Positions 1-45,042 of a stretch of DNA of 45,042 bases are shown in pieces. Below the pieces are notes generated by a model. That model was not told the origin of the DNA. It saw only the letters and a list, made by a program, of their open reading frames with translations, and did no database searches. Position 1 is the first letter of the stretch. Each line of letters starts with the position of its first letter. Source of the DNA: a virus. The stretch covers positions 1-45,042 of IMG/VR virus record IMGVR_UViG_3300009172_002008; one strand, written 5' to 3'. The translations under genes were made by a program, and so were the position numbers.

Positions 1-116
1 CCTTTTTTATAGTCAGGTATTTTGTATATACCCTGCTTAGGACGTTTAGGTTTAGCTGTACTAACTCCCATGCTGACCAGCCATTTATTGTGATCTTGCA
101 GTACTTTTTTATTCAT
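1..116 (-). CDS. Small basic protein, 3' end outside window
   Basis: Open frame starting at an ATG whose first bases overlap the TGA stop of the gene before it (ATGA arrangement), so it is very likely translationally coupled. The visible 38 residues begin MNKKVLQDHNKW and are rich in Lys and Pro near the left edge. The C-terminus is cut off by the window. No family recognised. Confidence 0.6.
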   Translation of the reverse strand, partial: MNKKVLQDHNKWLVSMGVSTAKPKRPKQGIYKIPDYKK

Positions 117-379
117 TTGTTAGAGTATCCGCCTGCTTTTGGTTTACCCCAAGCGATAGAAGCAGGGACTCTAATAAAGCGACGATTAGTCTCATTTTTA
201 TTAGGATTAGGCATAGTAACCATCACGTTTTTACCAAGATGATGTGCTCTCATCTGATTAATGATACGATCTGCACTACCTAAGTAAGCTTTACGCACAG
301 CGTTTTTAATATTACTTGCTACATTAGAGTGTACTCCTAGAGAGATATTACCCTGTGATTTGCTTTTCTTTTTACCCAT
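113..379 (-). CDS. Small basic protein of unknown function
   Basis: 88-residue Lys/Arg/Asn-rich protein beginning MGKKKSKSQGN. An in-frame ATG lies two codons upstream at 385, but the AAGGAG Shine-Dalgarno is one base from that ATG and seven from the one at 379, so I chose 379. No membrane segment or known motif. The charge suggests nucleic-acid or virion binding, but that is only a guess. It is probably the first gene after the promoter at 407-435. Confidence 0.7.
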   Translation of the reverse strand: MGKKKSKSQGNISLGVHSNVASNIKNAVRKAYLGSADRIINQMRAHHLGKNVMVTMPNPNKNETNRRFIRVPASIAWGKPKAGGYSNK

Positions 380-406
380 TATCATTCTCCTTGTTTCTAT
401 ATTATT

Positions 407-435
407 AATATATATAAAAACAACGAAGTATGCAA
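407..435 (-). promoter_or_regulatory. Predicted sigma70-type promoter
   Basis: On the minus strand: TTGCAT at 435-430, a 17-base spacer, TATATT at 412-407. It lies between the stop of the zinc-ribbon gene (436) and the start of the next gene (379), with an AAGGAG ribosome site downstream. Seen by eye only. Confidence 0.5.
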
Positions 436-648
436 TTATAAGGATACAGTATTGACTACTACAGTACTAGATAAGGTAGTATTTTGTCTGAGGTCTAGTA
501 GACATAGTATAAAGTCGGCGGGATCATATAGATTTTTGCAACTATCACAGTGAATTAGGCTAACAGGTTTAATTTTACCATTGTAAAACCATACTTCTTC
601 TTCAGAGGAACAACAAGGGCACATAGCTCTAGCTCTGTAAATGCTCAT
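436..648 (-). CDS. Zinc-ribbon-like small protein
   Basis: 70 residues. A CPCC group at residues 10-13 and an HCDSC group near residues 33-37 form two Cys knuckles about 20 residues apart, typical of a small zinc ribbon. The C-terminal third is hydrophobic and Thr/Val-rich. Its start overlaps the end of the upstream 216-residue gene, so the two are co-transcribed. Could be a small DNA- or RNA-binding accessory protein; no specific family identified. Confidence 0.7.
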   Translation of the reverse strand: MSIYRARAMCPCCSSEEEVWFYNGKIKPVSLIHCDSCKNLYDPADFILCLLDLRQNTTLSSTVVVNTVSL

Positions 649-1298
649 TAAATTAGTTCCTTTGTTTTATCTCTATATATTTTTATGTCTGAATACTGCG
701 TGTTTACGTAAGTCCAAACGTTACTTAAAGATATTTTAGTATCATTATATAAGTTTACTACCTGTTCCTTGGTTGGTACACTACCTATAGGTATACAAAC
801 TTTAACAGGTTTTTTACTAATATCCTTAACAGAGTATATACCTCTACTAGCAATATCTCCAACTACTATGTTAGTAAATCTATAAACATTATCTACGTAG
901 CCAAAAGTTACGCTAACATTACTATTATTTATATTAGCAAAAGCATAGTCTTGCTTAGTAAAAGTAGCAACACTATTAAATATATTATTCTCACCTTTTG
1001 GGGAAATTTGATCTAATAGCTCTTCTGCCCATATATCTAAAAAGTAATCTTTATTATTTGCTTGTTCTTCTGTTATATCTCTATCTTTACACTTAACCAT
1101 AGTATAAAGTTTATTTTTAGTATCTACAAGCTGTATTGATATTCCAAAATAAATACTGTTAGTGTAAATTTTAGAAACATTTAGTATATAACCATATTTG
1201 TTTCTATATACTATCTGACTACTAATAGACTTATCTTTGTCATGTACATAAAACCAATCGTTATCACAAGTTTCTGGCATAATATTTTTAGAAATCAT
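648..1298 (-). CDS. Unknown 216-residue protein
   Basis: No recognisable domain, signal peptide or membrane segment. Rich in Asn, Tyr, Lys and Ile, with alternating hydrophobic residues suggesting a mostly beta fold. The ATG at 1298 follows the TAA of the methyltransferase gene by one base, and the stop overlaps the zinc-ribbon start, so it is embedded in a coupled operon. Might be a small structural or accessory protein; I do not recognise it. Confidence 0.65.
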   Translation of the reverse strand: MISKNIMPETCDNDWFYVHDKDKSISSQIVYRNKYGYILNVSKIYTNSIYFGISIQLVDTKNKLYTMVKCKDRDITEEQANNKDYFLDIWAEELLDQISPKGENNIFNSVATFTKQDYAFANINNSNVSVTFGYVDNVYRFTNIVVGDIASRGIYSVKDISKKPVKVCIPIGSVPTKEQVVNLYNDTKISLSNVWTYVNTQYSDIKIYRDKTKELI

Positions 1299-1299
1299 A

Positions 1300-1899
1300 T
1301 TAGCTTTCTTTAACTAGTTTAGTGTCTTTACCAGTATACTTCACTTTATATCCTAGTTGTTTGTATAGCCTTATTACTTTTATAACTTTATTTTGATCTG
1401 CTATCTCATTACTCTCAAATAATATTGTTTTAGGATAGTACTCATTATTTTTATCTTTTAAATATATAATTAATGTAAATAAGATATCACAATCACACCC
1501 CTCAGTATCAATTTTTAATAGAGCTATACTTCTTACTTTGTAAGCAGTTAATATGCTACTTAAAGGCACTTGTTTAATAGGTACCTTACTAACTAGATGT
1601 TCTACTCCTAGTTCTTTATGTTGTAAATGATACTTATTTAGGGAATTACATCCTCTCAGGAATGAAGGAAGATTATTGTCTATAATTGCTTGTTCTTTTA
1701 CCATATACATATAAGCATCAGATATTTGGTTAGTTGGAGATACAGCACAGTTTATTTTAATAACGTTATTTTTATTAGGTAGTAAATCTAGATAATATTT
1801 AATAGGCTCTATAGATATACCAAAAGTACTATCATCAGCCTCTTCTATTAATGTATTATAGCAGGAGGTTCCTATTTCAATAAAATCTAGATCTAACAT
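1300..1899 (-). CDS. FkbM-like SAM-dependent methyltransferase
   Basis: 199 residues. FIEIGT at residues 6-11 corresponds to the glycine-rich SAM-binding motif I, SIEP at about 29-32 to the acidic end of strand 2, and LLKIDTEG at about 127-134 is the signature seen in FkbM-type O-methyltransferases. FkbM proteins methylate sugar or small-molecule hydroxyls, so this could modify a glycan, in keeping with the sugar genes on the right. Shorter than usual (about 230-280), lacking an N-terminal extension. Substrate unknown. Confidence 0.7.
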   Translation of the reverse strand: MLDLDFIEIGTSCYNTLIEEADDSTFGISIEPIKYYLDLLPNKNNVIKINCAVSPTNQISDAYMYMVKEQAIIDNNLPSFLRGCNSLNKYHLQHKELGVEHLVSKVPIKQVPLSSILTAYKVRSIALLKIDTEGCDCDILFTLIIYLKDKNNEYYPKTILFESNEIADQNKVIKVIRLYKQLGYKVKYTGKDTKLVKES

Positions 1900-1901
1900 A
1901 T

Positions 1902-2036
1902 TTATTTCATTTTTTTAAGTATTGCAGCTTGTAGTGCTGGAGGTAACTTCTTTTGAGCAGCAGTTAGCCCTTTTTTCTTAGTTGCACCCCCGGTTTGTTT
2001 ATTTAGTCCAAGCGATTTCTTCATGGGTTTTTTCAT
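1902..2036 (-). CDS. 44-residue Lys-rich protein
   Basis: ATG at 2036, TAA at 1904-1902. It begins MKKPMKKSLGLNKQ and ends in KKMK, with the motif KGLTAAQKKLPPALQ in between. An AGGAGA-type ribosome site precedes the ATG. Highly basic with no Cys. It lies in a run of tiny basic proteins (1902-2657) that resemble each other in composition. Function unknown; possibly a DNA-condensing or virion protein. Confidence 0.6.
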   Translation of the reverse strand: MKKPMKKSLGLNKQTGGATKKKGLTAAQKKLPPALQAAILKKMK

Positions 2037-2045
2037 AAGTTTCTC

Positions 2046-2297
2046 CTATTTTCTATATTTGGCTACTTTTTTAGCTATCTTTTTCGGTTGTTTCACAACT
2101 TGTTTTCCAGCTTTAGTGCCTTTTCTCTTGGCTGCATTAGTGGCCCGCTTCTCACCAGGAGATAAAGAATCCCAAGCAGACTTAGGTAAATATCTACCAC
2201 GCTTTGCTTTGGGTTTATCTTTTTCTTTATCGTCTGAATATTGCCACTTTTGCTCAGTCCACTTTTTTAGTGATTGTTGTGTTTTTTTAAGTGCCAT
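2046..2297 (-). CDS. Basic protein, DUF5872-like
   Basis: 83 residues with nearly a third Lys/Arg. The run KKWTEQKW, then GRYLPKSAWDSLSPGEK, then GKQVVKQPKKIAKK matches the pattern I associate with the small basic DUF5872-type proteins of phages and giant viruses. Those are of unknown role. The start overlaps the stop of the 58-residue gene, so they are coupled. Family assignment is from memory. Confidence 0.65.
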   Translation of the reverse strand: MALKKTQQSLKKWTEQKWQYSDDKEKDKPKAKRGRYLPKSAWDSLSPGEKRATNAAKRKGTKAGKQVVKQPKKIAKKVAKYRK

Positions 2298-2463
2298 TTT
2301 TCTTAGCCTTTGCCTTAGCAGTTTTACTAAGGTCTTTATAATGTAGTAAAGGTACAGAAGATTTGCCCATTATAGTACCAGACATTAATGTACCGTCTTT
2401 ATGCTTATGCATTTTGCCTTTATGTACTGTACCATCTTTTTTATAATGCGGTACGCCCTTCAT
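2287..2463 (-). CDS. 58-residue basic protein
   Basis: ATG at 2463 overlaps the TGA of the upstream gene (ATGA); TAA at 2289-2287 lies inside the next gene's start. Sequence begins MKGVPHYKKDGTVHKG and contains HKHKDGTLMSG, that is, two repeats of an H-K-K-D-G-T pattern. His/Lys-rich, no hydrophobic segment. Probably expressed as part of the coupled run. Function unknown. Confidence 0.6.
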   Translation of the reverse strand: MKGVPHYKKDGTVHKGKMHKHKDGTLMSGTIMGKSSVPLLHYKDLSKTAKAKAKKNGT

Positions 2464-2657
2464 TTTTTATATCCTCCACCAGCACGTTTATACTCACTAG
2501 CTAGTAGCTGTGCTTTTCTTGCACTCCACTGACCAGGACCACCACCTTTAGTACCTCTTTTGATTCTTTGAAATATAGATTTTCTAAGAGTAGGTTTAGT
2601 ATATACTTTAGCTTCGTTTACTTTTGATTTATATTTTTTAACAGGTTTTTTAGCCAT
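2460..2657 (-). CDS. Basic protein with GGGPGQWSARKAQ motif
   Basis: 65 residues, strongly basic N-terminal half (MAKKPVKKYKSK) and a C-terminal block GGGPGQWSARKAQLLASEY followed by a Gly-rich end. I recall this block as a small domain found repeatedly in phage and giant-virus proteins, of unknown role. The ATG follows the stop of the nuclease gene with overlap, indicating translational coupling. Confidence 0.65.
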   Translation of the reverse strand: MAKKPVKKYKSKVNEAKVYTKPTLRKSIFQRIKRGTKGGGPGQWSARKAQLLASEYKRAGGGYKK

Positions 2658-3091
2658 TATTCACACCATGATTCTTTCTTTTTACCGAAGTAAGGTCTAG
2701 CTAAGCCTGCATCTATAAGTTTAGTTGAATATAGCTCACCATCTAAGTATACATTAGCTAATATCCTACCGCCATACTTATCCCATTTTATATCTTTATA
2801 TTCTATAGTAGTAGCTGCTCTAAATAAGTCATTAGCTAGTTTCTTGCCTTCTTGAGCTAAAGCTTTTTCCTCTTCACAATCTCCTTTAATCTCAGGAGTG
2901 TCAATACCTAAAATACGTATGCTCATTTTTTTAAGGGAGTCTGGTAATACTGTTGCAGTTATATAACAAGTATCTCCGTCATAACAAAGATTACCTTTAT
3001 ATTCACGAGATTCGATCCACGACATATCAGCTTTTACTGGAACAGTGCTTATAAGTAACATAAAAATACTTAATTTTAAAATTAATTTCAT
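2657..3091 (-). CDS. Exported thermonuclease (SNase-like)
   Basis: Starting at the ATG at 3091 (AAAGGA site upstream; the frame extends 13 codons further but without need), the protein is 144 residues. A signal peptide ends near VKA at 19-21. Staphylococcal-nuclease motifs are present: DGD at 38-40, R59, D64-T65 and E67 in RILGIDTPE, and R109 in KYGGRI, matching the Ca2+ and catalytic Arg/Glu/Arg positions. The protein should degrade DNA or RNA in the periplasm or outside the cell. Two Cys pairs may form disulfides. A phage could use it to clear extracellular DNA or block rival DNA entry. Confidence 0.85.
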   Translation of the reverse strand: MKLILKLSIFMLLISTVPVKADMSWIESREYKGNLCYDGDTCYITATVLPDSLKKMSIRILGIDTPEIKGDCEEEKALAQEGKKLANDLFRAATTIEYKDIKWDKYGGRILANVYLDGELYSTKLIDAGLARPYFGKKKESWCE

Positions 3092-3104
3092 TATATATTT
3101 TCCT

Positions 3105-3437
3105 TTAACGACTAGCGCATATAGTAACATTATTTACATGGTAAGTAGTACAAGTACTATATGTTGAAGAACGTACTGCCCAGTCCCAGTTAGGCCCTGC
3201 AAATTTAGGATTTTCAGCTAAAAACATTCTTGTCTTTATTAGCTCAGAACTTAAAATACCGGAAGACCAACTCTTACTACAACTAGTTATCTCTGAGAAT
3301 TTAGTAGCATCAAACTTTTCTGGAGAATATCCGTTAGCTAGTAAGCATTCTTTCATTACTTGATTGCTTTCAGAAGCATCAACACAATATGCTAAAAAAA
3401 TTGTACCGAAGATAAATATCCAAAACCATGCACGCAT
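3105..3437 (-). CDS. Exported Cys-containing protein
   Basis: 110 residues. The N-terminus MRAWFWIFIFGTIFLAYCVDA looks like a signal peptide, and four to five Cys residues in the mature part could form disulfides. It ends 14 bases before the nuclease start and follows the 73-residue gene closely, so it shares the operon. I see no known domain. Its pairing with an exported nuclease hints at a periplasmic role, perhaps as partner or inhibitor. Confidence 0.65.
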   Translation of the reverse strand: MRAWFWIFIFGTIFLAYCVDASESNQVMKECLLANGYSPEKFDATKFSEITSCSKSWSSGILSSELIKTRMFLAENPKFAGPNWDWAVRSSTYSTCTTYHVNNVTICASR

Positions 3438-3438
3438 G

Positions 3439-3660
3439 TTAGTAGCTTCTTCTTACTTTACCTCTAAATGGTGTTTTTTCCGCACACCAGTCTTCTGGGT
3501 GTATATTGCTAGGCCTTTTACCTTGAGGTTTAGATACCATCCTACCCATAGGGGTATAAAAAGCACACCAGTCTTGCTTTGCTCTAACTTTAACGTCTGA
3601 TGCCATAGTTTGCCATAACATATCGCCTTTTGCCGTTTTCTTAAACTTGCGAGTAGCCAT
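3439..3660 (-). CDS. 73-residue basic protein
   Basis: Begins MATRKFKKTAKGDMLWQTM and contains two short DWCA repeats (QDWCAFYTP and EDWCAEKTP) separated by about 27 residues, suggesting an internal duplication. Basic, no membrane segment. The start overlaps the stop of the upstream gene by one base. Function unknown. Confidence 0.65.
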   Translation of the reverse strand: MATRKFKKTAKGDMLWQTMASDVKVRAKQDWCAFYTPMGRMVSKPQGKRPSNIHPEDWCAEKTPFRGKVRRSY

Positions 3661-3920
3661 TAAAAGTCTACGCCTGCTAGTTTAATTGAGGCTGAATAAG
3701 CACTAGCAGCTACATTTACTAGGTGTATTGGTTCTTTTTTTATAAAAGCTTCTTGTGCAGGGCCTAGAGTAAAGCTACCTATAGTAATAGGGCCTGTAGT
3801 AATTGCTATTAGATGAGCGTTATCATCGTTATTATAAGCTCTAACATATGTAGACGTATTAACGGTTGTATTGCCCCCATAGTTTGCTTCTGTGATTGGA
3901 CTAAAGTATTGGACTGACAT
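3660..3920 (-). CDS. Small beta-rich protein, possible virion protein
   Basis: 86 residues with alternating polar and hydrophobic residues (TYVRAYNND, HLIAITTGPITIGSFTLGP, SIKLAGVDF), few charges and no signal peptide. This composition fits a small all-beta decoration or fibre-associated protein, but I cannot name a family. It is the first gene after the strong promoter at 3971-3999 and has a CTAGGAG ribosome site. Confidence 0.6.
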   Translation of the reverse strand: MSVQYFSPITEANYGGNTTVNTSTYVRAYNNDDNAHLIAITTGPITIGSFTLGPAQEAFIKKEPIHLVNVAASAYSASIKLAGVDF

Positions 3921-3951
3921 GTATATTCTCCTAGCTCATAAAAAATGAGGA

Positions 3952-3965
3952 TGTAATGTATTACA
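3952..3965. promoter_or_regulatory. Operator-like dyad at transcription start
   Basis: TGTAATGTATTACA is a perfect 6-base inverted repeat around two central bases. It covers the predicted transcription start (about 3964) of the minus-strand promoter at 3971-3999, where a dimeric repressor would block initiation. No regulator has been identified. Confidence 0.45.
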
Positions 3966-3970
3966 CCCCC

Positions 3971-3999
3971 ATTATACTAGTTATGAATAGTTAGTCCAA
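3971..3999 (-). promoter_or_regulatory. Strong sigma70-type promoter
   Basis: Minus strand TTGGAC at 3999-3994, 17-base spacer, TATAAT at 3976-3971. It precedes a run of eleven tightly coupled minus-strand genes (3920 down to 436), which it probably drives. Confidence 0.7.
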
Positions 4000-4006
4000 T
4001 TTTATT

Positions 4007-5086
4007 TTAATTATATCTATCTTGATTATCGAAAAGCCTAGACAATTCAGGTAGGTATTCTTTATAACTCTTTTTCCATAATCTATCTATAGAGTTAGTA
4101 TAATCAATAAATTTACTTTTAGTATTTAAAAAAGTAGAACTAGTTAGTACATTAAATATTTCTTCATTATAAAAGTTAACAGACTTATAATATTCTAATA
4201 CTAGATTTCTATCTGACAAACTTAAGTTTCCTAAACTTAGCTGAGTAGGATACACTAAAAAATTAAAGTCTATAGGTATATTATATTCTTTAGAGAAAGA
4301 AAAAATATTAGGCAGGTCAAATATATTATATATTTGTATAGTAGTAGCTAGATACTTAACATATTTATTGGATAATTGTAAGTTTTTACAAAATTTATCG
4401 TGTATATAGCCTTGCCTAATATATTCTCCTACTTTACCTACTCCGTCAAAACTAGCGTATACGTCGATATTGGTAAACTTATCCCACTCATCTAAATGAT
4501 TTACTCCTTTATAGCTGAGTTTGGAAAGATTAGTAGTTAAAGAAAGATATATATTTTCATATAAATCATACTTATCTATTTGTTCTAGTAGGTAAATATA
4601 TTCATCTGTTATTAAAGGCTCCCCACCTAACACGGTAAGAGTTATTTTTTTAGTCCTGCATAACTGTATTATATAGTCAATATTGCGTGTATTAGATGTC
4701 TCAGCCAAAGGTTTCATATCTAATACTTTACATGCTTCAGAATCTAAAGCCCAAGCAGAGCTATCTTCTGGATTACACATTCTACATTTAAAATTACACT
4801 TGTTAGATAATGATATAGATAATCTCTGTAAGTTTTTTGATTTTATAGTATCTCTTTGTCTAATAGACTTAACACCTGCTGCCTCCGTTTTCCAGCATTC
4901 ATTACAAGAAACAGGTTTCTCCCCATTTAAGAATTCTCTTTTAATAGTCTTAAGTTCCTGAGAGCTGCTATAAGAAGCTATGTCACCTTGATACAGCTTA
5001 TAGTTTACACAACAAGGCCCATAACTCTCAAAATGTGAGTATATCTCTGTCCAAGGTCTGAAACAAAAATGTTTAGATAGATTCAC
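4007..5086 (-). CDS. Radical SAM protein with extra Cys clusters
   Basis: 359 residues. The CxxxCxxC motif for the SAM-bound 4Fe-4S cluster is CNFKCRMC at residues 97-104, and GGEP at about 154-157 is the usual SAM-contacting loop. Additional cysteines before the core (C8, C25-C26, C61, C64) could bind a second cluster, as in twitch/SPASM-type enzymes, although there the auxiliary domain is C-terminal. Radical SAM enzymes of this sort modify peptides or sugars. The start overlaps the end of the UV-endonuclease gene. Substrate unknown; the A-type Fe-S carrier at 34950 could supply clusters. Confidence 0.8.
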   Translation of the reverse strand: MNLSKHFCFRPWTEIYSHFESYGPCCVNYKLYQGDIASYSSSQELKTIKREFLNGEKPVSCNECWKTEAAGVKSIRQRDTIKSKNLQRLSISLSNKCNFKCRMCNPEDSSAWALDSEACKVLDMKPLAETSNTRNIDYIIQLCRTKKITLTVLGGEPLITDEYIYLLEQIDKYDLYENIYLSLTTNLSKLSYKGVNHLDEWDKFTNIDVYASFDGVGKVGEYIRQGYIHDKFCKNLQLSNKYVKYLATTIQIYNIFDLPNIFSFSKEYNIPIDFNFLVYPTQLSLGNLSLSDRNLVLEYYKSVNFYNEEIFNVLTSSTFLNTKSKFIDYTNSIDRLWKKSYKEYLPELSRLFDNQDRYN

Positions 5087-6131
5087 CGAGATAAGCTTCT
5101 TCCTCTTTAATAAACTTATAAAATCCTTGTACTGCTACTTCTTTATGTTTTGCTTCAATATCAAAGTCTGCGTAAGGTAACATATGTACATGCTCTCCCA
5201 TAAGGTCTTCATCCCAGAAAATATCTGAGTGAGCATTAGATTTCATCCAATAGTCTTGATTATCAGGGTGATGTGACTGAGATACATGAAACAGAGGACG
5301 AACACCTTTCCAAGTCTTTACAGCTTCTTGAAAAAAGTTATCAGTATGTTTTATAGTCCGTACTTCTCGTACTTTGCGATTGACCATTTTTTCTCTAACT
5401 TTAACTCTTTCAGTCTCAACCATTCTGTGACAGGAATAGTGATGCGTATCGAGTGTGCATCGTATAGGTATTCGTGCCGCAAGTTCAAGTGTGTGCTCAA
5501 TGTCGTATCCGTTGGGCTTATCTTCGTTTTCGACTGCGAGACATTGTTGCGCATAGTCAGATAAGTAGGGATAGTGGGTGGCAAAACGTTTAATACCATC
5601 TTCTCTTTTACCTCCGTAAAGTCCTTGTAAGTGTATATTCATGACAAAATCATTGGCTGGTATATTCATAAGCTTACCGTATAAAGCATGATACTCTAAA
5701 TCTTCTACAGATTTTTCTACAACTTCGGGTTTATTAGAAGCTAAGACAGTAAACTGACCTGGGTGAACGCTTAGTCTAATATTATGCTTTCTTGCAGCAT
5801 CGCCTGCTTTAGCTAGAATCTCTGATATCTCTGGCATAATCTCTGCATACCAATCTTTAGTAAAATCTAAAGTATAGCAAGGAAACATTTCAGAACTAAT
5901 TCTAAATGCTTTTAAATTCATAGGTTGCGTAGGAAAATAAGTAGTTAAAATATCTAATAGTTTATTACAATTACCAATAGCTTTAGACTGTACTTTTTCT
6001 TTACCCCCATCTTTAAGGGCGTAGGTTTTTGTAGTAGTACCAAAATTATATCGTTTAGCTAATTGTTTATCACTAAACTGACAGCATTGTGAAAGCCGCC
6101 AGTCAGTTTGTGTAGTATTAAAATATCCCAT
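5073..6131 (-). CDS. uvsE: UV damage endonuclease (UvsE/UVDE family)
   Basis: 352 residues. FRISSEMFPCYT near the N-terminus, SVHPGQFTVLAS at about 120-132, MNIHLQG, AVENEDK, CTLDTHHYSCH and LFHVSQSH are the metal-binding His/Glu/Asp blocks of the UVDE TIM barrel. These enzymes nick DNA 5' to UV photoproducts and start alternative excision repair, useful for a phage in sunlit water. Slightly longer than bacterial homologues because of a Lys/Arg-rich insert around residues 245-262. A GGAG site precedes the ATG at 6131. Confidence 0.85.
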   Translation of the reverse strand: MGYFNTTQTDWRLSQCCQFSDKQLAKRYNFGTTTKTYALKDGGKEKVQSKAIGNCNKLLDILTTYFPTQPMNLKAFRISSEMFPCYTLDFTKDWYAEIMPEISEILAKAGDAARKHNIRLSVHPGQFTVLASNKPEVVEKSVEDLEYHALYGKLMNIPANDFVMNIHLQGLYGGKREDGIKRFATHYPYLSDYAQQCLAVENEDKPNGYDIEHTLELAARIPIRCTLDTHHYSCHRMVETERVKVREKMVNRKVREVRTIKHTDNFFQEAVKTWKGVRPLFHVSQSHHPDNQDYWMKSNAHSDIFWDEDLMGEHVHMLPYADFDIEAKHKEVAVQGFYKFIKEEEAYLGESI

Positions 6132-6160
6132 AAGTTCTCCATTTGTTAACTTATGATAAC

Positions 6161-6200
6161 CTAATAAAAAACAGTCAGCAACTAATATGTCACTGACTGT
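6161..6200 (-). terminator. Rho-independent terminator, minus strand
   Basis: On the minus strand ACAGTCAG and CTGACTGT (8 perfect base pairs, up to 12 with two wobbles) enclose a short loop and are followed by six U residues (6171-6166). It lies just after the Cys-rich gene (stop at 6209) and ends the lysis/export operon before the UV-endonuclease gene. Confidence 0.85.
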
Positions 6201-6208
6201 ACAATATA

Positions 6209-6322
6209 TTAAGTAGGTATTTTACTTTTACATGCACAAGTTATACAAACATCGTTAACACATTTTGCGCACTCTTTATTACAGTGACAGTTGTGACCGC
6301 AATTTTTACAAATTTTTGTCAT
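6209..6322 (-). CDS. Nine-cysteine mini-protein, metallothionein-like
   Basis: 37 residues with nine Cys (positions 5, 8, 12, 14, 18, 21, 26, 29, 31) in CxxC and CxC spacings plus two His, i.e. about a quarter Cys. This is the composition of metallothioneins or a compact double zinc knuckle. A near-perfect AGGAGAG site lies five bases before the ATG at 6322, and the gene overlaps the end of the 54-residue membrane protein. It probably binds Zn, Cu or Cd in the cytoplasm. No signal peptide. It is the last gene before the terminator. Confidence 0.7.
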   Translation of the reverse strand: MTKICKNCGHNCHCNKECAKCVNDVCITCACKSKIPT

Positions 6323-6470
6323 CTTTACTCTCCTCTATATACCTAACAGGATTTAATAATTTATCCCAAGTATATCCTATATTGTCCCAATAAAGTCTAC
6401 TTGCAGGTGTTAGCATAATCCAGAGCATAGCTATTAGTAATAAAGTAAATATTATTGTTGCTTTATTCAT
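6306..6470 (-). CDS. 54-residue membrane protein
   Basis: N-terminal hydrophobic helix at about residues 5-22 (IIFTLLLIAMLWIML), then a short charged tail. ATG at 6470 overlaps the TGA of the EF-hand gene (ATGA). Looks like a small inner-membrane protein; a lysis accessory or holin-type role is possible from the neighbourhood but not shown. Confidence 0.65.
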   Translation of the reverse strand: MNKATIIFTLLLIAMLWIMLTPASRLYWDNIGYTWDKLLNPVRYIEESKDDKNL

Positions 6471-6793
6471 TTTTTATTCTTAAGAGCATCAGCTCCAAAA
6501 AATGCAGCGACTAGGGCAGAAATAGCAATAAAGTATGTAGGAGCAATATCCCCTACTATACCAGCTGCAGAATCTAAACCTAATAATGATGTTAGTACTA
6601 TTGCAAAAGGGTATAGTAACATACCAAATAACGCAAACCACGTCATTTTACGCATAGCGTCACGTTGTGCGTCTTGATCTTCTAACTCTTTGCGTTTAAA
6701 TTCTAAAGCCATATCCATTTCTGCTTTAGTGATATGACCGTCACCATCCATATCCATACCTTCTACGGCAGATGCATCGATTGTTTTATTCAT
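6467..6793 (-). CDS. EF-hand membrane protein
   Basis: 108 residues. Residues 14-25 (DMDGDGHITKAE) form a complete canonical EF-hand loop D-x-D-x-D-G-x-I-x-x-x-E. A charged helix follows, then two membrane segments at about 50-70 and 80-102. Predicted to bind Ca2+ and sit in the inner membrane. In this lysis-like block a holin-like or Ca2+-sensing regulator is possible. Only one EF-hand loop is present, whereas most bind as pairs, so it may dimerise. Confidence 0.75.
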   Translation of the reverse strand: MNKTIDASAVEGMDMDGDGHITKAEMDMALEFKRKELEDQDAQRDAMRKMTWFALFGMLLYPFAIVLTSLLGLDSAAGIVGDIAPTYFIAISALVAAFFGADALKNKK

Positions 6794-6822
6794 GAGGGGG
6801 ACTCACTTTCTTTTTAAAATAT

Positions 6823-7062
6823 TTATTTTTTAGCTATAGTAGTTGTTTTAGCTGCTACAGGTTTAACTGTTACAGGTGCAGGGGCTACTACGGTAGTTGG
6901 TGCAGGAACAGATTTTGGTGTTGCGACAGGCGCTGCTGCTGGTTTTTGTGCCGCATCCCATAAAGTTTTTTGTTCGGAAATTTGTTCTATACCGTAACCA
7001 TGCTTAGCTAGCCATCTAGAGGCTTCAAACCATGAGGTAATATCTTTAATTGCGTTATCCAT
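6823..7062 (-). CDS. Protein with Ala/Pro/Val-rich tail
   Basis: 79 residues. The first 40 (MDNAIKDITSWFEASRWLAK...) look folded and helical; the rest is an Ala/Pro/Val/Thr low-complexity tail ending in Lys-Lys. Such tails usually span the periplasm or act as linkers. There is no membrane helix. It sits between the EF-hand protein and a coiled-coil membrane protein and is probably co-transcribed. Function unknown. Confidence 0.6.
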   Translation of the reverse strand: MDNAIKDITSWFEASRWLAKHGYGIEQISEQKTLWDAAQKPAAAPVATPKSVPAPTTVVAPAPVTVKPVAAKTTTIAKK

Positions 7063-7080
7063 TTTATTTCTCCATTTATA

Positions 7081-7722
7081 TTAATTAGCGAGAGGGTTAT
7101 CTAATGCTCTCTGTAGTTTTGTACTTATAGCATCTTCAAGATTTCTCATATCTCTATCCATTTTAGCTTGTAAGTCATTTATTCGTGTGTCATTTGACTC
7201 ACGAAGCTGAGATGCTTTAGTATCGTATTGATTTTGCAGAGCATCTCGTTTATTATCAAAACGTTCTTCTGCATTTGTAATTGTTTGTCTTATATTTGTT
7301 TCCGTATCACGAACAAGTTTTTCTACTCTTCGAGTAGCATCTTCAAGATAGGTAATCTGGCTATTAATATCCACTTTATTTTCACGATTACGTTTTTCAG
7401 CATCGTCAAGTTGTCTTTGTATAGCTACTAGCTGAACAGTTATCTCTGTTTTTACGTTAGCTAAGCTTGCCTCTATCTCTCTATTGCGAGTTTCAATTAC
7501 ATCAACATCAATATTACGTACAATCTCCTTCATGCCCATGTAGTCATCATATACCTGAAAAGCTCCATAAAGGCCTCCTAGTATAGAACTAATCAAAGCA
7601 AACAACATACCTATAGTAGTAGGTGTCATAGTAATACCAAATAGTTTCATTTTAGTATTTTTAATATTTTCTACTTCTGCTTCGAAGTTTTCTATACCTT
7701 CACCTAAATCTTTATCTATCAT
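7081..7722 (-). CDS. Membrane-anchored coiled-coil protein
   Basis: 213 residues: a short cytoplasmic N-terminus, one membrane segment at about 33-55 (TIGMLFALISSILGGLYGAF), and then a long coiled coil (about 70-205) rich in Glu, Arg, Asn and Asp with heptad pattern. The layout resembles an i-spanin or a membrane-tethered scaffold, but a clearer i-spanin lies at 11970-12344. Might bridge the periplasm. No catalytic motif. Confidence 0.7.
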   Translation of the reverse strand: MIDKDLGEGIENFEAEVENIKNTKMKLFGITMTPTTIGMLFALISSILGGLYGAFQVYDDYMGMKEIVRNIDVDVIETRNREIEASLANVKTEITVQLVAIQRQLDDAEKRNRENKVDINSQITYLEDATRRVEKLVRDTETNIRQTITNAEERFDNKRDALQNQYDTKASQLRESNDTRINDLQAKMDRDMRNLEDAISTKLQRALDNPLAN

Positions 7723-7731
7723 TATATATCC

Positions 7732-8505
7732 TTAACTCTGCACAAATACTTTATTATCTGCATAGGCTTCTAAGTTATGTATATACTGGGTCATTGAATG
7801 ATCGCTAAAATTATCAATTTTACCTTGTTTCAGTCCTGTCCACATACCGCGCCAACGATCTTTTACTCTTTGCCATGTTGTAAGTTTTCTTACATTACCA
7901 AAGGAGTTCATGTAATGTTCATTACCGTGATGTACATAACCTAGTATTCTAAGAGGTACTCTAGTAACTATATCATTATTATTTACCCAACGATGATGTG
8001 TAGCACTTAAGCTACGTACATATTTTCTCCAACCTACTCTAGGAGAACCATAAGTATAAACTTCTTTTATACTAGGCATAGTTTCATCATCTTCACATCT
8101 GCTAGCCATTATAGTAGTCATGGCTGCTCCTAAACTGTGTCCACAAAACCATACATTCTTAATAGTATGTCCTTGTAAATCTTGTTTTATCATAGGCCAG
8201 AGTTCGTCAACTTCATCTTTGAAACCTACATGCACTCTGCCAATAGTTTCAGCTACTACAGGTACTGCACGTAAGTCTGCCTTGATATCGTTAAGCTCAC
8301 TAGGCTCAGTGCCTCTGCAAGCAATAACGATATCTTCAGCATTTTCAAACCTATATGCTTGAGCACCTGCACGATTATAAAATTCTATATCCGTAAAACC
8401 TAACTCTTTAGCACCTTCTCTAGCTGAGGTATCATCTAAGTAAGCAATAGAAGAAAGTCTAGCAAATAAAAGGCTACGTTGTTTAAAGTTTGAGATGCTG
8501 ATCAT
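7732..8505 (-). CDS. Class 3 lipase
   Basis: 257 residues from the ATG at 8505, chosen because an AAGGA site precedes it (an upstream in-frame start would sit inside the preceding gene). The nucleophile elbow GHSLGAA places the catalytic Ser at about 124; YGSPRVGW follows, then the likely catalytic Asp in NNNDIVTR and His in YVHHGNEHY. RGTE near 65 is the usual oxyanion-region motif of class 3 lipases. It should hydrolyse acyl ester bonds of glycerolipids. No signal peptide, so it may act on the inner membrane at lysis. Confidence 0.85.
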   Translation of the reverse strand: MISISNFKQRSLLFARLSSIAYLDDTSAREGAKELGFTDIEFYNRAGAQAYRFENAEDIVIACRGTEPSELNDIKADLRAVPVVAETIGRVHVGFKDEVDELWPMIKQDLQGHTIKNVWFCGHSLGAAMTTIMASRCEDDETMPSIKEVYTYGSPRVGWRKYVRSLSATHHRWVNNNDIVTRVPLRILGYVHHGNEHYMNSFGNVRKLTTWQRVKDRWRGMWTGLKQGKIDNFSDHSMTQYIHNLEAYADNKVFVQS

Positions 8506-8509
8506 TAGA

Positions 8510-8674
8510 TTATCCTTTTCTCCACATAGTATATATGCCGTATACAATAGCTGCATAAGCGATTATGTGAGCAAAGGGAGAGAATATAAGAATACCTGCT
8601 CCTGTTGCTGCCATTGCTACTCCGTCAATTGAAGAGCGCTGAGCGATTCTGTTTGTGATCCATGATTTTATCAT
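8510..8674 (-). CDS. 54-residue membrane protein
   Basis: ATG at 8674 overlaps the TGA of the next upstream gene; the TAA (8512-8510) is 4 bases before the lipase ATG. A hydrophobic stretch (AATGAGILIFSPFAHIIAYAA) covers residues 19-45, flanked by basic residues. Small inner-membrane protein, probably co-translated with the lipase. Function unknown; a holin-like role is conceivable. Confidence 0.65.
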   Translation of the reverse strand: MIKSWITNRIAQRSSIDGVAMAATGAGILIFSPFAHIIAYAAIVYGIYTMWRKG

Positions 8675-8919
8675 TTCTGTAACTCCTTTATATTAGCTTC
8701 TAATTCATCTAGTTTAGAAGCTATCTCAGGATAAGCTTTTTTCCAAGCTTCAGGGTCTTGATCTAGCCATGTTATTCCATACCTATCTCTTATAAAATCT
8801 AGTACTTTATCAAAAGCACTATAACCCCATATCCCAATTTTAGTTGTTTTTATATACATAAGGCTAGCTGCACCTAATAAAGCACCTGCTATACTTGTGT
8901 AAACCCATAAATAATCCAT
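8671..8919 (-). CDS. Small N-terminally anchored protein
   Basis: 82 residues: membrane segment at about 5-24 (WVYTSIAGALLGAASLMYI) followed by a charged helical region with a possible coiled coil (residues 58-82). A GGAGATTAA site precedes the ATG. Co-transcribed with the lipase block. Function unknown. Confidence 0.65.
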   Translation of the reverse strand: MDYLWVYTSIAGALLGAASLMYIKTTKIGIWGYSAFDKVLDFIRDRYGITWLDQDPEAWKKAYPEIASKLDELEANIKELQK

Positions 8920-8950
8920 TTAATCTCCAATACCTTTAGTATATTGATTG

Positions 8951-8979
8951 ATTATACTTTTTATAAAAGTAGAGTTCCA
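8951..8979 (-). promoter_or_regulatory. Possible promoter, weak -35
   Basis: Minus strand TATAAT at 8956-8951 with a poor -35 (TGGAAC) 17 bases upstream. An inverted repeat (ACTTTT/AAAAGT) sits in the spacer. It lies between the exported-protein cluster and the membrane/lipase block. Low-confidence site. Confidence 0.3.
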
Positions 8980-8983
8980 TTTT

Positions 8984-9415
8984 TTAATTCTCAAAAACTG
9001 TAGGGTTAGCATTTAATCTTCTGAGGGCTTCTAACTCTTCTTGAAGTTTTAGTACCTCAATTCTTTTTTTACGTAGTTCTAATTCGTATAGAGAATTACA
9101 ATTAATTCTCTCTTTAGGTTTACCAAAAGGAATTATAATTCTAGCATATACACCTATATCTTTTTCAGAGTTGCCTGAAGAGCTACCAAAAACACTTTGC
9201 GCATTGTCAATTATACCAGTCACCCCAAACTCCAATTGTGTCGCTCCTCCAATTGCATTTTTACAGTCAAGATCCCCCGCTCTAATACTATCCTGCCCAT
9301 AAGTAGAAGGGGCTGTAGGTATAGCTAAGTTAAGTGAGCTAGACTCGGCTAACGCAATAGTACTTATCAAAAGTAAGCTAATTGTAGGTATTACTAGTTT
9401 CATTGTCTCACTCAT
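8984..9415 (-). CDS. Exported protein of marine-phage type
   Basis: 143 residues with a signal peptide (about residues 5-23, ending IALA). The mature part has a DLDCKNAIGGATQLEFGVTG block and DIGVYARIIIPFG, which look like beta strands, then a C-terminal helix with heptads (about 105-138). I recall similar proteins in marine phages but no function. An internal Met at residue 5 is an alternative start. It overlaps the previous gene by 8 bases. Confidence 0.65.
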   Translation of the reverse strand: MSETMKLVIPTISLLLISTIALAESSSLNLAIPTAPSTYGQDSIRAGDLDCKNAIGGATQLEFGVTGIIDNAQSVFGSSSGNSEKDIGVYARIIIPFGKPKERINCNSLYELELRKKRIEVLKLQEELEALRRLNANPTVFEN

Positions 9416-9794
9416 TTTTAAATCTAGAGCATATCTTAGAAGATATAGCAGTATTTAAAGATTCTTTTTTTTGTATTTTAGACACAGAACACATATAGTA
9501 AGCTCTATCGACATCAAGCTCTCTTACATAGACATCAAAAGTAACCTTACTAAGATAATCTAATTTAATTATGCTATAGGAAGATACAAAAGGTATAGAT
9601 TCCCATTCTTTAGTAAAAACTCCTATTTCGTAGTACTTAACATCAGCACGCCTATTAAACATACTCATAGTTGTTTTATATATACCCTCTAAATGCGAAG
9701 GAGTAAGTTTAGGGTAAGTAGGAGTCATTTCGTGCGCAGTAGCACTATACGCAAAAAGTATAAAGGCTACTACGCACTTACATATTTTAGTCAT
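9408..9794 (-). CDS. Exported protein, possible fimbrial-chaperone-like fold
   Basis: 128 residues with a signal peptide of about 20 residues (ending SATA). The mature domain has beta-strand pattern (YYEIGVFTKEW, SYSIIKLDYLSKVTFDVYV) and two Cys near the C-terminus (YYMCSVSK and SKICSR). The arrangement recalls the first domain of PapD-like periplasmic chaperones, and the next gene looks pilin-like, but this is only a fold guess. It could be any small periplasmic beta-domain. Confidence 0.5.
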   Translation of the reverse strand: MTKICKCVVAFILFAYSATAHEMTPTYPKLTPSHLEGIYKTTMSMFNRRADVKYYEIGVFTKEWESIPFVSSYSIIKLDYLSKVTFDVYVRELDVDRAYYMCSVSKIQKKESLNTAISSKICSRFKNE

Positions 9795-9804
9795 ATTATT
9801 TCTC

Positions 9805-10320
9805 TTACTGAGCTATACACTCTGCTACTACTAAAGCGGTATAAGAACCGCCTGGAAATGCTTTATTACCACCTAAAGTAGCAGTTGACGAAGTTTGAAA
9901 CCAAGTTGAACCAGTTGCGGTTAGGTCATAACGATCCATCATACCTAGTTCTACTTTGCCAGTTTCGTATGCGCCCATACCTGTAGCATCTGAAACTGTT
10001 TTAACTGTAGTATCACCTACCCAACTAACTGTATCTGAAATAGCAGGGCTACTAGAAAAACTAGAAGGAGCAGTAATAGTGGCATAGTATGCGTCTGCTA
10101 AAGATACGTCAAATCTGATAATCGATAGTTCACCGCCGTCGGTAGTTGAGGTTGTAAGAGTATAGGCATTAGGGTTTCCGTAAGTACCTGGAGTGTCAGT
10201 TTGTATACTACAACGAGATTGTACAATCCCGTTAATGGGGGTTTCCTCAGCTAATGCTACAGAAGCAGCACTAAGTAGAGTAGCTCCTAAAAGAAGCTTG
10301 ACTGTAGATTGTTTGAACAT
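9805..10320 (-). CDS. Exported beta-rich protein, pilin/SCPU-like
   Basis: 171 residues with a clear signal peptide (cleavage after VALA at about 24). One Cys near the mature N-terminus (SRCSIQT) and one near the C-terminus (AECIAQ) bracket a Thr/Ser-rich beta sandwich, as in secreted pilin or spore-coat-U-type subunits. Low Lys content, unlike its neighbours. Located 10 bases after a 297-residue exported protein. May be surface-exposed on the infected cell or on the virion. Family uncertain. Confidence 0.6.
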   Translation of the reverse strand: MFKQSTVKLLLGATLLSAASVALAEETPINGIVQSRCSIQTDTPGTYGNPNAYTLTTSTTDGGELSIIRFDVSLADAYYATITAPSSFSSSPAISDTVSWVGDTTVKTVSDATGMGAYETGKVELGMMDRYDLTATGSTWFQTSSTATLGGNKAFPGGSYTALVVAECIAQ

Positions 10321-10331
10321 TTTTGTTCTCC

Positions 10332-11225
10332 TTATTTGTATTGAGCAGCTACCATTTGTGTGTGTAGTAATTGTTGAGCTAGCCCATTACGTAATGCTGA
10401 TTTGTTTTCTGGTAATTTGGCATCAATTAAATTAACAGATTCGTTATATACCCCCCCAGGTATGTTAGAAGAATAGTATCCTTGGCTTATAGCAGCCAAG
10501 TTTGCTATATTATTCATTTGAGAAATAATCTGACTTTGTACGATTATATCATTTTGCTCAAGAGAATCTTCAGCTCTTTGTATTCTAACTTTACGTTCTT
10601 TTTCTTCTTCTTCTTTTTCTTTTTCAAGCAGTGCTTCATCCTCTGCTTGAACTCGTGCAATTTCTTTTTCGTCATCTAAGTTAACGTTTTCATCGTCTGT
10701 AACATCATAAATATCGTCTAAACTTAATTCGTAAATTGTAGGTACAGGAATTACGTAGCCTGGACAATTAGGATCAAATTGTGCATTGTAACAAGGGTTT
10801 ACTTTATAAGTATACACTACTCTAGCATCAGTAACTGAGCCACTACCTTCAACCTCTATAGACCCTTGACCCCAAGAACTTTGAGGAATATTAGGTATTA
10901 CTGGTACTGCTTTGTTTATCTGAGTACCGGATATTGATCCTGTTGACCATATATCAGTTTCTCTAAATACATAACCAGTACTATTTGCATTTTTATTCTG
11001 TACATGAACTGTTACAGCATCCTCAAGTTCTTTTTGTATTCTATAAGAGTAAATAACATTTTGTATGTCTAAACCTGATACTTCAGGTAATAATCCAGAC
11101 ATGCCCCAAGTCAAGCCTGTTGCTGCAGCATTATTAGTATAGCCATAATAAGGACTTATACTTTCAGAGTAGCAGTAGGAGGCCGAGAAGACCAAGCCCA
11201 CCGAAAGTAACAGCTTTTTCCACAT
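10332..11225 (-). CDS. Exported protein with acidic coiled coil
   Basis: 297 residues: signal peptide 1-20, a Gly/Ser/Thr-rich beta domain to about 150, then an extremely acidic and Glu/Lys-rich helix (about 165-235, including EKEKEEEEKERK) and a C-terminal helical part. The DNA encodes the Glu run as a long GAA/GAG stretch. Probably a periplasmic or surface fibre-like protein. Overlaps the next upstream gene by about 60 bases. Function unknown. Confidence 0.65.
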   Translation of the reverse strand: MWKKLLLSVGLVFSASYCYSESISPYYGYTNNAAATGLTWGMSGLLPEVSGLDIQNVIYSYRIQKELEDAVTVHVQNKNANSTGYVFRETDIWSTGSISGTQINKAVPVIPNIPQSSWGQGSIEVEGSGSVTDARVVYTYKVNPCYNAQFDPNCPGYVIPVPTIYELSLDDIYDVTDDENVNLDDEKEIARVQAEDEALLEKEKEEEEKERKVRIQRAEDSLEQNDIIVQSQIISQMNNIANLAAISQGYYSSNIPGGVYNESVNLIDAKLPENKSALRNGLAQQLLHTQMVAAQYK

Positions 11226-11715
11226 CTATATCTCCTGATTCATCTAGCTCTTTTCTAGTCTGTTCAACGTGAGTATCCCAACCTAGCTTAGCTGCATCAC
11301 CAATTAGTCCGTCGTAGGGACACGGGGTACCGGCATCCATCATCGCATCAAATACATCAGTGTTTTGACACATTATAGATACAGCAGCAACTTTCATTCC
11401 CATGTCATACATTATTTTTGCCTGCTTTAGGCGAACACAGTGCTCCTCTGTATAAGTAGTTCCAGCAGAAATACCTAGTATCTGTGTCTGTACAGCACCA
11501 GCTACTCCTACAGTACATAAATCTGAATTATTTCCTCCACTAAACTGTGGAGCAATAGCCGAAGGTGGTGGCTGATTAACAGTAGTAGTCATACTACCAG
11601 AAGAAGTAATGTTACTATCTGTAGTTGATTCTGTAACAATAGCTTGTGCACCTAGAGTAGTACTTAAACTACTAAGGATCAGTATTAACGGTAGTAGCTT
11701 CCGCATCTGTCTCAT
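11164..11715 (-). CDS. Exported Cys-rich protein with C-terminal anchor
   Basis: 183 residues from an ATG preceded by GGAGG at five bases. Signal peptide to about 23, a Thr/Ser/Pro linker, and then a conserved-looking domain with four Cys (SDLCTVG, EEHCVRL, SIMCQN, TPCPYDG) that could make two disulfides. The last 14 residues (GGLGLLGLLLLL) are hydrophobic, perhaps a membrane anchor. I recall the central domain from marine phages. Role unknown; its position next to spanins suggests the envelope. Confidence 0.65.
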   Translation of the reverse strand: MRQMRKLLPLILILSSLSTTLGAQAIVTESTTDSNITSSGSMTTTVNQPPPSAIAPQFSGGNNSDLCTVGVAGAVQTQILGISAGTTYTEEHCVRLKQAKIMYDMGMKVAAVSIMCQNTDVFDAMMDAGTPCPYDGLIGDAAKLGWDTHVEQTRKELDESGDIDVEKAVTFGGLGLLGLLLLL

Positions 11716-12019
11716 TATTACCTCCAGTAACTTCTTTATAATATTCTAGATTATTTTTCTGCGCTTTAATATACTTTTTTAACTCAAGCATATTTACAGA
11801 AAGTATTTCATAGTCTCTTACTTTTAATCCGTAGTATATAGTATCGTCTACATTTAGTACTTTCCACGATATATTAGTTAATTTTATAGGCGTAGGGGCA
11901 AGAGGCTGGGCTATAGCTATCTCTACTGGCTTACTAAAAATTTCTATAGATTTAACAGCTTGACTACAGCTACTGAGCAGAAAGCTCAATAAAATCATCA
12001 AAGAGAGTTTTTGTGCCAC
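11672..12019 (-). CDS. Outer-membrane lipoprotein, o-spanin-like
   Basis: 115 residues. The lipobox LLSSC places the lipidated Cys at about 18, so the mature protein is outer-membrane anchored. A Pro-rich stretch (QPLAPTPIKL) follows, then a helix containing DYEILSVNMLELKKYIK. The gene overlaps the C-terminal coding region of the i-spanin-like gene by 50 bases, the classic Rz/Rz1 arrangement. It should join the i-spanin across the periplasm and fuse inner and outer membranes at lysis. Confidence 0.7.
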   Translation of the reverse strand: MAQKLSLMILLSFLLSSCSQAVKSIEIFSKPVEIAIAQPLAPTPIKLTNISWKVLNVDDTIYYGLKVRDYEILSVNMLELKKYIKAQKNNLEYYKEVTGGNNETDAEATTVNTDP

Positions 12020-12344
12020 TATTGATTCTTCTTTCTATAAGTACGGGTTTACGTCTACTTAGCTCTTCTAAGTCGTGTTTCATTAATTTTGTAGATAACG
12101 CATCTTTTTCATCATTTAATGATTGATTAGCCAAAGACAAGCCTGTTAAAGCAGCTGCCTGCCTCTCAAAGTTCTCTTTCATAGAGGTTATAGTTTCTTT
12201 TTGAGTAGTAATTGCTACCTCAAGTTTTGCATTATTAGTCTGCAAAGTCATTATAATATCTTGAGAATACTTATAATACCAAGCAGAAACTAATGAACTA
12301 CTAACTAATAAAGCAAGCAACATCATTGATACCTTCATCCACAT
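11970..12344 (-). CDS. i-spanin-like (Rz-type) protein
   Basis: 124 residues: one N-terminal membrane anchor (about 6-24), then a periplasmic coiled coil (about 30-95) and a short basic tail. This is the topology of an i-spanin, and the neighbour is the matching o-spanin lipoprotein. The predicted promoter at 12351-12379 puts the transcription start almost on the first ATG. A second start at Met7 (12326) has GAAGG five bases before it and may be used instead. Confidence 0.7.
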   Translation of the reverse strand: MWMKVSMMLLALLVSSSLVSAWYYKYSQDIIMTLQTNNAKLEVAITTQKETITSMKENFERQAAALTGLSLANQSLNDEKDALSTKLMKHDLEELSRRKPVLIERRINSGTKTLFDDFIELSAQ

Positions 12345-12350
12345 ATGATG

Positions 12351-12379
12351 AGTATACCATTAATGATCTTGCTTGCCAA
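12351..12379 (-). promoter_or_regulatory. Sigma70-type promoter for spanin/export operon
   Basis: Minus strand TTGGCA at 12379-12374, 17-base spacer, TATACT at 12356-12351. The first ATG of the i-spanin gene begins six bases after the -10 box, so the transcript may be leaderless or start translation at Met7. Confidence 0.65.
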
Positions 12380-12421
12380 ATATTTTTAAAAGTAGCCTGA
12401 ATGGTAGTAGTAGTTAAGTAA

Positions 12422-13150
12422 TCAGGTATATTTCTTCTTCGTATGAACCTTGCGTCTATAGTAATCTTCCCTGCTAGTTTCCATCATACCCCTGTAAGCT
12501 TTTATAGCTCTAACTTCAGAAGCATCTTGAAATGTAACTTTTTCGTGCCACTCTGCACGCTGCACAGGTATTACTTGGCACATAGGAGTACCTGCAGGAA
12601 TTTCTACAGGATTGCCCCCAGGCGCTAGTTCTGTGTGTAAGAAAGGTATATTTACTACATTTTTATAGTTATCACAATCTACTAATCCGACTAAAGGTAT
12701 AGTAGGTAATTCAAATCTATTTACAGGAGGTAAAAATATAACTGAGTAATTTTTAGGCGTTGAGATGCGCCAAGGATTCATATATTTTAATATATTCATA
12801 TGTTCAAAGGGAGTACCAGGTATCTGCCAAGCACCGTGTTGCTCTATAGGAGCATGCCTTTGCATATCTTCTTTATGTTCTTCACTAAGCCAGTGTGTTT
12901 TTAGCTTACGATTTTCATCTAAACTAAGTACTATATCCATGTGAGTTAAAATGGTATAGCCTGCAGTCATTGCATCAATAACTGGTAGGCATTTTTTAAG
13001 AGTAGGATCCTTTATATCATCAGGATTTTGTTGATGATTAGGCATTTTTTTAAGCCACTCTGGTAATAATTTTTTAGAAGGAATAGGAGGGATTATAAAA
13101 TCTTGATTTGGGAAGTCGTGTATTAAGTGAAATTCTATAAGTTTTTTCAT
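12422..13150 (-). CDS. DUF6065-like phage protein
   Basis: 242 residues. The N-terminus has IPPIPSKKLLPEWLKKMP and a central DAMTAGYTILTHMD, which I associate with the DUF6065-type proteins common in marine phages. The C-terminal half (LHTELAPGGNPVEIPAGTPMCQVIPVQ split over strands) looks like a beta barrel of cupin type. The role is unknown; a small-molecule-modifying enzyme is possible. Starts 15 bases after the next gene. Confidence 0.6.
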   Translation of the reverse strand: MKKLIEFHLIHDFPNQDFIIPPIPSKKLLPEWLKKMPNHQQNPDDIKDPTLKKCLPVIDAMTAGYTILTHMDIVLSLDENRKLKTHWLSEEHKEDMQRHAPIEQHGAWQIPGTPFEHMNILKYMNPWRISTPKNYSVIFLPPVNRFELPTIPLVGLVDCDNYKNVVNIPFLHTELAPGGNPVEIPAGTPMCQVIPVQRAEWHEKVTFQDASEVRAIKAYRGMMETSREDYYRRKVHTKKKYT

Positions 13151-13165
13151 AGTTTACCTGTTATT

Positions 13166-13456
13166 TTACCATTTTTCTCTATCAGCCCAATATGCCGCTG
13201 ACATTTTACCTTTAGCAATATTTTTACCGTGACGAGCCTTAAAAGACTTACGTTTAGCTTTCATACGAGCTGATTCTCCTGCTTTGGGCTGACCTGCAGT
13301 AGAGGCTCCTTGTTCACCAAATCGGATGGTTTTTATCTTAGTACCCTCTTTAGCCACTACTACGTGTGATTTTTTAGGGTGAGAAGGAGTTCGTTTAGGT
13401 TTATTAAAACCTGATACACCTGCTCTTTTTAATCTTGAATCTTTTTCTATTGCCAT
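13166..13456 (-). CDS. DUF6321-like basic protein
   Basis: 96 residues, very basic. DSRLKRAGVSGFNKPKRTP, KSHVVVAKEGTKIKTIRFG and a C-terminal KAKRKSFKARHGKNIAKGK-type run followed by MSAAYWADREKW form the pattern I know as DUF6321, widespread in phages and algal viruses and of unknown function. The first gene after a near-consensus promoter, with AAGGAG upstream of the ATG. Confidence 0.75.
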   Translation of the reverse strand: MAIEKDSRLKRAGVSGFNKPKRTPSHPKKSHVVVAKEGTKIKTIRFGEQGASTAGQPKAGESARMKAKRKSFKARHGKNIAKGKMSAAYWADREKW

Positions 13457-13486
13457 TGTTGACTCCTTAGTAACTATATAAACAGT

Positions 13487-13515
13487 ATTATACGTTGCTA
13501 TAAGTTATTTGGCAA
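13487..13515 (-). promoter_or_regulatory. Near-consensus sigma70 promoter
   Basis: Minus strand TTGCCA at 13515-13510, 17-base spacer, TATAAT at 13492-13487, in the 76-base gap upstream of the DUF6321-like gene. Confidence 0.75.
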
Positions 13516-13532
13516 CTTGTAAAATTAAATGA

Positions 13533-13715
13533 TTAGCCTTCTATAGGTGTTTCATATTTATTCTGAATACTAACTATTACATCCCATTGAGATTGAGTTA
13601 GTTGTGGGTATTTAACCTGAGCTTTTAGGCATCCTTTTATAAAAGATAGTTCTTTATCTGTTAGCTCTTTACTATCGAAAAAATCCTTTAGCGGTTTCTT
13701 AATCCTTCTCATCAT
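13533..13715 (-). CDS. 60-residue helical protein
   Basis: Begins MMRRIKKPLKDFFDSKELTD and contains CLKAQVKYPQLTQSQWDVIVSI, an amphipathic helical pattern with a conserved-looking QSQWDVI. No membrane segment. Its ATG lies inside the 40-residue upstream gene, in another frame. Similar short proteins occur in T4-like marine phages, as far as I recall. Function unknown. Confidence 0.6.
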   Translation of the reverse strand: MMRRIKKPLKDFFDSKELTDKELSFIKGCLKAQVKYPQLTQSQWDVIVSIQNKYETPIEG

Positions 13716-13821
13716 TAACCTCGTAGATAAAAGGGTCTAGTTTAATAAGTTCTTTTTTCTTTTTCTCAAACTGTCTTTTGAATTGCCATTCTTCATACCA
13801 TTCAATTATTTTTCTAAACAT
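13699..13821 (-). CDS. 40-residue charged peptide
   Basis: ATG at 13821 (TAAGGA-type site just upstream, overlapping the end of the oxygenase gene), TAA at 13701-13699. Sequence begins MFRKIIEWYEEWQFKRQ, then a Lys run, and ends LDPFIYEVNDEKD. I recall similar short ORFs in marine T4-like phages, which supports its reality. Function unknown. Confidence 0.55.
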   Translation of the reverse strand: MFRKIIEWYEEWQFKRQFEKKKKELIKLDPFIYEVNDEKD

Positions 13822-14305
13822 AAGGATTCTCCTTTGGGGTAGTGCATAATGTAATACGCGGTTCATTGTTTAAGTTCATTATTCTATGTTTATTATAAGT
13901 ACGCAATAAATAGCTATAACCAGTTTTATAAACATATTTATTATTTTCAAACTCTAAAAAACTATTATCAGTTTGTATAGACGTTAAGATAGTACTAGCA
14001 AATACGTCATTACTTAAATCTGTATGCCACGGTACTTGATTTCTAGGCGCTAATACTGATAAGTACATATTAGTTATATGTTTAATACCTGTAAATTTAT
14101 ATAAAGAAGCTCTCCATAATTTTATTTCTGAAAATTGACGAAACCAAGCTGTATCTTTGCCTTCACTGATTAAATCTATGCTTTTCCAAGGATCATGATT
14201 ATATCTAGTATTCCATAAACTTCCTGCATTACTGTATATAAATAATATTTTTTCTATACTTACATTATCAAGTATTGGTATGGGAATTTGCTTGCAATAA
14301 GTCAA
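13814..14305 (-). CDS. 2OG/Asp-hydroxylase-like protein
   Basis: 163 residues. VPWHTDLSND gives the HxD iron ligands at about residues 98-100 and YNKHRIMNL gives the distal His at about 139, followed by Arg at PRITL, i.e. the H-x-D...H...R pattern of double-stranded beta-helix 2-oxoglutarate oxygenases. Shorter than most. The substrate is unknown. It overlaps the nuclease gene by 38 bases. One of five proteins of this general fold in the window. Confidence 0.65.
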   Translation of the reverse strand: MTYCKQIPIPILDNVSIEKILFIYSNAGSLWNTRYNHDPWKSIDLISEGKDTAWFRQFSEIKLWRASLYKFTGIKHITNMYLSVLAPRNQVPWHTDLSNDVFASTILTSIQTDNSFLEFENNKYVYKTGYSYLLRTYNKHRIMNLNNEPRITLCTTPKENPYV

Positions 14306-14984
14306 ACTGACTTCTCCTATATTTTAAGTCTGATAAGAAAGGTACAGCACTTTTTTCAAATAGTTGAGGAGGCTTACCGTCTACACATATAGCTATAACA
14401 ATATCTTTTATACCAGTACCGTACATTTCATTATGTGCTACAGCATAGGCACATCCTTGTAAATAGTAATCTTTAATCTGTTTAGACTGTTTTGGTTTTT
14501 TAGAAGTTTTAAAATCAATAATAGTAGGTTTACCTTTCCAGATACCTACCATATCAGTACGCCCAGCATAGCTGAGTTTATTACTCCAAAGTACTTGTTC
14601 TTGTCCCCAGATCTCTTCTACTCCCGAAGTGACAGTAGTAATTAAATCATTACTCATTTGTCTAACATCTGAAGGAGCAGTCCTTAATGTATCAGATATA
14701 TCTTCTCCGTTAAAGTGTCTTTCAGCTATATCATGAATCCACGTACCTCTATCCGTAGCTTCTTTAGATACTCTAGCGGCTTCTTCTTCTCCTACACGAT
14801 CTTTCCAAGCTTGTAGCCATGCTTGATTAGCTGTTTTACCTAAAATAGTAGTAATAGACGGGTAGGAACCATCAGGAGTATGATAAGTTCTACCAGTAGG
14901 CAGAGTATCAGTATCTACTTCAGTTAGGTAGTTGAATTTCTTTGAGGTCGTCCACGGTGTTGACAATAGGTTTTCCTTTAGCAT
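14268..14984 (-). CDS. RecB/Cas4-like PD-(D/E)XK exonuclease
   Basis: 238 residues. TDRGTWIHDIAERH has the motif His (84) of the RecB family, GRTDMVG the first acidic ligand (D144), IIDFKTSKK the D-x-K core (D157, K159), and YYLQGCAYA the downstream Q/Y motif. These residues make a two-metal exonuclease, which in phages processes or degrades DNA in recombination. No Cys cluster, so it is not a full Cas4. The start overlaps the carbamoyltransferase by 65 bases; a later start is possible. Confidence 0.85.
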   Translation of the reverse strand: MLKENLLSTPWTTSKKFNYLTEVDTDTLPTGRTYHTPDGSYPSITTILGKTANQAWLQAWKDRVGEEEAARVSKEATDRGTWIHDIAERHFNGEDISDTLRTAPSDVRQMSNDLITTVTSGVEEIWGQEQVLWSNKLSYAGRTDMVGIWKGKPTIIDFKTSKKPKQSKQIKDYYLQGCAYAVAHNEMYGTGIKDIVIAICVDGKPPQLFEKSAVPFLSDLKYRRSQFDLLQANSHTNT

Positions 14985-16281
14985 TTAAGCTTGTATTAAG
15001 TAATATTGGGTAGCCTAGTTCTCTAGTAAGTTCTAATACCCTACTCAAGTAAGCATTTTTAGTAAAGTTTGTTATTTGTAATCTAGCACTATTATCAATT
15101 GTAGTAAAATGATTATTCTTGGATTTAGCTATATGAAGCATATCATAAGAAGGTTTTACTACATCAAAGTACGTATTTACGTCTTTTTCTAAACAAACAG
15201 GAGCGTAAGGCCTCCAATTATCAGTAGTTCTATTTTTAATAGCATCTAATTTAGGTATATTCTCTTTAAAAGGTATTGTTAAAAAACTTCTATTTCCTAA
15301 TGAACGTGGACCAAATTCTGCCCTACCATTAATTATAGGAATAATTTCACCTTTTAGCAACCTCGAAGCACATTCGTCTGTACTAATTTCATTACTAGAC
15401 GTAATTCCTAGGTAAGCATTTTCCCAAAGAGGTCTGTCAAGCAATGCTGCAGCTCCTAAAGCACAACCAGCATCTCCGGCAGCTGGTTGTATAGCTATAT
15501 CTGTAAAATAACTATCTGTTAATAACTTAGTATTAGCTACACAATTTAAAGCTACTCCTCCAGCATATGCTAATTTTGGTAGTTTTGTTTCCACAAATAA
15601 CCAATTAGCTAAGTTAGTTAAACACTCTTCTAAAACATTTTGTACACTAGCTGCAATATCCCAATCTAGTACCCCAGATCCTATACCTCTAGAGAGATCA
15701 GGTAAAAGAGTATAATCACCCATCTCAGTAGGCAGTATACGTTCTTTTATAAAGTTAGACCACTTAGGAGTTCCATGAGCAGCAGCAGCCATAACTTGAG
15801 ATTCATCGGATAAAGGAGTTAGTCCTAAGAATTTAGTTGCAGTGGAATAAAAAAGACCTAGAGAATTAGGATATCTAAATCGTTTTAGCCACGTTACTTT
15901 ACCGTTTTCATAAACTCCTAAAGAAGTTGAAAACTTATTACCAACAGTATCTACAACCATTACAGCACAAGTCTCCCATTGTGTAGTAAGTATAGAACTC
16001 ATAGCGTGTGCTTCATGATGATCTACTAATACAGGAGTAGCTCTAGTATGTTTTTTTATATCAGATTTAAACTGTTTATATGTAGATTCTTCATAAAAAA
16101 CTGCGTGATCAAAGTCTTCTTGAGCTTCGCGTAACCACCCAATAGTATTAGTAGGAAAACTATTATCATATTTTTTACGAGTAAAACGCTCTTCATGTGC
16201 AGCTCCTACTATTTTACTGTCTTTTATGTATGCCGCAGCGCTATCGTGATGATAGCAGCTTACTCCTAGTGTTTTCATCAA
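14920..16281 (-). CDS. Carbamoyltransferase (NodU/CmcH family)
   Basis: 453 residues. HHDSAAA at 11-17 and VDHHEAHAMS around 86-95 carry the Fe-binding histidines of the YrdC/Kae1-like N-terminal domain; YAGGVALNCVAN, RAEFGPRSLGNRS and LNTSLNAKGKPIV are the C-terminal family motifs. The family transfers carbamoyl from carbamoyl phosphate via ATP to hydroxyl groups of sugars or antibiotics. It is shorter than the usual 550-600 residues but holds all motifs. Such enzymes occur in T4-like marine phages, as I recall; target sugar unknown. Confidence 0.85.
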   Translation of the reverse strand: MMKTLGVSCYHHDSAAAYIKDSKIVGAAHEERFTRKKYDNSFPTNTIGWLREAQEDFDHAVFYEESTYKQFKSDIKKHTRATPVLVDHHEAHAMSSILTTQWETCAVMVVDTVGNKFSTSLGVYENGKVTWLKRFRYPNSLGLFYSTATKFLGLTPLSDESQVMAAAAHGTPKWSNFIKERILPTEMGDYTLLPDLSRGIGSGVLDWDIAASVQNVLEECLTNLANWLFVETKLPKLAYAGGVALNCVANTKLLTDSYFTDIAIQPAAGDAGCALGAAALLDRPLWENAYLGITSSNEISTDECASRLLKGEIIPIINGRAEFGPRSLGNRSFLTIPFKENIPKLDAIKNRTTDNWRPYAPVCLEKDVNTYFDVVKPSYDMLHIAKSKNNHFTTIDNSARLQITNFTKNAYLSRVLELTRELGYPILLNTSLNAKGKPIVNTVDDLKEIQLPN

Positions 16282-16816
16282 AGTACCTATTAAATGCTGT
16301 TTTTAATTGTTTTTTAGTTTTAGTGCTATAATCAGGACTCTCTATGAAGTCCACTAAAGCCCATCTATTTTTAGTTACCAAAGGTTTAATTCTATGAACC
16401 ATAAAACAAGGAAACATTATAGACTTACCAGGTTTAGGATAGATTCTTACTAGAATGTTGTCTGGTTCGGGAGCTGAGAAGTCTGTCTGCTCTACTCTAC
16501 TACCTTCAGGATTCCAAGAACCTATCTCAAGGGGCTGTCCTTCTGTAAGATAAATAATATGTGTCCAAAACCTTTTAGAACGTGCAGTAGTTAATTTCTT
16601 ATCAGCATAATCTAAATTATCAAAGTGCCACTCATAGCCCTCTCCAGGTTTAATTAATATAGCTTTTTTACCTCCAATATCTGAGTACCACTGATGCCCA
16701 AAATATTGAATATTAGTTTCTGCATGTTTTACTATTTTAGCTGCTGACTTAGCTATTATAGCATTAAAACCTACTTCTATAAGGTCTACCCATTTAGGGT
16801 CAATGTAATCTTCCAT
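16241..16816 (-). CDS. Prolyl-4-hydroxylase-like 2OG-Fe(II) oxygenase
   Basis: 191 residues. YEWHFDN supplies HxD at about 63-65 and CFMVHRIKP the distal His at about 141, with a basic residue near NRWALVDF, the 2OG-binding position. This is the P4H type of double-stranded beta helix. It may hydroxylate a peptide or small molecule. It overlaps both neighbours (41 bases at its end, 31 at its start), so it is coupled with the carbamoyltransferase. Confidence 0.8.
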   Translation of the reverse strand: MEDYIDPKWVDLIEVGFNAIIAKSAAKIVKHAETNIQYFGHQWYSDIGGKKAILIKPGEGYEWHFDNLDYADKKLTTARSKRFWTHIIYLTEGQPLEIGSWNPEGSRVEQTDFSAPEPDNILVRIYPKPGKSIMFPCFMVHRIKPLVTKNRWALVDFIESPDYSTKTKKQLKTAFNRYFDENTRSKLLSSR

Positions 16817-17379
16817 CTTTCATATACCTCCGCTGCTAATAAAGGGGCAAACACATTGTGGCCTGCCTGACTCATATGACCTCTACCATCAGGAAATCTC
16901 TTAGTTAAATCACGTAAATAATAACGCCAAACACAAGGACTATCTTCAATAAAAGGATGATCTATAATATTAGGTCTATATATAGGAATCATTAGTAAAT
17001 TACTAGCATTAGCCTCTCCAAGTACTGCTTTTAAAAACAAAGCATTAGTGCGTTGATACCACTCCATTTTAGTAAATTTTTTAAACCAAATATCTCTAGT
17101 AAGGTCGCCCCACACGTCACCTTCTCCCCAATAGTAAGGTAGTATATAATCACCATTTCCTTTAGGATCGGCACGGTGATGGTGTCCAATCAACCAAATA
17201 ACCTTAAATCTATTGACAAGATCATTAGATAGTATATAATCAGCTTGTGCATCTAAAGTAATGCCCATATGTTCTTCGCGGTTTTTTAACCCTAACATAT
17301 CAAAGGCAGGTCTAGGTGCTTCCATTGAGGGAATAGACCATGAATTACCTACTACAAATATATCTTTATTAATGCTCAT
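16786..17379 (-). CDS. SGNH-hydrolase-like protein
   Basis: 197 residues. The N-terminal VVGNSWS resembles the GDS nucleophile block, VIWLIGHHHR the block III strand, and GRGHMSQAGHNVF the C-terminal block with a His. The usual Asp of DxxH is replaced by Gly-Arg-Gly-His, so the catalytic dyad may be altered. AGGAAA precedes the ATG. Its start codon overlaps head-to-head with that of another SGNH gene on the opposite strand. Substrate may be an acetyl ester on a sugar. Confidence 0.65.
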   Translation of the reverse strand: MSINKDIFVVGNSWSIPSMEAPRPAFDMLGLKNREEHMGITLDAQADYILSNDLVNRFKVIWLIGHHHRADPKGNGDYILPYYWGEGDVWGDLTRDIWFKKFTKMEWYQRTNALFLKAVLGEANASNLLMIPIYRPNIIDHPFIEDSPCVWRYYLRDLTKRFPDGRGHMSQAGHNVFAPLLAAEVYERWKITLTLNG

Positions 17380-18031
17380 TGTTTCCTGTGGCGATAGCTA
17401 TACACAAGGCGAAGGGCTTGAAAAACAAGAACAAGCTTATCCTTATAGAGTAGCTACTCAGTTAAATGCTAAAATTACTAATCTAGCTCAAAGTGGAGCT
17501 TCTGAATACCTTATTACATCACAAGTAGAACAAGCTGTCAAGCTTAAACCTGATTTAATAGTCATTGGGCATACCAGCGAATATAGATGGCAGACTTGGG
17601 ATTTTAGAAATGATCAGTGGCAAGGATTTTTAGTAGCTAATCATGTAATGCAAAATGAAAAGTACTATAGAAACTGGATACTGTCAGAGCAAATACTATC
17701 TAATAAGCGTAAAAATACTAAAGAGCATCGAGCTTCGTGGCATGCAGCGGGTATGTTATATTTTTCAGATGAAGAGCTTGTTACGCGTTTGTGGAGCGGC
17801 GCAGTATCTAAACAAATTATATTGTGTACTAGAGCTGGTATACCTGTTGTACACCATTGTTGTTTTCCTCATTTACAGTCAGAGTTAGTACAGCTAACAG
17901 ATGATTATATAGATTTTAATTTAGATATTGAGAAAATAAAAGACCCCGCACCAGATCGCTCTCATGCAGGGTTTATGAGTCATTTAAAATTAGCTAAATT
18001 TATCGTGAACAGAACAAAGCAAATTCTTTAA
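17372..18031 (+). CDS. SGNH/GDSL hydrolase
   Basis: 219 residues from the ATG at 17372, chosen because GDSYTQG (catalytic Ser at residue 9) then sits at the N-terminus, as in the family. NLAQSGAS is block II (Gly), VIGHTSEYR block III, and DRSHAGFMSH block V with the DxxH Asp and His. No signal peptide. It is the only plus-strand gene in the left half; its start overlaps the minus-strand SGNH-like gene and its end overlaps the DsbA-like gene. No clear ribosome site is visible. May deacylate a glycan. Confidence 0.75.
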   Translation: MLIVSCGDSYTQGEGLEKQEQAYPYRVATQLNAKITNLAQSGASEYLITSQVEQAVKLKPDLIVIGHTSEYRWQTWDFRNDQWQGFLVANHVMQNEKYYRNWILSEQILSNKRKNTKEHRASWHAAGMLYFSDEELVTRLWSGAVSKQIILCTRAGIPVVHHCCFPHLQSELVQLTDDYIDFNLDIEKIKDPAPDRSHAGFMSHLKLAKFIVNRTKQIL

Positions 18032-18239
18032 TCTCTTCCCACTTAGCTTCTTCCTCTTCAAGATTTTGTTTACGAACTAGGTTAGCAACTTTAGTAATGG
18101 TAGTTACTGGGATATCATACTGCTCTTTAATATCTTTTTTGAGCTCGGTAATAGCTTCACGAATTGCCTCTGCTTGAATCATCAAGTCTACAATACGACT
18201 GATTTCTCCACGAATTTCTTTTTTTAGTACATCTTCCAT
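18000..18239 (-). CDS. DsbA-like late-transcription dsDNA-binding protein
   Basis: 79 residues, helical, with EISRIVDLMIQAEAIREAI and EQYDIPVTTITKVANLVRKQN matching the pattern of the T4-type DsbA proteins (not the thiol oxidase), which bind late promoters and aid gp33/gp55-dependent transcription. Its 3' end overlaps the plus-strand SGNH gene by 32 bases. T4 DsbA is about 89 residues, so length fits. Assignment is by motif memory. Confidence 0.65.
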   Translation of the reverse strand: MEDVLKKEIRGEISRIVDLMIQAEAIREAITELKKDIKEQYDIPVTTITKVANLVRKQNLEEEEAKWEEIKEFALFCSR

Positions 18240-18248
18240 TGTTTTTTC

Positions 18249-18605
18249 CTATGTTACTACGGTGAATGATTGTCTTACTTTTTCTGGTTTTCTTCTAATT
18301 AATTTTTGATCAGATAGAGAATCTAATATCTCTCTAAATATGCTCATACTAATTTTTGTGGTATCCTCATTAGATTCTGTGTAGCGAACTAAGATCTTTT
18401 GGTGAAGAATATTTAGAGCTGCTACCATATTGGCAGACCCTATTATTCTCTCACCCTTAAAGTCACCTTCTAATCTAGGTTTTACTAATTCCCATGCAGA
18501 GTTTTCCCATACATGGTGATTTTCGTCATCAAATACCTCAATAGGCATACCTTTGAGAACTTTCCAGACTATGTTTTCTAAGTCTGAAGTATTATATGGT
18601 TTCAT
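18249..18605 (-). CDS. Unknown 118-residue protein
   Basis: The ATG at 18605 is preceded by GGAG at six bases and begins MKPYNTSDLENIVWKVLKG. An upstream in-frame ATG at 18653 has no good site and would overlap the neighbour. The protein has WELVKPRLEG and a C-terminal helix-turn-helix-looking segment (MSIFREILDSLSDQKLIRRKP, split by a turn). It might be a small DNA-binding regulator; I do not recognise a family. Confidence 0.6.
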   Translation of the reverse strand: MKPYNTSDLENIVWKVLKGMPIEVFDDENHHVWENSAWELVKPRLEGDFKGERIIGSANMVAALNILHQKILVRYTESNEDTTKISMSIFREILDSLSDQKLIRRKPEKVRQSFTVVT

Positions 18606-18633
18606 AAGCTGCTCCGCTGCGACACTATGTGTC

Positions 18634-19011
18634 TTAATCTGGTAACCAATCATCTCTATGATCAGTTAGCATAAACCACATCAAAGCTTTAGACACAAGT
18701 GTAGCCTGTAAGTCTTGAGGCTGCTGCAAAGCGCTTGCAAACTCACGTTTGAAGCTGAGCCAGGGATTACGAACAGTTGTTACAGGACGAATTGAAGCTA
18801 TATTCAGCTGTCCCCAGTGATCACAACGCTTACCAAAAGCTGGTGAGCTGCATAGAGTTTTTTCATTCTCATGCAACTTAGGTTGCAGCAATGTGATAAG
18901 CTCTTTAAAAGCTTCGCTTTTTTCGCTATCACTCAGCGTAGAAACAACTATACGACGTGCGTTCCTTACTAAATCACGATAGGCATTACGTGCAGTAAAC
19001 TTAAAAAACAT
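18634..19011 (-). CDS. Unknown 125-residue basic protein
   Basis: Begins MFFKFTARNAYRDLVRNARR and ends LTDHRDDWLPD. Arg-rich, mostly helical. AGAGGA lies just before the ATG. Less AT-biased codons than its neighbours in the middle part. No known domain; grouped with small replication or transcription accessory genes. Confidence 0.6.
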   Translation of the reverse strand: MFFKFTARNAYRDLVRNARRIVVSTLSDSEKSEAFKELITLLQPKLHENEKTLCSSPAFGKRCDHWGQLNIASIRPVTTVRNPWLSFKREFASALQQPQDLQATLVSKALMWFMLTDHRDDWLPD

Positions 19012-19056
19012 TTTTTTCCTCTTTATTTAATAGCATGTTATAGTACCAGTAGTCCA

Positions 19057-19209
19057 TTATTTTTTCATTTTAATTGTGCTAGAATACAGGCGTTCTAAAA
19101 TACGTCTAAATTCAGCAAAAAGATTGAGTTCATCATCTTCAGTTAATAGTCGGGCATGTAAATCGTCTAAATCATGCAGACTTCTTTCAAAAGGATTGGT
19201 TTGTTTCAT
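19057..19209 (-). CDS. 50-residue acidic helical protein
   Basis: ATG at 19209, TAA at 19059-19057. It begins MKQTNPFERSLHDLDDLHAR and continues LLTEDDELNLFAEFRRILER, a single amphipathic helix rich in Asp/Glu and Arg. No strong ribosome site. Similar in size to the neighbouring small genes. Function unknown. Confidence 0.5.
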   Translation of the reverse strand: MKQTNPFERSLHDLDDLHARLLTEDDELNLFAEFRRILERLYSSTIKMKK

Positions 19210-19220
19210 ATTATATCTTT

Positions 19221-19526
19221 TTATATGTGTGTTAAAAAAGTCATAGGATGCGCTGTTCCGTTATTCTCCCAGAATTTAGCTTCATCATACCAACGAAATA
19301 AGCACATTCTAGACCAGTAATAATTAATACGGTCTACACACCTATCAAACTCAGTGTAAAATGGAGCATCTAAACTTAATAGATTTCGAGCTTCTTCCAT
19401 CCATGCATGAGCTAACCAAGGATTCCACCTAGCCACGTTTTCAGCTTCACGAATAGTACGACCAAAACTCCACACAACATAACCTGGAGATTGATATTTA
19501 TCAGGTACTTTACTTCTTTTAGCCAT
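19221..19526 (-). CDS. Unknown 101-residue Trp-rich protein
   Basis: Seven or more Trp, including WSFGRTIREAENVARWNPWL and FWENNGTAHP. An AAGGA site precedes the ATG. The sequence looks compact and helical without a membrane helix. Overlaps the next gene's stop by 8 bases. No family recognised. Confidence 0.6.
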   Translation of the reverse strand: MAKRSKVPDKYQSPGYVVWSFGRTIREAENVARWNPWLAHAWMEEARNLLSLDAPFYTEFDRCVDRINYYWSRMCLFRWYDEAKFWENNGTAHPMTFLTHI

Positions 19527-19719
19527 GTACTATTCCTTTTGTGTCTAAAATATGATAATAGTGATCTACAATGTCCACAATCATGCGAGCAGCAAAAAAC
19601 TCATCGCCGTTGTCTATCATTTGATTGTATTCGGAGAGGGCAGAAGCGCAGTCTTCATTCTGATCTGAAAGCTTCTTTAAAACATTAATAGCTTCTTGTA
19701 GTTTAGGGCGTTTGTGCAT
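19519..19719 (-). CDS. Unknown 66-residue helical protein
   Basis: Begins MHKRPKLQEAINVLKKLSD and includes CASALSEYNQMIDNGDEFFAA, an alternating helical pattern. AAGG at six bases from the ATG. It is the first gene downstream of the promoter at 19749-19776. No known domain. Confidence 0.6.
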   Translation of the reverse strand: MHKRPKLQEAINVLKKLSDQNEDCASALSEYNQMIDNGDEFFAARMIVDIVDHYYHILDTKGIVHG

Positions 19720-19748
19720 TAGTTACCTTTATTATTTAGTTGTTATAA

Positions 19749-19776
19749 ATTATAATACCTAGTAATTAAGCAGTAA
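19749..19776 (-). promoter_or_regulatory. Sigma70-type promoter
   Basis: Minus strand TTACTG at 19776-19771, 16-base spacer, TATAAT at 19754-19749. An overlapping alternative is TTGCTT-N17-TATTAT, shifted by about three bases. Drives the small-gene run from 19719 leftward. Confidence 0.55.
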
Positions 19777-19810
19777 GCAACAAATAAGTTGTTATGTATT
19801 TACAGCTCAC

Positions 19811-20518
19811 TTAGCATCTTTTTAAAATGTTATAAGTGTCTTGCCAGTTTGTTACTGCAAAGGTAATACTTGGACCAGTTAATAATTGAGCTAAAGGAAA
19901 GTCATTACCTCCCTGTTCACATTTATCTCCAAAAAAATATAAAGTTTCAAAAGGATTAAACTCATAAGCTATCTGTCCTTTATCACATCCTAAAGGGTAG
20001 ATATCAATACCTGTATCTCCGCCTATCGTTGCTTGCAATTCTGGAAACATAGTATTAAAGGCTCGTACTAGATAATTGCGTTCAAGGTGGTGTTGGTCGT
20101 ATCTTTTATAGTCTGCACGTTGTTCTACATCTGCGTTACGTCCTACAACACTAAAGTTAACTGTTCCAGGACGTTGCTCTATATGATTACCAGTACGTAG
20201 GCTAAAGTTGCTCTTTGTTAGGTAATTTTCTAAGAACTGTCTAGCAACATTAGGTAGCTTCCAAGAGCTGGTTCTCACATTAACTCCATTTGACCATATA
20301 TCATTACCACTACAGTTAAAAGATAGCTTAACTAAGTGCATAATAGTTTTACCTAACTGCTCTTCAGTTTTAACATAGTCTGATCCTGTAACTAAATATA
20401 CTTCATTATTTTTGCAGAATGATATAAAAAACTGTTTAAAGTCAGTATCTATTATCTGACGACTATCAGTAAGAGTACCATCTACGTCAAATAAATATTT
20501 AATTTTAGAATTGTGCAA
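19811..20518 (-). CDS. Phosphomannomutase-like HAD (IIB) enzyme
   Basis: 235 residues from a TTG start that overlaps the end of the previous gene. DVDGTLTD at about 11-18 is HAD motif I, VTGSDY motif II, EQRPGTVNFSVVGR resembles the eukaryotic-type phosphomannomutase cap signature, and FFGDKCEQGGND is motif IV. Predicted to interconvert mannose-1-P and mannose-6-P, or to act as a sugar phosphatase, feeding a GDP-mannose-type pathway. The family is mostly eukaryotic with bacterial and phage outliers. A truncated second copy lies at 21217-21294. Confidence 0.8.
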   Translation of the reverse strand: MHNSKIKYLFDVDGTLTDSRQIIDTDFKQFFISFCKNNEVYLVTGSDYVKTEEQLGKTIMHLVKLSFNCSGNDIWSNGVNVRTSSWKLPNVARQFLENYLTKSNFSLRTGNHIEQRPGTVNFSVVGRNADVEQRADYKRYDQHHLERNYLVRAFNTMFPELQATIGGDTGIDIYPLGCDKGQIAYEFNPFETLYFFGDKCEQGGNDFPLAQLLTGPSITFAVTNWQDTYNILKRC

Positions 20519-21200
20519 TATATTTATCTCTTTCTAGATTAAGTAATATAAAAGCTCTAACACGAGTTAAACAGCTAGTAAGGTTAAAATAGTTAATTAA
20601 CTTATAGTACTCTGTTTCAAATGTTAAATAATCTTGAGAGTAAATATTGTCTATATTAATATTATAAGCTAACGGATGAGGACTAGGTTCGTAGTATTTA
20701 TATATAGTACTTTTACTATAGCTAAGGTAATCTCTACTAAAAGTGCCATACAACCATATATGAGGTTTATCAGTTAGTGTTAATAACTTTTTTTTATGAC
20801 AAGTAGTACCACTGGGCCAATTAGGATGGCAGCTGGAAAATAGTATTTTATTCTTATAACTTTCTGATAATATCCAGTTTCTTACTACTTGTAAATAATT
20901 ATCGTCGTCAATAAAGCTATTAGTATGGTAAGTAGCATAGGCAAATTTCCATCTACCAATAATATCAGGGGTACCAAAAAATCTACCGTCAGGAGGATCG
21001 AACGCAGCTACTAACTCAGGTAAGTTTAAAGGGTGAGTAGTTTCTTCCAACGAATTTTGTTGTACTTTATTATCCCAATATACTTCTGGATGCGCAGCTA
21101 GAATACGATATATAGAGTTGCCTCTCATACCATGACAATACCATATAGTAGTAGATTTAGTTTTTGCGATTTTATATAGTTCTGCGTTACTAAGTTTCAT
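20505..21200 (-). CDS. Sulfotransferase-like paralogue B
   Basis: 231 residues. The N-terminus IWYCHGMRGNSIYRILAAHP resembles a P-loop-type 5'-PSB motif of sulfotransferases (GxRGxS). The C-terminus LTRVRAFILLNLERDKYIAQ matches the neighbouring protein at 21300-22052, so the two are paralogues. A central YGTFSRDYLSYSK block is also shared. Candidate sulfotransferase or nucleotide-binding sugar-modifying enzyme; not certain. Coupled with the phosphomannomutase gene. Confidence 0.6.
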   Translation of the reverse strand: MKLSNAELYKIAKTKSTTIWYCHGMRGNSIYRILAAHPEVYWDNKVQQNSLEETTHPLNLPELVAAFDPPDGRFFGTPDIIGRWKFAYATYHTNSFIDDDNYLQVVRNWILSESYKNKILFSSCHPNWPSGTTCHKKKLLTLTDKPHIWLYGTFSRDYLSYSKSTIYKYYEPSPHPLAYNINIDNIYSQDYLTFETEYYKLINYFNLTSCLTRVRAFILLNLERDKYIAQF

Positions 21201-21216
21201 ATCTGTATATTTATTT

Positions 21217-21294
21217 CTATTTACCTAATAAGCATAAAACATAAATAAGTGTGCCATCTACGTCAAATATAAATTTAATTACAGAATTGCTCAA
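21217..21294 (-). pseudogene. Truncated second HAD/phosphomannomutase copy
   Basis: A TTG-started frame six bases after the stop of paralogue A encodes L-S-N-S-V-I-K-F-I-F-D-V-D-G-T-L and then leaves homology and stops after 25 codons. The full-length HAD gene begins L-H-N-S-K-I-K-Y-L-F-D-V-D-G-T-L, also from a TTG. The DNA match (GACGTAGATGG and flanks) is too long for chance. Reads as the remnant of a duplicated gene. Confidence 0.8.
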
Positions 21295-21299
21295 GTTAA

Positions 21300-22052
21300 T
21301 TATCCTTCTCTATAAAATAAGTTATTCAGCCGATCACTAGTGTTATTAGTAATGCTTTCATCAAATAGTTGCCTATAACCAGTATCATATTTAGCCATTA
21401 GTTCTTGTCTTTCTAAATTAAGTAATATAAAAGATCTTACTGCATTTAGTTTAGAGTCTAAATTAAAGTAGTGTACTAAGTTAAAATACTCTTGTTCAAA
21501 TTCATAGTAATCTTTAGAATACAATTTATCTATGTTTATATTATACACGTTAGGGCGTTGTATAGGTAGATAAGTTCTTTTACTAAAATAAGGTCTATCT
21601 ACTGTACCATATAAATATATATAGACTTTATCACTATAGTACAGGCGCTCAATGACCTTATCAAACTTACTATCTGTATTCCAAGATCCTACAGGCGCAA
21701 TATGAAATAATAAATGAGTCTTATACAGCTTATTTTCTATATATTTTTCAATACTAGTATTACTGTCTATAATTTTATTGCTAAGGTCATGAAAAGAAGC
21801 ATGAGTTAATTTTCTGTTGTACGACTGATTATCACAAAAATCAAGATACTCACACTGATCCTCAGTAACTTGTAGACTAGCATTATCAGGTTCTTGATGT
21901 ATTTGTAATATTCTACAAACACTGTGACCTCTTGTTCCTGCAGGATAAATAATAGGAAAAACTTTATTTCTAGTCATAGAACTAAACCATAGATTTTGTA
22001 ATAAAACTTCTTGGTCTATATCTGTATATTGTATATCTGGTAATTTGTACAT
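21300..22052 (-). CDS. Sulfotransferase-like paralogue A
   Basis: 250 residues. PIIYPAGTRGHSVCRILQIH near residue 33 parallels the first motif of paralogue B, VYIYLYGTVDRPYFSKR and FILLNLERQELMAKY are shared too. The TRG-H-S element may bind a phosphate. It is followed directly by the HAD relic, as paralogue B is followed by the intact HAD gene, so the pair arose by tandem duplication. Substrate unknown; the sugar context suggests glycan modification. Confidence 0.6.
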   Translation of the reverse strand: MYKLPDIQYTDIDQEVLLQNLWFSSMTRNKVFPIIYPAGTRGHSVCRILQIHQEPDNASLQVTEDQCEYLDFCDNQSYNRKLTHASFHDLSNKIIDSNTSIEKYIENKLYKTHLLFHIAPVGSWNTDSKFDKVIERLYYSDKVYIYLYGTVDRPYFSKRTYLPIQRPNVYNINIDKLYSKDYYEFEQEYFNLVHYFNLDSKLNAVRSFILLNLERQELMAKYDTGYRQLFDESITNNTSDRLNNLFYREG

Positions 22053-22099
22053 ATATTACTCTACTTTAAGGAGCATGTAGTTAAAATTTAAACTTTATA

Positions 22100-22128
22100 T
22101 TGACATGTTACAGTTACTATACTAAAAT
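22100..22128 (+). promoter_or_regulatory. Near-consensus sigma70 promoter, rightward
   Basis: TTGACA at 22100-22105, 17-base spacer, TAAAAT at 22123-22128. It starts the rightward half of the window, in the divergent gap between 22052 and 22135. The first ATG begins six bases after the -10 box. Confidence 0.75.
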
Positions 22129-22134
22129 AACAGT

Positions 22135-22302
22135 ATGTATGCAAGTGAAAAATATGTTCGTCAAGAAGCCAGAGAGCTTCGAAGTCAAATTAACGAGTCG
22201 TCTACAGAACTGGGCGCCGATATAAAATATTTATTTGAGCTGATTCAAGGCTTACAAGAGCAAGTAAATGAACTTAGAGATAGGGTATTAGATGAGTCAT
22301 AA
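22135..22302 (+). CDS. 55-residue coiled-coil protein, possibly leaderless
   Basis: ATG at 22135, TAA at 22300-22302. Begins MYASEKYVRQEARELRSQ and continues as a single amphipathic helix (LFELIQGLQEQVNELRDRV). It overlaps the next gene's ATG by 11 bases. With the promoter ending at 22128 there is no room for a ribosome site, so the messenger would be leaderless. Probably a small oligomer-forming accessory protein. Confidence 0.6.
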   Translation: MYASEKYVRQEARELRSQINESSTELGADIKYLFELIQGLQEQVNELRDRVLDES

Positions 22303-22561
22303 ACTTTATGGATTTTCTCATTCGTCAAATCCTGTAATTACGCAGTATGTAGAAGAGATTTTAAATGCTATCTTAGCTTATGATACAGACTTGGAAATAG
22401 AGCAAGGAACTGAAGATCATGCTATTTTGTTAAAATTTAGTACTAGTTCTGATAGATTCCCCTGCTTTATGTTACTTAAAAATGATGTATGTAAAAATTA
22501 TATACACTCAAAAATGTCTGTTGAACAAGCAGTTAACTGGTATAAATCAAAAAGAGGTTAA
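22292..22561 (+). CDS. Unknown 89-residue protein
   Basis: Begins MSHKLYGFSHSSNPVITQYV and ends SVEQAVNWYKSKRG. The C-terminal FPCFMLLKNDVCK followed by a helix faintly recalls the end of a thioredoxin fold (cis-Pro strand), but there is no CxxC active site. Coupled to the genes on both sides. Function unknown. Confidence 0.55.
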   Translation: MSHKLYGFSHSSNPVITQYVEEILNAILAYDTDLEIEQGTEDHAILLKFSTSSDRFPCFMLLKNDVCKNYIHSKMSVEQAVNWYKSKRG

Positions 22562-22562
22562 A

Positions 22563-23612
22563 TTGCCAAAAGCTATAGCTAGCATACCTCATCAACTAAG
22601 AGTTAATGCTCACAGAGTTGATTACATCAAAGCAATTAATGAAGCTATTGACTACCCTTTTCAAAGTGAAGATGGTAGAGATCCTTCACCCTTTCATATA
22701 CAATTAGAAAATAAATGTAGACAACATACAGGCATTAAAAACTGGCAGTTTACTAACTGTTGTACTGATTCGCTACAAATAGCTTTTCACACGCTATGTG
22801 CTGTAGGAGATACGGTAATAGTACCCGCTTATGGTTGGAGAGCAATAGTCAATGCTCCTTGTTTTGTAGGTATGAATGTATTATTTTGTGATATTGATAA
22901 TACAGGTAACATAGATTTACAGCAGCTGGAGCAGATGATTATACAGCACCAGCCAAAAGCAGTTTTAATAGTACATAACTTTGGTGCGATTGTTGATTTT
23001 ACCGAAATCGTTCCTACGTGTAAAACTTATGGTGTTAAGATTATAGAAGACGCAGCACCTTCTTTTACTATAGACGAGCCATACAGTTATAAACTAGGAA
23101 GCCTTTCAGATATAGTATGTTTTTCTTTTGATTTTACTAAAAGTCCGGGTTGTTTAGGGGCCGGAGGAGCTATAGCTACTAATAATGATAAAATAGCTAA
23201 TAAAATTAAAACCATATGCTCTCATTGTAGTGATGGAAAGTTTATTGGTAATAAATCATATCTAGATACTACTTCAGCAGCAGTACTAGTTAAAGATATA
23301 GAACTTATAGAAATACATAGATATAGAGCTAAAAGACGAGCAGTAGCTAATTACTATGAAAAACATCTTCCATTCAAGACTTTAGCTGGTAAAAACTTTA
23401 TATATCATAGATTTATTATATTTCCTGAAGATAAACAAACAGCTTTAGAACTATTTAAATCTAAAAAAATACTAGCTAAGTCTGTATTTGCTTCTAATAG
23501 TATAAACTGTAAAAACGCTGTACAGTTTTCAGAAACAGCTGTAGAACTGCCTTGTCATCACTTTATTGATATAGAAGATTTAAAACAAAGAGTTGAAAGT
23601 TTAAATTTATGA
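22563..23612 (+). CDS. DegT/DnrJ/EryC1-type aminotransferase
   Basis: 349 residues from a TTG at 22563, which has GAGG at seven bases; the longer frame from 22482 would overlap the previous gene by 80 bases. PLP-fold landmarks: NCCTDSLQIAFHTL (substrate/phosphate-binding loop), VPAYGWRA, IIEDAAPSF with the PLP-ring Asp, and SFDFTKSPGCLGAGG with the Schiff-base Lys. These enzymes aminate nucleotide-linked keto-sugars. It shares an operon with the epimerase that follows. Confidence 0.8.
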   Translation: MPKAIASIPHQLRVNAHRVDYIKAINEAIDYPFQSEDGRDPSPFHIQLENKCRQHTGIKNWQFTNCCTDSLQIAFHTLCAVGDTVIVPAYGWRAIVNAPCFVGMNVLFCDIDNTGNIDLQQLEQMIIQHQPKAVLIVHNFGAIVDFTEIVPTCKTYGVKIIEDAAPSFTIDEPYSYKLGSLSDIVCFSFDFTKSPGCLGAGGAIATNNDKIANKIKTICSHCSDGKFIGNKSYLDTTSAAVLVKDIELIEIHRYRAKRRAVANYYEKHLPFKTLAGKNFIYHRFIIFPEDKQTALELFKSKKILAKSVFASNSINCKNAVQFSETAVELPCHHFIDIEDLKQRVESLNL

Positions 23613-24544
23613 ACATACTTATAACAGGTGGTTTTGGTTTTATAGGTGCTCATTTAGTAAATGCTTTAGGAGATGGTCACACTGTAGATATACTAGATGG
23701 GTTTGACTTAGAATATGTTGGATTTAAATACATACACAGAGGTAATAAAGGTTTACAGAAAATAAATGAAATAGAGTTAAAGCATAGAATATTAAATACA
23801 AAATATAGATATGATTTAATTTTTGGTAAATATCGTAATTTTTATAAGAAAAATAGTTTTAATGAATTACCTGATAATAATTATGATTTAATAATAAATT
23901 GTGGAGCATTATCAGAAGCTATACTTTCTCAACATTTTCCAAAGTTTACAACTCAATCAATATTAGACGGAATAAGTAATATAAAGAAGATCTACCCTAG
24001 AACACAAGTTCTACACCTAAGTAGTAGCATGGTTTATGGCAGTTGGGAAGATCGAATTGACGAGCAGTACTCTTTAGGAGCTGTAGACCATTACGGAGAC
24101 ATGAAAACAAAGGCAGAAACTGTCTGTGGTGAAGAAGATGTAATTCTTAGACCTATACATGTCTATGGTATAGGAGATGGTAAATTCTCACTGTGGATGA
24201 ATATTGAAAGGCAGATGGCTATTAACAAGCCTTTTTTAATTGAAAGAGCTGGATGTGTCTATATAGATGATTTTGTATTAGCTGTAAAAAATATTATAGA
24301 CAAATGGAATCCAGGAGTATACAATATATCTTACAACTTTACTCGAAATAGTGAAGATATTAAAAAAGTATATCCTAAAGACTTTACAATTTCAGAAAAA
24401 CTAGGTCCTACAGGAAAACCTAGAGGTTTATTAGATTCTGATAAACTTATAAATACCTTTAATATAGACTTTAAGTATAAGAACTATATTTCAACTATAG
24501 AAGATTATTATACAAAACATGAAAATTTATGTAAGACAGAATGA
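23609..24544 (+). CDS. NAD-dependent sugar epimerase/dehydratase (extended SDR)
   Basis: 311 residues. TGGFGFIG at 6-13 is the NAD-binding Rossmann glycine motif; HLSSSMVYG holds the catalytic Ser/Thr and YGDMKTKAE the YxxxK pair. An insert of about 50 residues (65-115) rich in Lys/Asn is unusual. Probably supplies the keto-sugar for the aminotransferase upstream; both overlap by 4 bases (ATGA). Confidence 0.8.
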   Translation: MNILITGGFGFIGAHLVNALGDGHTVDILDGFDLEYVGFKYIHRGNKGLQKINEIELKHRILNTKYRYDLIFGKYRNFYKKNSFNELPDNNYDLIINCGALSEAILSQHFPKFTTQSILDGISNIKKIYPRTQVLHLSSSMVYGSWEDRIDEQYSLGAVDHYGDMKTKAETVCGEEDVILRPIHVYGIGDGKFSLWMNIERQMAINKPFLIERAGCVYIDDFVLAVKNIIDKWNPGVYNISYNFTRNSEDIKKVYPKDFTISEKLGPTGKPRGLLDSDKLINTFNIDFKYKNYISTIEDYYTKHENLCKTE

Positions 24545-24821
24545 TGTAAACAAGGCATTGCGTATTCTAAAGAAAAAGATGCTAGAAGAGGGCGATGCTA
24601 AAATACTTCGTTCTCGTCAGTTTTTTGTGTCTAAAGGCGAAGAAAAAAGGCTAGCAGTAAAAGCAGGCAAAAAACGCTGGGCTAAAAAACAAATTCTTAT
24701 TGAAAAAAATCGTGAGCGTAAAGAACGAGAAATGCTAAGAAGCAGACGTTCTAAAAATACTCCAAATAGAAATAATAAGAAAAATGTTCCAAGACAAATT
24801 CAAAATACAAATAAACGTTGA
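24519..24821 (+). CDS. rpsU: Ribosomal protein bS21 homologue
   Basis: 100 residues. IYVRQNDVNKALRILKKKM, then FFVSKGEEKRLAVKAGKKRW and KKQ match bS21, which binds the 3' end region of 16S rRNA near the anti-Shine-Dalgarno. Host S21 is about 60-70 residues; here a basic tail of about 35 residues (KERKEREMLRSRRSK and so on) is added. Phage-encoded bS21 has been reported in aquatic phages and may bias ribosomes toward phage mRNA. Overlaps the epimerase gene by 26 bases. Confidence 0.9.
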   Translation: MKIYVRQNDVNKALRILKKKMLEEGDAKILRSRQFFVSKGEEKRLAVKAGKKRWAKKQILIEKNRERKEREMLRSRRSKNTPNRNNKKNVPRQIQNTNKR

Positions 24822-25101
24822 TACTAGGCACGCTCATATAGGCTTTCGTATAACAGAAAACTATGTACAAAACTATGTAATTAGCTTAGACGACGCTGCC
24901 AAACTTTTTAACCCAACTAGTAAAGAAGTTAGCTTTACTGGTGGTTCAGGTATTTGGTGGTATAAAAAACTAAGAAAGCATCACAAATTATTTTTTAAAA
25001 CACAAGACAAAGATGAGCACTTTAGATTCTCCAATGACGATTGGATTGAATTAAGAGCTATATTTGCAGCAGCGCTAGTTAAAAACAAGCTTGCTAAGTA
25101 G
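24784..25101 (+). CDS. Unknown 105-residue protein overlapping bS21
   Basis: Starts inside the 3' end of bS21 in another frame. Basic, with FTGGSGIWWYKKLRKHHKLFF and a C-terminal hydrophobic helix (IELRAIFAAALV). No clear ribosome site (AAGAAAA only), which is typical of coupling by reinitiation. Might interact with the ribosome or RNA by context; no family recognised. Confidence 0.55.
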   Translation: MFQDKFKIQINVDTRHAHIGFRITENYVQNYVISLDDAAKLFNPTSKEVSFTGGSGIWWYKKLRKHHKLFFKTQDKDEHFRFSNDDWIELRAIFAAALVKNKLAK

Positions 25102-25120
25102 TAGTAATTACCCTTATACT
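25091..25120 (+). promoter_or_regulatory. Possible promoter
   Basis: TTGCTA at 25091-25096, 18-base spacer, TATACT at 25115-25120, upstream of the 82-residue gene (AAGGAA site). May also serve the tmRNA downstream, for which I found no closer good promoter. Confidence 0.4.
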
Positions 25121-25146
25121 TATTAAGTAACATAAGGAAATTATCT

Positions 25147-25395
25147 ATGAAAGCTTATAAAGGCTCTTTTAAAAAGAAAAATGGTGAAATGAGAGATATG
25201 GTATTTGCTCATTTACAAGATTTACCTAAAACTTTTCTAGAAACGAAAGTTCTAGGTGCTGGATCTGAACAAAAATATCCTAACGGTATGAAATTAGTGT
25301 GGGATCTAGAAGCTGATAATTTTAGAGTATTTAATTTCAATACGGTAGACCAACCAGTAAAGGAGTTAATTATAGATGAAAGCAACTATTTATAA
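25147..25395 (+). CDS. WYL_2/DUF2693-like SH3-fold protein
   Basis: 82 residues. KGSFKKKNGEMRDMVFAHLQDLP and MKLVWDLEADNFRVFNF (split by short gaps) match a small beta-barrel protein common in marine T4-like phages, annotated as DUF2693/WYL_2-like in my memory. A likely ligand or nucleic-acid binder. It sits between bS21 and tmRNA. Confidence 0.6.
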   Translation: MKAYKGSFKKKNGEMRDMVFAHLQDLPKTFLETKVLGAGSEQKYPNGMKLVWDLEADNFRVFNFNTVDQPVKELIIDESNYL

Positions 25396-25462
25396 AGACT
25401 ATGAAGTTAAATAGTTGTATTTTTGCAACATTAACTTAAGAAAAAAACTTATATATTTACAG

Positions 25463-25476
25463 GTAGTTTAAACTAC
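25463..25476. repeat. 14-base perfect palindrome before tmRNA
   Basis: GTAGTTTAAACTAC is fully self-complementary and ends two bases before the tmRNA outer stem. It could be an operator or an RNA processing signal for the tmRNA precursor. Confidence 0.5.
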
Positions 25477-25477
25477 T

Positions 25478-25810
25478 GTATTATGAATTGTTAACGTTGA
25501 AACAACGTGAAATCGGACAGGACCTGGGGGCGGTACCCAGCAGCTCCACCACAAGCACATTACGCCTTACTGCAATAAGGTGTTTTTGCAGAGACACAAA
25601 CCTCGAAAGGGTTGAAGTTGATGTGCTTTTGATGGGGCTGAAATAGGATCGACTGACGGTGTAAGGAAGTGGAGTTAACCGGATGATCGCGTATAGATCA
25701 ACATTACTAAATGCAAACAATAACTTTGCACCATCTGGTTATGCACTAGCTGCATAAACACAGGGGGTTGGCGACTAACCTAGCAACAGAAAAGTCGTAA
25801 TTCATAATAC
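25478..25810 (+). ncRNA. ssrA: Two-piece (permuted) tmRNA
   Basis: Permuted alphaproteobacterial order. The acceptor piece comes first: T-arm CTGGG/CCCAG at about 25524-25540, then CAGCTCC-A-CCA ending at 25551. The coding piece starts at 25634 with GGGGCTG, which pairs with CAGCTCC over seven base pairs (one G-U). The tag frame runs from resume codon GCA at 25713 to TAA at 25755-25757 and reads ANNNFAPSGYALAA, ending in the usual ALAA degradation signal. The outer arms GTATTATGAATT (25478-25489) and AATTCATAATAC (25799-25810) are perfectly complementary and hold the two pieces together. The intervening 82 bases contain AGCACAT/ATGTGCT and an 8-bp hairpin, probably cut out. It rescues stalled ribosomes with the host SmpB. 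The outer limits are approximate. Confidence 0.93.
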
Positions 25811-25823
25811 TAAAGGAAATACA

Positions 25824-26618
25824 ATGAAACACTCAATTTTATCAGTTGTGGGAATTTTACTATCTACCACAGCTTATGCAGACGGAACTCCTGCTGCACC
25901 ACAATCCCCTGTATCAGGAGAAGTAACTATAAGTTTTGCAGAAACTGCAGGAAACAACTATGGAGCCTCTATGTTAGCAGAAGTTAATGTAGACGCAGGC
26001 GAAGCAGCATTAGTAGATTTAGATTTTACTGCTACAGATGGCAATGCTTTAACTTTAAAAAACTGGACAGTAGGTACTGATGTAGCTGGCGTAAACGTAG
26101 CAATTGGTGATGATAACGGTATTATGCCAACAGCAGAAAAAACTGCTTATAATACTCTTGCTACTCCTGCTATGACAGAATCCGTATCCGTATCGGCAAT
26201 GGGTGCTACAGTTGCTATGGGTTGGACTTCTTGGGGTACAGACTTATCTGATATCAGTAACATTCAAGGCGCTTATGATTTAGAAGTAGTTGGTGTAGGT
26301 GTCAAAACAGCAGTTGATTATAACCGTGCTAGCAAAAATACTGTACTAGGTGCAGAAGTTTCTAAAATCGAGATGGGTAGCCTATCATTAGGCGGTGCAA
26401 CTACATATGATATAGACGCAAAATTCTTTGCTTTTGAAACGTTAGCTACCGTAGGCGGATTAACTGCTTATCTAAATGGCGACGAAGATGATACTACCCA
26501 GAACTTAGGGGGTGAGTATAGTATTGCCGTTGGTGGAGCAGACTTTACTGCAGGTGCTAACTATGATCTAAATGCAGAAGACCTATCACCATCAGCTAAG
26601 TTGAGCTTTTCATTCTAG
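25824..26618 (+). CDS. Porin-like outer-membrane beta-barrel protein
   Basis: 264 residues. Signal peptide 1-19 ending TAYA before Asp. The mature protein alternates polar and hydrophobic residues over its whole length, is acidic and Lys-poor, and ends in SFSF with a terminal Phe, the BAM recognition signal of outer-membrane barrels. AAAGGAAA lies before the ATG, 13 bases after the tmRNA end. Predicted to make a barrel with about 12-16 strands, i.e. a small porin. A phage could use it to alter permeability or to mask or imitate a receptor. Family uncertain. Confidence 0.7.
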   Translation: MKHSILSVVGILLSTTAYADGTPAAPQSPVSGEVTISFAETAGNNYGASMLAEVNVDAGEAALVDLDFTATDGNALTLKNWTVGTDVAGVNVAIGDDNGIMPTAEKTAYNTLATPAMTESVSVSAMGATVAMGWTSWGTDLSDISNIQGAYDLEVVGVGVKTAVDYNRASKNTVLGAEVSKIEMGSLSLGGATTYDIDAKFFAFETLATVGGLTAYLNGDEDDTTQNLGGEYSIAVGGADFTAGANYDLNAEDLSPSAKLSFSF

Positions 26619-26655
26619 CAGATATAACTAACCATCTAATATAAGAGATTTTATA

Positions 26656-27276
26656 ATGAAAAAAACATATATATTAGGTAATGGCGGTCACGCTCAAGAA
26701 GTATTTGAACAGATATTTCTTAGAAACGTAATCAATAACTTTGGAGGCTTTATTATCTTAAAGGATGATAAAGCCTTTCTTATTGGTGACGAAGGAGTGG
26801 CCCCTTTTACCTATCCCAGAGACGCATCTTTCCTACTAGGAACAGCTAATAAAATATGGCGTAAAGCATTTACAGAACATTTTTTTAAATATTATGAAAT
26901 AAATATTAAATATTGGCCTAATGCTATCGCAGCTAATGCACATATATCTTTATCCGCACAAGTAGGCATAGGCAATGTATTTTTATGTTTTAGTATGGTA
27001 AACGCTAATGCTGTAATAGGTAATTTTAACCATTTTAACTGTTATTCATCTGTACATCACGATAATGTTATGGGAAATAATAATGTTCTTAGTCCTTATT
27101 GTGGATTAATGGGTAATGTAACTATAGGAAATAACAACTTTTTAGGAGCTAACGTAACTATAACTCCTAAAGTAACTATAGGTGACAGCAATACTGTTAG
27201 CGCAGGTGAGTGTGTATTTGATAATATGGATGACAAAGAATTTTTTCAATCAGGAATTATAAGGAAAAAACCGTGA
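26656..27276 (+). CDS. PglD/NeuD-like sugar acyltransferase
   Basis: 206 residues. ILGNGGHAQEV at the N-terminus is the nucleotide-sugar-binding Rossmann part of PglD-type enzymes; residues 95-190 are hexapeptide repeats (IGNFNH, MGNNNV, IGNNNF, IGDSNT), forming a left-handed beta helix. YSSVHHD near 130 supplies the catalytic His pair. It acetylates an amino group on a nucleotide-linked sugar, following DegT-type amination. Start chosen at the only near ATG, with AAGAGA upstream. Confidence 0.8.
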   Translation: MKKTYILGNGGHAQEVFEQIFLRNVINNFGGFIILKDDKAFLIGDEGVAPFTYPRDASFLLGTANKIWRKAFTEHFFKYYEINIKYWPNAIAANAHISLSAQVGIGNVFLCFSMVNANAVIGNFNHFNCYSSVHHDNVMGNNNVLSPYCGLMGNVTIGNNNFLGANVTITPKVTIGDSNTVSAGECVFDNMDDKEFFQSGIIRKKP

Positions 27277-28040
27277 TTATACTATTTAGAAGCTGTGAAG
27301 CTAACTTATCAGCAGGATCAATGGGTGACGGCACAGAGAATAAACCTCGCTGGAACGGTAAGTATAAATTAGAGATATTACGTAAGTGTTATAAATCTAT
27401 TCAGAATGGGCTAACTGCTCAAGACAGAATTATTATCATTGATGATAGGACAACAGAAGAAACACTTGATTGGTTGAGAAATAATACTATAGCTCAGTTT
27501 AGTATATGTAAGGTAACTCCGTTGACGGAAGTTAGGGCTAATCACCCGTACCCTAAATACCACCCTGTAATTGTTAATGCGTGTCCAGATCTAACAGAAA
27601 CTATGGTCGCATTAGCAGAGAATAATCCAGATGAATTAATTTATGCAGTTGAAGATGATTACTTACATACTGAAAATGCTATAATAAATATGAGAAAAAC
27701 CTTTGATAATGGATTTAATGGTTTTTATGCGCCATATGACTATCCAGATAGATATACTATAGACAATAGCCGTAAGTGTGAGCTACATGCAGGTCCTGCA
27801 GGACATCTTAGAACTATTCCTAGTGCTACTCTTAGTATAGCTGCATTAGGAAAAACATGGTCTAGATTTAAATTTGAAATACTAAGAGCCGGTGTTTTTG
27901 CAGATGATAGCTGGACCTGGAAAGCCTTTATACAAGCCGGAGCAGTATGCCCAGTACCAGGACAAGCTACTCATTTACAAGATAACTGCATAACTCCCTA
28001 TATCGATTGGTCAACTGTATATGAATCTATAATCGTATAA
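27273..28040 (+). CDS. Glycosyltransferase-like GT-A protein
   Basis: 255 residues from a GTG with AAGGA upstream, overlapping the acyltransferase by 4 bases. IIIIDDRTTEET and VEDDYLHTE provide DxD-like acidic motifs for metal and nucleotide-sugar binding; ADDSWTWKAF later may be the base. No membrane helix. Probably a glycosyltransferase of the GT2 fold, substrate unknown. Confidence 0.65.
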   Translation: MIILFRSCEANLSAGSMGDGTENKPRWNGKYKLEILRKCYKSIQNGLTAQDRIIIIDDRTTEETLDWLRNNTIAQFSICKVTPLTEVRANHPYPKYHPVIVNACPDLTETMVALAENNPDELIYAVEDDYLHTENAIINMRKTFDNGFNGFYAPYDYPDRYTIDNSRKCELHAGPAGHLRTIPSATLSIAALGKTWSRFKFEILRAGVFADDSWTWKAFIQAGAVCPVPGQATHLQDNCITPYIDWSTVYESIIV

Positions 28041-28061
28041 CAACTGCCTTATTAAAAGGGC

Positions 28062-28090
28062 TTGTATAAGCAATTTAATATTGCTATTAT
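28062..28090 (+). promoter_or_regulatory. Possible promoter with dyad in spacer
   Basis: TTGTAT at 28062-28067, 17-base spacer, TATTAT at 28085-28090. The inverted repeat AGCAAT/ATTGCT (28069-28085) lies in the spacer and could be an operator. Confidence 0.45.
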
Positions 28091-28114
28091 AAGGTATAAC
28101 TTCGAGTGGAACCA

Positions 28115-29107
28115 ATGACTAATTTTATATTAAAAAAATCATTTAATTTAGATAGATTTAATTACTATCTAGAATCTGCAATACAAAGCAATCAATTTAC
28201 TAATTATGGCGCTGCTGTTCAGCAACTTGAGCAGCGGGCTAAAACAAATTTAAGAATTGATGATAGTAAGGCAGTAATAGCTACATCTAGTGGCTCGTCA
28301 GCATTAAATGCTATAGTCTACGCTATTAGCAGACATGACAGTATTAACTATAGAGTATCTACACAAGACTTTACTTTTCCTTGCAATTCTCAAGGAGCAG
28401 CTGAAGGCGCTATTATAGCAGACTTAGATAATAGTTTACAATGTAACGTATTAGATGATATGGTACAAAACTATTCTAATATGGTAATAATTACTAACTG
28501 TTTTGGTCATTTACAAAACTTAACATATATACAAGAACATACTACTAATCTAGATAAAAAACTTATTTTAGATAATGCAGCCACTCCTTTTTCTTTTTGG
28601 AAAGGTACTAATAGCTGTAATATTGGTAATGCGTCTTTTATATCTCTTCATCATACTAAGCCCATAGGATTTGGTGAAGGAGGTTTAGTAGTTATAGACA
28701 AGGAATATGAGCAAGCAGTACGAACTGCTATAAACTTTGGTATTATAGATAACGCATTTAATGAGCGCGGTGGTAACTTTAAAATGAGTGAATTAGCCGC
28801 TGCAGGTGTTTTACAATGGTGGGACAGCTTTGATAATAATATGGAACAATTAGCTTTAGATTTTACAGATAGGTACTATCGTGCTAGGTATGAACATAGA
28901 AATTTAGAAGGTATAGTATTCACGCATCACGCTGATGAAGAAGATATATTCTTTCCTAACTGTTTACCTTTTATACATGAAAATGTTACATCTATAGATA
29001 ATTATAAAGAGTATGATGCTAGAAAATACTACCATCCTTTAAGGGGATTAAGTAATTCTACTTATGTTTATGATAGAATTACTTGTATGGGAATAGTAGA
29101 TGAGTAG
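28115..29107 (+). CDS. DegT/DnrJ/EryC1-type aminotransferase
   Basis: 330 residues from the ATG at 28115 (a GTG three codons earlier is also possible). SSGSSALNAIVYA is the phosphate loop, ILDNAATPFSF carries the PLP-ring Asp, and HHTKPIGFGEGG the Schiff-base Lys. A second member of the family in the window, and clearly different from that at 22563. Coupled by ATGA with the dehydratase gene, so it probably acts on its product. Confidence 0.8.
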   Translation: MTNFILKKSFNLDRFNYYLESAIQSNQFTNYGAAVQQLEQRAKTNLRIDDSKAVIATSSGSSALNAIVYAISRHDSINYRVSTQDFTFPCNSQGAAEGAIIADLDNSLQCNVLDDMVQNYSNMVIITNCFGHLQNLTYIQEHTTNLDKKLILDNAATPFSFWKGTNSCNIGNASFISLHHTKPIGFGEGGLVVIDKEYEQAVRTAINFGIIDNAFNERGGNFKMSELAAAGVLQWWDSFDNNMEQLALDFTDRYYRARYEHRNLEGIVFTHHADEEDIFFPNCLPFIHENVTSIDNYKEYDARKYYHPLRGLSNSTYVYDRITCMGIVDE

Positions 29108-30074
29108 AAAAATTGCAGTAGTAACAGGCTGTGCTAGTTTTATAGGTATAAATTTAACTGAAAAATTACTCAGTAGTGGTTGGTATGTGTATGGTATTGA
29201 TAAATTAACATATGTAGCTAATTCCAAAGAAGTATATAAACTAGCTCACGGCTATAAAAAATTTGAATTTATACACAAAGATATAACTAAGTTAACATGG
29301 CTGCCAGAATGCGATGTTATTTTTAACTTAGCTGCAGAAAGTGATGTTGATAACGGTAATGTTGATTGCTATAACTTTATACAATCAAACATAGATGGAG
29401 TAAGAAATCTACTATCAATAGTAGATAGTAGAATAGTAATAAAAAGTGATAAACCTTTATTTTTTCATATGTCTACAGATGAAGTGTATGGAGATACATT
29501 AGAAGCAATATTTGATGAATCTTCTGAGCTTAACCCTAGTAATCCTTATGCAGCTACAAAAGCTAGTGCTGACCTACTAATTAAAAGCTGGGCTAGAACT
29601 CACGGCTTAGAATATATAATAGCTAGACCTTCTAATAACTATGGACCTTTTCAGTATCCTGAAAAATTAATTCCGTTAGCGGTTAAACGATTATCTAGAG
29701 ATAAAAAAATAAAACTACATGACAACGGAAAACCTATTAGAACATGGACACATGTTGATGATACTTGTGAAGCGCTTATAACAATATATGAAAAAGGTGT
29801 TCGTAATCGTATATACAACATATCATCTGAGTTTGAACAAGCAAATATAGATACTGTACACAAAATAATAAATACATATTTTATGGGTAGAGTTAATATA
29901 GATATTCCTGACTACTCCGATCATATAGATATTCGGCATAGTAGAGAAGGACAAGATATAAGGTATGCAATATCTTGTGAACCGCTCAGAAAACTAGGCT
30001 GGGAGCCTAAAAAAGAGTTTGATATAGAAATAGTCAAACTTGTTAACTATTTTAAAGAAAGATTTGTTTGGTAA
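29100..30074 (+). CDS. dTDP-glucose 4,6-dehydratase-like (RmlB)
   Basis: 324 residues. The Rossmann motif is TGCASFIG, with Ser in place of the middle Gly. MSTDEVYGD, PYAATKASAD (YxxxK), and RPSNNYGPFQYPEKLIP-type blocks are RmlB signatures, as are RTWTHVDD and the C-terminal LGWEPKKEF. It dehydrates a nucleotide-linked glucose to the 4-keto-6-deoxy sugar. Overlaps both neighbours. Whether UDP, dTDP or GDP sugars are used cannot be told. Confidence 0.85.
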   Translation: MSRKIAVVTGCASFIGINLTEKLLSSGWYVYGIDKLTYVANSKEVYKLAHGYKKFEFIHKDITKLTWLPECDVIFNLAAESDVDNGNVDCYNFIQSNIDGVRNLLSIVDSRIVIKSDKPLFFHMSTDEVYGDTLEAIFDESSELNPSNPYAATKASADLLIKSWARTHGLEYIIARPSNNYGPFQYPEKLIPLAVKRLSRDKKIKLHDNGKPIRTWTHVDDTCEALITIYEKGVRNRIYNISSEFEQANIDTVHKIINTYFMGRVNIDIPDYSDHIDIRHSREGQDIRYAISCEPLRKLGWEPKKEFDIEIVKLVNYFKERFVW

Positions 30075-31081
30075 TGACTAAAGTATTTATTACAGGAATT
30101 GCGGGATTACTTGGTAGTAGTTTTGCTAGATACCTAATTAATCAAGGAGGTTATGAGGTTGTAGGAATAGATAATGGTATAGGAGGCATTGACTCTAATG
30201 TACCAGAAAAAGCTATATATATTAAAGGTGATATCTTAGACATAGAACTTTTAAAAGAACATATGGAAGGAGCAGATACTGTTTTTCATACTGCGTCACT
30301 ACCTTACGAAGGGTTAAGCGTATTTTCTCCTACAATTACAGCAACAAGCATAGTATCTGGTACCTTAGCGGTAGCTATGGCAGCACTTCACTGCAAGGTA
30401 AGATTATTTATAAACTGTAGTTCTATGGCTAGATATGGTGATCAAGTACCTCCTTTTACTGAAGATATGCCTACTAAGCCCGTTGATCCATATGGGTTAG
30501 CTAAAGTACAAGCAGAAGAACATTTAAAGTTGTTATCTGATATACATGGGTTACATTATGTAACTGTAGTACCACATAATGTTATCGGTGTCGGTCAAAG
30601 ATATTTTGATCCATTTCGTAATGTTGTAGGTATAATGATAAATCGAGTATGTCAGGGTAAATCTATCATTGTATACGGAGATGGCGAACAAAAACGTTCA
30701 TTCTCTAATGTATTAGATTGTATAAAAGCTGTAGAACAGATAATGAATAGTGCCAAGGATATTGGACAGCAAGTATATAATATTGGTCCTGATGATAATG
30801 AGATCAGTATAAAGCAACTTGCTTATAGAATTGGACATCACGCAGAGGTCTATCCTGCCTTACAACACTTTCCAGATAGACCAAATGAAGTAAAAAATGC
30901 GTATTGCTCTAGTGCTAAAATAAGTGCCGAGTTTAATTATAAAGCAGCTATATCAGCAGATCAAACTATTAAAGAAATGGTTGAATGGATAAAGCCTAGA
31001 GTAAGAGATTTTGAATACCATTTACCACTAGAGTTGATTACCGATAAAACCCCTAAAACGTGGACAGATAAGCTAATCTAA
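30074..31081 (+). CDS. UDP-glucose 4-epimerase-like SDR
   Basis: 335 residues from an ATG sharing a base with the previous stop (TAATG). GIAGLLGSS is the Rossmann motif, INCSSMARYGD the Ser/Thr region, DPYGLAKVQAE the YxxxK. SFSNVLDCIKAVEQI matches the nucleotide-binding end of extended SDRs. It probably epimerises or reduces the keto sugar made by the RmlB-like enzyme. Specificity not assignable. Confidence 0.8.
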   Translation: MTKVFITGIAGLLGSSFARYLINQGGYEVVGIDNGIGGIDSNVPEKAIYIKGDILDIELLKEHMEGADTVFHTASLPYEGLSVFSPTITATSIVSGTLAVAMAALHCKVRLFINCSSMARYGDQVPPFTEDMPTKPVDPYGLAKVQAEEHLKLLSDIHGLHYVTVVPHNVIGVGQRYFDPFRNVVGIMINRVCQGKSIIVYGDGEQKRSFSNVLDCIKAVEQIMNSAKDIGQQVYNIGPDDNEISIKQLAYRIGHHAEVYPALQHFPDRPNEVKNAYCSSAKISAEFNYKAAISADQTIKEMVEWIKPRVRDFEYHLPLELITDKTPKTWTDKLI

Positions 31082-31093
31082 AGAAAGTAACGT

Positions 31094-31288
31094 ATGAAAA
31101 TTAACGGAATCACTGGTAATACTTATGGAGTAGAAATATCTATAGAAGTAGGTAATCCCTTTATTAAAGTAGCAGGAGAGCTACTAGCCACGGATATGAA
31201 AACTGTAAATTTATTTCTAAAAGCATATAGAATGGGTAGAGAGCATAAAAAACTAGAAATTCAAGCAGTATTAGGGATTATAAAATAA
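31094..31288 (+). CDS. Unknown 64-residue protein
   Basis: Begins MKINGITGNTYGVEISIEVG, with predicted beta strands then a basic helix (FLKAYRMGREHKKLEI). The stop shares a base with the start of the next gene. In the glycan operon; function unknown. Confidence 0.55.
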   Translation: MKINGITGNTYGVEISIEVGNPFIKVAGELLATDMKTVNLFLKAYRMGREHKKLEIQAVLGIIK

Positions 31289-32031
31289 TGGTTAAAATAA
31301 TAACCCCATATGTAAGTGAACAAGAAATAACTGAGCATAAACAACTTTTTTGGGAATATGATATATACTACGAAAGAGATGATGCAGGTATTGGCTCAGA
31401 TTTAATGTTTCAAAAAATGTGGAATAAGTTTCCTAATGAAGATATATTTATTTTACATGCAGATATGACTCCGCACCATGATAACTGGTTTGAAGAGGTT
31501 TTAGAATATGTCGAAAAATACCCAGAAGCAGGGATGTTTGGTTGCTTGTTATTATACCCGGCAAAAGATGTACAAGATAACTTTCTTATACAATCTGCAG
31601 GTGGAAAATTTACCAACGGCACTCCCGACCATTACGGAAGTGGTCTCATTATTGAGAATAAAACTCTTTTTAAACAAGAATTGGAAAGTGATACAGGTCA
31701 GTATAACTCAGTCAGAGAAGTTGCATGGACTACCTTTGGAGGCTGTTATATTAGACGAACTTTCATCGATACCGTTGGAAATTTCTCCCCAGAGTATGAG
31801 TGGACTTACAACAGAGACGTCGATTACTGCCTTACTGCACGAGAAAAAGGTAAAAAAATATACCAACTACCTGTAAGACTTATGCATCACGAGTCAAGAG
31901 ATAATAAGCGAATTAAACAAATAGATAATAGTAAAGTAGCTATGGAGTCTAGAAACCTAGCTAGGCTGCAGACGAAATGGGCAAACTCAAAATTTTATAA
32001 AACGCTGGACACGGAGATAAATAGTGGATAA
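31288..32031 (+). CDS. Glycosyltransferase family 2
   Basis: 247 residues. IFILHADMTP gives the DxD-like site near residue 56, WTTFGGCYIRR the GT2 mid block, and YNRDVDYCLTAREKG the ED motif with the catalytic-base region. Lacks membrane helices, so it acts in the cytoplasm on a nucleotide-activated sugar. Coupled to neighbours by overlaps. Confidence 0.8.
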   Translation: MVKIITPYVSEQEITEHKQLFWEYDIYYERDDAGIGSDLMFQKMWNKFPNEDIFILHADMTPHHDNWFEEVLEYVEKYPEAGMFGCLLLYPAKDVQDNFLIQSAGGKFTNGTPDHYGSGLIIENKTLFKQELESDTGQYNSVREVAWTTFGGCYIRRTFIDTVGNFSPEYEWTYNRDVDYCLTAREKGKKIYQLPVRLMHHESRDNKRIKQIDNSKVAMESRNLARLQTKWANSKFYKTLDTEINSG

Positions 32032-32257
32032 GATGTATGTAAGTAAAGAAGATTTAGCAAATACTCTTGGAAAATATAACTATAAGAAATCAAAGCCTAT
32101 ATTAACAGCGTTTTTACTTGTTTGGGTAGTATTAAGTGTGTTAACAATAGCTATAACAGTAATAGCGTGTATTATAGTAGGTATAATCGTAATCTTACTA
32201 TACATACCTTTTATGTTAGTAGATATCTTGCTAGAAAAATTATTAAATAAAGGATAA
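32024..32257 (+). CDS. Small two-helix membrane protein
   Basis: 77 residues from a GTG at 32024 with GGAG seven bases before; an ATG at 32033 is the alternative. A short charged N-terminus is followed by two hydrophobic segments (about 28-50 and 52-68). Probably an inner-membrane partner of the neighbouring glycosyltransferase. No family recognised. Confidence 0.6.
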   Translation: MDKMYVSKEDLANTLGKYNYKKSKPILTAFLLVWVVLSVLTIAITVIACIIVGIIVILLYIPFMLVDILLEKLLNKG

Positions 32258-32260
32258 ATT

Positions 32261-33013
32261 ATGGGAAAAATCACAAAAGAATGGGTTCAAGCAGCACTAA
32301 AACTAGCTGACAATGGACAGTCAAAATTAACAGAGAGAGAGCGTGAACTATTCGGATTAAGTTCAGAAAGACTGCGCTGCTTAATAAACAATGTATGTGC
32401 TGTTAAAGATATATCATACCTAGAAATAGGTATTTATAGAGGGTCAACAGCTTTAGCAGCTGCCTACGGAAACGATACTACACGTGTAGTAGGTGTAGAC
32501 AACTTTAAATACGACGAAAGAGAGCCTGATAAGTGGGCTCCAGAAGGTTTTATTCATAGTAATATGAAAAGTCAAATGGAAGCTAACTTAGCTAGATATA
32601 CTACAGGAGATAATGGAGTTACTTTAGATAACATAGAGATTATAGAAAGTAGTTTTGAAGATATAGACTGGGATAAACAAAAAAAGTTTGATGTAGTATT
32701 TTTTGATGTAGTACCTGTTAACACATCTTTATACGATGACTTTTTTAACAAAACCCTAAAAGCTATGAATACAGAAGCAGTGCTTATGTTTTCTCAATAT
32801 TCTAATCCTGAACATGCTAGAGATTTAGAAGCTGCGCTACTAAGGCATGCAGATAAACTAGATATTACTTGGCAAGAAAAAAGAACTAATAGTGGTACTA
32901 GTAATGCTAATCATTACTATTCTGGTGTATCTATTTATGGTATTAAGAAAAAAACAGTAAAAGTAGTTGCTACACCTAAAACTCCAGCAAAGATCGTGGT
33001 AAAAGATGCTTAA
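32261..33013 (+). CDS. Class I SAM methyltransferase (CmcI/Methyltransf_24 type)
   Basis: 250 residues. YLEIGIYRGSTALAAA near 52-67 is motif I, VVGVDNF the acidic motif II, and DVVFFDVVP motif IV. The C-terminal tail is Lys/Val/Pro-rich (KKTVKVVATPKTPAK). It probably O-methylates a sugar in the island. Overlaps the next gene by 8 bases. Confidence 0.75.
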   Translation: MGKITKEWVQAALKLADNGQSKLTERERELFGLSSERLRCLINNVCAVKDISYLEIGIYRGSTALAAAYGNDTTRVVGVDNFKYDEREPDKWAPEGFIHSNMKSQMEANLARYTTGDNGVTLDNIEIIESSFEDIDWDKQKKFDVVFFDVVPVNTSLYDDFFNKTLKAMNTEAVLMFSQYSNPEHARDLEAALLRHADKLDITWQEKRTNSGTSNANHYYSGVSIYGIKKKTVKVVATPKTPAKIVVKDA

Positions 33014-33830
33014 GAAGAGTGTAATTAGTTTAATAAGTTACGATGCTGGTTACTTACCTAATAGCATATCTAGTTATTATGATTATGTTGATGAGATTAT
33101 ACTAGGACTTGACATAGATAGAGTTAGTTGGAGCAATAACTCTTTTACATTTAATGAAGAAAAGTTATTTTCAGAACTTTCAGAGATTGACGTTGATAAC
33201 AAAATATCAATTATAGAAGATAATTTTCATCAATCTGCCATAGCTATAGAAAATGACAACTACGAACGTAATTTTTTAAAAGCAGAGTGTAATAATGATT
33301 GGGTATTCAGTTTTGATGCTGATGAGTACTTAGTAAATGCTAAAGATTTTTTCTATAACTATTGTCCCTTAGTAGAGAAGTATGCTGATAAAATAGATAT
33401 TTGTATGACATGGGCTACTCCTTATAAAATAATTGATGATACTATATTAGTAATAGCAAACAAAGATGACTCTCCATTTTATGGAGAAAATCAAGGAGTA
33501 GTTACTCATAAAAATAGTACTTTTACTTACGCTAGATGGACAGATAAAAGTGCTACAGGCCATAACAGAGTTATATCTCCTTTGATAGCTATTCATTGGA
33601 GTTTGTGTAGATCTAAAGAAGACTTGCATGAAAAAATACATAATATAGGTCATTCTGACCTAGTAGAAAATGATCCTTTTTATAATATTTGGGATAAAGT
33701 CACCCTTGATAATTATAAAGAACTTGAAAACTTTAAAACATCAGGATTAGGACAGGCACAGTGGCCAAAGCTATATGCTTTACCTCTAGAGCAATTAGAA
33801 TCTTATTATCAACAATATGGAGTATTATAA
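33006..33830 (+). CDS. Glycosyltransferase family 2-like
   Basis: 274 residues. SFDADEYLVNA near 101-111 is the DxD region of a GT-A fold; an N-terminal strand-helix nucleotide-binding pattern precedes it. AIHWSLCRSKED and HNIGHSD later could bind the acceptor. ATGA overlap with the next gene. Substrate unknown. Confidence 0.7.
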   Translation: MLKKSVISLISYDAGYLPNSISSYYDYVDEIILGLDIDRVSWSNNSFTFNEEKLFSELSEIDVDNKISIIEDNFHQSAIAIENDNYERNFLKAECNNDWVFSFDADEYLVNAKDFFYNYCPLVEKYADKIDICMTWATPYKIIDDTILVIANKDDSPFYGENQGVVTHKNSTFTYARWTDKSATGHNRVISPLIAIHWSLCRSKEDLHEKIHNIGHSDLVENDPFYNIWDKVTLDNYKELENFKTSGLGQAQWPKLYALPLEQLESYYQQYGVL

Positions 33831-34987
33831 TGAAAATAGAATTTGTTGGTAAGTTCTACGATAATCATTCTCTAAGTATAGTAAATAGAAATATTGTACT
33901 GGAGCTAGTTAAGAAAGGCCAAGAGGTATCTATAGTACCTTTAGATGCTTATGACCCGTCATACGGTGTTGATAAGGAGCATATTAAAACTCTTAAAAAT
34001 ATAGAGGGAGTTGAGAATGATAGTCCTGATATTCAGGTTAGACACACGTACCCACCTATATGGAACTGGCCTGTAAGTGATAAAACTAAAATTGTATATA
34101 TACAGCCATGGGAGTATCCAAAAGCTCCTTTTGAATGGCAGTATAAGTTTGAAACTTTTGCGGATGCTCTGATAGTACCTAGTAACTACGTAAGTGAGGT
34201 TTTTGGTAAGGGCGGTTTAAATCCTTTAGACGGTTTCGTCGTACCTAACGGATATAATGACTCGTTATTTAATAATGAAACTGGAGATTCTGTAGAGCAT
34301 TTAGGTGTTGATAAGTCTAAGTTTAATTTTGTATATGTAGGCAACTCTCAGTGGAGAAAAGGATTAGATATTTTACTCAATGTATGGGCTAATTCTTTTA
34401 AAAAATACGATAATGCTAAATTAATTGTTAAAGATAATCCTAGAATCTATGGTAAAAATAATCTATTACAAGAAATTATTAATATGCAATATAAAACAGG
34501 ATGTGCTGAAGTTATATATATTGATGATGATTTGACAGAAAAAGAAATGTCAGATGTATATAAATCTAGTAATGTACTAGTACATCCTTACAGAGCTGAA
34601 GGTTTTGGTATGCATGTACAGGAAGCCGTAGCTTGTGGGTGTATACCTATTATTTCTGCTAACGGACCTACAGATGATTTTATACCTAATGATATAGGCA
34701 TAAAGCTACCTACACAAGGAAAAGCAATAAATATAACAGATCCTTCTATATTTGCTATGAAACCTGGTGATGCAGCTACTTTAATGAGCACTCATACTTT
34801 TATACAAGAGCCGAGAGCAGAGGAACTTGACAAAGCTCTTAAATACGTATATCATAGTCATGAAAAAGATGCTATGTATGAAAAAGTTAAAAGCATAAGC
34901 ACCCTTACAAACTGGTCTACAGTAGTAGATAACTATATTGGAGTATTTAATGAAATCAACGGAAGACTACCTAAAAGACTTAGATGA
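33830..34987 (+). CDS. Glycosyltransferase family 4 (GT-B)
   Basis: 385 residues from the ATG at 33830; an in-frame extension to 33761 would lie inside the previous gene. VPNGYNDSLFN, FVYVGNSQWRKGLDIL and the EGFGMHVQEAVACG block (E-x7-E type) define the retaining GT-B enzymes. It transfers a sugar from a nucleotide donor to a growing glycan. Third or fourth transferase in the operon, suggesting a multi-sugar product. Confidence 0.85.
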   Translation: MKIEFVGKFYDNHSLSIVNRNIVLELVKKGQEVSIVPLDAYDPSYGVDKEHIKTLKNIEGVENDSPDIQVRHTYPPIWNWPVSDKTKIVYIQPWEYPKAPFEWQYKFETFADALIVPSNYVSEVFGKGGLNPLDGFVVPNGYNDSLFNNETGDSVEHLGVDKSKFNFVYVGNSQWRKGLDILLNVWANSFKKYDNAKLIVKDNPRIYGKNNLLQEIINMQYKTGCAEVIYIDDDLTEKEMSDVYKSSNVLVHPYRAEGFGMHVQEAVACGCIPIISANGPTDDFIPNDIGIKLPTQGKAINITDPSIFAMKPGDAATLMSTHTFIQEPRAEELDKALKYVYHSHEKDAMYEKVKSISTLTNWSTVVDNYIGVFNEINGRLPKRLR

Positions 34988-35432
34988 TTTTTTTGATAGC
35001 TTACCTGATCAAAAAGAACAAGGTGCTTTAGAATACAAAATATTGGAGGATTTTCACGGAAATCCCCCTATTATTAATCAAGAAATGATAGGTAAATTAC
35101 CTACGTTAACTAAAAAAGCTAAAGAATATATAGTTAATAACATGACAGAAGAATCTGCCTTCATGTTTTCAGTAAATGGAGGAGGTTGTAGTGGTTTTAA
35201 TTACTCTTTTGAGGTAGTAGACACTTCTTCTATAACAGATAATGAAATTAACATAAGTAACAATCCTTTAGCTTTTGTAGATAAACAAAGCTTACAATTC
35301 GTAGCAGGGGCTAGTATAGATATTAAAGTAACAGGGTTGACAACCGCTTTTACTGTAACTAATCCCGGAGCTAAAGCTAGTTGCGGATGCGGTACAAGTT
35401 TTGCTTACAACGAAAAGTTACTTATTCCATGA
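34950..35432 (+). CDS. A-type Fe-S carrier (HesB/IscA/ErpA-like)
   Basis: 160 residues from the ATG at 34950 (GGAG six bases before). FSVNGGGCSGF gives C80 and SCGCGTSF gives C145 and C147, the C-x64-C-x-C arrangement of A-type carriers. An N-terminal extension of about 45 residues is added to the roughly 110-residue core. It delivers Fe-S clusters to apo-proteins such as the radical SAM enzyme here or host enzymes. Overlaps both neighbours. Confidence 0.85.
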   Translation: MKSTEDYLKDLDDFFDSLPDQKEQGALEYKILEDFHGNPPIINQEMIGKLPTLTKKAKEYIVNNMTEESAFMFSVNGGGCSGFNYSFEVVDTSSITDNEINISNNPLAFVDKQSLQFVAGASIDIKVTGLTTAFTVTNPGAKASCGCGTSFAYNEKLLIP

Positions 35433-36061
35433 TAGACTACAATTGGATAGTAAATAAAAGTAACTTACCTTGGTTAAAACTTGCTTTAGATTTTGATCAT
35501 GAAGGTATGTTAGCAGAAGCCCAAGCTATTAAACATCTATTTGTAGCTCATAGAGATCAAGATCAAGGTGCTTATAGACATAAAGGTTGGAGAAGCTTAT
35601 GTATACATGGGGTATCTTCTGAAAAAACTAATCATTATGAGCAATATGGATATAAATCTAATCAAAATACGCCTTATATATGGACTGAGATAGCTGATCT
35701 ATGTCCAATAACTACAAATTTTTTCAAACAAGTATTTCCTTTTGATACCTATTACAGGGTAAGATTTATGCTATTAGATCCACAAGGTTTTATAACACCG
35801 CATCAAGATGCATTTGAAAATAAACTTTCTCCTATTAATATAGCCTTAAATAACCCAGAAGGTTGTAAATTTAAAATGAAAGACCATAAAGGTTATGTAC
35901 CTTTTAATAAAGGTACAGCATTTCTATTAGATGTAGGTAATACTCATGCAGTATTTAATGATAGTAATGACGATAGGTATCATATGATAGTACACGGTAA
36001 ACCTAATAAAGAATTTAAAAAGTTAGTAGAAACAAGCTATGAGAAAAATGGGAATAAATAA
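35429..36061 (+). CDS. Asp/Asn beta-hydroxylase-like oxygenase
   Basis: 210 residues from the ATG at 35429 (ATGA with the Fe-S carrier stop). VRFMLLDPQGFITPHQDAFE carries HxD near 125-127, and VGNTHAVFND the distal His near 170, with an Arg/His pair after (RYHMIVH). This is the aspartyl-hydroxylase branch of double-stranded beta-helix enzymes. Uses 2-oxoglutarate and Fe(II). Target unknown. Confidence 0.75.
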   Translation: MIDYNWIVNKSNLPWLKLALDFDHEGMLAEAQAIKHLFVAHRDQDQGAYRHKGWRSLCIHGVSSEKTNHYEQYGYKSNQNTPYIWTEIADLCPITTNFFKQVFPFDTYYRVRFMLLDPQGFITPHQDAFENKLSPINIALNNPEGCKFKMKDHKGYVPFNKGTAFLLDVGNTHAVFNDSNDDRYHMIVHGKPNKEFKKLVETSYEKNGNK

Positions 36062-37406
36062 AAATTATGTTGTAGGCATCTATGATGATAGAGCTATGAA
36101 TAATAATATGACTCAGCATGAAAAGTTAAAAGAAATAACAGAGTTTTTTACAAGATTTAAATATTTTGGCCCTGTCATAGTTAAGCAGTCGGTAAATGAG
36201 GTATTAGATGAGGCTTTAACACATGGAGTAGACTATTGTGTAGTACAGTCGGTAGGTCATATAATAAAAGATGCTTTATTCTTTAAACATATAGAAAAGT
36301 ATATAAAAGATATGAATTTTTTTGTATCAGGACATATATTAGATAAACAAACAGAAAATAGTCAGAGTCCTGAAGGACAAGGCTATTACGGATTACATAA
36401 ACAGTGTATGCTAGTTAATCTTAAGTATTATAAAGATTTTGATAAACCTGTTTTTGGAAATAAAAAAGCATCTAAAAACGAAATCGTAGCAAAGGCAGAA
36501 AGACACATATCTAATATACACGATGACTATACTCCTGTTACTTTAAAACCTACAGAAGAGACTCAAGTATGCACTCCCTTAGTAGACGGCTGGAATTTTG
36601 TAAATAAAAGTTTAGAAAACGGATTAACAGTGTATAACTTTCACCCTAAAATAAGAGAGTCTAAGCAATATGTATATCCTACTACTAGTGCTGCAGACTT
36701 AGAAACTCAACTTAGCTGGATAAATAACATAGTCAATTATGCACCTACTTGCGTATTTTTCTGGAATACCGAAACTTATGCAGATTTAAAGTATGTAAAT
36801 ATAAAAAAACCTATAAAACATTTATATGCTGTAGCTGCTAGTTTTAAACCAAATATGATATTAAACACTTATGGTTTTGAAGATGATACAAAAGTTACTT
36901 TTTATGACTATAGTAAACAGGCTTTAGCTTTTAAAAAGATGTTACTAAATAATTGGGATGGCGAAGACTATCCAGCATTTTTAAGATGGGCTAAAGCTAA
37001 GTATCAAATAAATGAAACAGGCGGTGTAGAGACAGAGCATCAAACGTATGAGCAGTTATGGGAACGAGAAATTAACTGGTGGGGGTCAGAAAAAATAATT
37101 AAAGACCACTGGGACAGATATAAAAATTTAAAACATAAATTTATTCACTTAGATATATGTGAGACGCCAGAAAAACTAACTAAAAACGTTAGTACTGAAG
37201 GAGAATCTGTAATATGGTGGAGTAACGCTTTTCATACTGTAGGGGCTCAATACGTTAGAGGTTTACACGGTGTTAAAATTTGTTATAATGAGTGGTTAAA
37301 ACAGCTATCAGATAGAAACGAAAACTTATGGATTCTTGGCAAAGATTACTTAGATAAACCTGTCGAGGGTACGAGAATAAAGGAATATATTGATGCACGA
37401 AGATAA
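36048..37406 (+). CDS. Unknown 452-residue protein in glycan operon
   Basis: The largest unrecognised protein. Start ATG at 36048 chosen; another ATG lies three codons upstream. N-terminal half has Rossmann-like strand-helix pattern (YCVVQSVGHIIKDALFF, FFVSGHILDK) like a glycosyltransferase, with HKQCMLVNLKYYK. The C-terminal half is rich in Trp/Tyr (EREINWWGSEKII, SVIWWSNAFHT). Could be a glycosyltransferase or a glycan-binding protein. No motif allows a firm call. Confidence 0.55.
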   Translation: MGINKNYVVGIYDDRAMNNNMTQHEKLKEITEFFTRFKYFGPVIVKQSVNEVLDEALTHGVDYCVVQSVGHIIKDALFFKHIEKYIKDMNFFVSGHILDKQTENSQSPEGQGYYGLHKQCMLVNLKYYKDFDKPVFGNKKASKNEIVAKAERHISNIHDDYTPVTLKPTEETQVCTPLVDGWNFVNKSLENGLTVYNFHPKIRESKQYVYPTTSAADLETQLSWINNIVNYAPTCVFFWNTETYADLKYVNIKKPIKHLYAVAASFKPNMILNTYGFEDDTKVTFYDYSKQALAFKKMLLNNWDGEDYPAFLRWAKAKYQINETGGVETEHQTYEQLWEREINWWGSEKIIKDHWDRYKNLKHKFIHLDICETPEKLTKNVSTEGESVIWWSNAFHTVGAQYVRGLHGVKICYNEWLKQLSDRNENLWILGKDYLDKPVEGTRIKEYIDARR

Positions 37407-37596
37407 ATTAAAACTATTTGTTAATGAAGATGAATTAAGAAACTTTTGTATAGTAAATGGCTATGATATTGGGTTGACTGACGCTACAGTAGCTAGATGG
37501 AAATCTAATAAAGATAAAAAAATACCATTAATTAAAGCTGGTATGAAAAAAATAACTAGAATGATGGATCCGAATGCTGTTGAGAGCAAAGACTAA
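37393..37596 (+). CDS. Unknown 67-residue basic protein
   Basis: ATG at 37393 with AAAGGA upstream. A helical, Lys-rich sequence (DATVARWKSNKDKKIP, then LIKAGMKKITRMM) that could form a small helix-turn-helix. Overlaps both neighbours by about 14-23 bases. Function unknown. Confidence 0.55.
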   Translation: MHEDKLKLFVNEDELRNFCIVNGYDIGLTDATVARWKSNKDKKIPLIKAGMKKITRMMDPNAVESKD

Positions 37597-38176
37597 ACTT
37601 TCTTTCTCTAACGAATGGTTAGACAAGTTAAAGTTTCAACCTCATATAGATCAAGATTTAGCGGGAAACTGTGATGCCATTGCTGTTAAAAGTGGTACTG
37701 GAAGTGTTTTTGATTTTTATAGAGGTAATGGATTAGATCCGTTTGAAAATCCCGAAGAATATAAGTATACTAAATTATACGAGCAGCTAAATGATGTTAA
37801 AAAATTAGTAGATTATTTTCAGTTTTGTAGTACTAGAGTTAGAATACATAAACAGGCTCCTGGTAATATTATACCGTTACACGTAGATGAAAACAATTGG
37901 TTTGATACCCCGCCAGATAAGTATATGATTAGAAGCATTACTGCTCTTACTGCCGATAGTAATTTTGTATATAAGTTTATATACAAAGATAAAGAATATA
38001 CTTATAATCTTGAGCAGGGAGAAACAATTATATTTGATCCAGACTTTGTACAGCACGGTATGGATAACAAATCTACAGATAAAACTAGATATGCTCTAGT
38101 ACATATATTTAGAGCATATCCTGTTACGCAATGGTTTAAATCTTTTGTGTATGATGAGAAAGTTATTACTTTATGA
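37574..38176 (+). CDS. 2OG-type double-stranded beta-helix protein
   Basis: 200 residues. IIPLHVDENNW gives HxD near 103-105, and FVQHGMDNKS the distal His near 162, followed by TRYALVHIF with an Arg. Same metal-ligand set as the Asp-hydroxylase-like proteins elsewhere in the window. Start overlaps the previous gene by 23 bases and may be a few codons later. Substrate unknown. Confidence 0.7.
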   Translation: MLLRAKTKLSFSNEWLDKLKFQPHIDQDLAGNCDAIAVKSGTGSVFDFYRGNGLDPFENPEEYKYTKLYEQLNDVKKLVDYFQFCSTRVRIHKQAPGNIIPLHVDENNWFDTPPDKYMIRSITALTADSNFVYKFIYKDKEYTYNLEQGETIIFDPDFVQHGMDNKSTDKTRYALVHIFRAYPVTQWFKSFVYDEKVITL

Positions 38177-38457
38177 ATATGAATATTGATTTTGGTACAG
38201 CTTTTCACAAGCCTAATGGAAATGCTGTGAAAGTAACAACTAATGAATTTAGAGATAAACTGTATCTCCATATTAGAGAGTACTCTATGGACGGAGATAC
38301 AGGCCAGTGGTATCCTACTAAATCTGGTTTTTCTATCCCTGCTGATGAAGTAACTTCACTTATACCTTTATTAGAGGATGCGGGAGAAGCAGTAGCAATG
38401 AGATACAACTGGGATACACAATTAGAATTTGACTTAGGAGAGAGCGATGAGTATTAA
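38173..38457 (+). CDS. PC4/p15-like ssDNA-binding protein
   Basis: 94 residues. NEFRDKLYLHIREYSMDG, then QWYPTKSGFSIPADEV and a C-terminal helix follow the PC4 pattern (F-x-G-K-x-Y-x-x-I-R-x-Y ... W-x-P-T-K-x-G). PC4-fold proteins dimerise and bind single-stranded DNA; in phages and bacteria they act as transcription or replication cofactors. Overlaps both neighbours, suggesting coupled expression with the HTH protein that follows. Confidence 0.8.
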   Translation: MNMNIDFGTAFHKPNGNAVKVTTNEFRDKLYLHIREYSMDGDTGQWYPTKSGFSIPADEVTSLIPLLEDAGEAVAMRYNWDTQLEFDLGESDEY

Positions 38458-38755
38458 AGCATGGAATGATGAGCAAGAGGCGGAACTAATAAATCTTTAC
38501 AATGAACAAGATATTAGAGATGTACATAAGTTAGCTTCGCACTTTGCAAAAGGTTATAGAAGTGTTATAAGTAAGTTAGTTCAACTTAAAATATATGAAA
38601 AGCCTGAAATAGAAGAAGAAGATAAGTCTTTAACTGTAAAAGTTATGCTTAGAGAGTTAGAAGATATTTTAGGACTAGATGTACAAGGGACTAATCTTAA
38701 TAAAAAAGAAAACTTACAAAAGTTACTAGAAGCAATTAAACGCAAGGTAAAATAG
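38447..38755 (+). CDS. Myb/HTH-like protein
   Basis: 102 residues. KAWNDEQEAELINLYNEQ, then KLASHFAKGYRSVISKLVQL form a SANT/Myb-like or sigma-like helix-turn-helix, as in many marine phage regulators. The C-terminal half is acidic then helical. Likely binds DNA. It directly follows the PC4-like gene. Confidence 0.7.
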   Translation: MSIKAWNDEQEAELINLYNEQDIRDVHKLASHFAKGYRSVISKLVQLKIYEKPEIEEEDKSLTVKVMLRELEDILGLDVQGTNLNKKENLQKLLEAIKRKVK

Positions 38756-38757
38756 GT

Positions 38758-39315
38758 ATGAATAAACAAGAAAGCTACCATAAATATATTTCCAGAAAAT
38801 ATAAAGATCTTGATGGTATGCAGCAATCAAGTATTAAAGAAGTTGCTGATGAATATATAGATAAAACTATAAAAGAAATATCAGTGTTAGATTCGCATCC
38901 TGACCTTGAAGTTACGTTAGTTAAAGACGCTTATAAAGAGTTTACCAATTACGAGATAGACGTAGATAGTGACAGTACTATGGGTAATTTTAAAGAACCT
39001 CTTCCTGATTTTTTATCAAAACCTGTCGGAGGTTTTAATGAAGGTATGAAGTTTGATCAAGGTAAGCCTGACTATTCTTTAGTACCTTTTGCAGCATTAG
39101 ATGAAGTAGTTAAAGTATTAACTCACGGAGCTGATAAATATGGAAGATTTAATTGGGAAAAAGTAGAGGCTATTCGATACCAAGCAGCTACTATGAGACA
39201 TTTTTCGAAATTCATGCAGGGTGAAAAGATTGATCCAGATTCTGATATACACCACTTAGCTCATGCAATTACTAGTCTTATGTTTATGTTAGATATTGAA
39301 CTAAGAGATAAGTAA
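38758..39315 (+). CDS. dATP/dGTP diphosphohydrolase-like (MazG-type)
   Basis: 185 residues. The C-terminal 95 residues have MKFDQGKPDYSLVPFAALDE, HGADKYGRFNW and HLAHAITSLMFML, the DUF5664-type pattern related to the MazG all-alpha NTP pyrophosphatases, with Glu/Asp/His for metal binding. Such proteins hydrolyse dATP and dGTP to monophosphates and can feed modified-purine synthesis. The N-terminal 80 residues are helical and unknown. No PurZ-like enzyme lies in this window. Confidence 0.75.
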   Translation: MNKQESYHKYISRKYKDLDGMQQSSIKEVADEYIDKTIKEISVLDSHPDLEVTLVKDAYKEFTNYEIDVDSDSTMGNFKEPLPDFLSKPVGGFNEGMKFDQGKPDYSLVPFAALDEVVKVLTHGADKYGRFNWEKVEAIRYQAATMRHFSKFMQGEKIDPDSDIHHLAHAITSLMFMLDIELRDK

Positions 39316-39998
39316 TGAATTTAATAATTTTAAATCAAGTAGAAGCTATGTTTCATACTTCTCCTTCTTTATTAAGAAATAAAAGTCAGTTAAGGCAGGC
39401 TATAGTAGGCATCTTTGATGTATTGCTAGAAGAAGTTGGCTTTCATAATATAGGTGAATTGGTTGACAGAATTGATGATGCTATTCTAGATCGATATTTT
39501 AGAGAGGTGTGGCAGCCTGAAACTAAAAAGTTTAAATATAGTGGGTTAAAAGTAATAGATGAAGTTAATGCCCTTAACCCTAAAAAGGTGATAGATATAG
39601 GCTGTGGTTACAACGAATTTAAAGGTAAGATTAATAATTTAATAGGGTTAGACCCTTATAATAAGAATGCAGATATTAACGCCAAAACATTAGACTATGT
39701 TACCGATGAAAAGTATGATGTAGTATTAGCACTTGGTAGTATAAACTTTGGTAGTACTGATAAAGTTTTTTCTGAGTTAGAAAAAGTAGTAAGTTTAACT
39801 GCCGATGGAGGTAAGTTATTTTTTAGAGTAAACCCCGGAGTACAACATAATAAACCAGAATCTAAATGGATTTCATTTTACCCATGGTCAACTAACTTTA
39901 TTGTGAACGCTGCTAATTATCTTGGGGTTGACATTCTTGATATAAAGAACGATAATAGTAACAGAATGTATTTCGTGTGGGGAAAACCCACTACATAA
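39315..39998 (+). CDS. Class I SAM-dependent methyltransferase
   Basis: 227 residues. VIDIGCGYNEF near 92-102 is motif I, LIGLDPYN motif II and YDVVLALGSINFG motif IV; PGVQHNKPESKW near the C-terminus may shape the active site. The start shares a base with the previous stop. The first 70 residues are helical and have no known match. Substrate unknown. A promoter sits inside its 3' end. Confidence 0.75.
   Translation: MNLIILNQVEAMFHTSPSLLRNKSQLRQAIVGIFDVLLEEVGFHNIGELVDRIDDAILDRYFREVWQPETKKFKYSGLKVIDEVNALNPKKVIDIGCGYNEFKGKINNLIGLDPYNKNADINAKTLDYVTDEKYDVVLALGSINFGSTDKVFSELEKVVSLTADGGKLFFRVNPGVQHNKPESKWISFYPWSTNFIVNAANYLGVDILDIKNDNSNRMYFVWGKPTT
39928..39956 (+). promoter_or_regulatory. Promoter inside gene, ahead of transporter leader
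   Basis: TTGACA at 39928-39933, 17-base spacer, GATAAT at 39951-39956. It would start RNA at about 39963 and give a leader of about 115 bases before the TctA start. Confidence 0.6.
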
Positions 39999-40033
39999 AA
40001 CTAGTAACGCTCGCATAAAGAAGTTCACTAGTT
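39977..40033 (+). promoter_or_regulatory. Structured leader upstream of transporter genes
   Basis: Two hairpins: GTGGG/CCCAC (39977-39991) and AACTAGT/ACTAGTT (39999-40033), followed by the terminator hairpin. Together with the promoter upstream this looks like an attenuator leader. Confidence 0.4.
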
Positions 40034-40040
40034 AAGTTTT

Positions 40041-40070
40041 AATCCACCTCATTTTTTGGGGTGGATTTTT
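40041..40070 (+). terminator. Rho-independent terminator
   Basis: AATCCACCTC (40041-40050) and GGGGTGGATT (40058-40067) pair over ten base pairs with one wobble and an A-U-rich loop, followed by a run of five T (40066-40070). It sits eight bases before the TctA ATG. Confidence 0.9.
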
Positions 40071-40077
40071 GTGTTTT

Positions 40078-41544
40078 ATGATTAGGTGTTATTTGGACTA
40101 TTATATAGTTGTATTATTTTTAGGAGTATTCTACGGATTCTTTATAGGTCTTATACCTGTAGCGGGAGCTACAACAGGGCTTATAGCTGTATACAGTTTT
40201 GTAGGTTACTTTCAAGATCCTTATATGTTAGTAGTATTTACTACGGCAATAGTAGTGACTAGTAGTATAGGAGATACTTTTTGTGGAGTAGTTATGAATA
40301 TACCTGGTGCAGGAGGGGCTGCAGCTACTATGGTAGACGGTTTTCCAATGAGCCAGCGAGGAGAGGCAGCTAGAGCACTTAGCGCAGCTATTAGCACTAG
40401 CTGGATCAATGGACTTATATGGGGATTAGCTGTATTTTTATTTTTACCTTACTATACTAAAATTGTATTGTATTTTGGAACAGCAGAGATGTTTAGTTTT
40501 TTAATATTCGCTATGGTATGCGTAGTATTTGTTAGTAGTAAGTACTGGTTTCGTGGATTAATAGCTTTAGTAGTCGGAGTACTAGTAGGCTTGATAGGCA
40601 TGGACCCTAATACTGCTAGTCCACGCTGGTCGCTTGGATGGGATTATGTAGAAGCAGGTATACAGATTGTACCAGTAATGGCTGGTGTATTAGCTTTTCC
40701 TGAGCTACTTAGTGCTTACAAGATGAAAGCAGAGAGAATAAAACTAACAAAAGGCGTAATACTAACTCAGTTAGTTCAAGGAATCAAAGATACTTGGAAA
40801 TATAAATGGGACGGTTTACGTGGAGGGTTAATAGGAGCCTTTGTAGGGTTAGTGCCAGGAATTGGGGGCGCAATAGCTGACTGGTTTGCTTACTCTCAGA
40901 CAGTAGCTTTAGGTAAAAAAAGTGGAGAAAATGTAGGTAAAGGGCACGTAAGAGGTGTAATAGGCTGTGAGGGCGCTAATAATGCGCAAAAAGCAACTAG
41001 CTATGTGCCTACGGTGTTATTTGGAATACCTGGAGCGCCTTTTGAAGTTATAGTTATGGGGTTACTTATGTATGTAGGACTTGAGTTAGGTACTCCCAGC
41101 GTTTTAGAAGATCAACGATTCTTTGATGTATTACTAAGTAGCTATCTTTGGAGTCTAATTATTATATTACCTATTAGCTATGCATTTATTAAATATGCGG
41201 TATATATAACAAATATACCTTTTAAGTATTATTTCTGGCCTATACTAGCCAGCTTAATATGGGCTAGTACGCAGTATACAGGTATGGTAGATGATTATGC
41301 TATGTTAGCAATTTGTTGTGTAGCAGGTATGTTTATGAAGTACTTAAAGTTCAGTAGAGTTAGTTTTTTAATAGGTTTTATACTTAGTGCAAGACTTGAA
41401 TCTAGCTGGGTACAGTTTAATACGTTCGGTTATGGGTGGGAAGAATTACTGCTTAGACCTATGCCTGCAGCGTTTATAATATTAGCAGTATTAGCTGCTA
41501 TATGGGGTTTGTTTTTTAACAAAGCCAGAATTGATTTTGTTTAA
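40078..41544 (+). CDS. tctA: TctA-like tricarboxylate transporter membrane subunit
   Basis: 488 residues from ATG 40078; a TTG at 40093 preceded by AGGTG is an alternative. The TctA family signature appears twice, as GFFIGLIPVAGATTG and GAFVGLVPGIGGAIADW, plus GANNAQKATSYVPTVLFGIPG, and about 10-12 membrane segments are visible. TctA is the large inner-membrane subunit of tripartite tricarboxylate transporters, which take up citrate-like or other small organic acids with a periplasmic binding protein. Length is that of a full family member. Confidence 0.9.
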   Translation: MIRCYLDYYIVVLFLGVFYGFFIGLIPVAGATTGLIAVYSFVGYFQDPYMLVVFTTAIVVTSSIGDTFCGVVMNIPGAGGAAATMVDGFPMSQRGEAARALSAAISTSWINGLIWGLAVFLFLPYYTKIVLYFGTAEMFSFLIFAMVCVVFVSSKYWFRGLIALVVGVLVGLIGMDPNTASPRWSLGWDYVEAGIQIVPVMAGVLAFPELLSAYKMKAERIKLTKGVILTQLVQGIKDTWKYKWDGLRGGLIGAFVGLVPGIGGAIADWFAYSQTVALGKKSGENVGKGHVRGVIGCEGANNAQKATSYVPTVLFGIPGAPFEVIVMGLLMYVGLELGTPSVLEDQRFFDVLLSSYLWSLIIILPISYAFIKYAVYITNIPFKYYFWPILASLIWASTQYTGMVDDYAMLAICCVAGMFMKYLKFSRVSFLIGFILSARLESSWVQFNTFGYGWEELLLRPMPAAFIILAVLAAIWGLFFNKARIDFV

Positions 41545-41554
41545 GGAGAAAAAT

Positions 41555-42604
41555 ATGAAATCTATAATTTTAGGAGCCGTTATAGCTCTAATAGCTAGTG
41601 TATCGCTAGCAGAGGTTACTATGGTAGTACCACAAAAGCCCGGACAAGGAACTACTGTATGGGCAGAGATTGTAAAAAAAGAACTAGAAAAGCACTTAGG
41701 CGATTCAATCACTCTAAGGTTGATTCCTGGCGCAAGAGATATTCCAGGTATTAACGCCTTTCACAACGATTTACGTTTTGATGATAATACTATAGTAGTA
41801 ACTCATGGAGGTAATGGTGTGTCATTTTTACAAGAAGCAGTAGACTATGACTATGCGGAGTATGAGTCAATAGGCCTTATGAATCTTAATATAATTGCAG
41901 GAAAACGTATTGGTGATGATATGAGCCACCCACGATTCCCTGCAGGAAGTGGTATGGTTCCAGAAGCTTTTGCAATGACTCTTATGATATGTGGGCCTAA
42001 TAAAACAGTTGATGAATATATTACATGTTTTAAAGAAAACGTAACATGGGTAAAAGGTATGAGTGGTAGTGAGCGTAGATTAGCATTTAAACGCGGTGAT
42101 CTAAACGGTACACGGGAAAATCCAGCAACATACCAAAAACATGTAGAACCTGATGAAAACGCAGAACTTTGGTTTCATCATGGACTATTAGATCCTACAA
42201 CGGGTAAGCATGTTGATGATACTAACTATCCTGTAGGCTACCAAGTTGAACAGCTATTTAAAGCAAAATGGGGAGTAGCTCCAAGTGGTGAGTTTTATGA
42301 TGCCTATGTACTTGTAAAAAGTTTTCGTGACGGCTTACAGAAGGCAATTTGGATTAACAAAGGCAATCCAGAACTACGCGATACCTTACGTGCGGCTATG
42401 ACTGCTATGAATAATAATACAGAGTCTATGACAGCAATTGAAGCTAAAAACGGTAAGTATGAATGGTTTATAGGAGAAGACGGTGATAAAATACGGGATA
42501 CGCTTATGAGTTTTATTACTGAGGATGCACTTAAGAATCTAGTTAAATTTAATAAAGAAGCACTAGGCCTAGCTAGCATATATAAAGAAGAACTTATTAA
42601 ATGA
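41555..42604 (+). CDS. tctC: TctC-like periplasmic substrate-binding protein
   Basis: 349 residues from ATG 41555 with AAGGAGA upstream. Signal peptide 1-19 (ending SLA), then VTMVVPQKPGQGTTVWAEIV, the start of the TctC/Bug fold, and VVTHGGNGVSFLQEAV, AGKRIGDDM. It would capture the acid in the periplasm and hand it to TctA. Slightly longer than the usual 320. The small TctB subunit is missing between the two. Confidence 0.8.
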   Translation: MKSIILGAVIALIASVSLAEVTMVVPQKPGQGTTVWAEIVKKELEKHLGDSITLRLIPGARDIPGINAFHNDLRFDDNTIVVTHGGNGVSFLQEAVDYDYAEYESIGLMNLNIIAGKRIGDDMSHPRFPAGSGMVPEAFAMTLMICGPNKTVDEYITCFKENVTWVKGMSGSERRLAFKRGDLNGTRENPATYQKHVEPDENAELWFHHGLLDPTTGKHVDDTNYPVGYQVEQLFKAKWGVAPSGEFYDAYVLVKSFRDGLQKAIWINKGNPELRDTLRAAMTAMNNNTESMTAIEAKNGKYEWFIGEDGDKIRDTLMSFITEDALKNLVKFNKEALGLASIYKEELIK

Positions 42605-43311
42605 ATATAACTCAGGATGATATAGATGCTTTTAATACTGATGAGCCTGATAGTAGTTGGGACACATTAAAACCTAGAACAGACTATCATTTTGATGCTT
42701 TTAAGATGGACCCTGCATTTGACGCTATGCGCTATGCAGGGTGTTTTAAAGGTGATTGGAGTAAAGAGTTAAGTGCTACTATTAATAGTAGCACTGAAAC
42801 AACTTGGCGTACTAGGAATCCTTCTGACGGCACCAGTAAAGATATTAAATCTGAAGAGTATGATCTGACTAGGAGCGGAGCTCCGGCAGACTTAATATTA
42901 ACTAATTTAGAGTATAACTTAAAACCTATATTTGAATCTATGGTAGATGCCCTAGGTTTAGAAGCGGGCGGCAAAAAAGAAATACAAAAAAGAGTACATG
43001 TACAACACCCCGGACAAGTATGGAATGTACATATAGACAAGCTTGAAAAGTGGGATACAGATAACCCTCATAATGTGTTTAGGTTTATGGTTATGTTAAA
43101 TGATTGGGAGCCGGGGCACTTTATTCAGTATGGTAATTTTGTACATACAGGATACAGGGCAGGAGAAATATACAGTTTTGACTGGTATAATGTACCACAC
43201 TGTACCGCTAATGCAGGATTAAATCCTAGATGTACTCTTCTAGTAACTGGAATAGCTACAGAAAAAACTAGAGCTCTATTTAGCACTTTTAATAACGTGC
43301 TACAGCTATAG
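42601..43311 (+). CDS. 2OG-Fe(II)/Asp-hydroxylase-like oxygenase
   Basis: 236 residues, ATGA overlap with TctC. WNVHIDKLEKW gives HxD near 141-143, and VPHCTANAG the distal His near 200, followed by an Arg (NPRCTLL). FRFMVMLNDWEPGHFIQY is the strand between them. This is the fifth such protein in the window. Target unknown; possibly peptide, sugar or lipid. Confidence 0.75.
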   Translation: MNITQDDIDAFNTDEPDSSWDTLKPRTDYHFDAFKMDPAFDAMRYAGCFKGDWSKELSATINSSTETTWRTRNPSDGTSKDIKSEEYDLTRSGAPADLILTNLEYNLKPIFESMVDALGLEAGGKKEIQKRVHVQHPGQVWNVHIDKLEKWDTDNPHNVFRFMVMLNDWEPGHFIQYGNFVHTGYRAGEIYSFDWYNVPHCTANAGLNPRCTLLVTGIATEKTRALFSTFNNVLQL

Positions 43312-43313
43312 CC

Positions 43314-43342
43314 TTGACAAAAGCGCTTAGTAGTAGTATAAT
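43314..43342 (+). promoter_or_regulatory. Perfect-consensus sigma70 promoter
   Basis: TTGACA at 43314-43319, 17-base spacer, TATAAT at 43337-43342. A GAGGA ribosome site and the ATG at 43370 follow. Both hexamers match consensus exactly. Confidence 0.9.
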
Positions 43343-43369
43343 AATAAAATTATATATAATGAGGATGAT

Positions 43370-43963
43370 ATGAATAATTATATACTAGTTACTGGGGCTC
43401 CCGGCAGTAAGTGGAGCAGTGTTGTAAAAAATATATATCAAAGTATAGATATTGATAATTCAGATTACTCTGAAGAAAGAACCTACTGGCATGAAGCAGA
43501 CACTCCAGGTACCCCCCAGCTAATGCACATAGGAGCATACTGGGACCCTGGAATGGAATTTGATATACATGAGTGGGATGCCCCTTTTAGTGGACAAGGT
43601 ATTAGGATAATTAAATCTCACACCTTTGCTCATCAGTTAGACAGCTTAAAAGAACAAGATAAAGGTCCTATAGTAATGGTATATAGAAATGATTATGAAT
43701 GCTATAAGTGGTGGCAAAAATGTGGAGAATTTAATATTACTTATCCGTTATACAATGAGTATTATAAAGACTTAAATATTATGTGGATTAAAATACAAAA
43801 TCAAAATAGAGACATTATTAAATTTATCAAAGATAATAGTACTAGTATAGTAAAAGTAACAGATAACTACCATTTAGCAGAACTACTTCAAATATCAAAA
43901 CATGGTATAGCAAGTTTACATGAGTATTATACCAAAGATATACAAGTATATGTGTATTCATGA
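43370..43963 (+). CDS. Sulfotransferase-like P-loop protein
   Basis: 197 residues. ILVTGAPGSKWSSVV at 5-19 resembles a Walker-A or sulfotransferase PSB loop; RIIKSHTFAHQL and IVMVYRNDYECYKWW match the PAPS-binding region of sulfotransferases (strand, then R-N/D). The protein could sulfate a sugar. GAGGA site before the ATG. Overlaps the next gene by 4 bases. Confidence 0.65.
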   Translation: MNNYILVTGAPGSKWSSVVKNIYQSIDIDNSDYSEERTYWHEADTPGTPQLMHIGAYWDPGMEFDIHEWDAPFSGQGIRIIKSHTFAHQLDSLKEQDKGPIVMVYRNDYECYKWWQKCGEFNITYPLYNEYYKDLNIMWIKIQNQNRDIIKFIKDNSTSIVKVTDNYHLAELLQISKHGIASLHEYYTKDIQVYVYS

Positions 43964-45015
43964 AGTTTAATATATGGAATAAATGGGATACTCTTAAAGT
44001 ATGTATGTTAGGTAATAATTATACGCCAGAATTCTTTAACGGGGTAAATCCTAATGTAGAAACACCATTAAAAAGAATATGCGAAGAAACTCTTGAAGAT
44101 TTAGAAAACTATAAAGAAGTCCTACAACAATTCGGAGTAAAAGTAATACAACCAGAAATGGATCGTAGTGAGAGATTTATAGATAAACCTAAGTTTGGTA
44201 TGGATGACTTACCTCACTATCCTAGAGGCCCTTTACAGCCTAGAGATTATCAACTAATATTAGGTAATAAAGCTTACTCTTGGCAAGTTGATCATCCCTC
44301 AATAGCAAAATGTTTAAAAGATTATGGAGGTACAGATACTATTCTCGTACCTAGACATATACGTAAAGATTTTAAAGGCTCTGTTTATGGCGGAGCAAAA
44401 GTATTTATGATAGGTAAAGATGTTTATTTAGACAATGAATATACTAAATACAAAGAAATGTATAATTATATATTTAAAGGCTGGCGTAAGAATACTATTA
44501 ATGTAGGGGATACCCATACTGATGGATGTTTTCATCCTATTAAGCCAGGAGCAATATTAAGCCTGAGTGATATACAAATGTATGAAAATACCTTTCCTGG
44601 CTGGGATGTTTGCTACCTACCAGATCAAAGTTGGAGTGTATTGCAACCCTTTGCAGAGCTAAAACGAAAAAATAAAGGCAAGTGGTGGCTAGCAGGGGAA
44701 GAAGATAATGATGAGTTTACAGAATTTGTAGAAACATGGCTTACTGACTGGGTAGGTTACGTAGAAGAAACAGTATTTGATGTAAATGTATTAGTCTTAG
44801 ATGAGCACCACGTGTGCGTAAGCAATAAGAATAACGAAAAAGTAAATACATTCCTAAAGAAGCATAAGATGGAGCCAGTATATGTACCATGGAGACATAG
44901 GTACTTTTGGGATGGTGGACTACATTGCATTACCTTGGATCTTCTAAGAGAAGGAAATCAACAGGATTACTTTCCTGATAGAAAAAAACCAGTTACAGAT
45001 ATAGGATTTATATAA
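43960..45015 (+). CDS. Amidinotransferase-like (glycine amidinotransferase family)
   Basis: 351 residues. LQPRDYQLIL, then GDTHTDGCFHPIKPG with the catalytic His and Asp, and DGGLHCITLDL with the catalytic Cys near the C-terminus, match the pentein-fold amidinotransferases that move the amidino group of Arg to Gly or to an aminocyclitol or amino sugar. Length is normal. Could guanidinate an amino sugar made by the DegT enzymes. Overlaps the sulfotransferase-like gene. Confidence 0.8.
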   Translation: MKFNIWNKWDTLKVCMLGNNYTPEFFNGVNPNVETPLKRICEETLEDLENYKEVLQQFGVKVIQPEMDRSERFIDKPKFGMDDLPHYPRGPLQPRDYQLILGNKAYSWQVDHPSIAKCLKDYGGTDTILVPRHIRKDFKGSVYGGAKVFMIGKDVYLDNEYTKYKEMYNYIFKGWRKNTINVGDTHTDGCFHPIKPGAILSLSDIQMYENTFPGWDVCYLPDQSWSVLQPFAELKRKNKGKWWLAGEEDNDEFTEFVETWLTDWVGYVEETVFDVNVLVLDEHHVCVSNKNNEKVNTFLKKHKMEPVYVPWRHRYFWDGGLHCITLDLLREGNQQDYFPDRKKPVTDIGFI

Positions 45016-45017
45016 CT

Positions 45018-45042
45018 ATGCTAGAATGTAGAGTAGACTTAA
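45018..45042 (+). CDS. Start of a further gene, cut by window
   Basis: ATG at 45018, two bases after the previous stop, followed by an open frame (M-L-E-C-R-V-D-L) to the edge. Too short to identify; no clear ribosome site. Confidence 0.3.

Follow-up and report, generated by a model that had tools for sequence, protein, structure and literature searches.

A permuted tmRNA gene in a phage genome record carries a conserved pseudoknot in its intervening segment

Introduction

trans-Translation works on stalled ribosomes rather than on completed proteins. Phages also encode tmRNAs, and a published report counts 53 two-piece molecules among 133 unique phage tmRNAs, mostly from marine or aquatic settings (PMC9004378). 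The same work describes Melnitz, a Methylophilales phage, and Mosig, a Pelagibacter phage, whose tmRNA genes are permuted, alphaproteobacterial in type, marine and not in need of integration. A glutamine riboswitch is predicted at the ssrA gene of Melnitz and also of Mosig, although not in most tmRNA phages. Permuted tmRNAs are likewise found in the named roseophages DSS3_MAL1, where the gene is annotated as ssrA, and Phaeobacter MD18 (L145 and L146). A second phage-encoded translation component, the ribosomal protein bS21, is thought to redirect host ribosomes (PMC6375957, PMC9723584); PMC9723584 makes no mention of tmRNA.

Here we analyze a window of 45,042 bases, the whole of the stretch of DNA studied, from an IMG/VR virus record with 34% G+C in which phage protein families are present; the phage is marine and uncultured. 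Its tmRNA gene shares gene order, acceptor stem, tag position and the 3' pseudoknot region with Caulobacter-type chromosomal ssrA (RF01849), and it is phage-borne, marine, permuted and alphaproteobacterial in type, with no integration needed, like those of Melnitz and Mosig. Unlike theirs, it lacks a riboswitch: no riboswitch family matched at E up to 5 within 25440-25830, and none exceeded its gathering score in the window. The linkage to bS21 and the contents of the intervening segment reported below are not described for Melnitz or Mosig in the available part of PMC9004378. The locus also differs from that of DSS3_MAL1 and MD18, where the tag is ANTNAAPMEMAIAA and ssrA lies within a tRNA cluster and on a long tree branch. 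A whole-gene DNA search of named phages returned no match.

Elsewhere, the window encodes a UV-damage endonuclease, UvdE (5073-6131; PF03851, 135.7 bits), and a protein (12422-13150) whose named-phage relatives, at about 30% identity, are confined to haloarchaeal tailed viruses plus one further record. At 40069-42604, the gene for a TctA-type tricarboxylate transporter permease (PF01970, 294 bits) precedes that for a 357-residue secreted-looking protein without a Pfam match, and the two constitute unusual phage cargo.

Results

Gene identity and architecture

ARAGORN called a single permuted tmRNA on the + strand (25459-25848) with the tag ANNNFAPSGYALAA, and the locus matched RF01849 at 25427-25801 (118.1 bits against a gathering score of 50, E 9.8e-32) and RF04321 at 25490-25757 (115.7 bits against 47, E 4.9e-22). 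All three agree with the initial annotation, which had read a complete alphaproteobacterial-type permuted ssrA gene in a phage region and had proposed the RF01849 covariance-model search. The acceptor stem, encoded CCA and tag frame that it listed are likewise in place, with seven pairs, at 25549-25551 and at 25713-25757, respectively (Table 1). The order is permuted, in that the acceptor half with its CCA (25541-25551) precedes the half bearing the 5' acceptor strand (25634-25640). The third acceptor-stem pair reads as G-U, and the mature RNA most likely spans from about 25490 to about 25798-25801.

Table 1. Features of the tmRNA locus and adjoining genes, in window coordinates.
Feature	Position	Strand	Basis or remark
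Phage ribosomal protein bS21 gene	24519..24821	+	PF01165, 28.8 bits (cut-off 27); phrog_21469, ribosomal protein S21
82-aa protein gene just 5' of the tmRNA	25147..25395	+	Weakly like WYL_2 (Sm-like fold), PF10902, E 4.7e-4, below cut-off
Predicted sigma-70-type promoter, TTTACA-N17-TATTAT	25456..25484	+	10/12 consensus matches; position kept across viral tmRNAs
5' outer arm	25478..25489	+	Overlaps -10 hexamer (25479-25484); probably untranscribed
Acceptor piece	25490..25551	+	RF04321 match begins at 25490; direct reading
P2 3' strand, GUUAAC	25490-25495	+	Pairs with P2 5' strand GUUAAC, 25674-25679
T-arm, alpha-type	25524-25540	+	Direct reading of the sequence
Acceptor stem, CAGCUCC with GGGGCUG	25541-25547 with 25634-25640	+	7/7 paired
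Encoded CCA	25549-25551	+	Direct reading
Intervening segment, 82 nt, removal predicted	25552..25633	+	Sequence; fold z -2.16; homologous segments in other phages
Closing stem, AAGCACAT/ATGTGCTT	25553-25560/25621-25628	+	Direct reading
Pseudoknot in the intervening segment	25563..25591	+	Stem CGCCUUA/UAAGGUG, 25563-25569/25576-25582; loop CUGCAA 25570-25575 with UUGCAG 25586-25591
Coding piece	25634..25800	+	Acceptor strand, D-loop region, P2 5' strand, tag, 3' pseudoknot; 3' end estimated
Tag reading frame, ANNNFAPSGYALAA, stop UAA	25713..25757	+	ARAGORN
3'-terminal pseudoknot	25766..25798	+	GGUU/AACC stem; loop GCGACU 25771-25776 with AGUCGU 25793-25798
3' outer arm	25799..25810	+	At or beyond the RNA end; RF01849 match stops at 25801
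264-aa protein gene, signal-peptide-like start	25824..26618	+	13 nt past the 3' arm; no Pfam or PHROG match

The tag ends in a hydrophobic Ala-Ala tail directly followed by the stop codon, and similar tags occur at the viral loci L121, L041, L078, L049 and L395. For three other loci (L397, L398 and L399), ARAGORN reports tags of 20 residues, such as ARQQTNANDNFAPVSLALAA; reading from GCA, the codon at which translation usually resumes, suggests ANDNFAPVSLALAA as the real tag there. A 440-nt identical copy is present on another contig (L394).

Promoter and outer arms

Matches of the 10/12 type, such as the predicted promoter in Table 1, occur at chance density in this region, being about as frequent in shuffled sequence. 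In a set of 236 viral tmRNAs, promoters of this kind score 10.0 compared with 8.6 in shuffles, and strong matches concentrate 36-40 nt 5' of the T-arm. The predicted promoter points to transcription by the host polymerase, possibly early in infection. Its spacer contains a perfect 14-bp palindrome, GTAGTTTAAACTAC (25463-25476), which could be an operator, and L395 carries CAACTA-N8-TAGTTG at the corresponding site upstream of its tmRNA.

A host-type promoter would also permit the RNA to act early by tagging host proteins and recycling their amino acids. Such a use has been proposed for Melnitz (PMC9004378). We regard early tagging as unlikely, since trans-translation targets stalled ribosomes, not finished host proteins.

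The initial annotation had included perfect 12-base outer arms in the RNA. The inverted repeat exists (25478-25489 and 25799-25810) and is unusual, with an equivalent in 4 of 3000 Markov shuffles and at 0 of 1784 places in the window; its assignment to the RNA is probably wrong. Because the 5' arm overlaps the predicted -10 box and the repeat is no general feature of viral tmRNAs, the arms probably lie outside the mature RNA, and a transcript from this promoter would start at the P2 strand and therefore leave the 5' arm untranscribed. The only comparable relative is L395, where a 10-bp repeat occupies the same place with a different sequence (p 0.022); L397-L405 have no notable outer repeat. 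On these grounds we rejected the arms as a general RNA helix. They perhaps have a role within this sub-lineage, for instance in the processing of read-through transcripts.

Conservation and genomic neighborhood

Using the 82-residue protein encoded just upstream as a synteny marker, we found 12 related loci. Of these, 11 could be tested (L396 ends too early), and in all 11 a tmRNA follows this gene, so that the tmRNA gene is kept at the same site. The bS21 gene lies 0.7 kb 5' of the window's tmRNA and is found upstream in 10 of the 12 related loci; across L394-L405 it is mostly located 0.3-0.7 kb upstream of the 82-residue protein gene and the tmRNA. It is possible that bS21, the 82-residue protein and the tmRNA form a translation module. 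On the other side, the 264-residue protein gene is possibly part of the same transcript as the tmRNA. This protein had no tblastn match, and weak translated similarity to it adjoins the tmRNAs of L115, L121, L083 and L067.

The initial annotation had also assumed that the RNA would rely on the SmpB of the host. Among 50 viral records that carry tmRNAs of this kind, most of them fragments, none contains an SmpB gene, and neither does the record of the window; host SmpB would accordingly be needed, given that the record has no gene of its own.

The 3' pseudoknot is re-formed from differing sequences across viral tmRNAs. In a set of 200, own partner strands pass the threshold in 88% of cases and swapped partners in 22%. 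The tmRNA is under selection.

Frequency and origin of the viral genes

Viral contigs were scanned with three exact patterns, each of which gave at least about 120 matches. The parsed set comprises at least 306 viral permuted tmRNAs, with at least 240 distinct in an earlier count. Together with the published proportion of two-piece phage tmRNAs given above, this does not sustain the view that a phage two-piece tmRNA is a rarity.

We built a tree from 221 columns by a quick method. It covers 138 sequences, of which 76 are viral and 62 bacterial, and the viral label required 2 changes on it compared with 45 in shuffles. The viral sequences had been picked by alpha-type patterns, and the bacterial ones partly for their likeness to the window, a choice that should oppose separation. 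In the class of the alphaproteobacterial MAG with L122, such genes scored above the cut-off in 349 of 385 genomes, and the NFAP-type tag was absent from all 385. The simplest reading is that phage tmRNAs stand apart from bacterial ones and represent an old phage lineage rather than a recent capture.

The opposing view would be that a host ssrA was captured recently, or that an attachment-site remnant was left by imprecise excision, in either case without being kept for phage use. Integration at ssrA is common, and prophages are known to contain fragments of the gene (PMC9004378). The gene described here, in contrast, is complete with its pairing intact, and it has been kept with compensatory changes in diverged phages. 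The separation on the tree speaks in the same direction, as does the best bacterial DNA match in the 385 genomes, which is a short stretch around the T-arm; capture or excision is thus very unlikely. Equally improbable is a decoy or regulator that would block rescue by competing with the tmRNA of the host, be it for SmpB or for host factors. In mycobacteriophage DS6A, just a tRNA-like domain is encoded, and a molecule of this kind is inhibitory to tmRNA (PMC4131195, PMC11915505); a decoy, however, needs neither the tag frame with its Ala-Ala end nor the 3' pseudoknot, both of which are intact here and in relatives.

A conserved pseudoknot in the intervening segment

The segment between the two pieces folds into a pseudoknot (Table 1) and has no Rfam match. 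In an alignment of 10 distinct sequences from 13 loci, 97.7% of the paired cells are able to pair, a value favored by the choice of some loci through a pseudoknot search and by the cutting and aligning of segments by hand. Nine of the 13 pairs changed on both sides, and the covariation score is 0.738 compared with 0.197 in shuffles, none of 500 of which reached it. The window, L220, L115 and L083 group together by sequence similarity alone, and within this group one pair appears as A-U, C-G and U-A. The core of one pseudoknot subtype was located at 24 viral loci, all of them within tmRNA genes (20 by rule and 4 on inspection of the flanks). A generic pseudoknot search across all segments was positive in 54 of 125, compared with 27% in shuffles, and therefore only the aligned family is used as evidence. 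This pseudoknot might help to direct processing, shield the precursor or exist as a free small RNA.

Segments of 60-80 nt in L199, L219, L243, L307, L308, L192 and L250 recur nearly identically across phages. They look structured and, where scanned, have neither a reading frame nor an Rfam match.

An exchangeable slot with nested genes

Viral intervening segments have a median length of 80 nt among the matches listed, while those of two bacterial sets are mostly 7-48 nt long. None of the long bacterial segments examined by inspection contains the pseudoknot of the window. Among the matches listed, 37 of 75 distinct viral segments of at least 95 nt hold an ATG frame that exceeds the expected length (p at most 0.05). 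These nested frames typically occupy 70-94% of the segment, with a TGA stop often placed directly before the coding piece. Homologous frames show pN/pS values of 0.06-0.50, and we take them to be real genes for this reason; judged from such substitution patterns, the tested nested-gene families are under purifying selection. Of ten nested proteins compared with PHROG, eight had no match and two matched families of unknown function.

Nested genes of 27-120 residues are found in L345, L318, L299, L201, L223, L376, L065 and L173, with further examples in the same size range in L287, L387, L317, L378, L400, L401, L011 and L050; the L345-type protein has 44 residues. At the tmRNA site of the window itself, relatives carry a gene of 42 residues (L400), a gene of 65 residues (L401), 16 nt only (L404 and L405) or other structured-looking segments. 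One protein family is encoded inside the segment in L287 and L387 and just upstream of the tmRNA in L085 (6809-7051), a placement that suggests genes moving into or out of the slot. The paper on the tmRNA database, which covers 11,946 permuted tmRNAs, reports a single tRNA and a single repeat located within intervening segments and does not mention protein genes (PMC11915505). Within the limits of the literature searched, we found no report of nested genes or conserved RNAs in this segment.

Discussion

We conclude, with a probability of roughly 85%, that the window encodes a functional alpha-type two-piece tmRNA of the phage itself, acting by the following mechanism. Host RNA polymerase would transcribe the gene from its own predicted sigma-70-type promoter. 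In the precursor, as its sequence indicates, the tRNA halves would form the 7-bp acceptor stem, which the closing stem of the intervening segment lengthens. By analogy with established two-piece tmRNAs, host RNase P and 3' processing enzymes would excise 25552-25633. The products would be an acceptor piece (about 25490-25551) and a coding piece (about 25634-25800), presumably joined by the acceptor stem and P2. The G-U pair would permit charging by host AlaRS, after which host SmpB would deliver the RNA to ribosomes that have stalled on broken mRNA. The resulting fragment would carry the tag ANNNFAPSGYALAA as a mark for proteolysis. The likely benefit is that ribosomes would be kept free during the destruction of host mRNA, alongside the action of the bS21 encoded nearby.

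The tmRNA itself belongs to an already known class of phage gene; the new part is the exchangeable segment with its conserved pseudoknot. Comparison of the loci indicates that the phage intervening segment behaves as an exchangeable slot, in which the pseudoknot may aid maturation or be released as a small RNA. We somewhat favor the broader proposal of a viral lineage that uses the excised segment as an exchangeable cargo slot, filled in many phages by a nested small protein gene and here by a conserved pseudoknot RNA that would be a by-product or a maturation aid.

Phage tmRNAs are known yet have received little study. Our data point to an old viral lineage with a link to phage bS21, so that control of ribosome rescue by phages becomes open to testing. 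Usually dismissed as waste, the intervening segment seems to house conserved small RNAs and small protein genes, and such nested genes would escape any annotation that treats a tmRNA as a single feature.
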